In this document: positions 1-64,000 of the stretch, in pieces
How positions within the stretch are numbered: position 1 is the stretch's first letter
Layout of the letters: each line of letters starts with the position of its first letter
NCBI GenBank assembly: GCA_021531755.1
Contig: JADYUK010000002.1
Location: 186,001 to 250,000, forward strand
Direction: 5' to 3'
Source of the DNA: Hoylesella loescheii
Lineage (GTDB): Bacteria > Bacteroidota > Bacteroidia > Bacteroidales > Bacteroidaceae
DNA length: 64,000 nt
Translations under genes and position numbers: made by a program
The notes under the pieces: model-generated
The model's database searches: none
What the model was told of the DNA's origin: nothing
What the model saw: the letters and a program-made list of their open reading frames with translations, nothing else

Positions 1-1
1 C

Positions 2-217
2 GCTCTTGCAGCCGGTGGTGGTGGCGACTCTCTCGAGCTCTCTACTGGTATTTCAGAGGCCCTCGTCAATACAGCATCTGGTATCTTGACATCATGGTGC
101 GCCGTTGTTGCTTATAACTTCTACTCAAACAAGATCGATAAGCTCACTTACGCTCTTGATGAGGTTGGTTACACTATCGCTAAGACATACGAGGCTAACC
201 ATACAGAAGAGGCTTAA
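2..217 (+). CDS. exbB: MotA/TolQ/ExbB proton channel family protein, C-terminal part
   Basis: This is the last 71 codons of a gene that begins left of the window. The readable part starts with a glycine-rich stretch, then a Thr-rich helix (ISEALVNTASGILTSWCAVV) typical of the last membrane helices of ExbB/TolQ proteins, followed by a short charged tail. Two ExbD genes and a TonB gene follow on the same strand, which fits an ExbB that forms the proton-driven motor with them in the inner membrane. The family call rests on the helix and the context, because the N-terminal two thirds are not visible. Confidence 0.85.
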   Translation, partial: ALAAGGGGDSLELSTGISEALVNTASGILTSWCAVVAYNFYSNKIDKLTYALDEVGYTIAKTYEANHTEEA

Positions 218-250
218 TCTTTTTACTAACCCTTTAAAACTTTTATCACT

Positions 251-871
251 ATGGGTAAAGTAAAAATCAAGAAAGCCGACGTCTGGATTGATATGACCCC
301 GATGTCCGACGTCATGGTCCTCCTCCTCACTTTCTTCATGTTGACTTCTACTTTCGTGAAGAATGAGGCTGTGAAGGTCAATACGCCAGGATCGGTGTCT
401 GAGATCAAAGTTCCAGAGACTGAAGTTCTGCAAATACTCGTTGATAAAGGTGGCAAGATTTTCATTGGGCTTGACAAACCAGGATACATGCAGGAGATGC
501 TCAACAACTTCTCAGGCTCTGTGTCAAACCTCAACCTCTCTGCACCACAGCAGAAGAATTTCGTTGCCCTCGCATCATTCGGAGTACCTCTTGCAGAAAT
601 GTCAAATGTCCTCAGACATGAGTCTTCAGACATCAATAACCTTCAGAAAGAGATGGGTATCCCTACCGACAGCATCAATGGAGGTATGAGTGAGTTCCAG
701 CTCTGGGTGGATGCAGCACGCAACTCGTCTTTCGGAAGCGATATGAAAATCGCTATCAAGGCCGATGCCGCTACACCTTACAAGGTCGTTAAGAAGATGA
801 TGTCCGAACTTCAGGACATGAGTGAGAACCGTTACTATCTTATTACCAACTTAAAGAAGGAGGGTGAATAA
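251..871 (+). CDS. exbD: ExbD/TolR family biopolymer transport protein (first copy)
   Basis: 206 residues. After a short basic N-terminus (GKVKIKKADVWIDMTPMSD) there is one membrane helix (VMVLLLTFFMLTSTFV) carrying the motif D-x-T-P-M-x-D before it, where the second Asp is expected to carry protons. The rest is a periplasmic domain, somewhat longer than the usual 130-150 residue ExbD, as is common in Bacteroidetes. The start ATG lies 33 nt after the exbB stop, and the next exbD begins 2 nt after this stop, so the genes are co-transcribed. It would pair with ExbB to drive TonB. Confidence 0.93.
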   Translation: MGKVKIKKADVWIDMTPMSDVMVLLLTFFMLTSTFVKNEAVKVNTPGSVSEIKVPETEVLQILVDKGGKIFIGLDKPGYMQEMLNNFSGSVSNLNLSAPQQKNFVALASFGVPLAEMSNVLRHESSDINNLQKEMGIPTDSINGGMSEFQLWVDAARNSSFGSDMKIAIKADAATPYKVVKKMMSELQDMSENRYYLITNLKKEGE

Positions 872-873
872 TT

Positions 874-1518
874 ATGGCAAAGAAAAAAGGCTCAAGACAG
901 AAAAAAGCCGAGACCCGCGTCGACTTCACCCCGATGGTGGATATGATGATGCTCCTCATCACCTTCTTCATGTTGTGTACATCGCTTAGCAAGCCGCAGT
1001 CAATGCAGCTCACTATGCCAAGTAACGATAAGAATGTGAACGAGCAAGACCGTGGTGCGACAAAAGCGTCACAGACCATCACAATATACCTCGCAGGTAA
1101 CGACGCAGTTTACCATGTCGATGGTATACCTAACTATGACGATCCAACATGTCTCAAAAAGACAACTTGGGGAGCAAATGGTCTGCGTGATGTCCTCATC
1201 AACCACAAGACAGAAGAAGGATACACTCCTGTTAAGAACATAAAGGCTTCAAAGGCTCTCCTCGACGCCGAGCGCGCCAAGGACAAGACAATGTCAGACT
1301 CCGTCTACAACGCACGCCTTGAGAAAATCAAGAAAGGTGAGCTCGAGACAGGTAAAGTCCCTCCTCTGACTATCATCATCAAGGCTCTTGATACAGCTAA
1401 CTACAAGAACCTCGTTGACGCTCTTGACGAAATGCAGATTTGTGCAATTGGTAAGTATGTTATCGACCAGGTTAATGATGACGACCTCAAGCTCCTCAAT
1501 GCAGCTGGCGTGAAATAA
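874..1518 (+). CDS. exbD: ExbD/TolR family biopolymer transport protein (second copy)
   Basis: 214 residues, a second ExbD paralogue. It has a Lys-rich cytoplasmic start (KKKGSRQKKAETRVDFTPMV), the D-F-T-P-M-V-D motif and one membrane helix (MMMLLITFFMLC). Its periplasmic part is longer than the textbook ExbD and differs clearly from the first copy, so this is not a recent duplication. Two non-identical ExbDs in tandem before tonB is the usual Bacteroidales arrangement; it is thought that they form a heteromeric stator, but that is inference here. It starts 2 nt after the previous stop codon, consistent with translational coupling. Confidence 0.92.
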   Translation: MAKKKGSRQKKAETRVDFTPMVDMMMLLITFFMLCTSLSKPQSMQLTMPSNDKNVNEQDRGATKASQTITIYLAGNDAVYHVDGIPNYDDPTCLKKTTWGANGLRDVLINHKTEEGYTPVKNIKASKALLDAERAKDKTMSDSVYNARLEKIKKGELETGKVPPLTIIIKALDTANYKNLVDALDEMQICAIGKYVIDQVNDDDLKLLNAAGVK

Positions 1519-1560
1519 TACCTGAGAGATAATTAACCCATAAACAGAAATATCCGAACT

Positions 1561-2391
1561 ATGTCAAAAATAGATCTTATTTCAAATGATTGGATCGAGC
1601 TCGTCTTTGCCGGTCGTAATCATGCCTATGGTGCTTATCAGTTGCGTAAGTCAACCGGAAAACGTAACCTCTGGTCTATGGTTTTCGTCGCTGCTGTCGC
1701 AGCATTAGCATACGTAGGTCTCGCAGCATATAACACATATCAGGAACAGCAGAAAGCTCGCTTCGAGGCTGAGATGGAAGCTTCACTCCTCGAACAGAAG
1801 AAAGAAGCTAAGGTCGAGAAGAAGACCGAGGCTCCTAAGATAGAGGTCCAGAAGGTAGAGAAGGTTAAGTCTTCTATCGCCTTCACACCTCCTGTAATCA
1901 AGAAAGACTCCGAGGTTAAGCCTGAGGAGGAAATGAAGACACAGGACGAGCTCAATGAGAACAAGACTGCCATCGGCGCCTTCGACGTGAAGGGTAACGA
2001 CGAGGAAGGCGGTACTGTCCTCAAGGCTGTCGAGGAAATCGCTACTCCTGAACCTCCTAAGCACGAGGAAGAGAACAAGGTATTCGACGTCGTGGAGCAG
2101 ATGCCATCATTCCCTGGTGGACCAAGCGCTCTCATGGCTTACCTCTCTTCTCATGTGAAGTATCCTGCTGTAGCTGAGGAGAATGGTATACAGGGACGCG
2201 TTACTGTTCAGTTCGTCGTTGAGAAGGACGGTAGCGTGACTGACGTGAAGACAATGAAGTCTGTCGATCCTTCACTCGACCGTGAGGCAGAGCGAGTTGT
2301 CAGGTCAATGCCTAAGTGGATACCTGGTAAGCAGAACGGTTCTGCCGTTCGTGTGAAATACTTCGTTCCTGTTGTATTCCGCCTCCAGTAA
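1561..2391 (+). CDS. tonB: TonB family energy-transducing protein
   Basis: 276 residues. The N-terminus (NDWIELVFAGRNHAYGAYQL) is the signature seen in many Bacteroidetes TonB proteins, followed by a membrane helix near residues 38-57, a long Lys/Glu/Pro-rich spacer that would span the periplasm (about 60-170), and a C-terminal TonB domain (about 185-276) with YPAVAEENGIQGRVTVQFVV and a final beta strand ending in FVPVVFRL. It transmits force from ExbBD to TonB-dependent outer-membrane receptors. It is the last gene before a strong terminator, 42 nt after exbD. Confidence 0.95.
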   Translation: MSKIDLISNDWIELVFAGRNHAYGAYQLRKSTGKRNLWSMVFVAAVAALAYVGLAAYNTYQEQQKARFEAEMEASLLEQKKEAKVEKKTEAPKIEVQKVEKVKSSIAFTPPVIKKDSEVKPEEEMKTQDELNENKTAIGAFDVKGNDEEGGTVLKAVEEIATPEPPKHEEENKVFDVVEQMPSFPGGPSALMAYLSSHVKYPAVAEENGIQGRVTVQFVVEKDGSVTDVKTMKSVDPSLDREAERVVRSMPKWIPGKQNGSAVRVKYFVPVVFRLQ

Positions 2392-2427
2392 TCATGACAG
2401 ATTTATATCTTGAATGAAATATAAGTG

Positions 2428-2485
2428 AAGAGTAGTGGTGAGGCTTCTCCCAAGAGAGGGTTTACCTCTACTCTTTGCTTTTTAA
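2428..2485 (+). terminator. Rho-independent terminator after tonB
   Basis: An inverted repeat AAGAGTAG (2428-2435) with CTACTCTT (2468-2475), extended by GGT/ACC with one mismatch, is followed by TTTGCTTTTTAATT. It ends the exbB-exbD-exbD-tonB unit. Confidence 0.75.
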
Positions 2486-2673
2486 TTGTAAATAGAAACC
2501 TGACGCTTGTACTTAATGTAGGCCTCATACATAACGTACGTATATCACATTTTTATGTCGTCCTTACGGCAAAATAGATATTCGTTATAAATTGCCGCAC
2601 AACATAGCGTCAAGACTCGCTATCGAGATAAGCGAAAAAACTTTTGACCGTATCCCATCATAACAGCTAAAGA

Positions 2674-3657
2674 ATGAAAGTATCTGAAGTAACCAATCGA
2701 AATATACTGACATATATATTGACGCTCACACTCACATTGTTGGTTTTCTGCTCTTGTGGTAACAAGCAGAAGTCCAAGAATGCCAGAACGGACACTTATG
2801 CATCAGGTGAGATGGTACTCATGTGCGATGAAAGCTTCAGCCCTATTATAGAAGAGGAACTACGCGTATTCCATGCCACATACCCCGATGCGCATGTCAC
2901 ACCACAATACACCAATGAGCTCGATGCTGTCAACGCGCTTATGCAGCAGAAGGTTCATCTCATTATAACAGCAAAGAACTTTACAGAGAAACAGCTCAAC
3001 TACTTCAAGTCGAATAACCTCCAGCCACGCTATTTCCCACTCGGATATGATGGCCTTGCACTTATTTGCAACAACCAGAATACAGACTCATGTATAACGG
3101 TTAATGATGTGAAACGTATCCTCAGCGGACAGGCCAGAGACTGGAATGAGATTAATAAAGGCTCAAAGCTTGGAGTGATTGATGTCGTGTTCGATAACAA
3201 CAAGTCGGCTGCCGTGCATTTTGCTGTCGATTCCATCCTTGGCGGGAAACCTATAAATAGCCCCAATATAACAGCCGTAAAGACCAGTGCCGAAGTGATT
3301 AATTATGTTGAGAAGACTCCCAATGCCATCGGCATCATCGGCAGTAACTGGCTGAACGACAAGCGTGACACAACTAACGTGACGTTCAAGAAGAATATAA
3401 CTGTCATGTCCATCTCGCAGATGGAGACAGCAACAGAGATGAACAGCTGGAAACCATATCAGCTATATCTGCTTGACGGTCGCTATGCCTTCACACGCAC
3501 AGTGTATGCTCTCCTCGTAGACCCCTATCACGGCCTTCCCGTAGGATTCGCCAATTTCCTACAGTCACCAATAGGCCAGAAGATAATTCTCAAATCTGCC
3601 CTGCTACCTTATCGCGGAGATTTGACATTTAGAAAAGTTAACGTAAAGACAGAGTGA
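2674..3657 (+). CDS. PstS-like substrate-binding lipoprotein (PBP superfamily)
   Basis: 327 residues. The N-terminus has a hydrophobic stretch ending in VFCSC-GN, a plausible lipobox (residue 28 or so), so the protein is expected to be a lipoprotein. The mature part reads as a type 2 periplasmic-binding protein of the phosphate-binding (PBP_like_2/PstS) kind: LMCDESFSPIIEEELRVF at the start of the fold, FPLGYDGLALICN in the middle and IGIIGSNW later. No pst permease genes are nearby, and position between tonB and a TPR gene is typical of Bacteroidales, so a true phosphate transport role is doubtful; it may serve the TonB system. Family sure, function not. Confidence 0.8.
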   Translation: MKVSEVTNRNILTYILTLTLTLLVFCSCGNKQKSKNARTDTYASGEMVLMCDESFSPIIEEELRVFHATYPDAHVTPQYTNELDAVNALMQQKVHLIITAKNFTEKQLNYFKSNNLQPRYFPLGYDGLALICNNQNTDSCITVNDVKRILSGQARDWNEINKGSKLGVIDVVFDNNKSAAVHFAVDSILGGKPINSPNITAVKTSAEVINYVEKTPNAIGIIGSNWLNDKRDTTNVTFKKNITVMSISQMETATEMNSWKPYQLYLLDGRYAFTRTVYALLVDPYHGLPVGFANFLQSPIGQKIILKSALLPYRGDLTFRKVNVKTE

Positions 3658-3941
3658 TACTAATTAAACTTTCCCCCTGCTCATGTTGTCATAAAGATAA
3701 AGGTTACAGAAAATTCTCTTAATCAAAAACTAATGACATAAATCACCGGTGGTAATGTTCATAGTATAACTTTCACATTAATATCAACACAATACTCAGG
3801 AAATAAAGATACATACCGAGACAAGAAGACATAGGACAAGTGAAAACCTTTTCAGTCTATGTAAACTGAAAGAAGACTTGTAGAAAAAATAACAGTTAAC
3901 AGAAAAGTAATAATAGAAGAACCATCTTAAACCAAGTGATT

Positions 3942-5378
3942 ATGAAGACAATCAAATATCTTTTCGTCGGAGCGCTGATGACAGTCCTCAGCGTTCCTGC
4001 AATGGCACAGGTGTCCATTGCTGATGCAGTTAAGGAAATCAAGAGTTCAAAGGATGCAAAGGCTACAGAGGCAGTCGTTAAGCAGGCTTATAAGCTTGTC
4101 AAGAAGAATGCCGTCGAGGTGGCTAAGCTCGGACGCGCATACCTCGATGTTAAGGATACTCTTAACGCCCGCAAGTATGCTCAGCTCGCCATCAAGGCCA
4201 ACAAGAACTCTGCTGCTGGCTATCTCCTCCAGGGAGATATCGAGGTTTTCAACGATAACCCAGGTGAGGCTGCAGCATGGTATCAGAATGCCATCTACTT
4301 CGACTCAAAGAACGCTGAGGCTTACAAGAAGTATGCGTTCATCTATCGCGGACGTGATCCAAAGCAGGCAGTACAGACCCTTGAGCAGCTCCGCACAGTA
4401 GACCCATCTTACCCTGTTGACGCAGAGGCAGGACACATCTATTATATGTCTGCTACCAAGAACTCTGCTTACATGCCTCTCGCACTTGAGAGCTATCAGA
4501 AAGTCCAGCTTCCAGCTCTCGCTAAGCTTGAGTCTTACTACATGACAGAGTATGCTCTCGTAGCTTTTGCAAGCCAGAAGAATGATCTCTCTAAGAAAAT
4601 TGCTGAGTTTGGTCTGCAGACAAAGCCACGCAATGCAGGCTACAATCGTCTCGCCCTTTACAACTCTGTCGAGCTCAAGCAGTATGACGACGCTATCAAG
4701 TATGTTGACCGTCTCTTCAATCAGAGCGACTCACTTGAGGCCACAGCCAACGACTTCAAGTTCGCAGCCCTTGCCTATGCAGGTGCGAAGAACTATGACG
4801 AGGCTATCAACTATTACACAAAGCAGCTTAATGCCGTAGAGGATGCAGAGGACAAGGCTGCTACACTCAAGGCTATCTCTGATACTTATAAGGAGAAAGG
4901 CGACCTCGTCAACTCTCTTGCAAAGTATGAGGAGTATCTCAAGATCAACCCTTCAGCCAACGCAAACGACTATGCCGGTTTTGCCAATATCTACCGCAAT
5001 ATGGCGGCTGAGCAGACAGGCGCAGAGCAGGCTGCATCAGTCGAGAAGGCTATCGCCATATATAACGACATGAAGGTGAAGTATCCAACTTCTGCCGACT
5101 ACTCTAACTTTATGGCAGCTCGTACTATTCAGCTGCTCGACGCTGACCAGAAGAAGGGTCTTGCAAAGCCATACTATGAGGCTCTCGTTACCTCTATCGA
5201 GACAGCAGGCATAAAGTCTGACGCAGACAAGTCACGCATCAAGGAGGCTTACACATACCTCGGCATTTATCTCTTCAAGATTATGAACGACAGCGCAGCC
5301 GCAAAACCATACTTCGACAAGCTCATCTCTATTGACCCAGAGAATGAACTCGCAAAGAAGGTGCTCGCTACATATTAA
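3942..5378 (+). CDS. TPR-repeat protein, secreted or periplasmic
   Basis: 478 residues counted from ATG 3942; a GTG two codons upstream is possible but the ATG gives a clean signal peptide (MKTIKYLFVGALMTVLSVPA, cleavage after AMA-Q). The rest is helical, rich in Ala, Lys and Tyr, with repeated tetratricopeptide-like units such as NAEAYKKYAFIYRGRDPKQA and DYAGFANIYRNMAAE, so it is a scaffold for protein contacts in the periplasm. It follows the TonB cluster and the PstS-like gene on the same strand, separated by about 280 nt, and probably works with that system. No enzymatic motif is seen. Confidence 0.85.
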   Translation: MKTIKYLFVGALMTVLSVPAMAQVSIADAVKEIKSSKDAKATEAVVKQAYKLVKKNAVEVAKLGRAYLDVKDTLNARKYAQLAIKANKNSAAGYLLQGDIEVFNDNPGEAAAWYQNAIYFDSKNAEAYKKYAFIYRGRDPKQAVQTLEQLRTVDPSYPVDAEAGHIYYMSATKNSAYMPLALESYQKVQLPALAKLESYYMTEYALVAFASQKNDLSKKIAEFGLQTKPRNAGYNRLALYNSVELKQYDDAIKYVDRLFNQSDSLEATANDFKFAALAYAGAKNYDEAINYYTKQLNAVEDAEDKAATLKAISDTYKEKGDLVNSLAKYEEYLKINPSANANDYAGFANIYRNMAAEQTGAEQAASVEKAIAIYNDMKVKYPTSADYSNFMAARTIQLLDADQKKGLAKPYYEALVTSIETAGIKSDADKSRIKEAYTYLGIYLFKIMNDSAAAKPYFDKLISIDPENELAKKVLATY

Positions 5379-5404
5379 AAATAATATTCGTTAATCATAC
5401 TTCC

Positions 5405-5440
5405 TGGGGCAGACATGATTGTCTGCCCCATATTAATTTT
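5405..5440 (+). terminator. Terminator after the TPR gene
   Basis: A perfect 11-bp stem TGGGGCAGACA (5405-5415) / TGTCTGCCCCA (5420-5430) with loop TGAT, followed by TATTAATTTT. It closes the TPR transcript before tadA. Confidence 0.85.
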
Positions 5441-5467
5441 CTTTGTACTTTTATTCCATTCCCACTT

Positions 5468-5938
5468 ATGCCCACATCTACCATGATATCCCCTGCCTCC
5501 TTATCCGACGATGAGCGCTTTATGCGTATGGCACTCGCCGAGGCACACGCGGCAGGGGCCGCTGGCGAGATTCCTATAGGTGCCGTAATAGTCTCACGGG
5601 GCATCGTCCTCTCACGTGCTCATAACCTCACTGAGACATTGTGCGATGTCACAGCACATGCTGAGATGCAGGCCATAACGGCTGCCGCAAACACATTGGG
5701 CGGTAAATACCTTACTGACTGCACTCTTTACGTCACTGTCGAGCCATGCCCAATGTGTGCGGGAGCTATCGGATGGGCACAGATAAAGAGGGTGGTTTAT
5801 GGTTGCCCTGACCCGAAACGTGGATTCAGGGAATATTCGCCGCGTGCGCTGCATCCTAAGACAACAGTGACCGAGGGCATACTTGCGGATGAATGCCGGG
5901 AGCTGATGCAGAATTTCTTCCGCAGTAAGCGCAGATGA
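5468..5938 (+). CDS. tadA: tRNA adenosine(34) deaminase
   Basis: 156 residues, the usual TadA length. It carries the zinc deaminase motifs: H64-A-E66 (in TAHAEMQAI) for zinc and proton shuttling and P-C94-P-M-C97 for the other zinc ligands. It converts A34 to inosine in tRNA-Arg(ACG). The first in-frame ATG (5468) gives a 5-residue extension; an internal start at Met6 is possible. A related guanine/cytosine deaminase is the alternative, but PCPMCAGAI plus the C-terminal NFFR tail favour TadA. Confidence 0.9.
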
Positions 5939-6017
5939 CATATGGGTGATTATTAGGCGAATAATATGTGAAAAAAAACTACTATTGACAACACAAAAGC
6001 AAGAACAGACATTTATA

Positions 6018-7631
6018 ATGAAGGCAGATATTGAAATAGCGCGTGAGACGGTGCTCGCCCCAATTCAGGATATAGCGGCAGGCATCGGTATCCCAACAGA
6101 CAGGTTAGAACAATATGGCCGGTATATGGCCAAAGTCCCAGAGAAGCTTATTGACGACGACAAAGTGTCGCGCTCAAAACTCATACTTGTGACAGCCATG
6201 ACACCTACCAAGAGTGGTAACGGCAAGACAACGGTATCCATCGGTCTTGCCCTTGGCATGGCAAAGATTGGCAAACGTGCCATCCTCGCCTTGCGTGAGC
6301 CCTCTCTCGGCCCATGTTTTGGCATGAAAGGCGGTGCTGCCGGTGGTGGCTATGCGCAGGTATTGCCAATGGAGAAAATCAACCTCCACTTCACTGGCGA
6401 TTTCCATGCTATCACCTCAGCCCATAACATGATAACCGCTCTTCTCGACAATTATATCTACCAGCATCAGGAAGAAGGGTTCCATCTGAAGCGCATACTT
6501 TGGAAACGTGTGCTTGATGTCAACGACCGCAACCTCCGGTTTATCACAACAGGTCAGGGCGGCCCTAAGGATGGTGTCACACTTCCGTCGGGTTTTGATA
6601 TCACTCCTGCCTCCGAGATAATGGCGATACTATGCCTCGCCACATCACTCGATGACCTCCGCCATCGCATAGAGAATATTATCCTCGGTATAAAAGATGA
6701 TGACACTCCTTTCACAGTGAGGGACCTTGGTGTAGCCGGGGCTATCACTGTTCTTCTGATGGATGCCATACATCCTAATCTCGTGCAGACAACTGAGCGG
6801 ACTGCTGCTTTCGTACATGGCGGCCCGTTCGCAAATATCGCACATGGCTGCAACTCCATCCTTGCTACAAAGATGGCGATGACCTACGGTGAGTATGCAA
6901 TCACAGAGGCAGGCTTCGGTGCTGACCTTGGAGCAGAGAAGTTCCTTGATATCAAATGTCGCAAGGCCGGTATCGCTCCTGCTGCTACTGTCCTTATCAT
7001 TACGTCTGCAGCGCTCGCTATCCATGGCTGGGAGAATGTTGAGCGTCATCTTTCTAATCTTAGAGCTTTTGGCCAGAAAGTCGTTGTCTGCCTTAATAAG
7101 TTCCCTCACGATACAGAAGATGTGATTGCCGATATCCGTAGCCATGTCGAGGCTTACGGAGTTGCTTTCGCTGTCAACCGCTCTTTTGCTGAAGGTGGTG
7201 TGGGTGCTATTGACTTCGCACGGACCGTGGTTGAAGTCGCTGAGAGTGGAGATGTGCCATCCGTCACATATACTTATGATGACAACGACAGCGTGAAGGA
7301 GAAGATTCGGAAGGTCTGCATGGGTCTTTATGGTGCCTCAGAGCTGACATATAGCGATGAAGCTGAGGAGACTATTGCTGCTATCGACTCTATGGGTTTG
7401 AGCCATCTGCCCGTTTGTATCGCCAAGACACAGTATTCATTCTCCACCGACGCTAAGGCCACAGGAGCTCCCTCTGGACACACTGTCCATATACGTAACA
7501 TAGTCATTAATGCTGGTGCGGAGATGATTGTCGCTGTTGCCGGAGCCATTCTCCGTATGCCAGGTCTCCCTAAGTCGCCACAGGCAGAGCGTATTGATAT
7601 TGTAAACGGACAGATAGAGGGACTTTCGTGA
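6018..7631 (+). CDS. fhs: Formate--tetrahydrofolate ligase
   Basis: 537 residues from ATG 6018 ([10 protein letters not shown]); the open frame extends further upstream but that part is not family-like. The P-loop [11 protein letters not shown] is present (residues about 58-68) along with [21 protein letters not shown] and the folate-site region FTGDFHAI. It makes 10-formyl-THF from formate, THF and ATP, feeding purine and fMet synthesis. It is about 20 residues shorter than the textbook enzyme but all core motifs are there. It lies alone between tadA and a convergent ddh, with a bidirectional terminator between. Confidence 0.96.
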
Positions 7632-7780
7632 GTCGTGCCCAGTCTGGGCTTAGGCACAGCCATTTAGCATACACTGGAACCAGCCCGTGAAGTTGGGAAA
7701 CCTTAGCCTATCCTTACATGTCGGCTGTTGTAAAAAAATATTATTACTGTCCGCTAAACATCAATCAAGAGAATACCTAA

Positions 7781-7860
7781 AAGAGGCTGTGTCAGTTCAT
7801 TTTGACACAGCCTCTTGAATTATTTATAGGCTGCCGGTATATCTCCGACAGCCTATTCTA
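7781..7860. terminator. Bidirectional terminator region between fhs and ddh
   Basis: A perfect 14-bp inverted repeat, AAGAGGCTGTGTCA (7781-7794) and TGACACAGCCTCTT (7803-7816), with T-rich flanks on both strands. A second smaller hairpin TAGGCTG...CAGCCTA follows at about 7827-7857. They sit between two converging genes. Confidence 0.8.
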
Positions 7861-7894
7861 TATGGTGGGTCAACCACTATCTCGCCTTATCATT

Positions 7895-8794
7895 CTACAC
7901 GAGACGGCCTATGGCAGACTCGCGGTCCTCTGGAAGATAGTCCACAACAGGTATCTCTATCATAGTATAGCAACCTGGCTGCTGACGCATTGACGCACGT
8001 GCCACATTGACAAGCACCTGTCCTGTCAGGGCTGGGTTGTTAATCGACATGTCGAATGAGAGACGCTGGTTCTGTGTCTTGCCTGATACACCTTTGCGTA
8101 CGAGGTGTACGCCATGTCCCATGTCACGTACATCATCGACTGATGAAACCTGGAAGACATGTGTCTCGTCTGATGCGAAGTAAGGGTCGGCCTTGATAGC
8201 TGCTGTCACTTCGTCGAGCGATGCTCCATCCTCCAGCTCCACATATACCATGCGGCGGTGTATACCCTCTCCGAGAGGAATGGTCATTGACAGCGCGTCC
8301 TTCACTCCCGCTTTAGAGCGTACGCATACGCTGTGCCCCATCGACATGCCCGGACCGAAGTTTGTGTATGACAGCCCCTTCGGCGCAAGGCTCTCCATGA
8401 GAGTGCGTACAACAGAGTCAGAGCCCGGGTCCCAGCCTGCGGCTATGACGCTGACAGTGTTAGTGGCTTTGTTAATCTTGTCGAGACGGTTATGGTAACC
8501 GAGTATCGCTGAGTGGATGTCGAATGAGTCGACAGTGTTGATGCCTAATGGCAGAATCTGATTTGCGTATTCCTCACACGAGCGTGTAGGTGTGGCGAGT
8601 ATTGCAACATCAACATTCTCAAGCTCTTTGATGTCGCTCACTACGTTATAGTCGCTGATTTCCTTTGGACAGTCCTTTGCGCCCTGACGGCGCACTATGC
8701 CTGCAACCTCAAAGTCAGGCGCAGCCTCAAGCGCTTCAAGTGTGAAGCGTCCGATGTTGCCGTAGCCTACTACGGCAGCTCTAATCTTCTTCAT
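7895..8794 (-). CDS. ddh: meso-diaminopimelate D-dehydrogenase
   Basis: 299 residues, the normal length. The Rossmann motif is at the start (AAVVGYGNIGR), followed by CPKEISDYNVV and the substrate-binding region AGWDPGSDSVVRTL. The enzyme makes meso-DAP in one NADPH-dependent step from tetrahydrodipicolinate, supplying peptidoglycan and lysine. Its presence is a known trait of many Bacteroidales. It is transcribed alone, towards fhs, from a promoter near 8890 (TAATTTTGC on the reverse strand). Confidence 0.95.
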   Translation of the reverse strand: MKKIRAAVVGYGNIGRFTLEALEAAPDFEVAGIVRRQGAKDCPKEISDYNVVSDIKELENVDVAILATPTRSCEEYANQILPLGINTVDSFDIHSAILGYHNRLDKINKATNTVSVIAAGWDPGSDSVVRTLMESLAPKGLSYTNFGPGMSMGHSVCVRSKAGVKDALSMTIPLGEGIHRRMVYVELEDGASLDEVTAAIKADPYFASDETHVFQVSSVDDVRDMGHGVHLVRKGVSGKTQNQRLSFDMSINNPALTGQVLVNVARASMRQQPGCYTMIEIPVVDYLPEDRESAIGRLV

Positions 8795-8886
8795 GTTTTC
8801 TTTTTATGTTTGTTGTTATTGATTGCTTAATGGCATGGGGTGATGTATATGTCAAAATTATATGTCATATGTTTTTCCTCGGTCGG

Positions 8887-8895
8887 CAAAATTAG
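8887..8895 (-). promoter_or_regulatory. Probable -7 box of ddh
   Basis: The reverse strand reads TAATTTTGC, matching the Bacteroidetes TAnnTTTG element, about 95 nt before the ddh start. No clear TTG was found at the -33 position. Confidence 0.4.
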
Positions 8896-8971
8896 TAAAA
8901 ATCTGTTTATCCTACATGGTTTATGGCTTACATGATATGCAAAAATATAATTATTTAACATTAAAAACGTA

Positions 8972-9000
8972 TTGTAATACAATAATTGGAGTATTTTTGC
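8972..9000 (+). promoter_or_regulatory. Promoter of ruvA
   Basis: TTG at 8972-8974, 17-nt spacer, then TATTTTTGC at 8992-9000. This matches the Bacteroidetes primary sigma consensus and predicts a leader of about 60 nt before ruvA. Confidence 0.6.
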
Positions 9001-9067
9001 GTTATTATTGTGTGTTTATACGCACTTGTTTACGTGTGTAAGGTGATACATAAAAAATGCTTTCAAA

Positions 9068-9697
9068 ATGATAGAATACATCAAGGGCGAGCTGACCGAG
9101 CTTTCTCCAGCATTAGCTGTTGTGGAGGCTCATGGTGTAGGGTATGCCCTCGCTATAACTCTGAATACATATACCGCACTCCAGAAGACAGGGGCAGGCC
9201 ATGAGGTCAAGGTCTTTGTCCACGAGCAGTTAGTTACAGGGGGGCGTGACGACTCGTTCTCTCTCTTCGGATTCGCCACTAAGCAGGAGAGAGAGCTGTA
9301 CCGTCTTCTCATAACTGTCAATGGCATAGGAGGGAACACGGCGCGGATGGTGTTGTCTGCCACAACGCCTGGCGACCTCTGCAATACCATAGCGTCGGGA
9401 AACGAGAAGATGCTGAGGACAGTGAAGGGCATAGGGCCTAAGGCTGCCCAGCGCATCATCCTGGAGCTGAAGGATAAGATTGTGACGCTCGGCATAGCAT
9501 CAGAGCTGCATGCAAGTCCTGCAACCGGAGCCACGACAAACATAAACGGTGCGGTGAGAGACGAGGCGATTGCAGCGATGGCAGCTCTCGGATTCCCACC
9601 TGCTCCGTCGGCAAAGGTGATAACGGAAATACTGTCACAGGCACCAGATACTCCTGTCGAGCAGGTAATAAAACAAGCCTTGAAGATGGTGAAATGA
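9068..9697 (+). CDS. ruvA: Holliday junction branch migration protein RuvA
   Basis: 209 residues. The N-terminal OB-fold (MIEYIKGELTELSPALAVVE) is followed by two helix-hairpin-helix motifs (LYRLLITVNGIGGNTARMVL and LRTVKGIGPKAAQRIILELK) and a flexible linker with a C-terminal three-helix domain that contacts RuvB. It binds four-way junctions and guides RuvB. The gene stands before sprA, an order I recall from other Bacteroidetes. Confidence 0.97.
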   Translation: MIEYIKGELTELSPALAVVEAHGVGYALAITLNTYTALQKTGAGHEVKVFVHEQLVTGGRDDSFSLFGFATKQERELYRLLITVNGIGGNTARMVLSATTPGDLCNTIASGNEKMLRTVKGIGPKAAQRIILELKDKIVTLGIASELHASPATGATTNINGAVRDEAIAAMAALGFPPAPSAKVITEILSQAPDTPVEQVIKQALKMVK

Positions 9698-10052
9698 CCA
9701 TCGTGACGTGGACTGTGGTGAGAATTGTGAGGGGCTGGCAAAACAGCTGGATGACAAGGATATGGGACTTGACAGCCTTCTGATAAATATGTGACGCGCA
9801 TCGATAGTGATTTGTACGTGAAGCAACCCCTCGTCTCGCTTCCATATATTGCTCTTGGCTGTAGGAGAGCGAAAGCCCCCTCATGCTACATGCGGTGCAG
9901 ATAGGATGAGCTATCCACATATAGGCTTGTGCCGTAAACAGGAACAAGCCAATGCCGAACAACATTATTTCTTTCTCGAATACAGCCTTCCCAACCACAC
10001 ATGACGGCATCGGACATGACGGCGTGGAGACAGAAAGAGTGGCAAAAGGCAA
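9698..10052 (+). other. Spacer between ruvA and sprA with no recognisable gene
   Basis: 355 bases. I see no convincing ORF, RNA or terminator. Reading frames that cross it on the reverse strand continue deep into sprA antisense and are not protein-like. Confidence 0.6.
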
Positions 10053-13000
10053 TTGATAGTGAACAGAATAAATAACATACTCGCTTGGATTGTTGTCAGC
10101 ATCTTCATGGTGCTGACAGCATACGCTATGGCCGTACCCCAAGATGTCAATACACGGCGTGGTATCCCCGTCAGCAGAGGACAGAGGGCTAACAGCCAGC
10201 AGGCGGGCCTGATGCAGAACGGTGGCCCGCAGAACGGGCGCACACCGTTGCGCCAGCAGAGAGACGCACGGCAGCAAGCGGGGGCAGCAACCCCGGATGA
10301 TAAGACAACGGAGGGGCGCAAGGACTCTCTCACCACCAGGCTTGACGAGATACTCAAGCTTGACACGGAGGAGATACCTGACTCGCTGCTTCATCCACGA
10401 TGGGGAATACAGCGTATTACTCCTATCACCTTTGACGACCTCTCACAAGGCTCCGCCGACCTGCGACGCCCAGAGAATCTCGAGCAGAAAGTGGAGTATA
10501 ACGACTCGATAGAGCGATACATCTTCGGTTACAAGATAGGCGGCACATATATCGACGCGCCTCTCATGATGACTCTCGATGAGTATCTCCAGCATATAGG
10601 CAAGCAGCAGCGCTCATCATTCTACCGCCAGAAGAACTCAGAGATATTCGAGGCAAAGGGCAAGGAGAAGTTTGACTTCACCGATATGCACTTTGACCTC
10701 GGCCCGGCAGAGAAAATCTTCGGCCCTGGAGGAGTACGCATAACAACGCGTGGTACGGCTGAGCTGAAGTTCGGGGCTACCCTCAAGAATATCGACAACC
10801 CCTCACTGCCTATACGAAACCGTAAGACGACGACCATCAACTTCGACGAGAAGATTAATGTCAATGTCACTGGCAAGGTGGGCGACAAGGTCAATATGGG
10901 CCTGACGTATAATACTGATGCGACCTTCAATTTCGACCAGCAGAACATCAAGCTGAAGTATGAGGGCAAGGACGATGAGATAATAAAGCTCCTTGAGGCT
11001 GGCAATGTCTCCTTCCCCTCCAACTCTTCTCTTGTGCAGGGCGCATCGTCACTGTTCGGCATACGCACCGACCTGCAGTTTGGAAAGCTGAAGCTTCAGA
11101 CTGTCATCTCGCAGAAGAAGTCTAACTCAAAGAGCGTCAGTACGAAGGGCGGCGTTCAATATACTCCGTTTGAGATAGAAGCCTCAAACTATGAGGAGAA
11201 CCGCCACTTCTTCCTCTCCCACTATTTCCGTGACAAATATGATGCCGCTATGGCGACGCTGCCTAACCTCACGACAGGTATAAAGATAGGGCGTGTCGAG
11301 ATATGGGTTACGAACAAAAACGGCTCAACAACCAACACCCGCAATGTCGTGGCTCTGACAGACCTTGGCGAGACATCCCATCTGCATAACGACCGCTGGG
11401 GTGGGACAACCAATCTCCCGCCCGACAACAGTGGCAATACGGAGTATCAGACCATGGCAGGCCAGCTGTCAGCGGCGCGTGATATAGACCAGGCATCGTC
11501 AACACTTGACGGGGCATCCCTTGTTGGCGGCGCTGATTATGAGAAGATAGAGCGTGCGCGCCAGCTGTCAACGTCAGAGTACACGATAAACACAGCCCTC
11601 GGATACATCTCCCTGAAGTCCACTCTGCAGACCGATCAGGTGCTTGCAGTGGCTTATGAGTATACCTATGGAGGCCGCACATATCAGGTGGGCGAGTTCT
11701 CAAGCGATGTCCAGGACAACACGAAGGCGCTCTTCGTCAAGTCAGTGAAGAATGCAGCCAACAACCCTCAGCAGGGGAACTGGGGCCTGATGATGAAGAA
11801 TGTGTACTATCTCGCCACCAATATCGAGAAGACAAAGTTCAGGCTGGACGTGAAATTCCAGAGTGACACGGCGGGAGTATACCTGACATATATACCTGAG
11901 CAGCAGGTGAAGGGTACGCCCCTCATCCGCCTTCTTGGTGCTGACCGTCTTGATAACAACAACAAGCCCCACTCCAACGGATATTTCGACTATGTAGAGG
12001 GATACACAATCAGTGATGGCCGTGTCTTCCTTCCTGCTGCCGAGCCATTCGGCCGCTATATGTACAACTATCTCACGAAGAGCGGTGTCGCCCCTGACCG
12101 TGCCTCACGCTATGCCTATACAGAGCTTTATGACTCGACGAAGACAGTAGCGAGACAGATAGCCGAGAAGAACAAGTACCTGCTTCAGGGACAGTTCAAG
12201 GGCACAGCGGGCAATGTCATATCCCTCGGTGCGTATAATGTGCCGAGAGGGTCGGTCGTTGTCACAGCAGGCGGAATGACCCTCTCCGAGGGGTCTGACT
12301 ATACAGTAGACTATTCAGCCGGCGAGGTGACCATCATAAACCAGAGCATCATCGACGCTGGAACCCCTGTCAATGTCTCTCTGGAGAGCGATACTGACTA
12401 CGGACAGCAGCGCAAGACAATGTTCGGCCTCAACTGGGAGTATGACTTCTCGAAGAATTTCCAGATGTCGGGAACATTCCAGCACCTGTCTGAGCAGGCA
12501 CTGACGACAAAGGTCAGCATGGGCTCCGAGCCACTCAACAACACGCTTTGGGGAGTCAATCTCAACTGGAAGCAGGAGTCACAATGGCTCACAAACATTC
12601 TCGACAAGCTTCCTTTCCTGCATCTGACGGCACCATCCTCGATACAGCTGTCGGCAGAGTTCGCACAGCTTATAGCCGGGACGGCAGGTGGGACACAGGA
12701 CAACGCATCCTATCTTGACGACTTCGAGAACGCGAAGGAGACCATCGATGTCTCCTCTCCGACATCATGGACGATGTCGAGCGTGCCGTCGTTCTTCGCC
12801 GAGCATACCGACAAGCAGACACTCCGCTCAGGCCAGAACCGCGCGCTCATGGCGTGGTACACCATCGACCCCCTCTTCACACGCCGCTCATCCTCTCTCA
12901 CCCCATCCCACATCAAGGGCGACTTGCAGCAGCTCTCCAACCATTATGTCCGTGAGGTCTATGTCAACGAGCTCTTCCCCAACCGTGACCAGAGCTCATA

Positions 13001-16000
13001 TACTGGAGCCACAAACACACTCTCTGTCATGAACATAGCGTTCTATCCTGACGAGCGTGGCCCATATAATTTCTCCACAGAGCTTGACGCCCGAGGCCAT
13101 CTCCTAACCCCTGAGCACAGATGGGGCGGAATGATGAGGAAGCTTGACACCTCTGACTTTGAGGCTGCCAATGTTGAGTATATCGAGTTCTGGATGCTCG
13201 ACCCCTTCATCCAGGGCAAGAACGCCTATGACGACATCACTGACATGGGCGGCGATATGTATATCAACCTTGGTGATGTCAGCGAGGATATACTCCTCGA
13301 CGGAAAGAAATTCTATGAGAGCGGAATGCCTATCGACGGCAGTGAGGCGTACACGACGACCCAGTGGGGCAAGATTCCTACACAGGCCGCTGTGACATAC
13401 GCCTTCTCGACACAGGCGGGTACACGCCAGAAGCAGGACACAGGCTTCAATGGTCTGACCGACGAGGAGGAGCGTGCGTTCCCCGGCTATCAGGATTTCC
13501 TGTCCTTTGTCCAGAACAATTATGCCGCCACTGACTCCGCATACATAAACATCATGCAGGACCCTGCTGCCGACAACTACAGCTATTTCAGGAGCACAGC
13601 CTTCGACCAGCAGCAGACACCAATCCTGCAGCGCTACAAGCATATCAACGGGCCGCAGGGCAACTCTCCCGACTCAGAGCAGCGGTCAGAGGCTTACGAT
13701 ACCTCATACAAGACTACTCCTGACGTTGAGGACATCAACCAGGACTATACGCTGAATGAGTATGAGAAGTATTACCAGTACCGTGTGCCCCTCTATCCCG
13801 GCCAGATGCGTGTTGGCGAGAACTATATCGTCGACAAGCGTGTGACATCCAAGACTCTCCGCAATGGCGACAAGGACAGTGTCACCTGGTACCAGTTCCG
13901 CATACCGCTCAAGGAGGTGTCGCCCAACCGCACGAAGGTGGGCAGCATCAATGACTTCACGTCCATACGTTTCATGCGTATGTTCCTGACCAATTTCAAG
14001 CGTCCCGTGGTGTTGCGCTTCGCCACGTTTGACCTCGTCCATGGCAAATGGCGTGTCTACGAGCAGAACCTGAATCCCTCAGCGCCTAATACCGGCGTCA
14101 TGTCCATATCGGCCGTGAACATAGAGGAGAACAACGACAAGACCCCAGTCAACTATGTCCTCCCTCCTGGCATATCACGTATTGTCGACCCCTCACAGCC
14201 GCAGCTCGTCCAGAGCAATGAGCAGGCACTCTCCATGACACTGACAGACATGTCGACAGGCGACGCGCGGTGTGTCTATAAGAACACCACAATAGACCTC
14301 CGCAACTACAAGCGTCTACAGCTCTTCGCCCATGCCCATGCCTTCGAGAACAACACGACAGGCCTGCGCGACAACCAGCTCGCACTCTTCGTGCGTCTCG
14401 GCTCAGACTATAAGTCGAACTATTATGAATATGAGATACCCCTCAAGCTTACTGCTGCGGGCAAGTATAACCAGTACTCCCTCCAGGACTGCCGCGCCGT
14501 ATGGCCAGAAGACAATATGCTTGATATCGACCTCAGCCTTTTCACACAGCTCAAGAAGGAGCGCAATATAGCCAAGAGCTCAGGGCAGGCGTCATATAAC
14601 CGAGTCTTCACAGCATACGACGAGGACAAGCCGAACAACCGCATCTCCATCATGGGCAACCCTACCCTCGGAGAGGTGAAGACCATCGTGATTGGTGTGA
14701 GGAACCTCTCGTCAGAGATGAAGGCTGGCGAGGTCTGGGTCAACGAGCTGAGGCTCAAGGACACGAACAACGAAGGCGGATGGGCCGCACAGGGCAATAT
14801 GAATCTCCAGCTCTCTGACCTCGGCACGGTGAACGTGGCGGGCAGGTATCTCTCGTCAGGTTTCGGCGGACTGGAGGAGAGCATCATGCAGCGCTCGACA
14901 GAGGATTTCTCTTCATACTCCGCGACGGTTAATGTCGAGCTCGGCAAGTTCTTCCCCGACAAGGCGAAGGTGACAGCCCCCATATATTATAGTGTCACGA
15001 AAGAGAAGACATCGCCCAAGTACAACCCTCTTGACAGCGATATGCGGCTGAAGGACGCGCTTGACGCATATACCGACAAGGCAGAGCGTGACTCTGTCGA
15101 GAACATCGCCGTGACAAAGACGACGACAACCAACTTCTCGCTCTCCAATGTGCGTGTCGGAATACAGACCAAGCACCACCCGATGCCTTATGACCCAGCC
15201 AACTTCTCATTCTCATACAGCCACTCACATGTCCACAAGCAGGGCGAGACAACAGTCTATGAGAACGAGGACACATGGCGTGGCTCGCTGAATTATCAGT
15301 GGAGCCCGGTCTACAAAGCCTACGAGCCGTTCAAGAAGATAAAGTCAAAGTCGAAATATTACGACATCCTACGCCGTTTCGGGCTCAACTGGTTGCCACA
15401 GTCCGTGGCGTTCAATACCGAGATGACCCGTAACTACTATGAGCTCCAGGAGCGTGATATGGAGCAGCTTGAAGGCTCGTCGCCGCTGCCACTGACATTC
15501 AGCTCACAGTTCCTCTGGAACCGTGACTTCAACCTCAGGTGGGATTTGACACCCAATCTCCAGTTCAGCTTCCAGTCAGCCACACACGCTGAGATAGAGG
15601 AGCCCTACACCGCAGTCAACAAAGACCTCTATCCTGAGCGTTACGAGGCATGGAAAGACTCCGTGTGGACCAGCATCAAGCACCTCGGCACACCGCTCGA
15701 CTACTCGCAGAATGTCAGCGCCTCATACCGTCTGCCGCTCAATCTCATCCCTATCTTTGACTGGCTGACGGCCGATGGCTCTTACTCCTCTACATACAAC
15801 TGGCAGCGTGGCACAGACCTCGACGACGGCACATCGCTCGGCAATACTGTGGCGATGAACCGTACTGTGACGCTCAATGGAGCCTTCTCCATGGAGAAGC
15901 TCTACAACCATGTCCCCTTCCTGAAGAAGACCAACGAGCGGTTCAACAAACGCCCGACATACAAGCCCGATGCCGGCAGGAAGAAGACAACGGCCAAGAA

Positions 16001-17786
16001 GGACGGAGAGAAAGACGACAGCAAGGGCTCTAAGAAAGGCAAGAAGCAAGAAGCCTCAAAGGCCGCATTGCCTTTCAACAAGAACACCACACAGGTGGAG
16101 CTGAAGCTCTACCCCGACAGTGCCATTGTCATGAAGCATAACCGCAAGTCGAAGAGGCTTATCGTATCGGCACGCTCGCAGAAGGGCAAACAGCTGCCTA
16201 TCGTCGTCAAGAAGACCGATGACAACAGCATCCTTGTCCGGCTGAAGAGCGACACGGCCCAGACCGTCAAGCTCTCCGTGACGAAGAAGCCCGACCTCGA
16301 GACGTTCAAGTGGTACCGCACCGCCCAGTCAGCGGCACGTCTGCTCATGATGGTACGCAATGTCAGCTTCACCTACCGCAACAACTATTCACTCTCGCTT
16401 CCCGGCTTCATGCCGTCCGTCGGCGATATCTTCGGCCAGAAGCGCCATGATGGCATCATGTCCCCGGGCCTTGACTTCGCATTCGGCTTTGTGGGCGACG
16501 AGTATATCGACAGAGCCCGCGAGCATGGCTGGCTGCTCAATGCCGACTCTGTGGCCACACCAGCCACAACGAACAAGACAGAGGACCTCCAGCTGCGCAT
16601 GACCCTCGAGCCTATACGCGACCTCAAGATAGACCTCAACGCGAGCCGCACCATGACCCGCGCCAAGAGCGTACAGTATATGTACGAGGGCTCGCCGACG
16701 ACCCATTCAGGCACATTCACCATGACGACCCTCTCCCTTGGCAGCGCCTTCGAGGGTTTAGGCAACTCGACCAATGGCTTCCGCTCGAAGACCTTCGAGC
16801 GCTTCTGCGAGTCGCTGCCACGCTTCCGTGAGCGTGTCGAGTCACAGTACACGTCGGCCAGATACCCCGAGGGCACATCGCTTGCAGGCCAGCCGTTCGA
16901 CCCTGCCAATGGCGGTGTCTCACAGTACAGTGCCGATGTCATGGTGCCGGCATTCCTCAATGCCTACACCTCCATGGGCGACGGACTGGGCATCTTCCCG
17001 TCGCTCTCGCGCCTGCTGCCTAACTGGTCGTTGAAGTATAGTGGTCTCGGACAGCTCTCATGGTTCCGTGAGCTCTTCAAGAGTGTCACGCTCAGCCATG
17101 CCTATAAGAGCGTATACGCTGTCGGGTCGTACAGCAGCTTCTCCACATACATGGAGTTCATGAACGGTCTTGGCTTCGTCACGAACACTACGACAGGCTC
17201 TCCAGTCCCCAGCTCCATGTACAATGTGTCGCAGGTGAGCATCAACGAGTCGTTCTCGCCCCTGCTCGGTCTTGACTTCACGTTCTACAACAACATGTCA
17301 GTGAAGATGGAGTACCGCTCCACACGTGTGCTCAATCTCTCCATGACAAGTGTCCAGCTGTCAGAGACGACATCAAAGGACTGGGTCTTGGGCTTCGGCT
17401 ATAAGATACAGGATTTCAACCTCTTCTCGCGCACATCGAAACGCCGCGTGAAGGGAAGCGGCTCCTCTTCTGCCCGTGAGCAGCAGGACAGCAAGCAGAC
17501 GAAGAACTCACGCCGCGGATTCAGTCATGACCTTGACCTCCGCCTTGATGTCAGCTACCGCCGCCAGGCGGCCATCAACCGCGACATCATGAGTATGACC
17601 TCGACAGCCACAAGCGGCAACAACGCCTTCAAGCTCTCGTTCTCAGCCGACTATACCATGTCGCGCCTGCTGACCATGAGCTTCTATCTCGACCGCCAGA
17701 CCAACAAGCCGCTGCTCTCTAACAACTCATACCCCACGACGACACAGGACTTCGGGCTCTCGCTTAAGTTCTCGCTGACAAGATAA
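10053..17786 (+). CDS. sprA: SprA/Sov, giant outer-membrane translocon of the type IX secretion system
   Basis: About 2577 residues, similar in size to Flavobacterium SprA and P. gingivalis Sov. No ATG is present at the N-terminus; the frame opens with TTG (10053) and a GTG (10059) gives the better start (MNRINNILAWIVVSIFMVLT), a signal sequence. The mature protein is rich in alternating beta-strand patterns as expected of a very large barrel, e.g. KFGATLKNIDNPSLPIRNRK and VNMGLTYNTDATFNFDQQN, and ends with a strand finishing in FGLSLKFSLTR. A Lys/Asp-rich insertion at about residues 1965-2008 looks disordered. SprA is the channel through which type IX cargo crosses the outer membrane. The dacB-like gene follows 52 nt downstream. 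Confidence 0.93.
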   Translation: MIVNRINNILAWIVVSIFMVLTAYAMAVPQDVNTRRGIPVSRGQRANSQQAGLMQNGGPQNGRTPLRQQRDARQQAGAATPDDKTTEGRKDSLTTRLDEILKLDTEEIPDSLLHPRWGIQRITPITFDDLSQGSADLRRPENLEQKVEYNDSIERYIFGYKIGGTYIDAPLMMTLDEYLQHIGKQQRSSFYRQKNSEIFEAKGKEKFDFTDMHFDLGPAEKIFGPGGVRITTRGTAELKFGATLKNIDNPSLPIRNRKTTTINFDEKINVNVTGKVGDKVNMGLTYNTDATFNFDQQNIKLKYEGKDDEIIKLLEAGNVSFPSNSSLVQGASSLFGIRTDLQFGKLKLQTVISQKKSNSKSVSTKGGVQYTPFEIEASNYEENRHFFLSHYFRDKYDAAMATLPNLTTGIKIGRVEIWVTNKNGSTTNTRNVVALTDLGETSHLHNDRWGGTTNLPPDNSGNTEYQTMAGQLSAARDIDQASSTLDGASLVGGADYEKIERARQLSTSEYTINTALGYISLKSTLQTDQVLAVAYEYTYGGRTYQVGEFSSDVQDNTKALFVKSVKNAANNPQQGNWGLMMKNVYYLATNIEKTKFRLDVKFQSDTAGVYLTYIPEQQVKGTPLIRLLGADRLDNNNKPHSNGYFDYVEGYTISDGRVFLPAAEPFGRYMYNYLTKSGVAPDRASRYAYTELYDSTKTVARQIAEKNKYLLQGQFKGTAGNVISLGAYNVPRGSVVVTAGGMTLSEGSDYTVDYSAGEVTIINQSIIDAGTPVNVSLESDTDYGQQRKTMFGLNWEYDFSKNFQMSGTFQHLSEQALTTKVSMGSEPLNNTLWGVNLNWKQESQWLTNILDKLPFLHLTAPSSIQLSAEFAQLIAGTAGGTQDNASYLDDFENAKETIDVSSPTSWTMSSVPSFFAEHTDKQTLRSGQNRALMAWYTIDPLFTRRSSSLTPSHIKGDLQQLSNHYVREVYVNELFPNRDQSSYTGATNTLSVMNIAFYPDERGPYNFSTELDARGHLLTPEHRWGGMMRKLDTSDFEAANVEYIEFWMLDPFIQGKNAYDDITDMGGDMYINLGDVSEDILLDGKKFYESGMPIDGSEAYTTTQWGKIPTQAAVTYAFSTQAGTRQKQDTGFNGLTDEEERAFPGYQDFLSFVQNNYAATDSAYINIMQDPAADNYSYFRSTAFDQQQTPILQRYKHINGPQGNSPDSEQRSEAYDTSYKTTPDVEDINQDYTLNEYEKYYQYRVPLYPGQMRVGENYIVDKRVTSKTLRNGDKDSVTWYQFRIPLKEVSPNRTKVGSINDFTSIRFMRMFLTNFKRPVVLRFATFDLVHGKWRVYEQNLNPSAPNTGVMSISAVNIEENNDKTPVNYVLPPGISRIVDPSQPQLVQSNEQALSMTLTDMSTGDARCVYKNTTIDLRNYKRLQLFAHAHAFENNTTGLRDNQLALFVRLGSDYKSNYYEYEIPLKLTAAGKYNQYSLQDCRAVWPEDNMLDIDLSLFTQLKKERNIAKSSGQASYNRVFTAYDEDKPNNRISIMGNPTLGEVKTIVIGVRNLSSEMKAGEVWVNELRLKDTNNEGGWAAQGNMNLQLSDLGTVNVAGRYLSSGFGGLEESIMQRSTEDFSSYSATVNVELGKFFPDKAKVTAPIYYSVTKEKTSPKYNPLDSDMRLKDALDAYTDKAERDSVENIAVTKTTTTNFSLSNVRVGIQTKHHPMPYDPANFSFSYSHSHVHKQGETTVYENEDTWRGSLNYQWSPVYKAYEPFKKIKSKSKYYDILRRFGLNWLPQSVAFNTEMTRNYYELQERDMEQLEGSSPLPLTFSSQFLWNRDFNLRWDLTPNLQFSFQSATHAEIEEPYTAVNKDLYPERYEAWKDSVWTSIKHLGTPLDYSQNVSASYRLPLNLIPIFDWLTADGSYSSTYNWQRGTDLDDGTSLGNTVAMNRTVTLNGAFSMEKLYNHVPFLKKTNERFNKRPTYKPDAGRKKTTAKKDGEKDDSKGSKKGKKQEASKAALPFNKNTTQVELKLYPDSAIVMKHNRKSKRLIVSARSQKGKQLPIVVKKTDDNSILVRLKSDTAQTVKLSVTKKPDLETFKWYRTAQSAARLLMMVRNVSFTYRNNYSLSLPGFMPSVGDIFGQKRHDGIMSPGLDFAFGFVGDEYIDRAREHGWLLNADSVATPATTNKTEDLQLRMTLEPIRDLKIDLNASRTMTRAKSVQYMYEGSPTTHSGTFTMTTLSLGSAFEGLGNSTNGFRSKTFERFCESLPRFRERVESQYTSARYPEGTSLAGQPFDPANGGVSQYSADVMVPAFLNAYTSMGDGLGIFPSLSRLLPNWSLKYSGLGQLSWFRELFKSVTLSHAYKSVYAVGSYSSFSTYMEFMNGLGFVTNTTTGSPVPSSMYNVSQVSINESFSPLLGLDFTFYNNMSVKMEYRSTRVLNLSMTSVQLSETTSKDWVLGFGYKIQDFNLFSRTSKRRVKGSGSSSAREQQDSKQTKNSRRGFSHDLDLRLDVSYRRQAAINRDIMSMTSTATSGNNAFKLSFSADYTMSRLLTMSFYLDRQTNKPLLSNNSYPTTTQDFGLSLKFSLTR

Positions 17787-17838
17787 TCCGTCCCCCATCG
17801 CTTTTGGGATAACCTCTCCACGCCCCGTAAGTATCATC

Positions 17839-19230
17839 ATGCTACGCACATTTTACATATATATCCTCCTCTCGCTCTTCGCCATCGCCTATGCTGTCGA
17901 TGGTGTCCGCAGTCCATACCCTTCTCCTTCCATGACAGAGGAGACCCCGCCCGACACCACCGAGGCCGCTACCCTCGCCGACGAGACACTCCCTGACACC
18001 CTCGACGCAGCGGCCGACACCCTCGACACTGACACCATCACGGCCGACAGCATCCCCCAGAAGACAGTACAGGAGCGCATCGCCACCCTTCTTGAGGCCG
18101 ATATGTTCCAGACATCCCAGGTAGGGCTCATGGCCTACGACCTCACAGCCGACACCGTCATCTACGCATACAACGAGCGGCAGACACTCCGCCCCGCATC
18201 GACAATGAAGCTCCTGACGGCCATAACAGCCCTCGACCGCTTCGGCGACTCATACCGCTACACGACATCCCTCAAATACCGTGGAGCCCTCTACGACATG
18301 CCAAGCGCCCCCGATGCCGACGAGGATGAGCCGCGGCGCATACTCGTAGGAGACATCATAGCTGTGGGAGGCATGGACCCACGCTTCGGCACAGACGATA
18401 TGAAAGCATTCGCCGAGGCAGTACACCGAGAGCGTATCGACACCGTATATGGAGAGGTGAGGGGCGACAGGACATTCAAATCGGCCGACCTCCTTGGCCG
18501 CGGATGGTGCTGGGACGATGACAACCCCGTCCTCACACCCCTGCCATGGAACAGGAAAGACACATTCGTAGAGAAACTGCTGGCAGCGCTTGCCGACGAG
18601 GGAGTGACCGTACTGCCGCGCACAGCCATACCGAAGGACACGCTCGGGGAGACACGCTTCGTCCCACGCCCTGAGACATCGCGCACAATATGCTCCCGTC
18701 ACCACTCCATCGACCAGATACTCATACGTATGATGAAAGAGTCAGACAATCTCTATGCCGAGTCTATGTTCTACCAGATAGCGGCGGCTGAGACATCGTC
18801 AGGGGCGCGTGCCTCACATGCCGTCAACGCCATGAAGCGCCTCATACGCCGCATCGGTCTCGACCCCTCACGCTACCATATCGCCGACGGCTCAGGCCTG
18901 TCGCTATATAACTACCAGACGGCTGAGCTGCAGACACGGCTGCTGAGATACGCCTTCAACAATCCGGACATCTACGGCCATCTATACCCCTCGCTCCCCA
19001 TAGCCGGCCGCGACGGCACGCTGAAGCGGCGCATGCGCTCCGCTCCCTGCCTCGGCAATGTCCGTGCCAAGACAGGCTCGCTGATGGGAGTATCGTCGCT
19101 TGCGGGCTATCTGACAGCGAGGAACGGCTCCATCATCTGCTTCTCCATCCTCAACCAGGGTGTCATGCACGCCTCAAACGCAAAACGGTTCCAAGACAAG
19201 GTGTGCGCCATACTCAGCTGTTATGAGTAG
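17839..19230 (+). CDS. D-alanyl-D-alanine carboxypeptidase/endopeptidase, PBP4 (peptidase S13) family
   Basis: 463 residues. A hydrophobic N-terminal signal or anchor (about 1-20) is followed by an Asp/Thr/Ala-rich linker (about 35-75), then the catalytic domain with the three penicillin-binding motifs: S121-T-M-K124, S302-D-N304 and K411-T-G. It should trim peptide side chains or cross-links of peptidoglycan in the periplasm. It lies 52 nt after sprA on the same strand, possibly co-transcribed, and ends before a strong terminator. The acidic linker is unusual for PBP4. Confidence 0.92.
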   Translation: MLRTFYIYILLSLFAIAYAVDGVRSPYPSPSMTEETPPDTTEAATLADETLPDTLDAAADTLDTDTITADSIPQKTVQERIATLLEADMFQTSQVGLMAYDLTADTVIYAYNERQTLRPASTMKLLTAITALDRFGDSYRYTTSLKYRGALYDMPSAPDADEDEPRRILVGDIIAVGGMDPRFGTDDMKAFAEAVHRERIDTVYGEVRGDRTFKSADLLGRGWCWDDDNPVLTPLPWNRKDTFVEKLLAALADEGVTVLPRTAIPKDTLGETRFVPRPETSRTICSRHHSIDQILIRMMKESDNLYAESMFYQIAAAETSSGARASHAVNAMKRLIRRIGLDPSRYHIADGSGLSLYNYQTAELQTRLLRYAFNNPDIYGHLYPSLPIAGRDGTLKRRMRSAPCLGNVRAKTGSLMGVSSLAGYLTARNGSIICFSILNQGVMHASNAKRFQDKVCAILSCYE

Positions 19231-19361
19231 AATATCGTCATGAAGAGGGGGAAGCACCCCCGCGAATATCATTGACATATACCTCAAGAGTCTACCCGAC
19301 AGGCAACAGACATAATACACAAGCGTGAGGACATCTGCCCCCACGCGTTATTAATACCCAG

Positions 19362-19406
19362 GCAGGGGCAATGTATTCACCCACATTGCCCCTGCTTTCA
19401 GTTTTT
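19362..19406 (+). terminator. Terminator after the PBP4 gene
   Basis: A perfect 12-bp stem GCAGGGGCAATG (19362-19373) / CATTGCCCCTGC (19384-19395), followed by TTTCAGTTTTT. Confidence 0.85.
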
Positions 19407-19676
19407 CCCACAGCCACTCAATCTAACCCTCCATCACCTTGCCTTTGCCATTATTGGCTATCCTGTAAACCTATAGGGTTGTACCCATATGATTTCCTGG
19501 GCAACCCTAACCTCATATACAGGCCATGCCATTCCTCCCCTTTAGTTCCAGATATTTGCCAAAGGCTCGCTCCACGCAACATTTTCTCCTCCATATAAAC
19601 CTTGCAACATGTCATACACAGGATACAGGTGGAAGACTCATTCTCTTGCTATTCCATGGCCTCCATGTACCCGATG
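19407..19676. other. Stretch without a recognisable gene at the left edge of the accessory patch
   Basis: Only short overlapping frames on both strands; none shows a known motif. It may be decayed coding sequence belonging to the reverse-strand ORF to its right. Confidence 0.4.
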
Positions 19677-20090
19677 TCAATCAAGCCGAATGTGGTTTCT
19701 CCCATCAGGAACAAGCAAGAGCCGCCTATGGGCAGTAAGCTTAGGAGAGAAGACCGACCATTCTTCTCTCGCATACTGCCTCCCTATCTCTATATCAGCC
19801 ATGTCACAGACAGAGTAAAAAATATTATCTGCGTTAAGAGGTATAGAGCGATATTTCCGTACGGAATGGAATGACATCGTGTCAGACTCTGCGATGCACT
19901 GTTTCAGGCGCATCTGGCGGGCAGACTCTGATGCCTGATAGAAGAAATTGTATGGTGGACGGCTCCACACATTCTGTGTTACGTAGAAACGTGGGGTGAT
20001 GTTGTCAGCCCAGCGCCAATGCAACTGATAAAGAATGAATGCAGCGGACAAAGTCAACGTCACCACCATCAATAGCAATAGGGTCTTTTC
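19677..20090 (-). CDS. Hypothetical small protein with an N-terminal membrane segment, possibly a gene fragment
   Basis: About 130 residues. There is no ATG at the head of the frame: it opens after a stop at 20091 and the first ATG sits at codon 8, inside a hydrophobic stretch (MVVTLTLSAAFILY). The remainder has a believable soluble composition (DNITPRFYVTQNVWSRPPYN, later CDMADIEIGRQYAREEW). I do not recognise a family. It is downstream of the DUF262 gene on the same strand, 43 nt after its stop, so it could be the third gene of that unit or a truncated remnant. Confidence 0.35.
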   Translation of the reverse strand, partial: EKTLLLLMVVTLTLSAAFILYQLHWRWADNITPRFYVTQNVWSRPPYNFFYQASESARQMRLKQCIAESDTMSFHSVRKYRSIPLNADNIFYSVCDMADIEIGRQYAREEWSVFSPKLTAHRRLLLVPDGRNHIRLD

Positions 20091-20133
20091 CTAATAATTA
20101 TTATCGCTTTTTTCATTATTATTTCAAATTATT

Positions 20134-22308
20134 CTATATGGTCTTTACGGTAAAACCATCAGCCTCCATGATGTCTCTTACAGACTGAGCTGAGTATTTT
20201 GTTATCTCTGTACTTACAATGTAATCAACTCCTTGACTGTCTTTTGTCCAAGCATCATCATCATTGCAATGATACCAATGCTGCTTCTCTTCCATGGTTG
20301 GTATGCGACCATTACTAAGAGCTTTATTGGCTATATCTTCTCTAGTACATATAAATCCTATCCTCTTATAGTTCTTGAGTATTGTGGCAGGAAAAACTGC
20401 TCTTAGCTCCTCTATGGTAGAGTTGTGCTTGGCTGCATATGCCTTTACAGCATTAACTACAAAAGTTGATTTGCTTGTATAGGTAGCACCATTATCAAGG
20501 GAGTATTGGGTACGATCTAATGTATTTCTAGCTGTTTCTATAGCCTCCTCCTCAGCTTCACCCGATGAGATTACATTTACCCAAACCTCATTAGCCTTAC
20601 CAGCTAACCACTCAGCTCTAGAGGCTATAGTAGACTCATCCCAATTGGGTTTATTGACTACATCTTTCATAGTGAGGAGGTCTCCAGCTTTGTCTCTAAG
20701 TCCTCCATCAAGTTTCTTTTTCCACTTGTTATTACTTGCACTGGAGTTAAGACCTTGGGTAATGATAGCCATATTACCAAGAGTAGCTATTACCTTTTTT
20801 CTATTTTTCTTAAACTCAGACTCCTCAACCTCATTGAGACCGCTTGGAATTTCCCAATTATCCTCCCATTTTTGAGGCATAAGGTGCTCAAGGGTGTATT
20901 TAGTAAATGGATGGAGTACTGTTTGACTACCAGCAACCTCCCTAAGCTTTGACTCCAAAAGGTAGAGTATACCTCTTGCTTTCTCAGCTTTAAGGTTAGA
21001 GTTACCAGCAAAGCCATCCTCTATCTCTGCATCATATGGCATATGCAAAGACTCATAAGGCTTTTTGTTGCTGAGATACTCTACTAAAGCATCATAAGTA
21101 AGGATTCTCTGACCTATGAGACTCTCTGTAAATAAGTCGCTGTAATTCTTTATTACTTTTTTACATATTTGTCTACGGATAATATAGGACTCCAGTAAGG
21201 TAAATATCTTATCTTGCTCAGCTGTATCAGCTACATTTTTCAAGATGTAGAGGAGGTAAGGGATGGCTGTATGAACATCCAGCGTAAATATCACTAAGAG
21301 TATACGCTTTAATGGAGTCTTGCTTGACTCAGGGTCATCTTGTATAGCTTCCTTTGAGTAAATCTGCTTAAAGATGCTGGCATATGCTGTAACCTCCTTA
21401 GCAAACTCTATCTTATCCCAAGAGCCAGACTCAATGACCTTTTGATAGTTGTTAAACTCGCTCTCATCATCATACTTTCTAAACTCAGCCCTATCAGCAC
21501 TAGAGCTGTTGTTTCTAGAGTCGTGCATAATGATTTGTAGAAGGGTATGGAAAAATCTATCTGAGAGAGTTTTCTTACGCATACTACCTACTGAGATCGC
21601 TGTTTTCCAATAGGTTAAGCAAGCATCATCAGCCTCAAATACAGGTTTCCAAATGGCTGTATAGTCATCCAAAGTAGCTGATGTAAATAGATAGTTTTTC
21701 AGCAGCTCCTCAGTATTAAGACTCATACCAAGAGAGTTGATTGTATCAAATATCTTGTGCTCATTCTCATTAGCCTCAAGATAGATAGCAATAAACCACA
21801 GTCTAGCCTGTATATGGAGATGGTTAATCTTGCTTACATCTACATTATTTCTAAAGTAGTTGTAAGCCTTAATGAGGTTGCTCTTGTCCTCTCCATCAAG
21901 CTCTACATCCTGTGTAAGGTTAGCTATCTTGTCAAAAGCCTCCTTATCATTTAATGAGTGCTTAATGCTGAGGTCATTGTTATTACGCAGCCTAAATATC
22001 TGGTCAAAAGGATTGTGCAAGCTTGGGTCTTTTAGGCTGATGACTTTATAGAAAACAGCTAAAGTAGTAAGTCTTTGCTGACCATCTACAACAACCCATC
22101 TAGGTGGCTCAATACCGCTAGGTCCAAGTTTCTTTAATATGACTGAGCCTATAAAGTACTCCTCATCAGTTTTAGAGATGTACTCCATATCTCTAATAAA
22201 TCTACTCCACAGCTTCTCTGTCCACACATAGGCTCTTTGGTAGAATGGTACATAAAAAGTATGTCCATCCGCTAATAGCTGAGGTATGTTTACTTTAGAT
22301 GGTTGCAT
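20134..22308 (-). CDS. DUF262/DUF1524 protein, GmrSD-like type IV restriction family
   Basis: 724 residues. The N-terminal DUF262 (ParB/Srx-like nucleotidase) domain shows PFYQRAYVW (21-29), YFIGS (51-55) and VVVDGQQRLTTL (72-83), whose DGQQR is the NTP-binding signature. The C-terminal DUF1524 HNH-like nuclease is visible as LEHLMPQKW (His near 472) followed by LGNMAIIT and N-S-S-A-S-N-N-KW (about 509-526). A further region of about 180 residues follows the nuclease, which I cannot name. Single-chain DUF262-DUF1524 proteins restrict modified phage DNA in the GmrSD/BrxU group; this is inferred for this gene. Its sequence is clearly richer in A/T than the neighbours, suggesting transfer. A small HTH gene lies 5 nt upstream. 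Confidence 0.85.
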   Translation of the reverse strand: MQPSKVNIPQLLADGHTFYVPFYQRAYVWTEKLWSRFIRDMEYISKTDEEYFIGSVILKKLGPSGIEPPRWVVVDGQQRLTTLAVFYKVISLKDPSLHNPFDQIFRLRNNNDLSIKHSLNDKEAFDKIANLTQDVELDGEDKSNLIKAYNYFRNNVDVSKINHLHIQARLWFIAIYLEANENEHKIFDTINSLGMSLNTEELLKNYLFTSATLDDYTAIWKPVFEADDACLTYWKTAISVGSMRKKTLSDRFFHTLLQIIMHDSRNNSSSADRAEFRKYDDESEFNNYQKVIESGSWDKIEFAKEVTAYASIFKQIYSKEAIQDDPESSKTPLKRILLVIFTLDVHTAIPYLLYILKNVADTAEQDKIFTLLESYIIRRQICKKVIKNYSDLFTESLIGQRILTYDALVEYLSNKKPYESLHMPYDAEIEDGFAGNSNLKAEKARGILYLLESKLREVAGSQTVLHPFTKYTLEHLMPQKWEDNWEIPSGLNEVEESEFKKNRKKVIATLGNMAIITQGLNSSASNNKWKKKLDGGLRDKAGDLLTMKDVVNKPNWDESTIASRAEWLAGKANEVWVNVISSGEAEEEAIETARNTLDRTQYSLDNGATYTSKSTFVVNAVKAYAAKHNSTIEELRAVFPATILKNYKRIGFICTREDIANKALSNGRIPTMEEKQHWYHCNDDDAWTKDSQGVDYIVSTEITKYSAQSVRDIMEADGFTVKTI

Positions 22309-22313
22309 TGTTA

Positions 22314-22612
22314 TTAATTGGTTTCGTTAGATGGTTGTATACTTGATTGTAGGAGATCTGTCAGCTTTTTATTAAGCTCAGTAGCCGAGTTAAGTGCTGA
22401 TACTACTTTGTCATACGCTTCTCTAGGTACTACATCTTGAGACTCACCAAACTACTTTCTAGAGCTTGTGAGACTGATGCTGGGATAGGTATTGTACCTT
22501 TTCCCCAGTTTTGTACTGTCCTAAAGTGTACTCCCAAAGACTCAGCTAAAACTGGCTGAGAGAGCTTTGCAGATGTTCTTGACTCGTTTATTGTGTCTTT
22601 GGGCCATTGCAA
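22314..22612 (-). pseudogene. XRE-type helix-turn-helix regulator, broken by a frameshift
   Basis: Reading leftward, one frame encodes an HTH core (SRTSAKLSQPVLAESLGVHF then RTVQNWGKG and IPIPASVSQALES), with the LSQ..LAE.LGV..RTVQNW.KG pattern of XRE-family DNA-binding proteins. It then runs out of frame near 22450; the next frame continues without a gap (FGESQDVVPREAYDKVVSAL to QPSNETN) and stops at 22314, only 5 nt before the DUF262 start. A one-base change would join them into a protein of about 100 residues. There is no ATG; a TTG at 22612 fits the promoter just upstream. It probably controlled the restriction gene. A sequencing error is the alternative to a real mutation. Confidence 0.55.
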
Positions 22613-22633
22613 ATAATCACACGAATTTTGTAT

Positions 22634-22642
22634 GCAAAGATA
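22634..22642 (-). promoter_or_regulatory. Probable -7 box of the HTH-DUF262 unit
   Basis: TATCTTTGC on the reverse strand, an exact match to TAnnTTTGC, about 22 nt before the probable TTG start of the HTH frame. A matching -33 element is weak. Confidence 0.5.
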
Positions 22643-22706
22643 ATAAAAATGACACAAAAAGCAGAATGATAGCACAATTATTATGGTTGGTTTAGTCAAA
22701 AAAAGC

Positions 22707-22747
22707 ATGTATAGCTCAAGTAATAGCATATCAGCTATACATTTTTC
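22707..22747. terminator. Bidirectional terminator upstream of the HTH gene
   Basis: A perfect 10-bp inverted repeat ATGTATAGCT (22707-22716) / AGCTATACAT (22733-22742), with TTTTT on the plus side and seven T shortly after the stem on the minus side. It separates the DUF262 unit from whatever once lay to the right. Confidence 0.65.
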
Positions 22748-23383
22748 AACCTTCTTCAAGTTCCCGCAATTACCACATTCAGAGTAATGATGTGTGTAGT
22801 CTGATGGCGTGTGATATTTGGGAGTTTCCAAAAATCTGGGTTGTCTTTTATACGACATCATTTCTGATGCGTATTTTAACAATGTTGGGTCGTGATTTAT
22901 GATTTGTTAACTACTGCATTTCGGCATAGAATACACGTTATAGAATAAATGCGTGATTATTCTTGCAGCCTGTCTTTGTCCGAGAACCTGTCGTCTTAAT
23001 GAGACCTCTCTGCAACTGTCATCCTGCACCTCGCCAGATGACACTCACAGATACGTGATTGTAAGCAGAGCCTTTGACCATATCATTCCTACTGTATCAG
23101 ATTTATTTTCAGTGCCTTTGGGGCGGTCATTCAGCATGTCTTGTCATATTGCCGATAGCGCAAGAAAACTGTAAGCTGACGCAGTGTCTGCCCTTTCAAT
23201 TTGAAACTGTTTGCGCCAGAAATGTGTTAATGCAGTTTCCCGCCCTCCAGTCTCTACCCCAGCAGCCAGATGTGGTGATGCCATTATGAGGGAGAGATAT
23301 CCCTCCTACAGAATAAGCAGAGATATCCCCAAGTGTCTTCTTGAATGTCTGGGCCCATCCCATGTCTAAACAGACGCTATGGC
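22748..23383. other. Non-coding stretch between the defence unit and the SNF2 fragment
   Basis: About 640 bases without a supported gene. A reverse-strand frame at 22750-22880 reads with a Cys-x-x-Cys (SECGNCGNLKKVEKC) but has no start context and no family I know. It is probably junction DNA of the insertion. Confidence 0.4.
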
Positions 23384-23800
23384 TTACAGCTCCTTGAGCA
23401 GCTCTATCATCTCGTCGCGGCTCATGCTGGCGCTCACATCGCCGCCTTCGAGCAGAGCGTCGGCCATATTCTTCTTTGTCTTGTGGAGGGAAATGATTTT
23501 CTCCTCGATAGTGTCTGCTGCTATGATGCGGTAGATGGTGACAGGTTTCTGCTGCCCGATGCGGTATGCGCGGTCGCTGGCCTGGTCCTCGATGGCGGGG
23601 TTCCACCATGGGTCGAGGTGTATGACATAGTCTGCTGCGGTAAGGTTCAGTCCCAGTCCGCCAGCTTTCAGGCTGATTAGGAATATCGGCATATCGCCAT
23701 GCTGGAACTCCTCTACCAGGCGTATGCGCTCCTTGGCGGGAGTCGAGCCGTCGAGGTAAAGGTATCCTAATCCCTTTTTCTCCATATTCCCAAACCTGTC
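23384..23800 (-). pseudogene. 3' fragment of a SNF2-family DNA helicase
   Basis: About 135 residues that match the very end of the helicase C-terminal domain of bacterial SNF2/Rad54-like proteins: GYLYLDGST, then LISLKAGGLGLNLTAADYVI, DPWWNPAIEDQASDRAYRIG and a tail ending in MIELLKEL. A whole protein of this family is usually over 900 residues, so more than 80 percent of the gene, with the DEAH domain, is missing. The sequence just before the homology (about 23800-23860) is unrelated. The remnant marks a deletion or insertion end point. Confidence 0.85.
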
Positions 23801-23866
23801 TCCTGTTATCTCGCCCTGTATTGGAGAAATTGTCCCTATGAATGACAAGGAAAACCACAAAAAGAG

Positions 23867-23916
23867 AAATCCGTCATGTCAACTGTCTTTACAGCTGGCA
23901 TGACGGATTTTATTAT
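23867..23916. terminator. Terminator hairpin between the SNF2 fragment and the acyl-CoA dehydrogenase
   Basis: AAATCCGTCATG (23867-23878) pairs with CATGACGGATTT (23899-23910), with A/T-rich flanks on both sides. It would terminate the reverse-strand ETF operon. Confidence 0.65.
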
Positions 23917-24106
23917 ATATCACGAAGGCAATGTCTGGGGATGCGGAATTGTCCTGGCGCTCACCGCATGATGCCGGCAACGGAAGGACAGTAGCCTTCT
24001 TCCCCCCCATGTGCCTTGTGTGGTTATGGTTAGCCTTACCTGTGTAGTAATGGTTAGCCTTGTGTGGGTTAGCCTTGCCTTATGTTGAGATGGGGCAGGG
24101 AGGCGA

Positions 24107-25861
24107 TTACTTGCGATAATCATCAAGGTCGGCAGGTGTGGCGCTCATGACGAAGTCATAGTGGCGCTCAACCTCTGAGGCTACGTAGCGTGTGTAGACA
24201 CGTGCTGACTTCTTGAAGAGCTCAGGAGCCTTGCTGGCATCGCCTATGAGGAGGAGAGCCATGATGCAATCGGCTGCCATCTCGTAGAGATGACGTATGC
24301 AGAGGTCTTTGAACTCGTCGTTCTTCTGCTCGTTGACGTATGCCACAGCCTCGTTATACTTCTCGGCCATCTTGGCCACACGCTCCTTCAGTGGCAGAAG
24401 CTCTGCGCTGCACCAGTCTTCTGTGCCAACGTTTGCTGGAGCCTCGCCTGCCTGGAGCATATCGGCTATGACCTGTCCGTAGAAGCCGTTTGTAATGTAA
24501 CGTCCGGCTGCCACGGTCTGAAGCTGTGTCGTGCCCTCGTAGATTGTGAGGATGCGGGCGTCACGGTAGAGACGCTGGCAGGCGTACTCGAGCATGAAGC
24601 CTGAGCCTCCATGCACCTGTATGCCGTCGTATGTGTTCTGGTTGGCGTACTCTGATGTCATGCCTTTTGCGAGAGGGGTGAAGGCATCGGCAAGCTTGGA
24701 GTATACCTTACACTCCTGACGCTCCTCGGCTGTCAGCTTGCCACCCTCAAGCTTGCGCTCGCGCTCTATGTCCTCGATAATCTTGTATACATCGACATAG
24801 CGGCTTGTGGCGTAGAGCAGGGAGCGTCCCGCGTCGAGCTTCGCCTTCATTGTGGCGAGCATGTCATAGACAGCAGGGAAGTTGATGATGGCCTTGCCGA
24901 ACTGCTTGCGGTCCTTGGCGTAGGCGAGCGCCTCGTTGTATGCCATCTGGCTGACACCTGTCGACTGGCCTGCAATGCCGAGGCGTGCTCCGTTCATGAG
25001 TCCCATGACATATTTGATGAGTCCCATCTTGCGGCTGCCGCAGAGCTCAGCCTTAGCGTTCTTGTATACAAGCTCACATGTTGGTGAGCCGTGAATGCCG
25101 AGCTTGTTCTCTATGCGGCGCACATCGACACCGCCCTGACGCTTGTCGTAGATGAACATTGAGAGGCCGCGGCCGTCGCGTGTGCCTTCCTCTGAGCGTG
25201 CGAGGACGAGGTGTATATCGCTGTCGCCGTTTGTGATGAAGCGCTTGCAGCCATTCAGGCGCCAGCAGTCCTCCTTCTCGTCGTATGTCGCCTTGAGCAT
25301 GACTGACTGGAGGTCAGAGCCTGCATCCGGCTCTGTGAGGTCCATGGACATTGTCTCGCCCTCACAGACGCGTGGCACGTAGCGCTGGCGCTGGTCCTCG
25401 TCGCCGAACTCATAGAGCGTCTCTATGCAGTCCTGGAGCGACCATATGTTCTCGAAACCTGTGTCTCCGGCAGCTACCATCTCGTTGATGGCAGAGTATA
25501 CGGCCATAGGGAAGTTGAGGCCGCCGTAGCGGCGTGGCATGGTGACACCGTTGAGGCCAGCCTTTATGACAGCGTCAAGGTTCTCGTATGTCTTTGAGGC
25601 GTATATCATGCGGCCGTTCTCACACCGCGGACCCTCGGCGTCAACCTCCTCAGCGTTAGGGGCGATGATGTTTGCTGTGACATCGCCGGCGAGCTCGAGG
25701 ACACGCTTGTATGAGTCCATCGCGTCTTCAAAGTCGGCCGGAGCGTAGTCATACTTGCCTGCATCGGCAAAGTTGCGCTCCTTCAGTTCTACTATATGCT
25801 TTATGAGAGGGTGGTTAAGATAAAACCCTATCTCTGGATTGTCTGTATAGAAATTAGGCAT
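24107..25861 (-). CDS. Acyl-CoA dehydrogenase
   Basis: 584 residues, the long form with an extra C-terminal helical domain. Visible family parts are the FAD/substrate region MSMDLTEPDAGSDLQSV, CKRFITNGDSDIHLV, GIHGSPTCEL, and the C-terminal ILTIYEGTTQLQ with the Glu often used as catalytic base in this subgroup. It oxidises an acyl-CoA to the enoyl-CoA and passes electrons to ETF, encoded directly upstream (etfB, etfA) on the same strand, so the three genes form one functional unit. The acyl chain cannot be deduced. Confidence 0.93.
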   Translation of the reverse strand: MPNFYTDNPEIGFYLNHPLIKHIVELKERNFADAGKYDYAPADFEDAMDSYKRVLELAGDVTANIIAPNAEEVDAEGPRCENGRMIYASKTYENLDAVIKAGLNGVTMPRRYGGLNFPMAVYSAINEMVAAGDTGFENIWSLQDCIETLYEFGDEDQRQRYVPRVCEGETMSMDLTEPDAGSDLQSVMLKATYDEKEDCWRLNGCKRFITNGDSDIHLVLARSEEGTRDGRGLSMFIYDKRQGGVDVRRIENKLGIHGSPTCELVYKNAKAELCGSRKMGLIKYVMGLMNGARLGIAGQSTGVSQMAYNEALAYAKDRKQFGKAIINFPAVYDMLATMKAKLDAGRSLLYATSRYVDVYKIIEDIERERKLEGGKLTAEERQECKVYSKLADAFTPLAKGMTSEYANQNTYDGIQVHGGSGFMLEYACQRLYRDARILTIYEGTTQLQTVAAGRYITNGFYGQVIADMLQAGEAPANVGTEDWCSAELLPLKERVAKMAEKYNEAVAYVNEQKNDEFKDLCIRHLYEMAADCIMALLLIGDASKAPELFKKSARVYTRYVASEVERHYDFVMSATPADLDDYRK

Positions 25862-26012
25862 CTTCTGTGGATATTGTTTTTATTGGGGTGAGGATATTCA
25901 TAGCGTTGTATATGATGGCTGCCGCTACTTTTATGGCAGCCTGCCGTGAGAGATTCCTCGCCACAGGATTGATTGTTTGTTTCTGGGGGAGTGGGCGGAT
26001 GTGGCCCTCGGC

Positions 26013-27053
26013 TTACTTGGTGTTCTGCTTATAATACTTTATGAGCTTTGGCACAACATCCTCGACAGTGCCATTGATGACATAGTCGGCGATAGTGTTG
26101 ATAGGAGCGTCAGGGTCATTGTTGATAGAGATGATGATACCTGAGTCCTGCATGCCTGCTATGTGCTGTATCTGGCCTGATATTCCACATGCGATGTAAA
26201 CCTTCGGGCGCACTGTGACACCTGTCTGCCCTATCTGGCGGTCATGGTCTATCCATCCGGCATCGACAGCGGCACGGCTCGCGCCTACCTCAGCGTGGAG
26301 CACCTCGGCGAGCTTGAAGAGCTGGTCGAATCCTTCTCTTGAGCCTACGCCGTAACCTCCTGCCACAACTATCGGTGCGCCCTTGAGGTTATGCTTCGCC
26401 TTCTGGACATGACGGTCGAGTACCTTCACCACATATTCTGCCTCAGGGACATACTTGGCGACATCGTGGCGTATGACCTCTGCCTTGTAGTTCTCGTCGA
26501 GAATCTCCTTCTTCATGACACCCTCACGCACAGTGGCCATCTGTGGGCGATGCTCCGGATTGACGATGGTCGCCACGATGTTTCCACCGAAAGCCGGACG
26601 TATCTGGTAGAGCTGCTGCTCATAGTGCTTGTTGACAAGCTCTCCTGCCTCGTTCTTCACCTTCATGTCGAAGTCGCCTATCTCAAGCTCGGTACAGTCG
26701 GCTGTAAGACCGCTGAAGAGAGCTGATGAGACACGTGGGCCGAGGTCGCGGCCTATGACAGTGGCACCCATGAGGCATATCTGTGGCTGCTCTTCCTTGA
26801 AGAGGTTGACGACAAGGGCCGTATGTGGGTTGGAGGTGTATGGGAAAAGTCCCTCCGCATCGAAGATATGGACGCGGTCGACACCATATTTGATAACTTG
26901 CTGCTCTACGCCTTCAAGACCAGAGCCAGCTATGATACATTCAAGTTTCACGCCAAGGGTATTGGCGAGCTTGCGTCCTTTGGTAAGGAGCTCGAGGGCT
27001 ACATCCTTTACTTGTGTTCCCTCTATTTCGCAGTATACGAATACGTTGTTCAT
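26013..27053 (-). CDS. etfA: Electron transfer flavoprotein subunit alpha
   Basis: 346 residues from ATG 27053 (MNNVFVYCEI), the usual family start. A second ATG at 27086, eleven codons upstream, is preceded by a strong AAAGGAGG at proper distance, so the true protein could begin there. The C-terminal FAD domain is clear: VVAGGYGVGSREGFDQLFKL, GASRAAVDAGWI, GQTGVTVRPKVYIACGISG and ISINNDPDAPI. With EtfB it accepts electrons from the acyl-CoA dehydrogenase encoded next. It sits 155 nt after etfB. Confidence 0.95.
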   Translation of the reverse strand: MNNVFVYCEIEGTQVKDVALELLTKGRKLANTLGVKLECIIAGSGLEGVEQQVIKYGVDRVHIFDAEGLFPYTSNPHTALVVNLFKEEQPQICLMGATVIGRDLGPRVSSALFSGLTADCTELEIGDFDMKVKNEAGELVNKHYEQQLYQIRPAFGGNIVATIVNPEHRPQMATVREGVMKKEILDENYKAEVIRHDVAKYVPEAEYVVKVLDRHVQKAKHNLKGAPIVVAGGYGVGSREGFDQLFKLAEVLHAEVGASRAAVDAGWIDHDRQIGQTGVTVRPKVYIACGISGQIQHIAGMQDSGIIISINNDPDAPINTIADYVINGTVEDVVPKLIKYYKQNTK

Positions 27054-27207
27054 TTGTATGTTCTGTCTCATACTTTGTAGCGCCATGCTTCTTTCCTCCT
27101 TTATCAGTATTACAGGCAAGTAATGGAAAGGAGCGACGCTACCGCCTTGCAGTCCCAGACCCTTTGTTGGGTGTGGGCTGGCACGCACAAGGCTTGTGGA
27201 TGAATGC

Positions 27208-28089
27208 TTATCCTATAATCTTCTCGTTGAGGAGCTCCTGTACAAGGCTGTCGATATCCTCGTCGGCACCGGTCATCGTGCGAGACTCCTTTGCCTTGAA
27301 CACGATGTTCTTCACAGCTTTAACGTTTGTCGGAGAGCCGGCCTTGCCTATCTGCTTAGGGTCGCAGTCAATATCGGCGGCACCCCACTGTGTTATGTTG
27401 AGATAAGGCTTCTCTGTGATGAGTGCCTCAAGCGCCTCGGCATTCTCTGATGTGCGCTCGGCCTTCACTGTGGCACGCTTGTACTTCATCACACGTTTCG
27501 CATTGCGTGGGCGGCATGGTGCGGCAGAGCCGTTGACAGTGACAACAAGAGGCAGCGGAGCCTCGACAGTCTCCACTCCACCGTCGATGTGGCGCTTGAT
27601 GACAATCTTCTTCTGCTCAGGGTCGAGCGAGAGTATCTCCTCGGCGTATGTCACCTGTGTCAGCCCGAGCTTCTCAGCTATCTGTGGGCCCACCTGTGCG
27701 GTGTCACCGTCAATAGCCTGGCGACCACCGAGAATGATGTCAAAGTCGCCAATCTTCTTGATTGCCTGAGAGAGTGTGTAGCTTGTGGCGAGGGTGTCAG
27801 CGCCACCAAGTGGACGGTCTGTGACAACGTAGCCAAAGTCGGCACCGCGGTAGAGTGCCTCACGGATTACTTCTGCAGACTTTGGCAGACCCATTGTGAC
27901 TACCGAGATGGTAGAGCCGGGGAATTTATCTTTCAGTATCAAAGCCTGCTCCAATGCGTTGAGGTCTTCTGGGTTGAAGACGGCAGGGAGAGCGGCACGG
28001 TTGACCGTGCCCTCTGGAGTCATGGCATCAGGACCCACATTGCGGGTGTCAGGTACTTGCTTGGCAAGCACAACAATCTTTAGACTCAT
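27208..28089 (-). CDS. etfB: Electron transfer flavoprotein subunit beta
   Basis: 293 residues from ATG 28089 (MSLKIVVLAKQVPDTRNVGP), chosen because the family begins with this strand; the open frame runs further upstream into a repeat. Other hallmarks are NPEDLNALEQALILKD, the AMP-binding region GRQAIDGDTAQVGPQIAEKL and LPLVVTVNGSAAPCRPRNAK. It is the first gene of the etfB-etfA-acyl-CoA dehydrogenase unit. Its leader of about 280 nt contains a copy of the palindromic repeat family found at 46.2-47.5 kb. Confidence 0.95.
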   Translation of the reverse strand: MSLKIVVLAKQVPDTRNVGPDAMTPEGTVNRAALPAVFNPEDLNALEQALILKDKFPGSTISVVTMGLPKSAEVIREALYRGADFGYVVTDRPLGGADTLATSYTLSQAIKKIGDFDIILGGRQAIDGDTAQVGPQIAEKLGLTQVTYAEEILSLDPEQKKIVIKRHIDGGVETVEAPLPLVVTVNGSAAPCRPRNAKRVMKYKRATVKAERTSENAEALEALITEKPYLNITQWGAADIDCDPKQIGKAGSPTNVKAVKNIVFKAKESRTMTGADEDIDSLVQELLNEKIIG

Positions 28090-28198
28090 GTTTCTTTGTG
28101 TATATTGTATAGTTATGGTTTCCTGTTGGCAATCATGGACATGGCCGCATGTTATGACCAAAATACGTTCGTGGCATACGCTATGCTCTGCATGTTCG

Positions 28199-28352
28199 TA
28201 TAAACACAGACGTTTTCTCGCCATGGCATAGTCCCAAGCAAGCTTGGCTTCCGCCTTCCTCTGTCACGACTCGGGATAGCTCGAGCAAGCTCGGCTCTCC
28301 TCTCGCTGCTCTATCGGTTGGCCTCTGCTCATCTGGCTTATCGAAAACGTTC
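28199..28352 (-). repeat. Copy of the dispersed CGTTTTCG palindromic repeat, in the etfB leader
   Basis: The ends are CGTTTTCTCGCC (from 28211) and TTATCGAAAACGTT. Inside is the small palindrome CCAAGCAAGCTTGG (28234-28247) and a second one, GCTCGAGCAAGCTCGG. The first 50 bases closely match the reverse complement of 47385-47440. It lies between the etfB promoter and start codon. Confidence 0.8.
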
Positions 28353-28375
28353 GCATAAATATCCATAATTGGGCA

Positions 28376-28407
28376 CAAAAGTACTAATAATTTTCCGAAG
28401 TGGCAAA
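28376..28407 (-). promoter_or_regulatory. Promoter of the etfB-etfA-acd operon
   Basis: Reverse strand: TTTG (28407-28404), 20-nt spacer, TACTTTTG (28383-28376), matching the Bacteroidetes consensus. The predicted transcript starts near 28370 and so includes the repeat at 28199-28352. Confidence 0.6.
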
Positions 28408-28594
28408 TAATAACAAAAGAAAATGCACACTTTGCGATATTGTGTGCATAAAAACCTACTAATTCTATACACCCCAGATAGATACACAGTGTGATATGGC
28501 TCATCCTGAGGTGTAGGGCAGGATTCCCGCCAGAATGTGTCCCTCGTTATGCCTGGACGCTCCTGGCGGGTATCAGCGTGGGGGAGACAGCCTT

Positions 28595-30022
28595 TCATTC
28601 TTCCCCCTCTGTCTGCTCCTTTGGCCAGTTGACGAGGAAGAGATGGCTCGTCGGACGTGTGAAGGCTGTGTATAGCCATCTGATGTATGTTGTCGACAGC
28701 ATATCGGGTGTGACATATCCTTGGTCGAGATACACGTCGGCCCATTGTCCGCCCTGTGCCTTGTGGCATGTGATGGCATAGGCGTATTTCACTTGCAGGG
28801 CATTGAAATGCTTGTCGTCGCGCAGCCTCTCGCGTCTCTCGTCCTTTCGCGTTATGTCGGCATAGTCCTCTGTCTCTATTCTTGTCATGAGCTCGGCGGC
28901 CTTCTCTGCTGAGAGAGCCGGCGATTCGCTCTGCAGGGTGTCGAGCAGCATAGTCGCCTGTATCTCGTAGTCGTCATAGTCAGGAAGGGTGAAAAGCACG
29001 TCGGCGAAACGGAATCCATAGAGCGAGCGTATGTTACGCACACGTCTCACGACACATCTGTCGCCATTGGCGAGGAAAGGTGGTGCGGCAGGGTCTTTGA
29101 TATCGTGGGTCCAGTAATAGTTGTTCTTGACAATCATGAGCATATCGCCCGACTCCAGCTCGCTCTCCCGTCCGAGTATCTGGTTCCTTATGCCGGCGTT
29201 ATACATATTGGCGCGTTTGTTGCTCCGTGTTATGACGACAGTCTCGTCCATTCCCTGTCTGCTGTAGCTTCCGGCCAGTGTCTCCACCAGCTCGTTCCCT
29301 ATGCAGACTGATATGTCGCTGAATCCACTGGTGCGTATCCTTGGCATCCCGACCGCGCTGTCCTTCATGTTCCTCAGCATGGTGGCATTGGCAAGAATCC
29401 CCGAGTCGGCGGCCTGTCTCAGCACCTCTGTCATGTCATAGTCCGTCACGTAGAGACCGTATCCCCTCAGCCTGTCGCTCTCCAGTGCCGGCGATGTCTC
29501 GAATCCTATTGGGGGCAGCTGTGCCGTGTCTCCTATGAGCATAAGTGAGCACCGGCGTCCTGACATGACATATCCGACGAGGTCGTCGAGCAGCGAGCCC
29601 GACCCGAACGTGTCTGCACCATGGTTTATCATCGATGCCTCGTCGGCGATGAACAGTGTGTCATGGTGCAGGTTGTTGTTCAGTGAGAAATGCTCAGAGA
29701 GATATCTCTGCTGCCTGTATATGAACCGGTGTATGGTGAATGCCGTGTGTCCTGTCCCCATGGCGAGCACCTTCGCCGCCCTTCCTGTCGGGGCAAGCAG
29801 CACCACTCTCCTCCTCCCCTCTGCCATGGCGGCTATCAGCGCCTTTGCCACCGATGTCTTTCCCGTTCCAGCATATCCTCTGAGAATCATACACTGCCGG
29901 CTCTCGGTGTCTCTCATCGAGGCGCATACGAATTCTGCCATCCGTGCTATAGCGTTCTGCTGGTCGGCAGTAGGCACGAAAGGCATCGCATTCCTTATTC
30001 TACTTATCCATTCTTCTGTCAT
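28595..30022 (-). CDS. RecD/Pif1-like ATP-dependent DNA helicase
   Basis: 475 residues. A Q-motif (TADQQNAI, 18-25) and Walker A (GYAGTGKTS, 49-57) are followed by LIADEASMI (Walker B) and LMLIGDTAQLPPIGFE (motif III), and the C-terminal UvrD_C_2-like part has YAITCHKAQGGQW and the STTYIRWLYTAFTRP motif VI region. These are superfamily 1B features as in RecD and Pif1, moving 5' to 3' on DNA. It lacks the long N-terminal domain of RecD2, so it is a compact stand-alone helicase. It is divergently placed from DUF3822. Confidence 0.9.
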   Translation of the reverse strand: MTEEWISRIRNAMPFVPTADQQNAIARMAEFVCASMRDTESRQCMILRGYAGTGKTSVAKALIAAMAEGRRRVVLLAPTGRAAKVLAMGTGHTAFTIHRFIYRQQRYLSEHFSLNNNLHHDTLFIADEASMINHGADTFGSGSLLDDLVGYVMSGRRCSLMLIGDTAQLPPIGFETSPALESDRLRGYGLYVTDYDMTEVLRQAADSGILANATMLRNMKDSAVGMPRIRTSGFSDISVCIGNELVETLAGSYSRQGMDETVVITRSNKRANMYNAGIRNQILGRESELESGDMLMIVKNNYYWTHDIKDPAAPPFLANGDRCVVRRVRNIRSLYGFRFADVLFTLPDYDDYEIQATMLLDTLQSESPALSAEKAAELMTRIETEDYADITRKDERRERLRDDKHFNALQVKYAYAITCHKAQGGQWADVYLDQGYVTPDMLSTTYIRWLYTAFTRPTSHLFLVNWPKEQTEGEE

Positions 30023-30083
30023 AATAGTCGAGGGTAGGGGAGACGGCTTTTCCGTTCATTCTCCTTATTGTCGCTTATCTTCG

Positions 30084-30091
30084 ACAAAATT
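30084..30091 (-). promoter_or_regulatory. Probable -7 box of the helicase gene
   Basis: TAATTTTG on the reverse strand, about 60 nt before the helicase start. No clear -33 element was assigned. Confidence 0.35.
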
Positions 30092-30135
30092 ATATAAAAA
30101 TCCGGTATAATCAAAAAAAAGATTATGTCTGACGC

Positions 30136-30164
30136 TTGATTAATTCTTTTTTTTGTAATTTTGC
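30136..30164 (+). promoter_or_regulatory. Promoter of the DUF3822-rsmD unit, almost touching the start codon
   Basis: TTG (30136-30138), 17-nt spacer, TAATTTTGC (30156-30164). The ATG at 30169 is only 4 nt after the box, so the transcript is predicted to be leaderless or nearly so. Confidence 0.6.
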
Positions 30165-30168
30165 AGTC

Positions 30169-30966
30169 ATGAACAATGATATAACCCGTACCCCCCGCAG
30201 TATTATCCGCATAGGCAGGCAGACCCTTATGTTTGCCTCTCCCTTGTCGTCTCCCCCAGGTCTGAGGGTCGAGCCATACATTGTCAAGAGTGGCATGTCT
30301 ATGGCTGCCAATCTCAGGGAGGCTTTTCGCGAGAGTGGGCTGCTGTCGTTGTCCGGCAGTCGTGTCCAGGTGTTGTTAGACAGCGATGTCCTCCTTGTTC
30401 CTCTCGACGAGTATGACGAGGATTCTGTCTCAACGTTGTATCATCATACTTTCCCCAGCAGGCAGAAGGATATTGTCCTCACACATGTCATCCCCGGTCT
30501 CAACTGTGTTGCCGTCTATTCTATCAACAAGGACCTGCGTCTTGTCATAACCGACCATTTTTCCGATGTCCGCATCATGCCCGTCCTTGTCCCTGTATGG
30601 ACCCATCTGCATCAGCTCAGCTATGCCGGCCGCACCCGCAAGCTCTATGCCTATGCCCATGATGGCTCTCTGGCCGTATTCTCCTTTGCCAACAACCGTT
30701 TCCGGTTCATGAACACCTTTGTGACATCTGAGATTACAGATACAGCCTATTACATCCTGTATGTATGGCAGCAGCTTGCATTCGACCGTCAGCGCGACGA
30801 GATAGTCCTTGTCGGGGCATTCCCAGATTCTGACATGCTGCGGACAGAGTTGCGCCGGTATGTAGCCAATGTCTATCTTGTCAGTCCGTCAGCCGACTTC
30901 AACCGCTCGCCCATCACTCAAATCCCACACATCACTTACGACCTTATCTGCCTATGCGAATCATAA
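30169..30966 (+). CDS. DUF3822 family protein
   Basis: 265 residues from ATG 30169 (MNNDITRTPRS). I recognise it as the Bacteroidetes-specific DUF3822 family by its content and by its fixed place before rsmD; it has an actin-like fold feel (FSFANNRFRFMNTF, ITDTAYYILYVWQQL, LVGAFPDSD) but no catalytic motif that I can name. Its last 13 bases overlap the start of rsmD, implying coupled translation. Its role is unknown. Confidence 0.75.
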   Translation: MNNDITRTPRSIIRIGRQTLMFASPLSSPPGLRVEPYIVKSGMSMAANLREAFRESGLLSLSGSRVQVLLDSDVLLVPLDEYDEDSVSTLYHHTFPSRQKDIVLTHVIPGLNCVAVYSINKDLRLVITDHFSDVRIMPVLVPVWTHLHQLSYAGRTRKLYAYAHDGSLAVFSFANNRFRFMNTFVTSEITDTAYYILYVWQQLAFDRQRDEIVLVGAFPDSDMLRTELRRYVANVYLVSPSADFNRSPITQIPHITYDLICLCES

Positions 30967-31517
30967 CAGGAAAATACAAGGGTCGCCGTTTCGAGGTGCC
31001 ACGCACGTTCAAGGCCCGTCCCACGACAGACTTTGCCAAGGAGAACATATTCAATGTCCTCAATGGATATGTCGATATCGAAGGCGCTACAGCCCTCGAC
31101 CTTTTCGCAGGCACTGGCAGCATAACACTTGAGATGCTCTCAAGAGGATGCTCAAGTGTCGTCAGCGTTGAGGCCGACCGTGACCATGCGGCGTTCATAC
31201 GCCAGTGTCTTGAGAAGATAGGCGTCAAGGAGTGCTCGCTGATAAGGGGCGATGTGTTCCGTTTCCTAAAGTCCTCGCGCCAGCAGTATGACATCATTTT
31301 TGCCGACCCGCCGTATGCTCTGAAGGAGCTTCCGCAGCTTCCTGACCTCATACTCCGCAATGGCGACCCTGGCTCGCAGTCGCTTCTCAAACCTGATGGC
31401 ATCTTTGTCTTTGAGCATGGCAAGCAGTACGATTTCTCCTCACACCCCTGTTTCATCGACCACCGAGCCTATGGCTCAGTCAACTTCACTCTCTTCGCCT
31501 CCTCTCCAAGAGGGTAG
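30954..31517 (+). CDS. rsmD: 16S rRNA (guanine(966)-N(2))-methyltransferase
   Basis: 187 residues. RsmD hallmarks are RIITGKYKGRRFEVP at the start, PTTDFAKENIFNVLNG, the SAM motif ALDLFAGTGSITLEML and the catalytic DPPY motif in IIFADPPYAL (about residues 117-126). It methylates G966 of 16S rRNA in the 30S subunit. The start overlaps the DUF3822 gene by 13 bp. Confidence 0.95.
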   Translation: MRIITGKYKGRRFEVPRTFKARPTTDFAKENIFNVLNGYVDIEGATALDLFAGTGSITLEMLSRGCSSVVSVEADRDHAAFIRQCLEKIGVKECSLIRGDVFRFLKSSRQQYDIIFADPPYALKELPQLPDLILRNGDPGSQSLLKPDGIFVFEHGKQYDFSSHPCFIDHRAYGSVNFTLFASSPRG

Positions 31518-31727
31518 CCGTCACGTCTGCCGTTACTACTGCCATCCCTTGCTTTCCTGCCATCCCTTGCTTACGTCTGCCATCCCGCATTTTCCTGGTG
31601 CGCGCATGTTACGCTTGGATGTAACAGTCCCCGCACAGGTACTGCCTTAAGATAAATGGCTCCGCCCCTTTCGGCTCCCAATAAGCAACAGTCTCCCATC
31701 CCGTCTCATAACTCCTTTCTACTTAAT

Positions 31728-33842
31728 ATGATAGATCGTCCCACAGTCCAGCGCATACTTGACGCGGCAGATATCGTTGATGTCGTGTCGGAGTTTGTCA
31801 CGCTCAGGAAGAGCGGGGCTAACTACAAGGGGTTATGTCCGTTCCATAATGATTCCACACCGTCTTTCTCTGTCAGTCCTGCCCGCAACTACTGCCACTG
31901 TTTCTCTTGTGGCAAGGGAGGCAGTCCCGTCGGTTTCATCATGGAGCATGAGCAGATGACATATCCTGAGGCCCTGCGCTGGCTTGCCAAGCGTTATCAC
32001 ATAGAGATAAAGGAGCGCGAGCTGAGCGATGCGGAGCGTGAGCAAGCTTCTGAGCGTGAGTCGCTGTTCATTGTCAATGAGTGGGCAGCACAGTATTACC
32101 ATGACATTCTCCTCTCTGACCCTACAGGCCGCACCATAGGCATGCAGTATTTCCGCTCACGTGGATTCCGCGACGATATCATTGAGCGTTTCCGTCTCGG
32201 CTTTGCCCTCGACGACCGCCGTGCCATGCCCTCTGAGGCCATAAGGAAAGGCTACCGTGCCGAGTTCCTTCTCAAGACCGGTCTCTGCTATAAGCGTGAC
32301 AGTGAGGCCGCCCTCACTCAGGATAATGCCCGTGATTTGCTCTCCGACCGCTTTGCAGGCCGTGCCATATTCCCATGGATAGGGCTTAACGGAAAGGTTG
32401 TCGCATTTGGCGGCAGGAAGCTCGACAAGGCCACGAAGGGTGTCCAGCAGAAGTATGTCAACTCTCCCGACTCGGATATTTACCATAAGGACCATGAGCT
32501 CTTCGGCATCTATCAGGCACGCAAGGCCATAGGGCGTGAGGACTGTGTCTATATGGTTGAGGGATATACCGATGTCATATCCATGCACCAGTGTGGCATA
32601 GAGAATGTTGTCGCCAACTCAGGCACGGCTCTCTCTGAGCATCAGATACACATCCTCCACCGGCTCACCAAGAACATTGTCCTCCTCTATGATGGCGATG
32701 CGGCAGGCATCAAGGCCGCCATGCGGGGTACAGACATGCTCCTTGCCAACGGCATGAACGTCAAGGTGTTGCTCCTGCCCGACGGTGAGGACCCCGACTC
32801 CTTCGCACGCAGTCACACGTCAGAGGAGTACCGTGAGTATATCACCAGTCATCAGACAGATTTCATACAGTTCAAGATATCCACCCTACTGACCGGTGTG
32901 ACAGACCCAGCCCAGCGCTCAGCCCATATCGAGTCTATTGTCCGCAGTGTCTCCGTCATCCCAGACCTCATCACCCGCCAGGCTTATCTCCAGGACTGCT
33001 CCACACGTCTTGGCATGCCAGAGGCAGTCCTCACGGCACGTATGAATACATTCGTCAGCGAGCACCGCCAGGCCGAGCAGCGTAGCATAAGTGCCGCCCA
33101 GCGCAGCCAGGCCATGCAAACAGGCGGTTCTGCCGATGCCCGTGCCGATGCCAATTCCGGCGTGGCAACATCCGGCGGCGCTGCCCCTATTGGGTCAGGC
33201 TATCCCTCAGACACTGCCCCTGCTGGTGGTTCCACACCTCCCCAGAGTGCTTCGGGGGCTAATGTCCAGGCTCCCACCATCACCGCCCAGTCGCCCAGCC
33301 GCACGGCAAGCAGCTGTGTGACACCCTCTGCCATTCTTGCCGAGCTTGTGGTGAGATACGGAGAGCGTATCATAAAGCACGATGTTGAGACAGTCGATGG
33401 CGACAAGGTCTCCCTGTCGCTTGCCGAGTATGTCTATTATAATCTCCGCTGTGACAGCCTTACGCTCGACAATCCCCTATACATGTCTCTCCTTGAGGAG
33501 GCTGTCAGCCATGTCCACGACGAGGGTTTCACCTCACTTGCCTATTTTGTCCATCATCCAGACATCGAGCTGAGCCGCCTTGCCGTCAGCCTTTCCCAGG
33601 AGCGTTATGTCCTTGCTGGCAGCCTTACACGCGAGATGACCGATGAGTCATTGCTCCATAATGTTGAGCGTCTTCTCTTTGAGCTGCGCCGTGATGTCAT
33701 TGATATGCAGCTAAAGGAGACAGAGCGCGCTCTCGCTGCCGCTTTCGGCACTCCCGGCGAGGCAGACGTCATGAAACGTTATACTGAGCTGAAGCAGATG
33801 CGCTCGAAGATAGCGCGCCGTCTCGGCAATACCATAGGATAA
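31728..33842 (+). CDS. dnaG: DNA primase
   Basis: 704 residues from ATG 31728 (MIDRPTVQRILDAADIVDVV); upstream in-frame codons lack conservation. The zinc finger is C37-x2-H40 and C58-x2-C61; the TOPRIM region has VYMVEGYTDVISMH and VLLYDGDAAG. A Ser/Ala/Gly/Pro-rich low-complexity linker (about 455-530) precedes the C-terminal DnaB-binding helical domain. It makes RNA primers for replication. The long linker is peculiar to this gene, not the family. Confidence 0.96.
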   Translation: MIDRPTVQRILDAADIVDVVSEFVTLRKSGANYKGLCPFHNDSTPSFSVSPARNYCHCFSCGKGGSPVGFIMEHEQMTYPEALRWLAKRYHIEIKERELSDAEREQASERESLFIVNEWAAQYYHDILLSDPTGRTIGMQYFRSRGFRDDIIERFRLGFALDDRRAMPSEAIRKGYRAEFLLKTGLCYKRDSEAALTQDNARDLLSDRFAGRAIFPWIGLNGKVVAFGGRKLDKATKGVQQKYVNSPDSDIYHKDHELFGIYQARKAIGREDCVYMVEGYTDVISMHQCGIENVVANSGTALSEHQIHILHRLTKNIVLLYDGDAAGIKAAMRGTDMLLANGMNVKVLLLPDGEDPDSFARSHTSEEYREYITSHQTDFIQFKISTLLTGVTDPAQRSAHIESIVRSVSVIPDLITRQAYLQDCSTRLGMPEAVLTARMNTFVSEHRQAEQRSISAAQRSQAMQTGGSADARADANSGVATSGGAAPIGSGYPSDTAPAGGSTPPQSASGANVQAPTITAQSPSRTASSCVTPSAILAELVVRYGERIIKHDVETVDGDKVSLSLAEYVYYNLRCDSLTLDNPLYMSLLEEAVSHVHDEGFTSLAYFVHHPDIELSRLAVSLSQERYVLAGSLTREMTDESLLHNVERLLFELRRDVIDMQLKETERALAAAFGTPGEADVMKRYTELKQMRSKIARRLGNTIG

Positions 33843-33888
33843 CACCCCTATACCCATTCCCCCCTAACCGTCTTATCCTTTACCCACC

Positions 33889-34866
33889 ATGACCTACACT
33901 ATTCACGATTATCCCAGTGTTGAGGAGCGCCGTATGCATACCGTGCCCTTCATCAACCATATTATCTCGTCAGGCAATGCCGACGATATGATACTTGTCT
34001 GCGAGGCAATGCAGGAGAAGACCCTTGCCGGCATAGCTGAGCGTATCGCTTCGTCGCCGAGTGTTAAGGCAGTCCTTCTTGCAGGACCCTCGTCGAGTGG
34101 CAAGACATCCACCAGCCGTCGCCTCTGCATACAGCTGATGGCATGCGGCCGCCATCCTGTCGCCCTCTCTATGGACAACTGGTATGTCCCCCGCCGTGAG
34201 ACACCGCTTGATGCTGACGGTAATCCTGATTATGAGACTGTCTATGCTGTCGACCTCAATCGTTTCAATGCCGATATCTCGGATCTCGTCAGTGGTAAGG
34301 AGGTGAGACTCCCCACGTACAATTTCGTGACAGGCGAGCGTGAGTACCATGGTGAGCGTCTTCGTCTCACAGACGATATGATAATGGTCATTGAGGGCAT
34401 CCATGCTCTCAATCCCATTGTCTCAGAGCATATTCCCTCAGAGAGCAAGTTCAAGATTTTCGCTGCTCCCATGAGTCCAATCTCTCTTGATGGCGAGCGT
34501 TGGATACCGACGACAGTCAACCGTCTCCTACGCCGCATCAGCCGTGACAGCCAGACACGTGGCCGCTCTCCACAGGAGACGATAGCTGGCTGGGATTCTG
34601 TCCGCAGGGGTGAGGAGCGTTGGATATTCCCATTCAAGTCTTCGGCAGATGTCCTCTTCGACACATCCATGCTCTATGAGCTTGCCGCCCTCCGTGCTAA
34701 GGCCGAGCCTGCTCTGCTGTCTGTCCCCTCTGATTCTCCCGAGCGTGAAGTGGCTGACAGGCTGTTGTCGTTCCTCCGCTGCTTCGAGCCTATCGATATT
34801 GACTCTATCCCACGGACATCCCTCTTGCGCGAGTTTGTTGGCGGCTCCATCTTCGGGGCTGTGTGA
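33889..34866 (+). CDS. Uridine kinase/phosphoribulokinase-family nucleoside kinase
   Basis: 325 residues. A Walker A motif GPSSSGKT (66-73) is followed by SMDNWYVPRRETPLDADGNP, a Bacteroidales variant of the uridine-kinase Asp region, and MIMVIEGIHALNP. Related Bacteroidales proteins are often about 550 residues with an N-terminal TGS-like part; only the kinase half is here and it begins with its own clean ATG. The substrate is likely a nucleoside but not proven. It follows dnaG by 46 nt. Confidence 0.85.
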   Translation: MTYTIHDYPSVEERRMHTVPFINHIISSGNADDMILVCEAMQEKTLAGIAERIASSPSVKAVLLAGPSSSGKTSTSRRLCIQLMACGRHPVALSMDNWYVPRRETPLDADGNPDYETVYAVDLNRFNADISDLVSGKEVRLPTYNFVTGEREYHGERLRLTDDMIMVIEGIHALNPIVSEHIPSESKFKIFAAPMSPISLDGERWIPTTVNRLLRRISRDSQTRGRSPQETIAGWDSVRRGEERWIFPFKSSADVLFDTSMLYELAALRAKAEPALLSVPSDSPEREVADRLLSFLRCFEPIDIDSIPRTSLLREFVGGSIFGAV

Positions 34867-34899
34867 TTTTTTATCCATCCATCTCACACGGAGAGCAGG

Positions 34900-35075
34900 T
34901 TTTCTTCACGCGGGGAGTATGCTCTTTTCACGCGGAGAGTCACGGAATCACACGGAGAACCCGGAAGCCCTGGAGAGCCCGTAAGCCCCTGAAGCCCTGG
35001 AGAGTCCCAGAGAGTCCGGAAGCTCCAGAGAGTCCGGAATACCCGGATGCCCCGGAACCCCCGTCAGAGGGGAAA
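34900..35075 (+). repeat. G/C-rich degenerate short repeats after the nucleoside kinase
   Basis: Variants of CCGGAAGC, GAGAGTCC and CACGCGGAGAG recur about every 12-20 bases. No hairpin or gene explains them. Confidence 0.5.
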
Positions 35076-35327
35076 GTAACAAACTGTAAGTTCGGGGCGT
35101 AACTTGTTGGTTGTCAATAGGACACGTGGAATTTGTGGTGTGTAAGCATTTGTGTGAATCTATTTAAAATAATGTATACAAACGGCACATGATGGTTTAC
35201 AATTTGATATATATCAAACGTTAATCACTATCAATGTGCAATGCTTACGATTTGTTATGTTTGTTACGTTTTATATGGGTAAAACAAACAAACTGAAATT
35301 TTTCTTTAAAAATAAATGTCATTTTGC
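35076..35327 (+). other. A/T-rich upstream region of the putA transcript
   Basis: No gene is seen; the sequence is A/T-rich with several TTTGTTA-like words and leads into the putA promoter. Confidence 0.5.
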
Positions 35328-35359
35328 TTGCATGAGCCGAGAAATATGTTTATCTTTGC
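35328..35359 (+). promoter_or_regulatory. Promoter of the putA-like gene
   Basis: TTG (35328-35330), 20-nt spacer, TATCTTTGC (35351-35359). The predicted start near 35365 gives a leader of about 435 nt before the coding start. Confidence 0.7.
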
Positions 35360-35399
35360 GAACGTCAAATATAAAACATTAACCAAAATCCGACCGACT

Positions 35400-35492
35400 A
35401 TGAGACGACAAGTATTCGACCGCTTCTCGCTTCAGGCCCTGTCTGAGCTTCATCGCTACAGGGCTGTCATGTTCAGTCCGACCGTTCAGTAA
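35400..35492 (+). CDS. 30-residue leader ORF upstream of the putA-like gene
   Basis: ATG at 35400 and TAA at 35490-35492; the peptide begins MRRQVFDRFSLQALSELH and ends in MFSPTVQ. It starts about 35 nt after the predicted transcription start and is followed by two hairpins. The position suggests a regulatory leader peptide whose translation affects folding of the RNA behind it. No family is known to me, and it may also simply be a short ORF by chance. Confidence 0.45.
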   Translation: MRRQVFDRFSLQALSELHRYRAVMFSPTVQ

Positions 35493-35499
35493 TCTTTCG

Positions 35500-35594
35500 C
35501 TTCTTACCCATCGGGGACTAAGGTAAGAGGTCTTCTTCTATGCACAGGATGCGGCTTCACCAGCCATTGTTTTGTGTTACATCCTGCTGTGTGC
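35500..35594 (+). promoter_or_regulatory. Structured leader RNA between the leader ORF and putA
   Basis: Hairpin 1: CTTCTTACC (35500-35508) pairs with GGTAAGAGG (35522-35530) with one G-U, loop of 13. Hairpin 2: GCACAGGATG (35542-35551) pairs with CATCC (35580-35584) and TGTGC (35590-35594), with an inner GGCT/AGCC hairpin. About 200 further leader bases follow. Confidence 0.5.
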
Positions 35595-35799
35595 CCCCAA
35601 TCACCAAATTTTTCTTTATTACTAATACAAGCCGTAAGCATCATGTATTTCTTTCCTGACTGTCATAGCCAGGGATAGAGACGATGCAAGCGGACCGTGG
35701 GGAGGATATCTCCAGGCAGAGCCGTCGTATATATATCAGTCTATGCTGTATGCGTCTGCCGGCGATGCCACCCCCAAGACCCAAAAAAGACGAAAGATT

Positions 35800-38700
35800 A
35801 TGAACAAGCCGACTATCAAAGAAGTTGAAGAATGGGTAAAAAAACTGTATGACACATGTGAGGAGACCATCACTCCCGCAGAGCGTGCTGAACAGCGCAA
35901 GTATGCCATCATGGTGCAGCGTCCACAGGACAAGAAGTTCCTTGTGAAGATGCTCGACGAGTCATCACAGATACGTGACTCAAAGAAGCTCGCCATGCGC
36001 ATCAAGACACTCATAGACCAGTATGGAGTGCCTAAGTTCCTGAACAAGAGAGACACCTTCCTGTTCCAGATTTACCAGCAGTTCGGGTATTTCTTCTGGC
36101 CTATCGCCATCCCCATCATCAAGAAACGCCTAAGGATGGACACATCACGCGTCATCATCGACGCCGCCCGTCCGAATCTGACAAAGCACCTCGCCACACG
36201 TTTCGACCAGAAGATTGGCCAGAATGTGAACCTCCTCGGAGAGGTCGTGCTGGGCAACCAGGAGGCCGACAAGAGATACTACGGGTATCTTGAGGCACTC
36301 AAGGAGCCGGACATCAACTATATCTCGGTGAAGATATCAGGCATCTACGCACAGACCCATGCGCTCAACTATGAGGAGTCGTTCCCTGAGCTGATACGCC
36401 GTATGTCAGAGCTCTACCAGGCAGCCATAGACAATCCTTATGTCGACGAGTATGGAAAGAAGCGCGCCAAGTTCATCAACCTTGACATGGAGGAGTATAA
36501 GGACGCCCACCTGACACTGCGCCTATTCAAGGAGGTGCTCTCAAAGCCCGAGTTCCTGAATTACTCTGCCGGCATCGTTGTCCAGTCATATCTCCCTGAC
36601 GCATGGGACTTCCAGACTGAGCTTCTTGAGTTTGCCAAGGAGCGTTGCTCACGCGGAGGCGCTCCGATAAAGATGCGTGTCGTGAAGGGATGTAACCTTG
36701 AGATGGAGACAGTAGTGGCATCGCTGCGCGGATGGGAGAACCCTGTGCGCCCGGACAAGACCGAGGTCGACGCCAACTACCTCCACATCATAGAGCGCGG
36801 CCTGCTGCCAGAGAACTCCAAGTACCTGCATGTCGGCATGGCGTCCCACAACCTCTACACCATATCCTATGCCTACCTCCTCACACAGAAGTATGGCACA
36901 CCGAAGGAAACCTTCTGCTTCGAGATGCTTGAGGGTATGGCAGACCATGTATGGAGAGCACAGTCGAAGCTCGGCAACCATGTCATCCTCTACACACCTG
37001 TCGTGAAGGACGAGCACTTCCTCAACGCCGTGTCATACCTCGTCAGACGTATGGATGAGAACACAGCGCCAGACAACTTCCTCACCCACTCGTTCAACCT
37101 CCAGCCAGGAACAGAGACATGGGACTTCCTGAAGAAGCAGTTCGAGGACGCATACGCCATAAAGGACAAGATACCTCACACACCACACCGCACACAGAAC
37201 CGCCTGGAGCCTTACAAGCCTGTGCCACCAATGGACGAGATGAAGAACGAGCCAGACACCGATTTCGACCGCGAGTGTAACCAGGAGTGGCAGCGCCAGA
37301 TATTCAAGAAGTGGAAGAAGACCGCCGCTGACACACCATACATCATCCCGACCCAGATAGGCGACAAGGAAGTCACCAACGACAAGCGCCACAAATACTA
37401 TGACCGCTGCCAGGACGACGAGATAGAGATATGCGAGATGTCACAGGCATCGGCAGAGCAGGTTAGGGAGATTGTGCGCATAGCCGACGAGGATGCAGGC
37501 GGATGGCGTAAGAAAGACATAGAGGAGCGCCACCGTATCATGTACGACGCTGCCAACCGTCTCGGCGAGATGCGTGGCGACCTCATCGGCTGCATGTGTG
37601 CCATAACAGGCAAGACAGTTGTCGAGGGCGACGTTGAGGTCAGCGAGGGAATCGACTACTGCCGCTTCTACACGACGACGATGAAGAAGTTCCTCAAGCT
37701 CAGCGATGTCGACATAAAGGCCAAGGGCACTATCCTTGTCATCTCTCCATGGAACTTCCCATGCGCCATACCTGTCGGCGGCATCGTTGCCGGCCTTGCA
37801 GCAGGCAACACCGTCATCCTCAAGCCAGCCACCGTTGCGGCCCCAGTAGCATGGCTATTCGCAAAGGCATTCTGGGATGCAGGTGTGCCACGTGAGGCCC
37901 TCCAGATAATCATCACCGACCGTGAGGCTCTCAACACCCTCACCACAGCTCCGGAGATAAAGCACATCATACTCACCGGCGGCACAGAGACAGCACAGGC
38001 CATCACACGGAACAATCCGCTCACACCGCTCTCTGCCGAGACAGGCGGAAAGAACGTGATGATAATAACAGCGTCGGCCGACCGCGACCACGCTATCATG
38101 AACGCCTGCACATCGGCTTTCGGCAATGCAGGACAGAAGTGCTCGGCATGCTCGCTGCTGCTCGTAGAGAGGTCAGTATATAACAGCGAGGAGTTCAAGA
38201 CGAAGCTCATCGACTGTGCCACAAGCCTCAAGGTGGGCAGCGTATGGGATGCCGGCAACATCGTCGGCCCGATGATTACGAACAAGAACGAGAAGCTCCT
38301 CCACGCCCTTGAGCACCTTGAGCCGGGAGAGTCATGGCTCGTCGCCCCACGATTCGTCGACAAGAAGCGCTATATCCTCGCCCCGACAATCAAGTGGGGA
38401 GTGAAGCCAGGCAGCTACTCGTTCCGCACAGAGCTCTTCGGCCCTATGCTCTCCGTATGTCCGTTCGACACCCTCGATGAGGCCATCAGCCTTGTCAACG
38501 GCCTTGACTACGGTCTGACAAGCGGCATACAGAGCCTCGACGAGAAAGAGCAGAAGAAATGGAAGAACTCCATCATGGCAGGCAACCTCTATATCAACCG
38601 CGGCATAACAGGCGCCATAGTCAACCGCCAGCCATTCGGCGGCATGAAGCTCTCTGCTTTCGGCGGAGGCATCAAGGCCGGCGGACCAAACTACTGCTCA

Positions 38701-39240
38701 CTCTTCACATACATAACCGACAAGCCAGGCTCCAAGACCGACTACAAGAAGAGCTACCGCGAGGCGTGGGAGGCAGAGTTTGCCCATGCACGTGACTGGA
38801 ACAAGTGCTTCGGCGAGCAGAACGCCTTCCGCTACCTTCCGCTGAAGGGTGGCATGGCTCTGCGCCTCTTCAAGGGCGACAGCGACGAGGCAGCACGCAT
38901 GATAGCCCTCGCAGCCGCCACGGCAGGCACACCGCTGACCATCAGCTTCGACCCGTCGGACGACCGCACACAGAGCCTCGCGCAGACCGGAGCGACGCTG
39001 AAGAAGGAAAGCCTCGTCGACTTCCTCGCCGATATGCCACGCTACGAGCGCATCCGCACATGCTCGGCCGACATACCAAAGGAGATGTACCAGCGTGCGG
39101 CTGACACGAACAAGTACATCGCCACAGCACCTCCAGTGAAGGACGGACGCGTGGAGCTGATACACTACATAAAGGAGCAGAGCATATCATTCGAGTATCA
39201 CAGATACGGCAGCATCTCTGAGGTGCCACCGGTAGAGTGA
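35800..39240 (+). CDS. putA: Bifunctional proline dehydrogenase/L-glutamate gamma-semialdehyde dehydrogenase
   Basis: 1146 residues from ATG 35800 (MNKPTIKEVEEWVKKLYD). The N-terminal half is a PRODH barrel (NLLGEVVLGNQEAD, KISGIYAQTHALNYEE, MRVVKGCNLEMET), and the C-terminal half an aldehyde dehydrogenase with SPWNFPCAIPVGGIVAG, ETGGKNVMI and the catalytic Cys in FGNAGQKCSACS (C781). The two steps convert proline through pyrroline-5-carboxylate to glutamate; the fusion allows channeling. About 140 extra residues follow the ALDH domain. No DNA-binding domain is seen at the N-terminus, so it is not the repressor type. The symbol is by function. Confidence 0.93.
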   Translation: MNKPTIKEVEEWVKKLYDTCEETITPAERAEQRKYAIMVQRPQDKKFLVKMLDESSQIRDSKKLAMRIKTLIDQYGVPKFLNKRDTFLFQIYQQFGYFFWPIAIPIIKKRLRMDTSRVIIDAARPNLTKHLATRFDQKIGQNVNLLGEVVLGNQEADKRYYGYLEALKEPDINYISVKISGIYAQTHALNYEESFPELIRRMSELYQAAIDNPYVDEYGKKRAKFINLDMEEYKDAHLTLRLFKEVLSKPEFLNYSAGIVVQSYLPDAWDFQTELLEFAKERCSRGGAPIKMRVVKGCNLEMETVVASLRGWENPVRPDKTEVDANYLHIIERGLLPENSKYLHVGMASHNLYTISYAYLLTQKYGTPKETFCFEMLEGMADHVWRAQSKLGNHVILYTPVVKDEHFLNAVSYLVRRMDENTAPDNFLTHSFNLQPGTETWDFLKKQFEDAYAIKDKIPHTPHRTQNRLEPYKPVPPMDEMKNEPDTDFDRECNQEWQRQIFKKWKKTAADTPYIIPTQIGDKEVTNDKRHKYYDRCQDDEIEICEMSQASAEQVREIVRIADEDAGGWRKKDIEERHRIMYDAANRLGEMRGDLIGCMCAITGKTVVEGDVEVSEGIDYCRFYTTTMKKFLKLSDVDIKAKGTILVISPWNFPCAIPVGGIVAGLAAGNTVILKPATVAAPVAWLFAKAFWDAGVPREALQIIITDREALNTLTTAPEIKHIILTGGTETAQAITRNNPLTPLSAETGGKNVMIITASADRDHAIMNACTSAFGNAGQKCSACSLLLVERSVYNSEEFKTKLIDCATSLKVGSVWDAGNIVGPMITNKNEKLLHALEHLEPGESWLVAPRFVDKKRYILAPTIKWGVKPGSYSFRTELFGPMLSVCPFDTLDEAISLVNGLDYGLTSGIQSLDEKEQKKWKNSIMAGNLYINRGITGAIVNRQPFGGMKLSAFGGGIKAGGPNYCSLFTYITDKPGSKTDYKKSYREAWEAEFAHARDWNKCFGEQNAFRYLPLKGGMALRLFKGDSDEAARMIALAAATAGTPLTISFDPSDDRTQSLAQTGATLKKESLVDFLADMPRYERIRTCSADIPKEMYQRAADTNKYIATAPPVKDGRVELIHYIKEQSISFEYHRYGSISEVPPVE

Positions 39241-39272
39241 TGAGAAGAGCGGTGCTCTCCCCTTAACATGAA

Positions 39273-39325
39273 AAGGAGAGGGATGCCACACACCAGCAAC
39301 CACAGGGCATCTCTCTCCTTCTTTT
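39273..39325 (+). terminator. Terminator after putA
   Basis: A 15-bp stem AAGGAGAGGGATGCC (39273-39287) / GGCATCTCTCTCCTT (39306-39320) with one G-U pair, followed by CTTTTA. Confidence 0.8.
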
Positions 39326-39632
39326 ATCCCAAACAGGCCTTTTGATCCACAAGCCAGTCAGGCTCGTCTGTGTGCCAGAGTGCGGCATCTCCGTCCGGTG
39401 CATAGCGGGCTATGCCGAGACGCAGAGCGACGAAGGGATGGCACACGGAGAGACGTGAGTGATGCCCCCGGCCTCTGCTCACGGAAAGACACGCAACCGC
39501 GGGCTTCGCGCCCATCAACCAGGATACCCTCAGCCTATAAGGTCATCCCCCGAAAGAAACAGCAGCATCACACAGACTGATATCACAGCGGAATCTCATT
39601 CTGTGCAGATAAGGCGGTCATACAGTGGAAAT
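39326..39632. other. Intergenic stretch with no supported gene
   Basis: Only short frames in several phases; no family, RNA or repeat is recognised. Confidence 0.4.
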
Positions 39633-39698
39633 GAGCCGCTCATCCAGTACTTCTGAGCCGCTTATCCAGTGCTTCTGAGCCGCTTATCCAGTACCTTT
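39633..39698 (+). repeat. Three tandem 22-bp repeats
   Basis: Unit GAGCCGCTTATCCAGTGCTT plus CT, at 39633, 39655 and 39677, with two or three differences between copies; a degenerate fourth copy may precede (about 39611). Confidence 0.8.
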
Positions 39699-39976
39699 GG
39701 TGAGAAGAGGTCTAAGTTTCTGATATATAGCGTGTTGAGCTGTCGGGGTATGATGATGGGCATGTCAGCCGGAACCATGGCGGTTCAGCTTGTCTCAACC
39801 GTATATCCAGGAAATCTTCATGACAGATAGTGAGGAACCGGCTTTCAACTGACCAATGACCCATTGATTAGGGATAATATACAAGAAGCCTCAGGCGTGG
39901 CCACCCGACGCCGCGGGAAGAGACACCCTGCCACCATGTGGGGCAGGCATGGAAAAGAACGCGGAGGAAACACCTG

Positions 39977-40100
39977 AGGAGATGACGACAGAACGCCGTC
40001 TGACCGCATGTTCAGTATAACAGGTGTCGCTTACAGCAATGCTCAGAAGATGCCTGCCGGCATTTACATCAAGAATGGAAAGAAATACATTATGAGATAA
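39977..40100 (+). pseudogene. Relic of the C-terminal tail of a type IX-secreted protein
   Basis: The frame ending at TAA 40098-40100 reads ...DRMFSITGVAYSNAQKMPAG then IYIKNGKKYIMR. The pattern (VYSITG.........PAGIYI.NGKK...) is that of the short C-terminal sorting or anchoring tails common on secreted Prevotella proteins. A stop lies about 13 codons upstream, so only the end of a gene is left. It is consistent with a former cargo gene of the SprA/PorT system. Confidence 0.5.
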
Positions 40101-40149
40101 TTAGGCCCCCTGTCTGATATGAGAGATATCAGGCACACATCTGTCTCAT

Positions 40150-40198
40150 ATACTATAACAGTCCGCAGCCTCATCGGGGTTGTGGACTGTTATAGTAT
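40150..40198 (+). repeat. 21-bp hairpin before the acyltransferase
   Basis: Arms 40150-40170 and 40178-40198 pair fully when three G-U pairs are allowed, with a 7-base loop (TCATCGG). The G-U pairs occur only in the plus-strand RNA. A smaller hairpin CTGATAT/ATATCAG lies at about 40112-40130. Confidence 0.75.
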
Positions 40199-40302
40199 TG
40201 AAGCCCCCACCTGTATGAGCGCTCCGGACTGTCTGTCCGGCAAACATGTCATTACTCATCCTAAAGTTTTGCCAGACACGAATATAAAAAATTATCCATT
40301 GT

Positions 40303-40334
40303 TTTGAAATCTCGTCTGCATTTACTACCTTTGC
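40303..40334 (+). promoter_or_regulatory. Promoter of the acyltransferase gene
   Basis: TTTG (40303-40306), 19-nt spacer, TACCTTTGC (40326-40334), about 92 nt before the ATG. Confidence 0.65.
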
Positions 40335-40426
40335 ATTATGATTGATGCACAAGCTCTTTCAAATATGCAGACAACAGGTGTCAAAACATTTGTTATACCT
40401 ATCATCACAAAATTTACTACATAAAG

Positions 40427-41496
40427 ATGCAGAGACTGAATTATATTGACAGACTAAAGGGATTCGCAATACTCACTGTCGTTGCCGGGCATGTTTATCT
40501 GTTCGGTATGGACCACTCAGACAGTATATGGCAGGATGTTATCGGCTCATTTCATATGCCGCTTTTTATGTATATGTCTGGCTATCTGGCACTTAACCCC
40601 CCCCCTATAAGTCGGTTAGGGGAATGCGCCGGAAGTTATTGCGTCTTCTGTGCCCCTTGATGTTCTTTGGAATCCTGTTCTCTCTTGTAATCAGCTGGCC
40701 GTCATCTGTTGCAGGAGTCGCAGAGAAGATATGGGCATTCCTCATGGCGCCAGCGAAGAACGGGTATTGGTATTTCATGGCGCTTGCTGTCTTCTATATG
40801 TCGCTATATCTCTTCAGGCTTAATCCTCTTTCTTCATCCATGCGGCATATGCATGAACAACCTCTTTCTGCTGACACATCGACACATAATGCAGCCGTGC
40901 GGCTCGGCCTCGGTGAGTTGGCCGTCGATATAACTATCGCCGCTGTGACATGGGGGCTGTTCCTTATCGGTTGGAAATACACAGCGCAGACAAACGACCC
41001 CCTCTGCCTTCTTAACTGTGGCAATTTCTATCCCTTCTTCATTCTTGGAGTCTTCTCCCGCCGTTATGGTCTTGTCGGGTGGCTGCAACGCCATAACTGG
41101 CTGTACACATTGTCACTGATAGGCTGGCCATTGCTTTTCTTTGCTGATATTCCCATCAGCCTGGTAGACTCTATTGTGCGTCATATCCTCATGCCATTTT
41201 TTGCAGTTGCTGTGTTTGTCACTATCTTTTACACAAGGGAGATGTCATCAAGCCGGGTGGAGGATATCCTTGCGTATTTAGGGCGCCATACGCTTGATAT
41301 TTATGCTATACACTATTTCATGCTGCTAATGATTCGTCTGTCAATAGTTGACCGCTGGCTTGAAGACAGCGGCAATTTGCTCCTCTCCATTATATTCACT
41401 ATGTCTCTCTCGCTTGTCGTGGCCTTGATATCAGCGCTTGTTGGGCAGGTATTACGTAGAAGCGATATAATAAGGAAATATCTACTTGGTGGTTGA
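40427..41496 (+). pseudogene. Acyltransferase family 3 membrane protein, out of frame at a C9 tract
   Basis: The N-terminal part (MQRLNYIDRLKGFAILTVVA, then HVYLFG and SFHMPLFMYMSGY) is the OafA/acyltransferase_3 signature with the catalytic His in the first helix. It reads into nine C at 40597-40605 and then a wrong frame that stops at 40658-40660. The continuation is in the +2 frame from the tract, running as YKSVRGMRRKLLRLLCPLMF through about ten membrane helices to 41496. Gain of one C or loss of two would restore about 356 residues. Such proteins acylate sugars on the cell surface. The pattern fits a phase-variable gene caught in the off state, or a sequencing error in a homopolymer. Confidence 0.8.
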
Positions 41497-41641
41497 CAGT
41501 AATGCCCGTATTTGTGCTTCCTTTTGTTGATGCCTGGGGTTGTCGAGGCTATTGGGTGGATTATTATCATGCCACACTGCCTGTCAGTTAGTCTTGTCGA
41601 GTGTGCTTCCCCCGAATGTTAGCATACCTAATATAAAAAAT

Positions 41642-41695
41642 AGAAGTAGGAAACGGATGCCTGTCTGGGGGCTCCGTTTCCTACTTCTCGCTTGT
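41642..41695 (-). terminator. Terminator after the nitroreductase gene
   Basis: A perfect 15-bp inverted repeat, GAAGTAGGAAACGGA and TCCGTTTCCTACTTC, with TATTTTTTATATT following it on the reverse strand. Confidence 0.8.
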
Positions 41696-41756
41696 TATGA
41701 TATCTTGCGTCACGGTCTTTCGTCCATCCTCATGGTCCGTGTCGTACCGTCCTGGA

Positions 41757-42386
41757 CTATTCTACGAATACAATCTTCTCCTCCTTGCGAGGTTTCGCCA
41801 GTGGTGTCTCATCAGGGTATCCCATTGTGATGCAGTATATGAGGTCATATCCCTCAGACAGCCCCATCTTCTTTATCATAGGCTGGCATGTGTCGCTACC
41901 TTTCATCAGACTGACGGGGAACGCCATGCAGCATGAGCCGATGCCTCTCGCCCATGCAGCGAGGATGATGTTCTCGCCAAGCAGGCCACAGTCTATCTGG
42001 GATATGCCATATGATGTGTCGCAGGCGATGAACACAACGCATGGGGCATCACAGAATATTGTGCGCGCCCCATTCTTCGGCTTCACCTGTGGGTTGGCGG
42101 CCCTTGCGGCGTCAGATATCTCTGTGAGGAGGGCTGCGTCGTCAATGACACGTATCTCGTATGCCTGCCTGTTCTGTCCGTTAGGGGCATTGATACCACA
42201 GCGGAGAATCTCCTGCAGGGTCTCACGCCCTATTTTCTGCGGGGTGTACTTGCGTATGCTGCGGCGTGACATGATGACTCTCTCCACTGCCTCGCTGTCT
42301 CCAGGGCGTGGCTGAGGGGTTGATTCTTGTGCTGTGCATGCCAGGCAGGCTGCCATGAACAGCATGGTGTGGATGATTCTTCTCAT
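41757..42386 (-). CDS. Nitroreductase family protein, exported
   Basis: 209 residues. A signal peptide (MRRIIHTMLFMAACLACTAQ) precedes a nitroreductase fold: ERVIMSRRSIRKYTPQKI at the FMN-binding start, LRCGINAPNGQNRQAYEIRV, and DCGLLGENIILAAWARGIGS with CCMAFP at the dimer region. These are FMN enzymes that reduce nitro groups, quinones or related compounds with NAD(P)H. An export signal on this family is a Bacteroidales oddity; a lipoprotein with Cys near residue 14-17 is possible. Confidence 0.9.
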   Translation of the reverse strand: MRRIIHTMLFMAACLACTAQESTPQPRPGDSEAVERVIMSRRSIRKYTPQKIGRETLQEILRCGINAPNGQNRQAYEIRVIDDAALLTEISDAARAANPQVKPKNGARTIFCDAPCVVFIACDTSYGISQIDCGLLGENIILAAWARGIGSCCMAFPVSLMKGSDTCQPMIKKMGLSEGYDLIYCITMGYPDETPLAKPRKEEKIVFVE

Positions 42387-42510
42387 ATTTATGTGTATTT
42401 TCCGGGTTAATGTATAGTCACAGTCTGTGTATATCCCTCTATTGCGCCTCTATTGCGCAAAAGATGTGTGCCCATGGAGATATATCTGGCTTCTCCCTCC
42501 GCCATAGGGG

Positions 42511-42576
42511 AGGGCAGGATTGTTGTCTGCCTGTTGCTTGAGGAGGGCAGGATTGTCGTCTGCCTGTTGCTTGAGG
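42511..42576. repeat. Two tandem 33-bp repeats
   Basis: Copies at 42511-42543 and 42544-42576 differ at one base (TTGTTG versus TTGTCG). They lie between the nitroreductase and porT genes, just after the porT stop on the reverse strand. Confidence 0.8.
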
Positions 42577-42608
42577 GGGGAGCACAGTGATTCCTCCCTA
42601 TGCTTGTG

Positions 42609-43358
42609 TCATTCAAAATAGAAGGACAGGCATATCATCTTTGTCTGTGCCTTGTCTACGGAGCATGCGTATGGGAGCATGTTTGTGTCTTTCAGCTGTG
42701 AGGCATGTTTCTTGTCAAGACTGTTTGTCAGGCTGTACATGAATTTCAGCTCTGGGCGCAGCTTGAAGAACGGTAGGTAGAAATCACATCCTGCACCTAT
42801 CGACATGTATATGTCTGTTGATTTCAGACGCAGATAGTCATTGGCGCGGCTTGTGAGGTTCAGCATAGGGGTTATTCCCGCAACGATGTACGGGCGATGG
42901 TTGTTGAAGCGTTTCGCACTGAAGATAAGGTCTGCTACGCCTGCTATATATACCGACTTGAGAGTCTGGCGTGCCTCTGTCGGCTTGCCATCCTCGTCGG
43001 GCTTCATGTGGTTTATGAATGTTATGTGCCGTGTGCCGAAATATAGTGTCGGAGAGAGGCGCAGGGCGAAGTGGGTGGACAAGCGCAACTCGCCGAGCAC
43101 ACCAACCTGGAAGCCGGGGTCCCAACGGTCCTGGTCGGTAGAGACGAACGACTCGTATTCCATACCGTTCTCGTCAGTCAGTGTTATCGGGCCTACATTG
43201 TTCAGCTCTATATCCTGCATGTGGGTCCCTACGACCACTCCGAAATGAAATGGCCGCAGGTCTGTATATGGACGGTTCTCTACAGTGCGCTCCTGTGCAT
43301 GGAGAATTCCTGTGAGCATCGTGATGAGGGTTATGATATATATGCGTTTGCTCGACAT
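42609..43358 (-). CDS. porT: PorT family outer-membrane beta-barrel, type IX secretion
   Basis: 249 residues. A signal peptide ends near HAQ-E (about residue 21). The mature part begins ENRPYTDLRPFHFGVVVGTH, which resembles the start of PorT/SprT proteins (LRPLHFGF.LG.N), and continues as eight or so amphipathic strands ending with a final strand MICLSFYFE with a C-terminal aromatic, as barrel proteins do. PorT is required for type IX export in P. gingivalis. With sprA 25 kb away, the locus supports a working secretion system. A non-PorT porin of the PorT superfamily cannot be ruled out. Confidence 0.8.
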   Translation of the reverse strand: MSSKRIYIITLITMLTGILHAQERTVENRPYTDLRPFHFGVVVGTHMQDIELNNVGPITLTDENGMEYESFVSTDQDRWDPGFQVGVLGELRLSTHFALRLSPTLYFGTRHITFINHMKPDEDGKPTEARQTLKSVYIAGVADLIFSAKRFNNHRPYIVAGITPMLNLTSRANDYLRLKSTDIYMSIGAGCDFYLPFFKLRPELKFMYSLTNSLDKKHASQLKDTNMLPYACSVDKAQTKMICLSFYFE

Positions 43359-43734
43359 GGCTCGATCTTGTTGTTTCTTCTGCCCGTAGGCTGAGTATAT
43401 GTGAGGCGGATATGTGAGACGGATGGCTGAGGAGGGGGGCGTGATTATTTGAAGGTGGATATATATAGGGGGGGTAAGTACTGATTACGTGAAGGTAGAG
43501 ATATGGAGCTTTTTCTGGTGAACCGCTTTCCCACCAGCCCTTCATCTCAGCATGGATTGACCGCTATATAATCATAACGTCCTATCCCGCTTTTTATTGT
43601 GTTGTGCGGATATGTTTTTTCCTCTTTTTGTTGTTGGGGGAGTCCGGGAGTGTGTCAGTATGAGCGTCGGTGACATGCGACCATGGAACATTACATGCGG
43701 TATCTGATGGTCTCCAGATGGCACACATAAGGTC
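43359..43734. other. Spacer upstream of porT
   Basis: G-rich runs (GGGGGG at 43434 and GGGGGGG near 43470) and A/T patches but no gene. It lies between the candidate RNA terminator and porT and could be its leader. Confidence 0.4.
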
Positions 43735-43741
43735 ATAAAAA

Positions 43742-43772
43742 AACAGCAGACATAGTCACTATGTCTGCTGTT
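43742..43772 (-). terminator. Terminator of the candidate RNA
   Basis: AACAGCAGACATAG (43742-43755) and CTATGTCTGCTGTT (43759-43772) are perfect complements; on the reverse strand a run of T follows the stem. Confidence 0.9.
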
Positions 43773-44003
43773 CGGGGTTGTATAGATTTTTGAGATAATT
43801 CAAAAGAAATGACTGGTCTCACGACCCGCCGTTTTTCGTTACCTGAAAAATAACTAATCTTTTTACTTAAAAATCTAATACAATCAAAACTAACTAACTT
43901 TTACCTAATAACTAAAACCTAACTATATACTATCTATGAAAAACTAATTCTTTTTTACCTTTGTGTCCTATTTGAAGATAAGACCGATTGCTGCGGAAGT
44001 CTT

Positions 44004-44102
44004 TTACTCGTGGGTCTTCGCTGCTGATGGCAGCACCCTCAAGTTGTATCCTGTATGTCTCAAACTGTCATCCTGATATTTCAGATTGATGTTCTCTGTC
44101 AT
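44004..44102 (-). CDS. 32-residue small ORF inside the candidate RNA
   Basis: ATG at 44102 about 25 nt after the predicted RNA start; stop at 44004. The peptide starts MTENINLKYQDDSLRHTGYN and ends with SAAKTHE. Not recognised; coding status unsure. Confidence 0.25.
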   Translation of the reverse strand: MTENINLKYQDDSLRHTGYNLRVLPSAAKTHE

Positions 44103-44130
44103 CAGATACTGTTCTTTCTGATTTCCGAGT

Positions 44131-44163
44131 GCAAAGTTACTGCTGTTATCGCACACAACCAAA
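44131..44163 (-). promoter_or_regulatory. Promoter of the candidate RNA
   Basis: TTTG (44163-44160), spacer of 20, TAACTTTGC (44139-44131) on the reverse strand. Confidence 0.65.
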
Positions 44164-44398
44164 TATTTTATCTATTATTATTCAGTTTTAGTATTATTTT
44201 TGACCCACGTCAACAGCGAAAGCGTGAATAATGCCAAAATTAGTATTTTGTCACATTTTCGTAATGTTCTTTAACATATTGTCACGCTGTGTTCATGCAC
44301 AGCGTGACATGTTGCAATTGTTAGCTCTGTTGTGGGCTGTATAGTTTACATTCTGTTATCTAAAAGCCAGAATAGTGGTTCTTTTGAGAATAGGCACC

Positions 44399-45076
44399 TT
44401 ATTTCTTCTTGGTGGCTGGGACAGGACATTTCTTCCACACTCCTATGATTTCGCCAACATATTCTGTATGATTGTTGTCTTTGTCTTCACCCTCAGCGTA
44501 CCATTTTTCAACGACATCCTTGTCTAGCCTTTCAAGACTCATAGGCTGAGAGCTGATCTTACGGCACTCGATTATCATATCGCCTTCCTCGAATGCCGGT
44601 GTGCCATTCTCTGTCATACGCAAGGTCAGCCCGCTTCCCTTTATCTTGTCCTCATCCCTGCCCGAGACGCGGCCGAGATATCCATAAAGCATATCGATGT
44701 GTTCTTCACCAAATGTCTCTACAGTGAATGTGTCATATTTGTCCATCAGCTGTTTCGTATACCGGCTGTTCCTGACATATACGGTCAGCACTGCGCGGTC
44801 GCGTCCCCACATGTTTCCTATCTGGCCCCATCCGATGGCCATGGAGTTCATGTCGCCTTGGGTGCCGACAGTGAGGGCAGCCCCATTGCTGAAGAACTTT
44901 ACTGGGTCAACGTCCATTCCCGTTACCTCAACCTTCGTCCAGATGCTGTCACCGACACTCTCTGACGGGGGGCATTGACTCTCTATCGATGACGATGTCA
45001 GACGGAAGAGCTTCACGCACAATATGACGAGGGCTATTCCAAGCACGACGTTGAATAGATAAGATAGCTTGTTCAT
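44399..45076 (-). CDS. Membrane-anchored flavin reductase-like (FMN-binding split barrel) protein
   Basis: 225 residues. An N-terminal hydrophobic helix (LFNVVLGIALVILCVKLF) anchors it. The soluble part has the flavin reductase pattern: PVKFFSNGAALTVGTQGDMN, NSMAIGWGQIG and AVLTVYVRNSRYT, then FTVETFG. Related proteins bind FMN and reduce it or use it in electron transfer. It lies 53 nt after the FMN-binding gene on the same strand, so the two form an operon. An outward-facing role is inferred from the anchor. Confidence 0.85.
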   Translation of the reverse strand: MNKLSYLFNVVLGIALVILCVKLFRLTSSSIESQCPPSESVGDSIWTKVEVTGMDVDPVKFFSNGAALTVGTQGDMNSMAIGWGQIGNMWGRDRAVLTVYVRNSRYTKQLMDKYDTFTVETFGEEHIDMLYGYLGRVSGRDEDKIKGSGLTLRMTENGTPAFEEGDMIIECRKISSQPMSLERLDKDVVEKWYAEGEDKDNNHTEYVGEIIGVWKKCPVPATKKK

Positions 45077-45129
45077 GGTTGGTTCTTGTTTTCTTTGGAT
45101 TGTTTATAATTCGGTTGGTATTGGGTATT

Positions 45130-46221
45130 TCATATGGATTTGAGCAGCAGTCCTGTCGGGCAGACGAATCTGCAGTATGGCCTTGGCACAAATATGCTGA
45201 GCACTATTGTCACTACGGCGAATGCTGTGAGTGTCCACGAGGCAGACTGCCAGATGAAGACTGCGAACAGTTCATAGTCCATCCATCCGAACCATGCGCC
45301 ACTCCATGCTGCCAGCATGAGTAGCCCCCACAGCACTTTCTGTGCCCATCCAAGAGTCGTCACGACACCATGAGGCAGATGCAGCTTCCTCTTCCGCGCT
45401 TTCCCGGCGAGCTCCTGCACAGACCCCAGCGGACAACACCACGAGCAATAGTGGCCATGCCTGCCGAAGAGGGGATATACAAACGCTACGACAAGCATGA
45501 CAGCGATGGCTGCGAGATGTGGAGAGAGACCATTCGCGACGATATTCGACATTGAGGAGTAGCTCACGAACATACCTGCATAAAATCCGACGACAATTAC
45601 ATTAAGAGCCATCTGGGCTGTGCGGTATCGCTCATTACGCACAACGAGAGGAAGGAATGCAGCCATAAGGGAGACTATGAGCGCAAGGATATGCTTCATT
45701 TCCATGTCTACGCCCTTGCCGCTCTTCAGCTTGTCCTCTGCCGCGGACAATGCCTGGTCGAGTCCTGGGGCATCAAGCGCGCGGTCAATATTCTCCAGCA
45801 CCGCCACGGAAGAGAACGTCGCTCCGCTTACAGCATCAATCTCCGCCTCACGTGCCTCGCTGAGTGTCATGCCGATATACCTCGGTAGAATTCCCTCTCT
45901 CACACGTTCCAGAAAGCTTGGTGTCTCCTCGTTCTCCTCAATATGTATACTGTCTATGCGCCCCTTGCTGACAAATAATGTGAGCGGCACAGGGCCGTTA
46001 TAGCCCTGCACGTCTGCTGCTATCCGTCTTGTGGATATCACTATCGAGCCGTCATCGGCCATTCTGACGTCCATGGAGTCTGGGCATGATGTCTCTGCCT
46101 GGCGCAGGTCATTGCCCAAGAGCCTTCCGTTCTTTGTGACAGTTATCGCCACAATCATAAGCAGGCATGTCAGCAGCATGCAGATGCGCTGTCCCACTGT
46201 GTTCTTCTCCTTATTAATCAT
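45130..46221 (-). CDS. FMN-binding and iron-sulfur membrane protein (NosR/NqrC-like)
   Basis: 363 residues. After an N-terminal helix (about 12-29) comes an FMN_bind domain with the DAVSGAT motif (S132-G-A-T135), where an FMN is expected to be attached covalently to Thr by ApbE. Four or five membrane helices follow (about 177-345), with two Cys motifs, YCSWCCPLG (C259, C262, C263) and YCRFVCPTG (C350, C354), as in NosR and related electron-transfer proteins. It likely moves electrons from an inner donor to an outer-side flavin. It precedes the flavin reductase-like gene. The ATG sits 16 nt after the repeat array. Confidence 0.85.
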   Translation of the reverse strand: MINKEKNTVGQRICMLLTCLLMIVAITVTKNGRLLGNDLRQAETSCPDSMDVRMADDGSIVISTRRIAADVQGYNGPVPLTLFVSKGRIDSIHIEENEETPSFLERVREGILPRYIGMTLSEAREAEIDAVSGATFSSVAVLENIDRALDAPGLDQALSAAEDKLKSGKGVDMEMKHILALIVSLMAAFLPLVVRNERYRTAQMALNVIVVGFYAGMFVSYSSMSNIVANGLSPHLAAIAVMLVVAFVYPLFGRHGHYCSWCCPLGSVQELAGKARKRKLHLPHGVVTTLGWAQKVLWGLLMLAAWSGAWFGWMDYELFAVFIWQSASWTLTAFAVVTIVLSIFVPRPYCRFVCPTGLLLKSI

Positions 46222-46236
46222 GCTGTTATATTAATT

Positions 46237-46600
46237 GGCTTCGCCTTCGTTTCCTCGTCAAGCCAAAGCGAGCAAGCTCTCTTTGGTCTTCTGGCTTAAC
46301 GAAAAGTTTGATAAATTCAGACGTTTTGACCTAGTCTTCTTCCTCCTTGCAAGGCATAGCACAAGCAAGCTTGGTCTCTGCTCTAGCTTCGTTCGTCAGT
46401 TCTCCACTCGGCATAGCGAGCAAGCTCTCTCTGCTCTCGCTTATCGAAAACGTTCTTAAAAGTGCGATTTCTCGCCAAGCCAAAGCGAGCAAGCTCTCTT
46501 TGGTCTTCTGGCTTAACGAAAACGTTGGCTTCGCCTTCGTTTCCTCGCCAAGCCAAAGTGAGCAAGCTCTCTTTGGTCTTCTGGCTTAACGAAAACGTTC
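46237..46600 (-). repeat. Array of palindromic CGTTTTCG repeats in the FMN operon leader
   Basis: At least four units: 46237-46306, 46319-46458 (diverged, composite), 46467-46526 and 46527-46600. On the reverse strand a unit begins CGTTTTCGTTAAGCC, contains the core CCAAAGAGAGCTTGCTC followed by GCTTTGG, and ends GGCGAGGAAACG. Outer arms CGTTTTC and GGAAACG pair, as do GCCA/TGGC, CCAAAG/CTTTGG and GAG/CTC around a CTTG loop, so each unit is one long imperfect hairpin. The array is between the operon promoter and the start codon. Confidence 0.85.
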
Positions 46601-46654
46601 AGTTAACTTTACATGGTATATGCACTTGTTGATTCATCCTTATGAGCGGTTTTT

Positions 46655-46686
46655 GCAAAGATACAGAAAAATAGCATTCGGCACAA
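46655..46686 (-). promoter_or_regulatory. Promoter of the FMN/flavin reductase operon
   Basis: TTG (46686-46684), 20-nt spacer, TATCTTTGC (46663-46655) on the reverse strand. It predicts a 5' UTR of about 430 nt made mostly of the repeat array. Confidence 0.65.
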
Positions 46687-46900
46687 GCGTGTTAAGGTTT
46701 TTTGGGGATTTTGTCACGCTTCTTAAATGTCGTTTTCATAGATGACATCGTACTGTTGCCATTCCCAGTCATCCGTATCCCCCAGTTATAAGCCCACACC
46801 GTCAGGCGTTATGATGCACATCCTCTGACTCTCAACCACCTTTTTCCCTCTGTATCAATCCTCTCCTTATAGTGTTATGGCAGGTATTGCATGAAAAAAA

Positions 46901-46925
46901 GGCGGCCACTCAATGAGCAGCCGCC
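46901..46925 (-). terminator. Terminator of the ferredoxin gene
   Basis: GGCGGC (46901-46906) and GCCGCC (46920-46925), with the reverse strand running into seven T after the stem. Confidence 0.85.
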
Positions 46926-46950
46926 TTTGTCTTTCAATGTGAGGAAAGTA

Positions 46951-47118
46951 TTATCCAAGGCTGATAGCCTCATTAGGACATACATCAGCACATGTACCAC
47001 ACTCTGTGCAGAGGTCTGGGTTGATAGAGTAGATATCGCCCTCAGAGATAGCCTCAGATGGGCACTCGCTAATACATGTACCGCAAGCGATACAATCCTC
47101 GCTAATAACGTAAGCCAT
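46951..47118 (-). CDS. 2[4Fe-4S] ferredoxin
   Basis: 55 residues, starting MAYVISEDCIACGTCISECP. Two classical clusters are visible: C-I-A-C-G-T-C-I-S-E-C-P and C-T-E-C-G-T-C-A-D-V-C-P, separated by a short acidic link. This is a clostridial-type bacterial ferredoxin, a soluble low-potential electron carrier. It has its own promoter (near 47222) and terminator, so it is monocistronic. Confidence 0.97.
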   Translation of the reverse strand: MAYVISEDCIACGTCISECPSEAISEGDIYSINPDLCTECGTCADVCPNEAISLG

Positions 47119-47221
47119 TTTGAATAGTGTTTTTATTGTTAATAATATAGTGTATTATCTTTTATAGTATTTGTGTTACGCCCTCTGCAAAAACTGACAT
47201 TAAGCGTCCTTTGTTCACATT

Positions 47222-47230
47222 GCAAAGGTA
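47222..47230 (-). promoter_or_regulatory. Probable -7 box of the ferredoxin gene
   Basis: TACCTTTGC on the reverse strand, about 105 nt before the start; no good TTG at -33. Confidence 0.5.
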
Positions 47231-47349
47231 GCAAGAATTATCGAAATACCTATAAATGGGTATGGCTTTTTTATGATTTTAACATTTGTGCATAGGTTTT
47301 AACCGACTGTAAGAAACTGTTGCCGAGAGGCTGTAAAGGCATCAGGGGC

Positions 47350-47503
47350 ACGTTTTCGATAAGTCAGATGAGCAGAGACCAAGCTTGCTTGGGCTATGCC
47401 ATGGAGAGAAAACGACTGTGTTTATACAAACGATTTCGTTAAGTCAAAAGACCAAAGAGAGCTTGCTCGCATTAGCTTGGCGAGAAATCGCACATTTAAG
47501 AAC
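47350..47503 (+). repeat. Two more units of the CGTTTTCG repeat
   Basis: Unit 1 (47350-47415) starts ACGTTTTCGATAAGTCAGA and ends GAGAGAAAACG; unit 2 (about 47431-47490) starts CGATTTCGTTAAGTC and ends GGCGAGAAATCG. Between them is the phrase GTGTTTATACAAA shared (reverse) with 28195-28211. Confidence 0.85.
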
Positions 47504-47540
47504 TTTTTTTTTGTGGTGGGGGAAAATAAATCAAATAGTG

Positions 47541-47573
47541 TTTGGGTATTATAAGAATACTAAGTATATTTGC
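47541..47573 (+). promoter_or_regulatory. Promoter of yaaA
   Basis: TTTG (47541-47544), 20-nt spacer, TATATTTGC (47565-47573). The leader before yaaA would be about 200 nt and contains only a weak small ORF. Confidence 0.65.
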
Positions 47574-47775
47574 AGCTGACATAACTATCCTCAATAATCC
47601 GCCTTGCCAGAATATGCCTGAAATCGGCATCACATTTATATATGTAAGGCGTTGTCGCTATAAGGGCAGCCATTCTAATTGCGTGAACGTGATAATATGC
47701 TGGATGTCAGGGGCACAACGAAAAAGACATGACAGCAGGCAAGGAGTAGTTGAGGCGTTGTAAACGCAAGATTAT

Positions 47776-48534
47776 ATGCAGATATTACTCGCAAACGCAA
47801 AGCTGATGCGCGATGCCACATCCTCATATCAGCTAAGTCAGCCTCTTTTCCAGGCACAGGCAAACGGCATTGCCACAGAGATGGCCACCAAAAGCACAGA
47901 AGAGATTGCCAGGATGCTCGGGTGCAGCACAGGCATAGCAAAGGAGAACTGGCTAAGGTTCCAGAATTATTTCTCTGCTTCACCCATGCCCGCCATAATG
48001 GCCTATAACGGTCAGGCATACAAGCACCTGAGGGCAGAGAGCCTGTCGCAGGAAGAACTTGACTTCAGTCAACACCATCTTTGGATAACCTGTTTCCTCT
48101 ATGGGATGCTGCGTCCGATGGATGCCGTCGTTCCTTATCGCATGGAACACAATGTCAGGCTCAAGGCCACAGGGGGGCAACCGTTAAGCCATTATTGGAG
48201 GGACAAGCTGACCGACAGACTGATAGAGAGTGTCCGTGAGGATGACGGCATACTGGTCCATCTCTCTACAGCCGAGTATGAGCAGTTGTTTGACTGGAGG
48301 AGGGTTTGTGAAGAGGTGAAGGTCATACAGCCACTGTTCTATGTCAGGCAAGAGAGAGGCATGAGAGTCCAGGCCGTATGGGCAAAAGCATGCCGTGGAG
48401 CAATGGTAAGACATATCTTAACGCATAGGGTCGATACGCCAGAGGCATTGCAGGAATTCTGCTACGAGGGATTCTCTTTCAGGCCCGATATCGGAGAGGA
48501 GCGTTTCCCTCACTTCGTCAGGGATGACAGATGA
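47776..48534 (+). CDS. yaaA: Peroxide stress protein YaaA (DUF328/UPF0246)
   Basis: 252 residues, the normal length. Features are ILLANAKLMRD at the start (a variant of the usual SPAK), YNGQAYKHLRAESLSQEELD, WITCFLYGMLRPMDAVVPYR and the C-terminal FCYEGFSFRPDIGEERFPHF. The family binds DNA and lowers free iron to limit peroxide damage in E. coli. It is alone on its strand with a clear promoter. Confidence 0.93.
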   Translation: MQILLANAKLMRDATSSYQLSQPLFQAQANGIATEMATKSTEEIARMLGCSTGIAKENWLRFQNYFSASPMPAIMAYNGQAYKHLRAESLSQEELDFSQHHLWITCFLYGMLRPMDAVVPYRMEHNVRLKATGGQPLSHYWRDKLTDRLIESVREDDGILVHLSTAEYEQLFDWRRVCEEVKVIQPLFYVRQERGMRVQAVWAKACRGAMVRHILTHRVDTPEALQEFCYEGFSFRPDIGEERFPHFVRDDR

Positions 48535-48709
48535 CACGCTCTATGCAGGTTCATTCTCAATGCCTGTTCTGATAAATTGAACTTTCAGATATCCAGATAC
48601 ATAATAACCACCACACGAGGAGCTTCGTGTGCGACAGGACATGGGGTGCATGTTGTCCCCAAAGTCAATGTCTGCCCTGCTCCCAAAACATAAAAACAAT
48701 CATACGAAC

Positions 48710-50347
48710 ATGAGACAGTTTGCCCTCACTCTCGCTGCGATGGCCATTTCCATCGCCACCTCAGCCCAAGATGCAGTAAGCGTCAAGACATCATATGGTA
48801 TATTGGAAGGCCTTGACATATCAGGCATAAAGACTTTCAAGGGAGTACCCTTCGCCGCTCCACCGACAGGTGATAACCGCTGGCGAGAGCCACAGCCTCT
48901 TCAGCCGTGGCAGGGTATAAGAGAATGTCATGATTATGCCCCAGACCCTATGCAGGAGCCAATCTTTGGGGATATGAATTTCGGAGCCGACTCCATTAGT
49001 GAGGACTGCCTGTATCTGAATATATGGACACCAGCGATAACAATGAACGAGAAGTTGCCTGTGCTCATATATTTCAATGGAGGCGGACTGATGGCTGGCA
49101 GCGGTAGCGAGCCCCGTTATGCGGGAATGGCCATGGCACGACGTGGCATGATATGTGTGACAGCCAACTACAGGGAGGGGATATTCGGGTTCTTCGCACA
49201 TCCAGAGCTGTCAAAGGAGACAGCATATAAAGGTTCCGGCAACTATGGGTTCCTTGACCAGCAGGCAGCCATCAGATGGGTACACGAGAATATCAGCCTT
49301 TTTGGAGGTGACCCCGAGCGCATTACAATAGCGGGAGAATCGGCCGGCTCCATGTCGGTTAGTGCGCTGATGGCTTCTCCACTGTCGCGAGGCCTGTTCG
49401 CCCAGGCCATCGGGTCGAGCGGCTCTGTCATTGCAGACAAGAGGGTGAAGAGTCTCGCTGAAGCTGAGAAAGCAGGTGTGGATATGATGAGGCGCATGGG
49501 GTATAAGAGTGTCAAGGAGATGCGCAAAGTGCCGGCAGAGGTGCTTATGAAGCAGGCAAATGTGAGAAATGTACCTGTATATAATATTGACAACCATTTC
49601 CTGACAGAACAGCCTTTTGCGACATATGCGGCAGGACGTCAGATGCGTGTTCCTCTCCTTGTAGGCGGCAACAGCCTTGAGATGTCCCCTGCCGCATACT
49701 TTGGCTACATCACGATGTCCGGAAGAGAGATAACCATGGAGGATATCGCAAAGACAGCAAGCGGCATGTTCGGAGATAATACTTACGAGATGCTGTCCCT
49801 TTATGGCATCACAGCTCCTGACGACATATACAAGCAGCCTGGCATAGACCTTTGCGGAGACCTTTTCCTCGCATACAGCACATGGAGATGGGGCAATATC
49901 CACAACGCTACAAGCGGTCAGCCTGTATACCGTTACCTTTACAGCCGTGAGCGCCCGAAGATGATGATTGAGGGAAAAGTGGCAGGCCTGGCAGGTGGTG
50001 TGAAGGACAAGACGGAGGCTGAGGAAGTCGTGGAGAATAAGATTCCGGAGATTCATGGCGCTGTCCACTCTGCTGATATAGAGTATGCTATGGGCAATCT
50101 GCCTACCAACCGCGTCTATGACTGGCAGCCAGAGGATTACATGGTGTCGGATATCTTCATGGGCTATTATGCTAACTTTGTCAAGACAGGCAATCCGAAT
50201 GGCATAGGATTGCCACAATGGTTACCCTTGGACAATAGTGACTCTCCAGGGTTTATGGTTATAGATGTCAAGACACGTATGGAAAAAGATGCAGGAGCAG
50301 AGCGACGCTACCGCCGTATGAATGAGATATTCACACCATGCCGGTAA
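48710..50347 (+). CDS. Type B carboxylesterase, secreted
   Basis: 545 residues from ATG 48710 (MRQFALTLAAMAISIATSAQ is the signal peptide). Typical features are FKGVPFAAPPTGDNRWREPQ, SEDCLYLNIWTP, the oxyanion hole in YFNGGGLMAGSG, and the nucleophile in IAGESAGSMSV (S211). The Asp/Glu and His complete the triad later (e.g. PEIHGAVHSADIEY). It hydrolyses esters, possibly plant or microbial acyl esters, in the periplasm or outside. The substrate is unknown. Confidence 0.93.
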   Translation: MRQFALTLAAMAISIATSAQDAVSVKTSYGILEGLDISGIKTFKGVPFAAPPTGDNRWREPQPLQPWQGIRECHDYAPDPMQEPIFGDMNFGADSISEDCLYLNIWTPAITMNEKLPVLIYFNGGGLMAGSGSEPRYAGMAMARRGMICVTANYREGIFGFFAHPELSKETAYKGSGNYGFLDQQAAIRWVHENISLFGGDPERITIAGESAGSMSVSALMASPLSRGLFAQAIGSSGSVIADKRVKSLAEAEKAGVDMMRRMGYKSVKEMRKVPAEVLMKQANVRNVPVYNIDNHFLTEQPFATYAAGRQMRVPLLVGGNSLEMSPAAYFGYITMSGREITMEDIAKTASGMFGDNTYEMLSLYGITAPDDIYKQPGIDLCGDLFLAYSTWRWGNIHNATSGQPVYRYLYSRERPKMMIEGKVAGLAGGVKDKTEAEEVVENKIPEIHGAVHSADIEYAMGNLPTNRVYDWQPEDYMVSDIFMGYYANFVKTGNPNGIGLPQWLPLDNSDSPGFMVIDVKTRMEKDAGAERRYRRMNEIFTPCR

Positions 50348-50437
50348 TGGCAATGAGGAGATAACAGCATATCCGTTAGCTGTCCAAAAAAATCTGCACA
50401 CCTGCTTCTCCGTTGGCGTCCGTCCTCCAGTTTATAC

Positions 50438-51667
50438 TCACCCCTCCATTTTGCGGCAAATGCTTTTCGCAACGACATACCCCATTGTCCATGCAGCTTG
50501 CAGGTTGAATCCACCTGTCACCGCATCGACATCCAACACTTCTCCTGCAAAATACAGACGGTTATGCTTGCGGCATTCCAGTGTCGAGGGGGTTATATTC
50601 TTCAAGTCCACTCCTCCGCACGTGACGAATTCATCTTTGAATCTGTTCCTTCCCGTTATTTCGAACGTGCTGTTTGTCATCCGTGCCGCCATGCGGTTAT
50701 AACTCTTCTTCCCCAGTTCAGCCCATCGGGTGTCGTGTCTTAGCCCGCATGTATCGAGGAGGAAGAGCCATAGGCGGTTGTTGAGGTGAGTAGGGAATAC
50801 ACTGGCGAGTTGTTTCTGTGGATTCTTCTCTGCAAAACTCTCGAGCATCTCTACGACTTCCCCTTCTCTCATGTCTCCGAACCAGTTGATTCCCACCTGT
50901 GCCTTGTAGTCACGTTCGGCAAGATGTCTTGCAGCATGTGATGACAGTTTAAGGACAGCTGGGCCGCTCAGTCCCCAATGTGTCACGAGGAGAGCCCCCT
51001 CAGCTTTTAGCTTTGTTCCGGTTATTGAGGCTGTCACGTGCTCCACGACTGTTCCCATAAGTTGTGTTATAGGATGCCCATTCTCGACGGATAGGCTGAA
51101 GAGCGACGGCACAGGACTCTGTATGTCCAGTCCGAGGGGGGCAAGCATTTCAAGCCCAGCCATACGCGGACTGCCCCCAGTGGCTATGACAACGGTATCT
51201 GCTGTGGCGTGCTGGCCGCAAATGAAATCTATGCGGTATGCGTCATCGCCATGCGTTATGGAGCTGACCTTGCGTGAGGTCTCTATCTTGACCCCTGACC
51301 CACGCATAAGTCTCAGCAAAGTGTTGACTATCTCCATCGCATCCTGCGAGACGGGGAAGACGCAATCATCCTCCTGTACGGTCAGCCGGACACCTGCTTC
51401 CTCAAACCATGCCATGGCGTCTGTATGGCTGAACTCTCTCAAGAGCCGTTTCATGAGTCTCGCACCACGTGGATAGACATCGTCGATGCTGTTGACTGAC
51501 CTGAACGAGTTTGTCAGATTACAGCGTCCGCCACCTGTCACAGCGACTTTTGCCAGAGGTTTCCGTCCGCCCTCATAGACACAGATGTCCGCTTCTGGCA
51601 TTCCGCGCTTAATGTTTATCGCTGCGAAACATCCCGCAGCGCCTGCTCCAATGATAGCTATTCTCAT
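50438..51667 (-). CDS. BaiN/HI0933 family flavoprotein (NAD(P)/FAD-dependent oxidoreductase)
   Basis: 409 residues. An FAD Rossmann motif opens the protein (IAIIGAGAAGCFAAINI), followed by KVAVTGGGRCNLTNS, a hallmark of this family, and TVVIATGGSPRMAGLEMLAP. The C-terminus carries TCGGVDLKNITPSTLE and GGFNLQAAWTMGYV. Related proteins include BaiN of bile-acid metabolism and the HI0933 family; the present substrate cannot be deduced. It converges with the carboxylesterase. Confidence 0.93.
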   Translation of the reverse strand: MRIAIIGAGAAGCFAAINIKRGMPEADICVYEGGRKPLAKVAVTGGGRCNLTNSFRSVNSIDDVYPRGARLMKRLLREFSHTDAMAWFEEAGVRLTVQEDDCVFPVSQDAMEIVNTLLRLMRGSGVKIETSRKVSSITHGDDAYRIDFICGQHATADTVVIATGGSPRMAGLEMLAPLGLDIQSPVPSLFSLSVENGHPITQLMGTVVEHVTASITGTKLKAEGALLVTHWGLSGPAVLKLSSHAARHLAERDYKAQVGINWFGDMREGEVVEMLESFAEKNPQKQLASVFPTHLNNRLWLFLLDTCGLRHDTRWAELGKKSYNRMAARMTNSTFEITGRNRFKDEFVTCGGVDLKNITPSTLECRKHNRLYFAGEVLDVDAVTGGFNLQAAWTMGYVVAKSICRKMEG

Positions 51668-51832
51668 GTTTTTTTGCAGTTATAGTTAGGTTGGTTCTAA
51701 ACACAACAGCTCGTTGTGCTGGACTTCAGCTTATGCGTTTCTCGCTTGATGAGCAAGCGGCATCATACGAACGATAGCCATGCTTTCTACCCCCCAGAGA
51801 CCAAGAAAGGTGTAGAACCTGCATAAAAACAA

Positions 51833-51871
51833 ATAATCGCAAACATTTGGACTTCAAACATTTGCGATTAT
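51833..51871 (-). terminator. Terminator after tRNA-Lys
   Basis: ATAATCGCAAA (51833-51843) pairs with TTTGCGATTAT (51861-51871); the reverse strand then reads TTGTTTTTATG. Confidence 0.7.
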
Positions 51872-51878
51872 CTATTTG

Positions 51879-51951
51879 TGACCCGCAAGGGGCTCGAACC
51901 CTTGACCCCAACATTAAAAGTGTTGTGCTCTACCAGCTGAGCTAGCGGGTC
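51879..51951 (-). tRNA. tRNA-Lys (anticodon TTT)
   Basis: 73 nt cloverleaf. The acceptor stem is GACCCGC/GCGGGTC with discriminator A, the anticodon loop CTTTTAA gives anticodon TTT, and the T arm contains GGTTCGAGCC. No CCA is encoded. A -7 box (TACCTTTGC) lies about 45 nt upstream at 52002-51994. Confidence 0.97.
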
Positions 51952-51993
51952 TCCAATTTGTGTATTACAGTTGCTTCTTACTCAAAAGCGACT

Positions 51994-52002
51994 GCAAAGG
52001 TA
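51994..52002 (-). promoter_or_regulatory. Probable -7 box of tRNA-Lys
   Basis: TACCTTTGC on the reverse strand; a TTG 22 nt further up (52027-52025) is a possible -33. Confidence 0.5.
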
Positions 52003-52349
52003 CTCATTTTTTCTTCAACAGAAGCAATAAGTCATACATTATTAATATATATTAACAATCTATCCCTCTCCCTTTGTCTTTCCCTCCCCCTTTGTCTGAC
52101 TCTCCCCTGTCTCTCATATCGTTATTTGCAGGATAGCTGTATGGGATAGGATGCCGGTGGCAGGAGTCTCTGGTATGAGGAGCCTCTGGTATATCTCCTG
52201 GAGTCCTTTACCCTTTGGTCCATATATCGCCCGTTTGCCATGGAGGCCTGACGATGGGGTAGGGCAGTATGTGCGGGTCAAGTCCATGTCGTGGACAGCA
52301 TCTCTGGCTCCGGCTATGAGGAGAGAAGTGTGCGCATGCCCTCCCCCTG
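52003..52349. other. Stretch between tRNA-Lys and lrgB without a gene
   Basis: It has CTTTGTCT/CTCCC pyrimidine-rich repeats at 52070-52110 and otherwise nothing that I can support. Confidence 0.4.
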
Positions 52350-53042
52350 TTATACTATCAGGCTTATCACTGTTGGGGTCAGCAAGGCTGTTAGTATGCC
52401 ATTCAGTGTCAGTCCGAGACTGGCGTATGCCCCGACAAACTCGTCACGGTCCATTGCAGCAGAGGCGCCCAAGGCGTGTGATGCAGCTCCCATCGACAGT
52501 CCTAAGGCCATGGGGTTGTTGACGTGGCCCACATAGAGAGTCTTGAATCCTATTATCGCTCCTGTCAGTCCCGTTATCACCACGATGGCTGCTGTCAGCG
52601 AGGGTATTCCGCCCAGAACCTGTGTCACTTCCATTGCAATAGGCGTGGTGACCGACTTGCTTGCGAGTGACATGACGACAGTGTCAGAAGCTCCCAGCAT
52701 CTTCGCGATAGCCACCACGCTGACAATGCCGACTATACATCCTACCATCTGCGACACCAGTATCGGGAGGAACTGTCGTTTGATTGAAGAGAGTTGCAGA
52801 TAGAGCGGTACGCCAAGAGCCACAACGGCCGGCTTCAGCCAGAATGCTATTAGGCTAGCACCTTTGTCGTATGTCTCGTAGGGTATGTCCATGGCGAGCA
52901 GGAAGATGATAATGACAGCTATCGCTATGAGTATAGGATTGAAAAGCACCCATCCAAGACGTCGCTGTATTGTCTTGGCGGCATAAAACACGCCAAATGT
53001 CAGGGCGAGCATAAAATATTCATTACAGAGTACAGTCTTCAT
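52350..53042 (-). CDS. lrgB: LrgB/CidB family membrane protein
   Basis: 230 residues from ATG 53042 (MKTVLCNEYFMLALTFGVFY). Multiple helices and the LrgB signatures are seen: PILIAIAVIIIFLLAMDIPY, then MSLASKSVTTPIAMEV and GLSMGAASHALGASAAM. The family acts with LrgA/CidA in holin-like control of murein hydrolases, or in metabolite export. It overlaps the upstream gene by 20 bp. Confidence 0.93.
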   Translation of the reverse strand: MKTVLCNEYFMLALTFGVFYAAKTIQRRLGWVLFNPILIAIAVIIIFLLAMDIPYETYDKGASLIAFWLKPAVVALGVPLYLQLSSIKRQFLPILVSQMVGCIVGIVSVVAIAKMLGASDTVVMSLASKSVTTPIAMEVTQVLGGIPSLTAAIVVITGLTGAIIGFKTLYVGHVNNPMALGLSMGAASHALGASAAMDRDEFVGAYASLGLTLNGILTALLTPTVISLIV

Positions 53043-53454
53043 ATTGCGTGTCCGGTTTTGATTCATTGGGTTCCCCCTCTACAACTTTCTTATTATGTAT
53101 TTTCTCACGCACCTTGTTCTCGCCCTTGCTCACAGCCTGATGTGTATGGCCTGTCACGAGCAGGACAATTATTGTGCTCAGGAGCGTTGCCAGCGTTATT
53201 GGCACGATTTCGGCATTTATAAGGTCGAAGTAGAGCATCAGCGCCACGCCTGGCGGCACGAAGAAGAATCCGAGATTAGCAATGAGGAAATCAGTCAGTC
53301 CACGCACCCATTCCAGCTTTACAACCTTGAGTTTCAGCAGTAGGGTTAGGAGAAGCATACCGATGATGCTTGCAGGAAGCTTCACGCCCGTAACATTGAC
53401 AATAATTTCGCCAAGGGCGAGGCATCCGAAAAGAATTAAACATTGTCTTACCAT
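53023..53454 (-). CDS. CidA/LrgA family holin-like membrane protein
   Basis: 143 residues from ATG 53454 (MVRQCLILFGCLALGEIIVN). Four helices are visible, with LPASIIGMLLLTLLL and ANLGFFFVPPGVALM, the latter a typical CidA/LrgA motif. A charged C-terminal tail of about 35 residues follows. It is the first gene of the cidA-lrgB pair; such small four-helix proteins are holin-like. The family assignment cannot separate CidA from LrgA. Confidence 0.9.
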   Translation of the reverse strand: MVRQCLILFGCLALGEIIVNVTGVKLPASIIGMLLLTLLLKLKVVKLEWVRGLTDFLIANLGFFFVPPGVALMLYFDLINAEIVPITLATLLSTIIVLLVTGHTHQAVSKGENKVREKIHNKKVVEGEPNESKPDTQYEDCTL

Positions 53455-53489
53455 ATTATCCTGAAAAAAATGTATTATGCTTACGCGGT

Positions 53490-53498
53490 GCAAAGTTA
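53490..53498 (-). promoter_or_regulatory. Probable -7 box of the cidA-lrgB pair
   Basis: TAACTTTGC on the reverse strand, about 36 nt before the start ATG; -33 element unclear. Confidence 0.4.
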
Positions 53499-53965
53499 GC
53501 AAATAATCGGCATATAGATTTATGTTTCGCGGATTATTTTTCGCCAATTTCCTATAATTATAAAGAATTCTCCCTTACCGTATCGTTTCAGCTACGGTTG
53601 CTGAAAAAAAATGTCTTGTCATGAAACCTTCAGTCATCATCCACGCATCAGACCTGGTGAACTGCCAGCTGCATAATACAAGCATGGCAGCTCTATGCCT
53701 TTATCCACAGGCGAGTCCGACAATCTGCCGTCTCCCGGACAGTGGGCTGGGCGATAAGCCTCCCACCACAGATTGGTCGAGCTCTCCACGTATAAGGCAC
53801 GGAGCCGCCATGTTTTTGTTCTTGTCTTTCATGCAGACTACAGCCTGGCACATAGTCTGCTGTGCCACCCATCAGCGGGCATCCACCTCGGTGATAGTCT
53901 GCTGCTGCCACCCGTCAGTGGGCATCCACCTCGGTGATAGTCTGCTGCCAGCCAAGTCTACCCTG
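53499..53965. other. Intergenic region with 43-bp tandem repeats
   Basis: The region holds about 2.3 copies of a 43-bp unit at 53853-53950 (words TAGTCTGCTG, GGGCATCCACCTCGG) and otherwise no gene. Frames crossing it run antisense into the pectinase. Confidence 0.6.
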
Positions 53966-56086
53966 TCAATAGGCTATGAGAGGCCAGAGGTCACGGATAT
54001 GCTTCTCGGGGTCCCATTTGTTATGGAACGTCCATGTGGCTGTTGTCGAGTGGTATGTGCCAGGTTCTTCGCTCTCGTCGATATTGTCGTTGAGCCATCC
54101 CGAGTGTCCACCCTCACGGGCGCAGTTGAGATAGTAGACCCTCTGTCCCCATGGGCATGGGTCGAGGACTTTGTCTGAGTAGGCATACTGGATGTCAGAG
54201 TCGAGGACATTCTTTGTCATGCGGCAGTTTATGAGATAGAACATTGAGTCATGGTGCCATCGTCCGAGCTTTGTCGGTGATGCGGCGTCGAACGTGGAGT
54301 TTGTGATGACAATTTTCTTTGTCTTGTCCCCCCTTCCGTCGTGCCATATCATGGCGTGTCCGTCACCATAGAAGCGGCATCGTGTGGCATAGCACCATCC
54401 TCTCGGGCAGAGGAAGTCGACACCCTTGCAGCGCAGGTCAAGGTCGGCATGGTAATACATCCCCCCACCATCTTTCTGGTTAGCCCACAGGCTTAGGGCG
54501 TCATTCCCATCGGCCCATACGTTTGAGTTGATGATTATGGTATGGTCTGCTCGCCCGAATATTGCCATCTGGTGGCGTGTGTTCCCTGGTTCGACGACAG
54601 TCCCGTAGTTGTTATATACGGTCAGTCCGGTTATGACACAGCTGTCCGCCTCTTCAGTCAGGACGATGACTCCGTGGCGTACCTTACGCCCGCGGTATGT
54701 CTCTATCATCTTCTTTTCCTCTGTCTCGGCTATGCGTATGATGGTGTTGTCGCGGTCCTCCCCTACGAGAACGATGTTCGGCTTGTCGATGATGACTTTC
54801 TGCTCATAGAGTCCCTTGCGTATGAATATTGTATACGGGCGTGTGGGATGTTCCGGTGCGCGCTCTATGGCTGCCTGTATGCTCTGCCCTGGAGAGACGA
54901 CAGCGTCATAGTCTCTCGGGTTGTGTACAGGCTTGCGGTTGAGGGTTATTGTCCCGTTCTCGTTGCATCCCTTTGCCTGCAAGGATATACTCACTCTCTT
55001 CCTCACGTTATTCTCCTTTGCCCACCGCTCATAACGGCTGTAGAGGAACATAGGGCTGTCGGTATACCATCCATATCCGAGCCGTCTCTCGAATCCTATA
55101 TCCTGCATGTCCCGGCGTGGTATGCCATCACGGTCACAGACGAACGGCTCATTGTACCCGAGGTCATAGAAGCGTCCCCAGATAGGTTTTGCGGTGCTGT
55201 CCCTGACGAGTCTCGCATCAGCATTGTACAAGTCGTCACGGCTCCCGGTGCGCTCCACGCGCAGTCCGGTCAGCTTATACTTGTCGAACCATGCCATCGC
55301 GCCGTTTACGGCATCCTGTATCCTCTTGTCGGGATTGGGTATGGACATGAGGACAGCCACCAGTCCGGCACTCTCAGCCGTACAGAACGATGGCAGCTCG
55401 AATGCCCTTGCGGGAGCGGGGGCGTATGTCACGTGGTCATGCTGCTGGCACCACACTGTCGGTTTCCCCTTGACACGTATCTGTGTCCTCAGTATGCAGT
55501 CTATGGCTTTATTGAACGATGCCCTGACCTCAGCCCTCGTCTCGTCGTCCAGGATATCCCCGTCGTATGGCCATGTTGATGTGTTTATATCACGGAATAT
55601 CCTCAGTATGTTTGCCATATTGCCGTCGTTGTATGTTATGTGCACCTGATAGCCCTGTGGGTTAGGCCAGAACTGTGGCCATCCTCCGTTCTCGTATTGC
55701 CCTGACAGCAGGAATCTGATGGCCCCGCCCACAGCGTCACGGTATTCCGCCTTGTGTGTTGCGGCATATAGGCGTGCGAGGAAATTCATCTCGGTCGTTG
55801 TCGCGTCGTTGTCCACCGTAGAGTCATCGGTGCGGTCACGGTCGCGAATGACAGCCTCACGCTCGTCGTCGGTAAGCCTGCTTACCATGTCCGTGTTCTT
55901 GGGCCAGCCACCTGTGACGCGCTGGAACATCATCACTTGTTCACCTATACGTTGTGCCTCGGCTGTCGAGTAATATTCTGCTGGATTGTTACGGACAATG
56001 CGTTTCAGGGATTTCGTGTCCTTTGCCTGCATCATGAGGCATGGTGCGAGCAATAGGAAGAGTAAGGTCTTGATAGTCTGTTTCAT
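53966..56086 (-). CDS. Pectate lyase (PL10-like) fused to pectin esterase (CE8)
   Basis: 706 residues from ATG 56086; a signal peptide (MKQTIKTLLFLLLAPCLMMQ) opens it. The N-terminal domain (about 40-345) has TGGWPKNTDMV, the FLARLYAATHKAEYRDAV region and YENGGWPQFWPN, as in family 10 pectate lyases. The C-terminal domain (about 390-706) is a pectin methylesterase: SPGQSIQAAIERAP, TIFIRKGLYEQKVIID, FLCPRGWCYATRCRFYGDGH. Having both allows demethylation and cleavage of homogalacturonan by one secreted protein. It stands alone, not in a visible polysaccharide utilization locus (no SusC/D nearby). Confidence 0.9.
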   Translation of the reverse strand: MKQTIKTLLFLLLAPCLMMQAKDTKSLKRIVRNNPAEYYSTAEAQRIGEQVMMFQRVTGGWPKNTDMVSRLTDDEREAVIRDRDRTDDSTVDNDATTTEMNFLARLYAATHKAEYRDAVGGAIRFLLSGQYENGGWPQFWPNPQGYQVHITYNDGNMANILRIFRDINTSTWPYDGDILDDETRAEVRASFNKAIDCILRTQIRVKGKPTVWCQQHDHVTYAPAPARAFELPSFCTAESAGLVAVLMSIPNPDKRIQDAVNGAMAWFDKYKLTGLRVERTGSRDDLYNADARLVRDSTAKPIWGRFYDLGYNEPFVCDRDGIPRRDMQDIGFERRLGYGWYTDSPMFLYSRYERWAKENNVRKRVSISLQAKGCNENGTITLNRKPVHNPRDYDAVVSPGQSIQAAIERAPEHPTRPYTIFIRKGLYEQKVIIDKPNIVLVGEDRDNTIIRIAETEEKKMIETYRGRKVRHGVIVLTEEADSCVITGLTVYNNYGTVVEPGNTRHQMAIFGRADHTIIINSNVWADGNDALSLWANQKDGGGMYYHADLDLRCKGVDFLCPRGWCYATRCRFYGDGHAMIWHDGRGDKTKKIVITNSTFDAASPTKLGRWHHDSMFYLINCRMTKNVLDSDIQYAYSDKVLDPCPWGQRVYYLNCAREGGHSGWLNDNIDESEEPGTYHSTTATWTFHNKWDPEKHIRDLWPLIAY

Positions 56087-56453
56087 AGTGGTTAGGTTTT
56101 GTAATGCGTGTCGCATATGTTTCTTTTTCCTGTATGCTGTTCTCATGATATTGTTCCCCGGTTGTTCAGCCAGCCCTCTGGCTGGTATTTGTTTGGCTGT
56201 GTGCGCCTTACACGCTGGGCCGTGTGTGGCAGGAGCCTCAATCCTGTTCTCCTCGTTTTGGGTGTCAGCATCTGGCGCCGGGACCTATGCCCTTCGTGTG
56301 ACGGAGATGCCGTCAATGGGCATCATTCCTTCCGTGTGTGTTACTGGGGGGGGAGCCCACCTGCCAGGCCTTTGCCTTATGCTCCAGCCTTCATGGTGGG
56401 CTCTGGTTTGTATGTCTCTGCATGTTGCTCTTGTGTCTCGTGGCGTGCTGCCG
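56087..56453. other. Spacer between the AI-2E transporter and the pectinase
   Basis: No supported gene. A small hairpin CAGCC/GGCTG lies near 56164-56182. Confidence 0.4.
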
Positions 56454-57554
56454 CTACTCTTTTGTTATGTAGCGTTTCCAGTATGCCATGAGTATTGTTG
56501 TCAGTGGCAGGGCCACGATGAGGCCGATGAATCCCAACAGCGTGCCCCAGACGGAGAGTGAGAGGAGTAGTATGGCGGGGTTCATGCCCATGGCCTTCCC
56601 CATAACCTTTGGTGTAACTATCATGTCCATGATAACCTGGACGATGCAGAATACGGCAAACGCCGACAGGAATATCACCCAGAAGTTCTCGCCCGTGTCA
56701 GCTGCCTTCAGCAGGGCGAGGAATGCTGTCGGTATGAGGGCAAAGGTGTGAAGGTAAGGCACGAGGTTCATTATGCCGACCATTATGCCGAGACCTATGG
56801 CCATCGGGAATCCTATTATGGTGAATCCGATGCAGAAGAGTATGCCCATGATGAGCGACACCATGCCTTGTCCGCGTATGTAATTGTTCAGCGCTACCTC
56901 CACATCGCTCATGAGCGAGTGCCAGAATGGGCGGTTGTCGGCAGGGAATATCTTCAGCCAGCCTTTTGAGAGATACTCATAGTCGAGGAGGATGAAGAAC
57001 ATATACAGGAGCGTTATACACGAGCCGATGAAACTGTACATGACACTGAATGTCTGTGTCAGGAACGACAGCAGCCCCGGTGCTGTCTTCTTTAGCAGGT
57101 CGGAGAAGTCTTTCGAGTGGAAGAAGGCGTCTATCTCCTTGCGGTTCTCCATCATCACATTGTCCAGGGCCTCTGGGATGCTTGTGATATTCGCCTTGAG
57201 ATGTATGTAGTGGGTCACGATGCTGCCGAGCTTCTCAAACTGCTCCACCATAGGAGGTATTATGGCCCACACCACTCCTGCCAGCACTCCGGCGACAGCT
57301 ATCATGGAGATGATGATGGCTATGGCACGGATGCGGATGCGCATGCGGTTCTCGACAAACTTCACGACGGGGAAGATGAGATAGGCCAGAAGCCATGCTA
57401 TGAAGAATGGCAGCAGGGCGTCGCTGAGATAATTGACAAGCCAGAGGGCGCTGAAGGAGATGGCAAGGACTATGACCCAGCGAATGAAGCGGTCGAATGT
57501 TATTTCCTTATTATACACTGTCAATGTGAGGGGTGGTCTGTTTATATAATACAA
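56454..57554 (-). CDS. AI-2E family transporter (PF01594-type membrane protein)
   Basis: 366 residues with eight or so membrane helices. The family features are IAWLLAYLIFPVVKFVENRM, VVWAIIPPMVEQFEKL, and GILFCIGFTIIGFPMAIGLG followed by GIMNLVPYLHTF. Members transport autoinducer-2, Na+/H+ or unknown small molecules, so the substrate is undetermined. Its neighbours are a pectinase and a coiled-coil lipoprotein, and neither indicates its role. Confidence 0.92.
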   Translation of the reverse strand: MYYINRPPLTLTVYNKEITFDRFIRWVIVLAISFSALWLVNYLSDALLPFFIAWLLAYLIFPVVKFVENRMRIRIRAIAIIISMIAVAGVLAGVVWAIIPPMVEQFEKLGSIVTHYIHLKANITSIPEALDNVMMENRKEIDAFFHSKDFSDLLKKTAPGLLSFLTQTFSVMYSFIGSCITLLYMFFILLDYEYLSKGWLKIFPADNRPFWHSLMSDVEVALNNYIRGQGMVSLIMGILFCIGFTIIGFPMAIGLGIMVGIMNLVPYLHTFALIPTAFLALLKAADTGENFWVIFLSAFAVFCIVQVIMDMIVTPKVMGKAMGMNPAILLLSLSVWGTLLGFIGLIVALPLTTILMAYWKRYITKE

Positions 57555-57669
57555 AAAGACTGGAGGCCAGGAGTCTGAAAGCCGTCCCGCCCCGATGTTG
57601 TATGTTCATTGGCTGCCGTCAGTCATTCAGGATTCCTGGTTTCCAGTCGTTATGAGTCGCTGCGTGGCA

Positions 57670-58518
57670 TTATTTCACCTGCACGACGAGATATTTGCTT
57701 GTTGACCAGAACACTTCTGGATTTGTTATGCGGAGAATATACTGCTTCGATGCGTCGCGCTGTAGGGTGTAGCTTGACGATGGGTGGGATGTGAGAATCT
57801 TGGCCGATTTGGAGTAGAGCTTTATCTCCTTGTCTACGCGGATGTCAATCTTTGTGAAGTAGTTGCGGTTGAAGTTTGACTTCAGGACGTCGCCTTTCTC
57901 AAGGATGCGGTTCTCTGCCAGCTCTTTCTTTGTGCCGAAGACATACCATGCTGTGTGTATCTGTCTGTCCTGATTAGAGATAGTGTTGGCTTTCTCGCGT
58001 GTCTCGGTCTTGAGGTTCTCCACATCGTTGTTGAGCGTTGTGACAGTCTGGTCGAGCTCTGTGATGCGCACATCCTTCTGTGCGAGCTCACGTCTGAGGA
58101 CATCAATCTGCTTTGTCTTGTCCTCAAGCTCTGCTGTGAGGTTCTCTATCGTTGTCTTCAGCTGTTCGGCTGCCACGCTGCCCTCTCTTGCCTGACGCTG
58201 CAGCTTTGCTATGAGCTCACGGTTATGCTTCATAGTCTGTGCTATGAACTCCATGTCGCTTCTTATCTGTGATGTGCGGTTTGAGCTCTCCCCTGTCTTA
58301 GCCAGTGTCACACGGTTCTCAGCTGCGGATATCTGCCTGAAGCCCTCTTGTATCTCATTGAGCGTGGAGAGCATATCGTTAATCTCGTTGTCTTTCTGTG
58401 CGATGACGCGGTTCAGCGAGTCTGTGCGCTCATTCTCGGCGGTCGACGCGTTCTTGTTACTGTTGTCACAGGCTGCCAGACTCAGCATGCACAGTGCGAT
58501 TGCGAAAAGCTTTCTCAT
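57670..58518 (-). CDS. Coiled-coil lipoprotein, function unknown
   Basis: 282 residues from ATG 58518 (MRKLFAIALCMLSLAACDNS), a lipoprotein signal with lipobox LAAC and Cys17. A long coiled coil (about residues 30-185) is made of heptads such as TTIENLTAELEDKTKQIDVL, and ends in a compact C-terminal domain (VFGTKKELAENRILEKGDVL). I do not know a function; such proteins may tether the outer membrane to other structures. It sits after rsmI on the reverse strand, 150 nt apart. Confidence 0.85.
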   Translation of the reverse strand: MRKLFAIALCMLSLAACDNSNKNASTAENERTDSLNRVIAQKDNEINDMLSTLNEIQEGFRQISAAENRVTLAKTGESSNRTSQIRSDMEFIAQTMKHNRELIAKLQRQAREGSVAAEQLKTTIENLTAELEDKTKQIDVLRRELAQKDVRITELDQTVTTLNNDVENLKTETREKANTISNQDRQIHTAWYVFGTKKELAENRILEKGDVLKSNFNRNYFTKIDIRVDKEIKLYSKSAKILTSHPSSSYTLQRDASKQYILRITNPEVFWSTSKYLVVQVK

Positions 58519-58668
58519 GTTTCTTCTGATTTTTTTTATTTTGTATTCTGTTATTTCCGTTTCCTGGATTCGGTTGTCGTGCTGGTGAGGCATCGTGGAC
58601 TGCCGGACAGCTCCCATATCTCTGCCAGCCCCCATCTCTTGATGGTGTCAGCGAGGGCTGTATGGGAG

Positions 58669-59346
58669 TCATTTGTCAGCCTTGCCGGCCACGATGATTA
58701 CAATCTCCCCTTTGGGAGGTGTCTGTGTGAAATGTGCCACGACCTCCTCTATAGTCCCGCGGACAGACTCCTCGTGTATCTTGCTTATCTCCCTGCACAC
58801 GCTGACCTGCCTTTCCTGCCCGAAGAACTCACCCAGCTGCTGCAGTGTCTTCACGAGTCTGTATGGCGACTCGTAGAATATCATCGTGCGTGTCTCTTCT
58901 GAGAGTTGTGTCAGACGTGTCTGCCGCCCTTTCTTCTGTGGCAGGAATCCCTCGAATGTGAATCTGTCACATGGAAGCCCTGAGCTGACAAGAGCTGGCA
59001 CGAAGGCTGTCGCCCCCGGGAGAGTCTGCACCTCTATGCCTGCCGCCACCGCCTCGCGGACGAGGAAGAATCCGGGGTCAGAGATGCCGGGCGTCCCTGC
59101 GTCGGTTATGAGACATATTGTCTGTCCGCCCCTCAGACGCTCAACTATGCCGGCCGATGTTCCATGCTCATTGAACTTATGGTGGGCCATGAGCTGGCGG
59201 TGAATGTCGTAATGTTTCAGGAGAATGCCCGATGTGCGCGTGTCCTCACACAATATGAGATCGGCCTCCTTCAGCAGGCGCACAGCGCGGAATGTCATGT
59301 CCTCCATATTGCCCACAGGAGTGGGCACAAGGTATAGTGTCCCCAT
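58669..59346 (-). CDS. rsmI: 16S rRNA (cytidine(1402)-2'-O)-methyltransferase
   Basis: 225 residues. The signatures are TLYLVPTPVGNMEDMTFRAV at the start, ILCEDTRTSGILLKHY, CLITDAGTPGISDPGFFLV, and IFYESPYRLVKTLQQLGEFF. It methylates the 2'-O of C1402 in the decoding site of the 30S subunit. It has the length of the family short form. Confidence 0.95.
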   Translation of the reverse strand: MGTLYLVPTPVGNMEDMTFRAVRLLKEADLILCEDTRTSGILLKHYDIHRQLMAHHKFNEHGTSAGIVERLRGGQTICLITDAGTPGISDPGFFLVREAVAAGIEVQTLPGATAFVPALVSSGLPCDRFTFEGFLPQKKGRQTRLTQLSEETRTMIFYESPYRLVKTLQQLGEFFGQERQVSVCREISKIHEESVRGTIEEVVAHFTQTPPKGEIVIIVAGKADK

Positions 59347-59640
59347 ATAGTCTTTTAGGTGGGTTCTGATGATTATTCCCCTGCGTCAGCGTGTCGGCAG
59401 GACAATTCGTCACCTCCAGCCTCTCCAATGGCTCCAGGGGGCGGGTACCCCACGCTCAGCCCGCCGCGGCCACCATCACCCCCAGCAGCCAGTTGGATGC
59501 CGGTGGGAGACTCTCAGCGCCTCTTGCAGGGGCTGTGACAGTGTATGTGGGCTGGCATGGCCCACGTCTGCCGGAAGTGAATTAACTGACTACAAAAATA
59601 CGCCATAAATCTGATACAAGCAAAAAAATAGTGGCTCTTC
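59347..59640. other. Intergenic region upstream of tdk
   Basis: About 290 bases; no gene is seen, only short G/C-rich frames. It contains the divergent region for rsmI and the tdk promoter. Confidence 0.4.
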
Positions 59641-59671
59641 TTGGTATTTTTAAATTTTCTTTGTACTTTTG
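59641..59671 (+). promoter_or_regulatory. Promoter of tdk
   Basis: TTG (59641-59643), 20-nt spacer, TACTTTTG (59664-59671). The leader to the ATG at 59817 is about 140 nt. Confidence 0.6.
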
Positions 59672-59816
59672 TCCGTAAATATTCGGCTTGGTGATACCCC
59701 TCGCTGCGCTGCGCCCCCTTGCCGGCGGCTATTGGCGCGCCCCGCCGCTGAGGTTCCAGTCCAAGCCGTATGGCACACAGAACAGGCACTCCCACATATA
59801 TAATATAAGAAAAAGA

Positions 59817-60416
59817 ATGACAAACGAATCCCAGGGCGAGCACCGCCGCCAAGGCCGCATAGAGGTGATATGTGGCTCTATGTTCTCTGGCAAGACAGAG
59901 GAGCTTATCCGCCGCATGAAGCGTGCGAAGATAGCCCGCCAGCAGGTTGAGATATTCAAGCCTGCCATCGACACACGCTATAGCGACGAGGATGTCGTCA
60001 GCCATGACCACACCTCCATCCCCTCCACGCCTGTCGACTCGTCTGCGGCGATACTCCTTTTCTCTGAAGGTATGGATGTCGTGGGCATCGACGAGGCACA
60101 GTTCTTCGACAATGGCATAGTCGACGTGTGCAACAATCTGGCCAACAATGGCGTGCGTGTCATCGTGGCAGGCCTCGACATGGACTACAAGGGGGTGCCG
60201 TTCGGCCCTATGCCAGCCCTGATGGCCGTTGCCGACGATGTCATGAAGGTTCATGCCATCTGTGTCCGCTGTGGCTCTTTAGCCTATGTCAGCCACCGCA
60301 TAGTCGATGTCGACAAGCGTGTGCTGCTCGGTGAGACGGGCGAGTACGAGCCCCTCTGCCGTGAGTGTTACCAGAAGGCCCTGTCCGGGCGTGATGCACA
60401 AGCCAGCGCCAGATAG
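59817..60416 (+). CDS. tdk: Thymidine kinase
   Basis: 199 residues from ATG 59817 ([20 protein letters not shown]). Walker A is GSMFSGKT (20-27), the Walker B-like region is [11 protein letters not shown], and a zinc site is given by CVRCG and CRECYQ. It phosphorylates thymidine in salvage. The frame is open upstream but the upstream codons do not look like the family. Confidence 0.95.
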
Positions 60417-60554
60417 CCCAACAGCACAATGGAGACCCCCCCCAACCGGGCAGCCCATGGCCGGACACAACCGACAACTGACAACGACGACAACAACAAC
60501 AACAAAGCTGACACGTTACCCCCCTCACACCAAACACACACACTCTCTCTCAAT

Positions 60555-61364
60555 ATGAAACGGATACTCAACCTGATACTCTTCGCCGCGATATCACTCA
60601 CAGCGGCAGCACAGCCAGCCTACACACACCCATGGCAAGGAAAGCGCATAGCATACTTTGGCGACTCGATAACTGACCCACGCGTGAAGGCAGGGACAAA
60701 GAAATGGTGGACCATGCTGAGCGAGTGGCTCCAGGCCACAAGCTACTGCTACGCCATAAGCGGACGGCAATGGAACGACATACCACGCCAGGCGGAGGCC
60801 CTCACGACAGAGCACGGGCAGGATGTCGATGCCATCATCATCCTCATGGGCACAAACGATTATATCCACTCCGTGCCACTCGGCGAATGGTACAACATAG
60901 AGGAGAGGGATGTCGTCTACACCGAGAACAGGCAGCAGATGACACAGCGCCGCAAGCACCGCACTCTCTGCATCAACGACACGACATTCCGCGGACGCAT
61001 AAACAAGGCGATGAAGATGATAAAGGATATGTTCCCGACAAAACAGGTCGTCCTGCTGACACCTATCCACAGGGCATACTTCAGCTCCAGCCCGACGAAT
61101 ATCCAGCCCGACGAGCTCTACCCAAACAGCATAGGGCTGTGGGTAGACAGCTATGTCGAGGCAGTCAAGGAGGCGGGCAACGTATGGGCGGTACCTGTGA
61201 TAGACCTCAACGCCACAAGCGGGCTGTACCCCCTCGCCGACAGCCATGCGCAGTATTTCTCGCGTCCTGATGCTGACCGCCTCCATCCTAATGATGCCGG
61301 TTACACCCGCATGGCACGCACCATCTACTGCCAGCTCTCCGCCCTGCCATGCACATTAGAGTGA
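60555..61364 (+). CDS. SGNH/GDSL-family hydrolase, secreted
   Basis: 269 residues from ATG 60555. The signal peptide (MKRILNLILFAAISLTAAAQ) is followed by GDSITD (nucleophile S38), MGTNDYIHS with the oxyanion Asn, and DRLHPNDAGY (D241, H244) to complete the triad. It is an esterase or lipase-like acetylhydrolase working outside the cytoplasm, perhaps on acetylated sugars. It follows tdk by about 140 nt on the same strand. Confidence 0.92.
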   Translation: MKRILNLILFAAISLTAAAQPAYTHPWQGKRIAYFGDSITDPRVKAGTKKWWTMLSEWLQATSYCYAISGRQWNDIPRQAEALTTEHGQDVDAIIILMGTNDYIHSVPLGEWYNIEERDVVYTENRQQMTQRRKHRTLCINDTTFRGRINKAMKMIKDMFPTKQVVLLTPIHRAYFSSSPTNIQPDELYPNSIGLWVDSYVEAVKEAGNVWAVPVIDLNATSGLYPLADSHAQYFSRPDADRLHPNDAGYTRMARTIYCQLSALPCTLE

Positions 61365-61531
61365 CGGCCCGCGCGCGATAGCCCCCACACCCCCGTTGGC
61401 AGAGGTGCTGGCGCGCACCACACGGCAGACAGAAAAATACCCCCTGATATGACACGACCCTGAGAACGCCCCGCGTGACAGGCGAATGGAATATTCATCA
61501 CTATCAATAACCCATTAAAACAACAACAATT

Positions 61532-61690
61532 ATGAAAAAGTATGTATGCGACGTATGCGGCTGGGAGTATGACCCAGAGGTAGGAGTGCCAGAGGCAGGC
61601 ATAGAGCCAGGCACAGCGTTTGAGGATCTCCCAGAGGATTTCGTATGTCCTCTCTGTGGTGTCGGCAAGGACGAGTTCTCTGAAGAATAA
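61532..61690 (+). CDS. Rubredoxin
   Basis: 52 residues, starting [20 protein letters not shown]. The two CxxCG motifs (CDVCG and CPLCG) hold one iron. It is the usual single-iron electron carrier of anaerobes, used in oxygen and superoxide defence. It is alone, ending before a strong hairpin. Confidence 0.97.
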
Positions 61691-61727
61691 GGACGGCCTT
61701 ACAGACGATACCGGAATCTGAACATCA

Positions 61728-61779
61728 AGGCAGTGGAGAGGCGTAGCAATTTGCACACGCTCCCCCACTGCCTTGAAAC
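61728..61779 (+). terminator. Possible terminator after rubredoxin
   Basis: AAGGCAGTGG pairs with CCACTGCCTT (10 bp), with a weaker inner hairpin. No strong T run follows, so the function is uncertain. Confidence 0.5.
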
Positions 61780-61917
61780 ATTCTCATGGGATATCAGGCA
61801 AAACCTGTTTTGAACGGGCGAACTTATCATAAATAGTGCCTGTGTGGCAGGTTAATAACCAGCCCTCCCAGTGATTTAGTCCGCCAACGCTTTTTACGGA
61901 AATCATATTACTCATTT

Positions 61918-62409
61918 TTATGATCGCTTACAGTCTATGTCCGCCTCAGATATGATATTTTCCTTTATGAAAAACTCTTTCACTGCCTGATTGAACTTTT
62001 CCCGCTCAAACTTCTTCACTTTGCCAGGGTATTTAAGCTCTTCCAGCACTTTTAAGAAGGCGATGGCCAACACCCTGAGACATTCATTCTCGTCTTTTGC
62101 ATTGAGATATGTCTCGAAATCCATAAAGAAATCTAAAGTGAGATGCTTATATAGTCTTACTTCTTGCGTTACTGACCACGATAGTTTTACAACTTTGTCG
62201 TCGTAATATTTAGGACGAACTGGCTTAAAAAACTGTCTAAACTCAGGTGAAACACATATAAAGCTCACATCTAATGTTTCTATCAAATCAGACTTAAAAC
62301 CAAGTAAGCCAGTTGTTAATAAACTTTCAAATTTATTAACAGCGTCTGAATAATAACTGAAAGTTGGAAAATCTTTAGTCGTCATAGTTACACCTAATGC
62401 TATTTTCAT
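61918..62409 (-). CDS. Probable immunity protein of the RHS toxin
   Basis: 163 residues, no signal peptide. It is an alpha/beta-like acidic protein (FMDFETYLNAKDENECLRVL, KVLEELKYPGKVKKFEREKF) and I do not know the exact family; the Imm44-like group is a guess. It lies directly downstream of the toxin end of the RHS gene, the standard place for an immunity gene, and a second nearly identical copy begins at the right window edge (63927). No domain was confirmed. Confidence 0.7.
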   Translation of the reverse strand: MKIALGVTMTTKDFPTFSYYSDAVNKFESLLTTGLLGFKSDLIETLDVSFICVSPEFRQFFKPVRPKYYDDKVVKLSWSVTQEVRLYKHLTLDFFMDFETYLNAKDENECLRVLAIAFLKVLEELKYPGKVKKFEREKFNQAVKEFFIKENIISEADIDCKRS

Positions 62410-62520
62410 CTTTTTCTAAATTGAATTACATGCTTGAATATTTCTGGGAAGGAAATTATCCGTAATAAATCCTCACAGCTACAGTTAATAACTAGTATGC
62501 TCTAATGCAAAAAATGATTT

Positions 62521-63321
62521 TTACTTAAATATTTTATTTCCAGGAGGTAATTCATGATGCTTATAGTAATATTCTATTAGCATTTTCTTCTCGTATATTA
62601 ATATTTCTGTTTTTGAACCATAAAATACGGGATCCATCTTAAAATTTTGTTCATATGAATTTCTACTGTAACGATGGTCTCCTTGCGTCGTTTCCCCATA
62701 TTTCCAGACATCTCCAGCTTTCAAATAAACCATTTCATTGTTCCTTGCATTTCTATAATATCCATCTTGTTTTGCTAATAATTCATACGTAAAGCCATTC
62801 CCCGGTCTGTCTTTCAGAGCCAATTCTCTGCATTTGTTCCTCTTGTTTGCTGAGAATATTATCTGCAAGAAATCCGATTGTAGCAACGGCAAAGGTTGCA
62901 GGTATCAGGACATTATCAGCTACACCAACTCCTGTAATATCGTCGACTGCGAGTCCCACAGAGATGGCAGTAGCATGCTGGAATGCGCTGTAATCCCATT
63001 GAGCCTTCTTTATGGCCTTGTCAGCAGCATCAGCATCATAAACAGAGTTTGTCACACTGCCTCCGCCACCGGCCGCTGTGGTCCAATGGAAATCAAATTT
63101 CCAGTTACTGCCTTTTCCTACAGCACCTACAGCAAGTCCCGCAGACAGATATGGAGTGCTTATTCCACCAGCGAACACAACACTTCCGGGAGTGGCAATG
63201 CCTGCTCCTACTACACCTCCCATAATCGCACCAAAGCCCACACCTATAATATGTGGTGACAGACTTGTAGTTCCATTGCAAAGGATTCAGTTCACCGCTA
63301 TTAGCCACGGCTCCTCCTATA
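62521..63321 (-). pseudogene. RHS C-terminal toxin cassette (Tox-URI/GIY-YIG-like), frame-broken
   Basis: Reading leftward from the MITE at 63321, the remnant begins GGAVANSGELNPLQWNYKS, shifts frame near 63250, continues as GVGFGAIMGGVVGAGIATPG to KQEEQMQ, then shifts again near 62840 into the toxin (ELALKDRPGNGFTYELLAKQ, DVWKYGETTQGDHRYSRNSY and a final MLIEYYYKHHELPPGNKIFK). The Y-G-E-T/R-Y-S/PPGN pattern resembles URI-type GIY-YIG nuclease toxins. The two frameshifts mean the toxin is probably not made. Confidence 0.7.
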
Positions 63322-63523
63322 TTAAGGTGTGTTCTATAAATCAGGACATCTCTTAATTGTATCTATCTTACTATATGTGTTTCGGTCGCTTTGGTCGATT
63401 ATCGGTGTCATAATGTCAAGTCTCATCGGTCGTGTAGCCCGCTACACTTCCTCTTCAACTTACATTCTTACACTCGACAAACGGCCAAAATCAACTCGAC
63501 CTGATTTGTAGAACCCACCTTAA
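63322..63523. mobile_element. MITE-like insertion inside the RHS gene
   Basis: About 202 bp with terminal inverted repeats: left TTAAGGTGTGTTCTATAAAT plus CAGG (63322-63345), right (reverse complement) TTAAGGTGGGTTCTACAAAT plus CAGG (63500-63523), 22 of 24 identical. TTAA at both ends may be the duplicated target. It has no transposase. The RHS core reading frame stops in the right TTAA. Confidence 0.75.
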
Positions 63524-63926
63524 GCGCCAACGATTGCGCAAAGAATGTCAAAAAACGACTCTCCGTTCTCGTCCACATAACACAGCGGGTTGTTCATGGC
63601 ATACGAGAAACGGTTGAAGATTTGGGGCATGTAAGGCTCCTGGACATTCGGGTCGGGAGAGAGGAATCTGCCCAACACAGGGTCATACAACCGCGCGTTA
63701 CTTTCCCCGCTTCGCGACAGTGACCGATGGTTCATATTGATGAGGCCGAACTGTGCCAGATGCTCGTGGCCAGTATAGCCTCGGCCCAAGAACAAGACGG
63801 GTTGTTGGTCAGGCGCATATACCTCATGGGTCTCAGGGTCACGCAAGCGTCCCCAGGCATCGCAGCTCAACTCCTGGACGACAGTGCCGTCCCCGCATCA
63901 TCATAGCTGCCCGAGATATAGCTTCT
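63520..63926 (-). pseudogene. RHS-repeat-associated core fragment
   Basis: The frame reads VQELSCDAWGRLRDPETHEV, LGRGYTGHEHLAQFGLINMN and ARLYDPVLGRFLSPDPNVQ, then YAMNNPLCYVDENGES; this is the RHS core motif at which toxin tips are exchanged. It begins right after the stop of the second immunity gene and has a one-base loss in its first 15 codons (a G run near 63885). It ends at the MITE. It is therefore an incomplete gene, not an active RHS. Confidence 0.85.
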
Positions 63927-64000
63927 CTATTCAGATTGCTGACAGTCTATGTCCGCCTCAGATATGATGTTTTCCCTTATGAAGAACTCTTTCACTGCCT
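63927..64000 (-). CDS. Second immunity gene copy, partial (3' end)
   Basis: Reverse frame ending at TAG 63927-63929. The visible 23 codons (AVKEFFIRENIISEADIDCQ then QSE) match the end of the immunity gene at 61918 with a few changes (3 of about 60 bases in the shared part). The rest lies right of the window. It shows a tandem duplication of the immunity module around the RHS fragment. Confidence 0.8.
   Translation of the reverse strand, partial: AVKEFFIRENIISEADIDCQQSE

Follow-up and report, generated by a model that had tools for sequence, protein, structure and literature searches.

The window analyzed here, a stretch of 64,000 nt of the Hoylesella loescheii genome (assembly GCA_021531755.1, contig JADYUK010000002.1, positions 186,001-250,000, forward strand), contains an array of hairpin repeats among flavin redox genes. 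On the minus strand, a ferredoxin gene (46951-47118) lies upstream of the array, and the genes for an FMN-binding/4Fe-4S protein (45130-46221) and a flavin reductase-like protein (44399-45076) lie downstream. These gene calls bear out a first-pass annotation of the same DNA, which had placed the start of the FMN-binding gene at 46221 next to flavin redox neighbors. The promoter that it had proposed upstream of the array is likewise recovered as the predicted sequence TTG-N20-TATCTTTG (46656-46686, minus strand), a pure match to the consensus of Bacteroidetes-type promoters. Because this match is accompanied by a predicted terminator-like hairpin behind the ferredoxin gene (46898-46928, minus strand), it is plausible, judging from the sequence, that the array resides inside the leader RNA of the FMN-binding gene.

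The array occupies positions 46235-46600 (plus strand) and consists of two-hairpin elements arranged head-to-tail, as read from the sequence and from a covariance model built from 31 of 43 listed units. A repeat search of the window recovered direct repeats of up to 71 nt at this position and the model recognized four full units, so that the array exists where it had been described, although its start lies two bases earlier. The first unit comprises a small hairpin read from the sequence (TT-GGC-TTC-GCC-TT, 46235-46247) and a long hairpin (46248-46308, 77.2 bits). The second unit is split: its 5' part, the small-hairpin region plus TTTT of the outer arm (46307-46327), is separated from the remainder by a nested fifth hairpin element (46328-46399) that lies at a TT inside the unit and is followed by TT at 46400-46401. 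Both the split and the nesting are deduced from uninterrupted copies, and a partial model match at 46354-46384 belongs to the nested hairpin. As the model reads it, the long hairpin of this unit spans 46396-46453 (39.3 bits), has a divergent core type and borrows its first bases from the nested element. The third unit combines a small hairpin (TT-CTT-AA-AAG-TG, 46453-46464, sequence reading) with a long hairpin at 46465-46525 (89.4 bits). In the fourth unit, the small hairpin TT-GGC-TTC-GCC-TT is read again (46525-46537) ahead of a long hairpin at 46538-46598 (89.0 bits), and the array terminates with ACGTT. All of these features are given for the plus strand. The previous count of at least four units therefore holds with the nested fifth hairpin added, and the paired segments that it rested on, namely arms of the CGTTTTC/GGAAACG type, GCCA/TGGC, CCAAAG/CTTTGG and a tip that reads GAG-CAAG-CTC here, are all present.

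Three features had escaped the first-pass annotation: the small hairpin ahead of the units, the dispersal of the repeat throughout the genome and a second array nearby (47350-47490, minus strand). The latter, defined by the covariance model and gene calls, contains two units in the opposite orientation between divergent ferredoxin and YaaA-like genes. A further unit of the window (28195-28351, plus strand) was read from the sequence; its tip appears to be split by a 72-nt element (28246-28317) with TT on both sides, and the covariance model matches it weakly at 28259-28350 (17.4 bits). Other tandem repeats are found at 53852-53948, 42509-42580 and 39632-39692 (43, 33 and 22 bp, respectively) and appear unrelated to the hairpin units by eye.

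Element anatomy and compensatory base changes

One copy of the element measures ~78 bp and consists of two hairpins, a small one and behind it a long, imperfect one, with TT on both flanks. The small hairpin has three to five pairs and precedes many units. Of 186 distinct left flanks, 108 contain it at a distance of 2-3 nt from the long hairpin, compared to 105 of 930 upstream control positions and a rate of 10% in shuffled sequences, and the real flanks hold 29 different stems. TT stands directly before the small hairpin in 79 of the 108 cases, and the units that lack it include diverged and interrupted copies. The long hairpin has four parts, namely its outer arm (CGTTTTC/GAAAACG), the GCCA/TGGC step and two stems, one in the middle and one at the apex. 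Its unpaired steps TC and TTAAC are largely conserved, and its stems vary in pairs.

Among the units of the host genome, changes on both sides affect 17 of the 21 pairs (177 cells versus a shuffled mean of 65). The same proportion of pairs is affected in a set of named genomes and viral contigs (143 versus 37.5 cells), and 16 of 21 pairs are affected in seven other sampled genomes (121 versus 35 cells), a set that shares some genomes with the named one. All three counts lie far above shuffles and slid controls; they are inflated by related sequences and derive from model-fitted alignments that lean towards structure. A first, model-free alignment yielded double changes at 8 of 22 pairs (26 cells versus 7.5 in shuffles), with further pair types not above shuffles (14 versus 15.9). 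Since wobble pairs show no strand preference (58 G-U versus 77 A-C, p = 0.12), a DNA hairpin accounts for the compensatory changes no less well than an RNA hairpin would. The flavin-locus array folds better than 100 of 100 shuffles both as RNA (z = -4.19) and as DNA (z = -3.57). One copy (L166:1427-1485) departs so little from a perfect palindrome that one arm seems to have served as the template for the other. Conversion between arms may thus account for some of the covariation, which would then reflect mutation rather than selection.

Dispersal, orientation and insertion sites

The host genome (3.30 Mb in 72 contigs) contains at least 121 units at E<1e-3 in 84 clusters according to the covariance model, a lower bound obtained by scoring 150 of 2038 candidates. 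The array is thus no private leader of the flavin operon. With genes called by a simple script, 81 of the 83 clusters examined are intergenic and fall into 58 codirectional, 12 divergent and 10 convergent gaps, plus one cluster lacking a called neighbor. The gap tally leaves out that cluster, two clusters overlapping called genes (both near the gene start) and one that was not covered (C72:67462); gaps devoid of units number 121 codirectional, 22 divergent and 29 convergent. On contig C11, the share of gaps with arrays is 22 of 206 for codirectional, 6 of 31 for convergent and 4 of 32 for divergent neighbors, and therefore no gene arrangement is clearly favored. This contig harbors 34 of the 84 clusters on 15% of the genome (p ~1e-8).

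Within clusters, the order of units is strict. Each of the 27 multi-unit clusters of the host contains two to four units, and all 27 are head-to-tail. The same applies to 25 of 26 multi-unit clusters elsewhere (seven genomes and the named set); the remaining "mixed" cluster consists of one near-perfect palindrome that gives a match on either strand. With respect to flanking genes, units of the host oppose codirectional neighbors in 44 of 58 clusters (p = 1e-4). The corresponding count in other genomes, 31 of 53, is not significant (p = 0.27) and leaves out 22 locus-edge clusters, 6 clusters overlapping called genes, one matched on both strands and 29 lying between convergent or divergent genes. 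For convergent and divergent gaps, 10 of 10 clusters on C11 oppose the gene majority within 20 kb, and 14 of 23 such host clusters do so genome-wide in 8-kb windows. The GC skew on C11 is flat, at values near zero, and does not discriminate between transcription and replication as the source of the bias.

Beyond the host, units were detected in 60 of 151 genomes of the family and in 17 of 30 genera (own genome included), with one to at least 36 units per genome. Their distribution is patchy, with zero units in four of ten listed congeners. Under stricter filters, 4 of 395 genomes of the class at large match, two of them in the genus of the host (own genome included) and two weak ones elsewhere. 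Named carriers among the matches listed include Xylanibacter rodentium, Prevotella conceptionensis, Leyella stercorea and rumen MAGs. Several units are also present on contigs (L201, L207, L232 and others) of a MAG designated "Bacillota bacterium isolate NALB_7861_17", a label that may be wrong. A literature search covering titles, abstract openings and repeat stretches, with supplements and most subscription journals outside its reach, returned no published description of the repeat family.

Evidence for mobility comes from two empty sites in phage sequences. Viral contigs include four with exact-pattern copies and a fifth with a looser copy. In the phage contig L320 (the contig of L319), a 78-bp element is located between the portal (phrog_156) and terminase (phrog_2) genes. 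Six relatives (L321-L325 and L395; portal identity 95-97%) read AATAA-TT-CTG where L320 reads AATAA-TT-[element]-TT-CTG, and a seventh (L326) also lacks the element and differs in the sequence around the site; this comparison rests on 8 of 80 fetched loci that were aligned. At the second site, L316 and L317 share one copy that splits a short reading frame, which nine contigs (L443-L451) keep uninterrupted at that point. These nine were obtained by searching for the uninterrupted site with a broader pattern, a narrower one having returned none. The insert again measures 78 bp (L317 compared to the site in L445), and its target is GTTC in the orientation of the element. Both inserts are bounded by TT on either side where the empty site has a single TT, a pattern in which a duplication and a TT carried by the element look alike. 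Short viral contigs additionally contain more than one copy of a frame starting with MAKVKYYAKEN, some of them split by the element (L442:2259-2318 and 3536-3595; L316), and this frame looks duplicated and decaying.

The target preference extends to isolated single copies, of which 129 were tallied after dropping units with a neighbor closer than 300 bp or with flanking remnants of another unit, and without using the T's for placing the small hairpin. G precedes the left TT in 63 of 84 readable copies, compared to a background of 100 of 498 (20%), and C follows the right TT in 71 of 110, compared to 129 of 498 (26%). The full GTTC is recovered in 36 of the 72 copies that are readable on both sides, i.e. 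as a preference and not as a rule. In the host, elements of related type appear to split other units at TT, as read by eye at 28246-28317, at 46328-46399 and in further examples. Empty sites in close relatives of the host were not found: the best identity to the FMN-binding protein was 44% among 60 genomes from the genus of the host, and a search of 398 genomes at the DNA level gave short matches only. Of two further comparisons, L400 and L401 did not align around the unit, and L402 against L403/L404 provided the right junction only. Overall, the best reading is that of a REP/MITE-like, non-autonomous, mobile element. The earlier suggestion of a domesticated MITE is thereby upheld as to mobility, given the dispersed copies, the two phage empty sites and the TT flanks, and not as to domestication.

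Regulation or mobility of the array

Besides a domesticated MITE and a possible binding array, the first-pass annotation had considered that the array is a structured RNA regulator. Situated in the flavin-operon leader, such a regulator would sense flavin, iron-sulfur status or a partner molecule. Such a role is suggested by the position of the array between a predicted promoter and a gene start, by the RNA folding score (z = -4.19), by the strong covariation and by the shared orientation relative to transcription of 44 of the 58 host clusters in codirectional gaps. It is nevertheless highly improbable. The unit recurs in 84 host clusters, its orientation bias does not reach significance outside the host (31 of 53), wobble pairs favor neither strand and no Rfam match above the cut-off was obtained, the scan returning one chance-level match under the cut-off that does not lie at the array. 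Among 60 genes downstream of arrays, no Pfam family occurs in more than two members; this listing took genes of at least 200 nt that start within 500 nt of an array and covers 60 of 62, two genes cut by a locus edge being left out. In addition, none of ten full-length homologs of the FMN-binding gene (38-44% identical; ten of eleven checked) carries a unit within ~1.5 kb, the best score being 14.7 bits. Of the two signs that had been named as speaking against regulation, scattering with respect to genes is thus observed, whereas an absence of compensatory changes is not, as they are plentiful. Restriction to one gene class and conservation at homologous leaders, by which cis-regulatory RNAs are recognized, were not found; compensatory base changes were found, albeit without a strand preference of wobble pairs. 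Because the homologs lack the unit, the downstream genes have no function in common, the copies are dispersed and the strands are symmetrical, a flavin- or iron-specific role is not supported. Copies may still alter the leader in which they landed. The case also carries a warning, as strong covariation in an intergenic array alone does not amount to evidence for a regulatory RNA.

The reading preferred here, with a probability of roughly 0.6, is that the array represents a head-to-tail cluster of a dispersed ~78-bp mobile DNA repeat that inserts at TT, preferably within GTTC, and that a candidate HUH-type enzyme acting in trans probably moves in the form of folded single-stranded DNA. Handling as folded single-stranded DNA is suggested by the end hairpins, the fixed orientation to a non-palindromic target, the head-to-tail arrays and the maintenance of structure despite changing letters. 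Such marks are known from IS200/IS605, REP and IS91 elements. The enzyme would act in trans, as the copies carry no gene. After insertion at TT, with GTTC preferred, each junction would regain a GTT with C or G behind it, supplied by the right end of the element, where CG precedes TT. Since GTTC is non-palindromic and the right end re-creates GTT, a new copy could enter the edge of an old one in the same orientation only, so that the array would grow one way and remain head-to-tail. The copies at the FMN-binding gene would then be transcribed in its leader as a consequence of their landing place. A more far-reaching proposal is that the Prevotella group harbors an undescribed class of minimal single-stranded DNA transposons, with 78 nt, two hairpins, GTTC insertion, arrays formed through re-use of their own GTT ends, entry into phages, an enzyme outside the known REP and IS91 systems and lineage-specific, co-evolved hairpin letters; this extension is put forward tentatively. 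If the mobile reading is true, relatives of Prevotella share a common repeat family, unnamed so far as searched, that reshapes intergenic regions, would form part of the leaders and tails of many transcripts and is able to enter phages.

Candidate enzymes and related repeat systems

Several known systems come close to the element. Like REP sequences, it is short, non-coding, palindromic, mostly extragenic and present in many copies, and it could be a REP element of a known kind whose movement depends on a Y1 REP-associated tyrosine transposase (RAYT), for instance of the Bacteroidetes subclasses with atypical or double-foot structures. According to the accessible text of the respective source, a REP is a 20-40 bp palindrome with a GTAG or CGTC tag at one end (PMC3733652). 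In a second source, likewise available in part, TnpA-REP genes of subclass 2.6 have atypical structures on their flanks, of which the genome contains further copies elsewhere, and double-foot REPs as well as atypical structures accompany Bacteroidetes TnpA-REP genes (PMC6006769, covering subclasses 2.4 and 2.6). These structures constitute the closest published lead, and the present element may be identical to one of them. Unlike a REP, it forms a 78-bp insert with ends of the form TT...CG-TT, contains a second small hairpin, lacks the GTAG or CGTC tag and exhibits exact insertion at TT with a GTTC preference. Presence of the enzyme was surveyed in 39 of the 151 family genomes, picked by unit count (21 unit-rich, 18 unit-poor). 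Y1 transposases (PF01797) were detected in 9 of 21 unit-rich and 4 of 18 unit-poor genomes (p = 0.31). Pooled with relatives of a long REP-transposase-like protein of the host, the counts become 16 of 21 and 6 of 18 (p = 0.01), a post hoc comparison that includes weak matches. Against this association, five of the 21 unit-rich genomes contain neither kind (four of the five being drafts, 81-89% complete), and copies are not found flanking a cognate transposase gene, a clear unit lying near Y1-type genes at 1 of 22 fetched loci (L153, 56.5 bits; next best 14.5 bits). A REP of known kind is on balance a doubtful explanation, even with two related proteins in the host, one of which weakly matches a REP transposase model.

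Somewhat less likely still is a minimal rolling-circle element of the IS91 or Helitron type, in which the small and long hairpins would serve as the two ends. Members of the IS91 family have a fixed orientation and a hairpin near an end; here, the right end, adjacent to the target, is formed by a hairpin and the arrays are head-to-tail. The preferred GTTC is, moreover, the IS91 target named in the consulted part of PMC7758954. The element contains no transposase gene and IS91-type transposases were detected in 0 of 39 genomes, a survey that carries no weight because the control genomes gave no signal either. A classical MITE, mobilized by a DDE transposase that duplicates a 2-bp TT target, would agree with the size, the copy number, the dispersal, the absence of genes and the TT on both sides at both empty sites. 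This explanation is improbable in view of an orientation that follows the non-palindromic G-TT-C and of the arrays, as 0 of 27 in the host are inverted and a DDE transposase is not expected to impose such an order. Furthermore, no terminal inverted repeats were seen in the insert by reading, and the left end is a small hairpin outside the long palindrome. Integron attC sites, which are defined by GTTRRRY/RYYYAAC inverse core boxes around G-TT, were rejected as a further candidate: their consensus wants a purine after the right TT, where C is found in 71 of 110 isolated copies.

Other systems share single features with the repeat. In IS200/IS605 elements, each of the two ends has a hairpin close by, both on one strand, and insertion takes place 3' of a short fixed target. 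End hairpins on one strand and a short target are common to both, whereas the present element has no transposase gene, dissimilar end hairpins and a different target. Porphyromonas gingivalis, which belongs to the same bacterial order as the host, contains the repeat BrickBuilt. This MITE is described, in the portion of the source at hand, as having 23-nt direct repeats and inverted ends like those of known insertion sequences (PMC4596501). Both are non-autonomous, intergenic and organized in tandem; unlike BrickBuilt, the whole element is the repeat here, no terminal inverted repeats were seen and no parent was found beside the arrays. Palindromic intergenic motifs have also been reported among candidate structured RNAs of the human microbiome (250 reported, 20 without a terminator), some of which were suggested to be REP sequences (PMC8040213, accessible text). 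The likeness of these motifs to the element is one of description, and they may overlap with its family.

With 78 nt, exact ends, a preferred target and natural empty sites, the repeat offers a clean system for finding the enzyme that moves it. A partner was found neither in the Y1 and IS91 surveys of the 39 genomes nor, by eye, among the neighbors of the arrays. In 100 regions of eight genomes, eight clusters of neighboring genes recur in at least three genomes (four at most), and in 120 other loci (116 bacterial and four viral), 19 clusters recur in at least three loci (eight at most); no transposase was recognized by eye in either set. The two related long proteins of the host are encoded in L031 (G000:C1:84335-85474) and at G000:C14:33106-33993, with frames of 387 and 365 aa. 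The former distantly resembles REP-associated tyrosine transposases, and one of the two has a weak NCBIfam REP transposase match (30.1 bits at a cut-off of 80). As a partner enzyme, the L031 protein was rejected, given that no unit occurs in its flanks (the place also listed as L405) and that its gene is followed by tandem repeats of another kind, CCGCTTGGCGTTC. The Y1 transposase of L153 (1402-1857, genome G108) is 151 aa long, with the repeat unit located ~280 bp from its 3' end, and by its motifs DHVH, WQ and YIERQREHH it resembles subclass 1.2 as characterized in the available text of PMC6006769.
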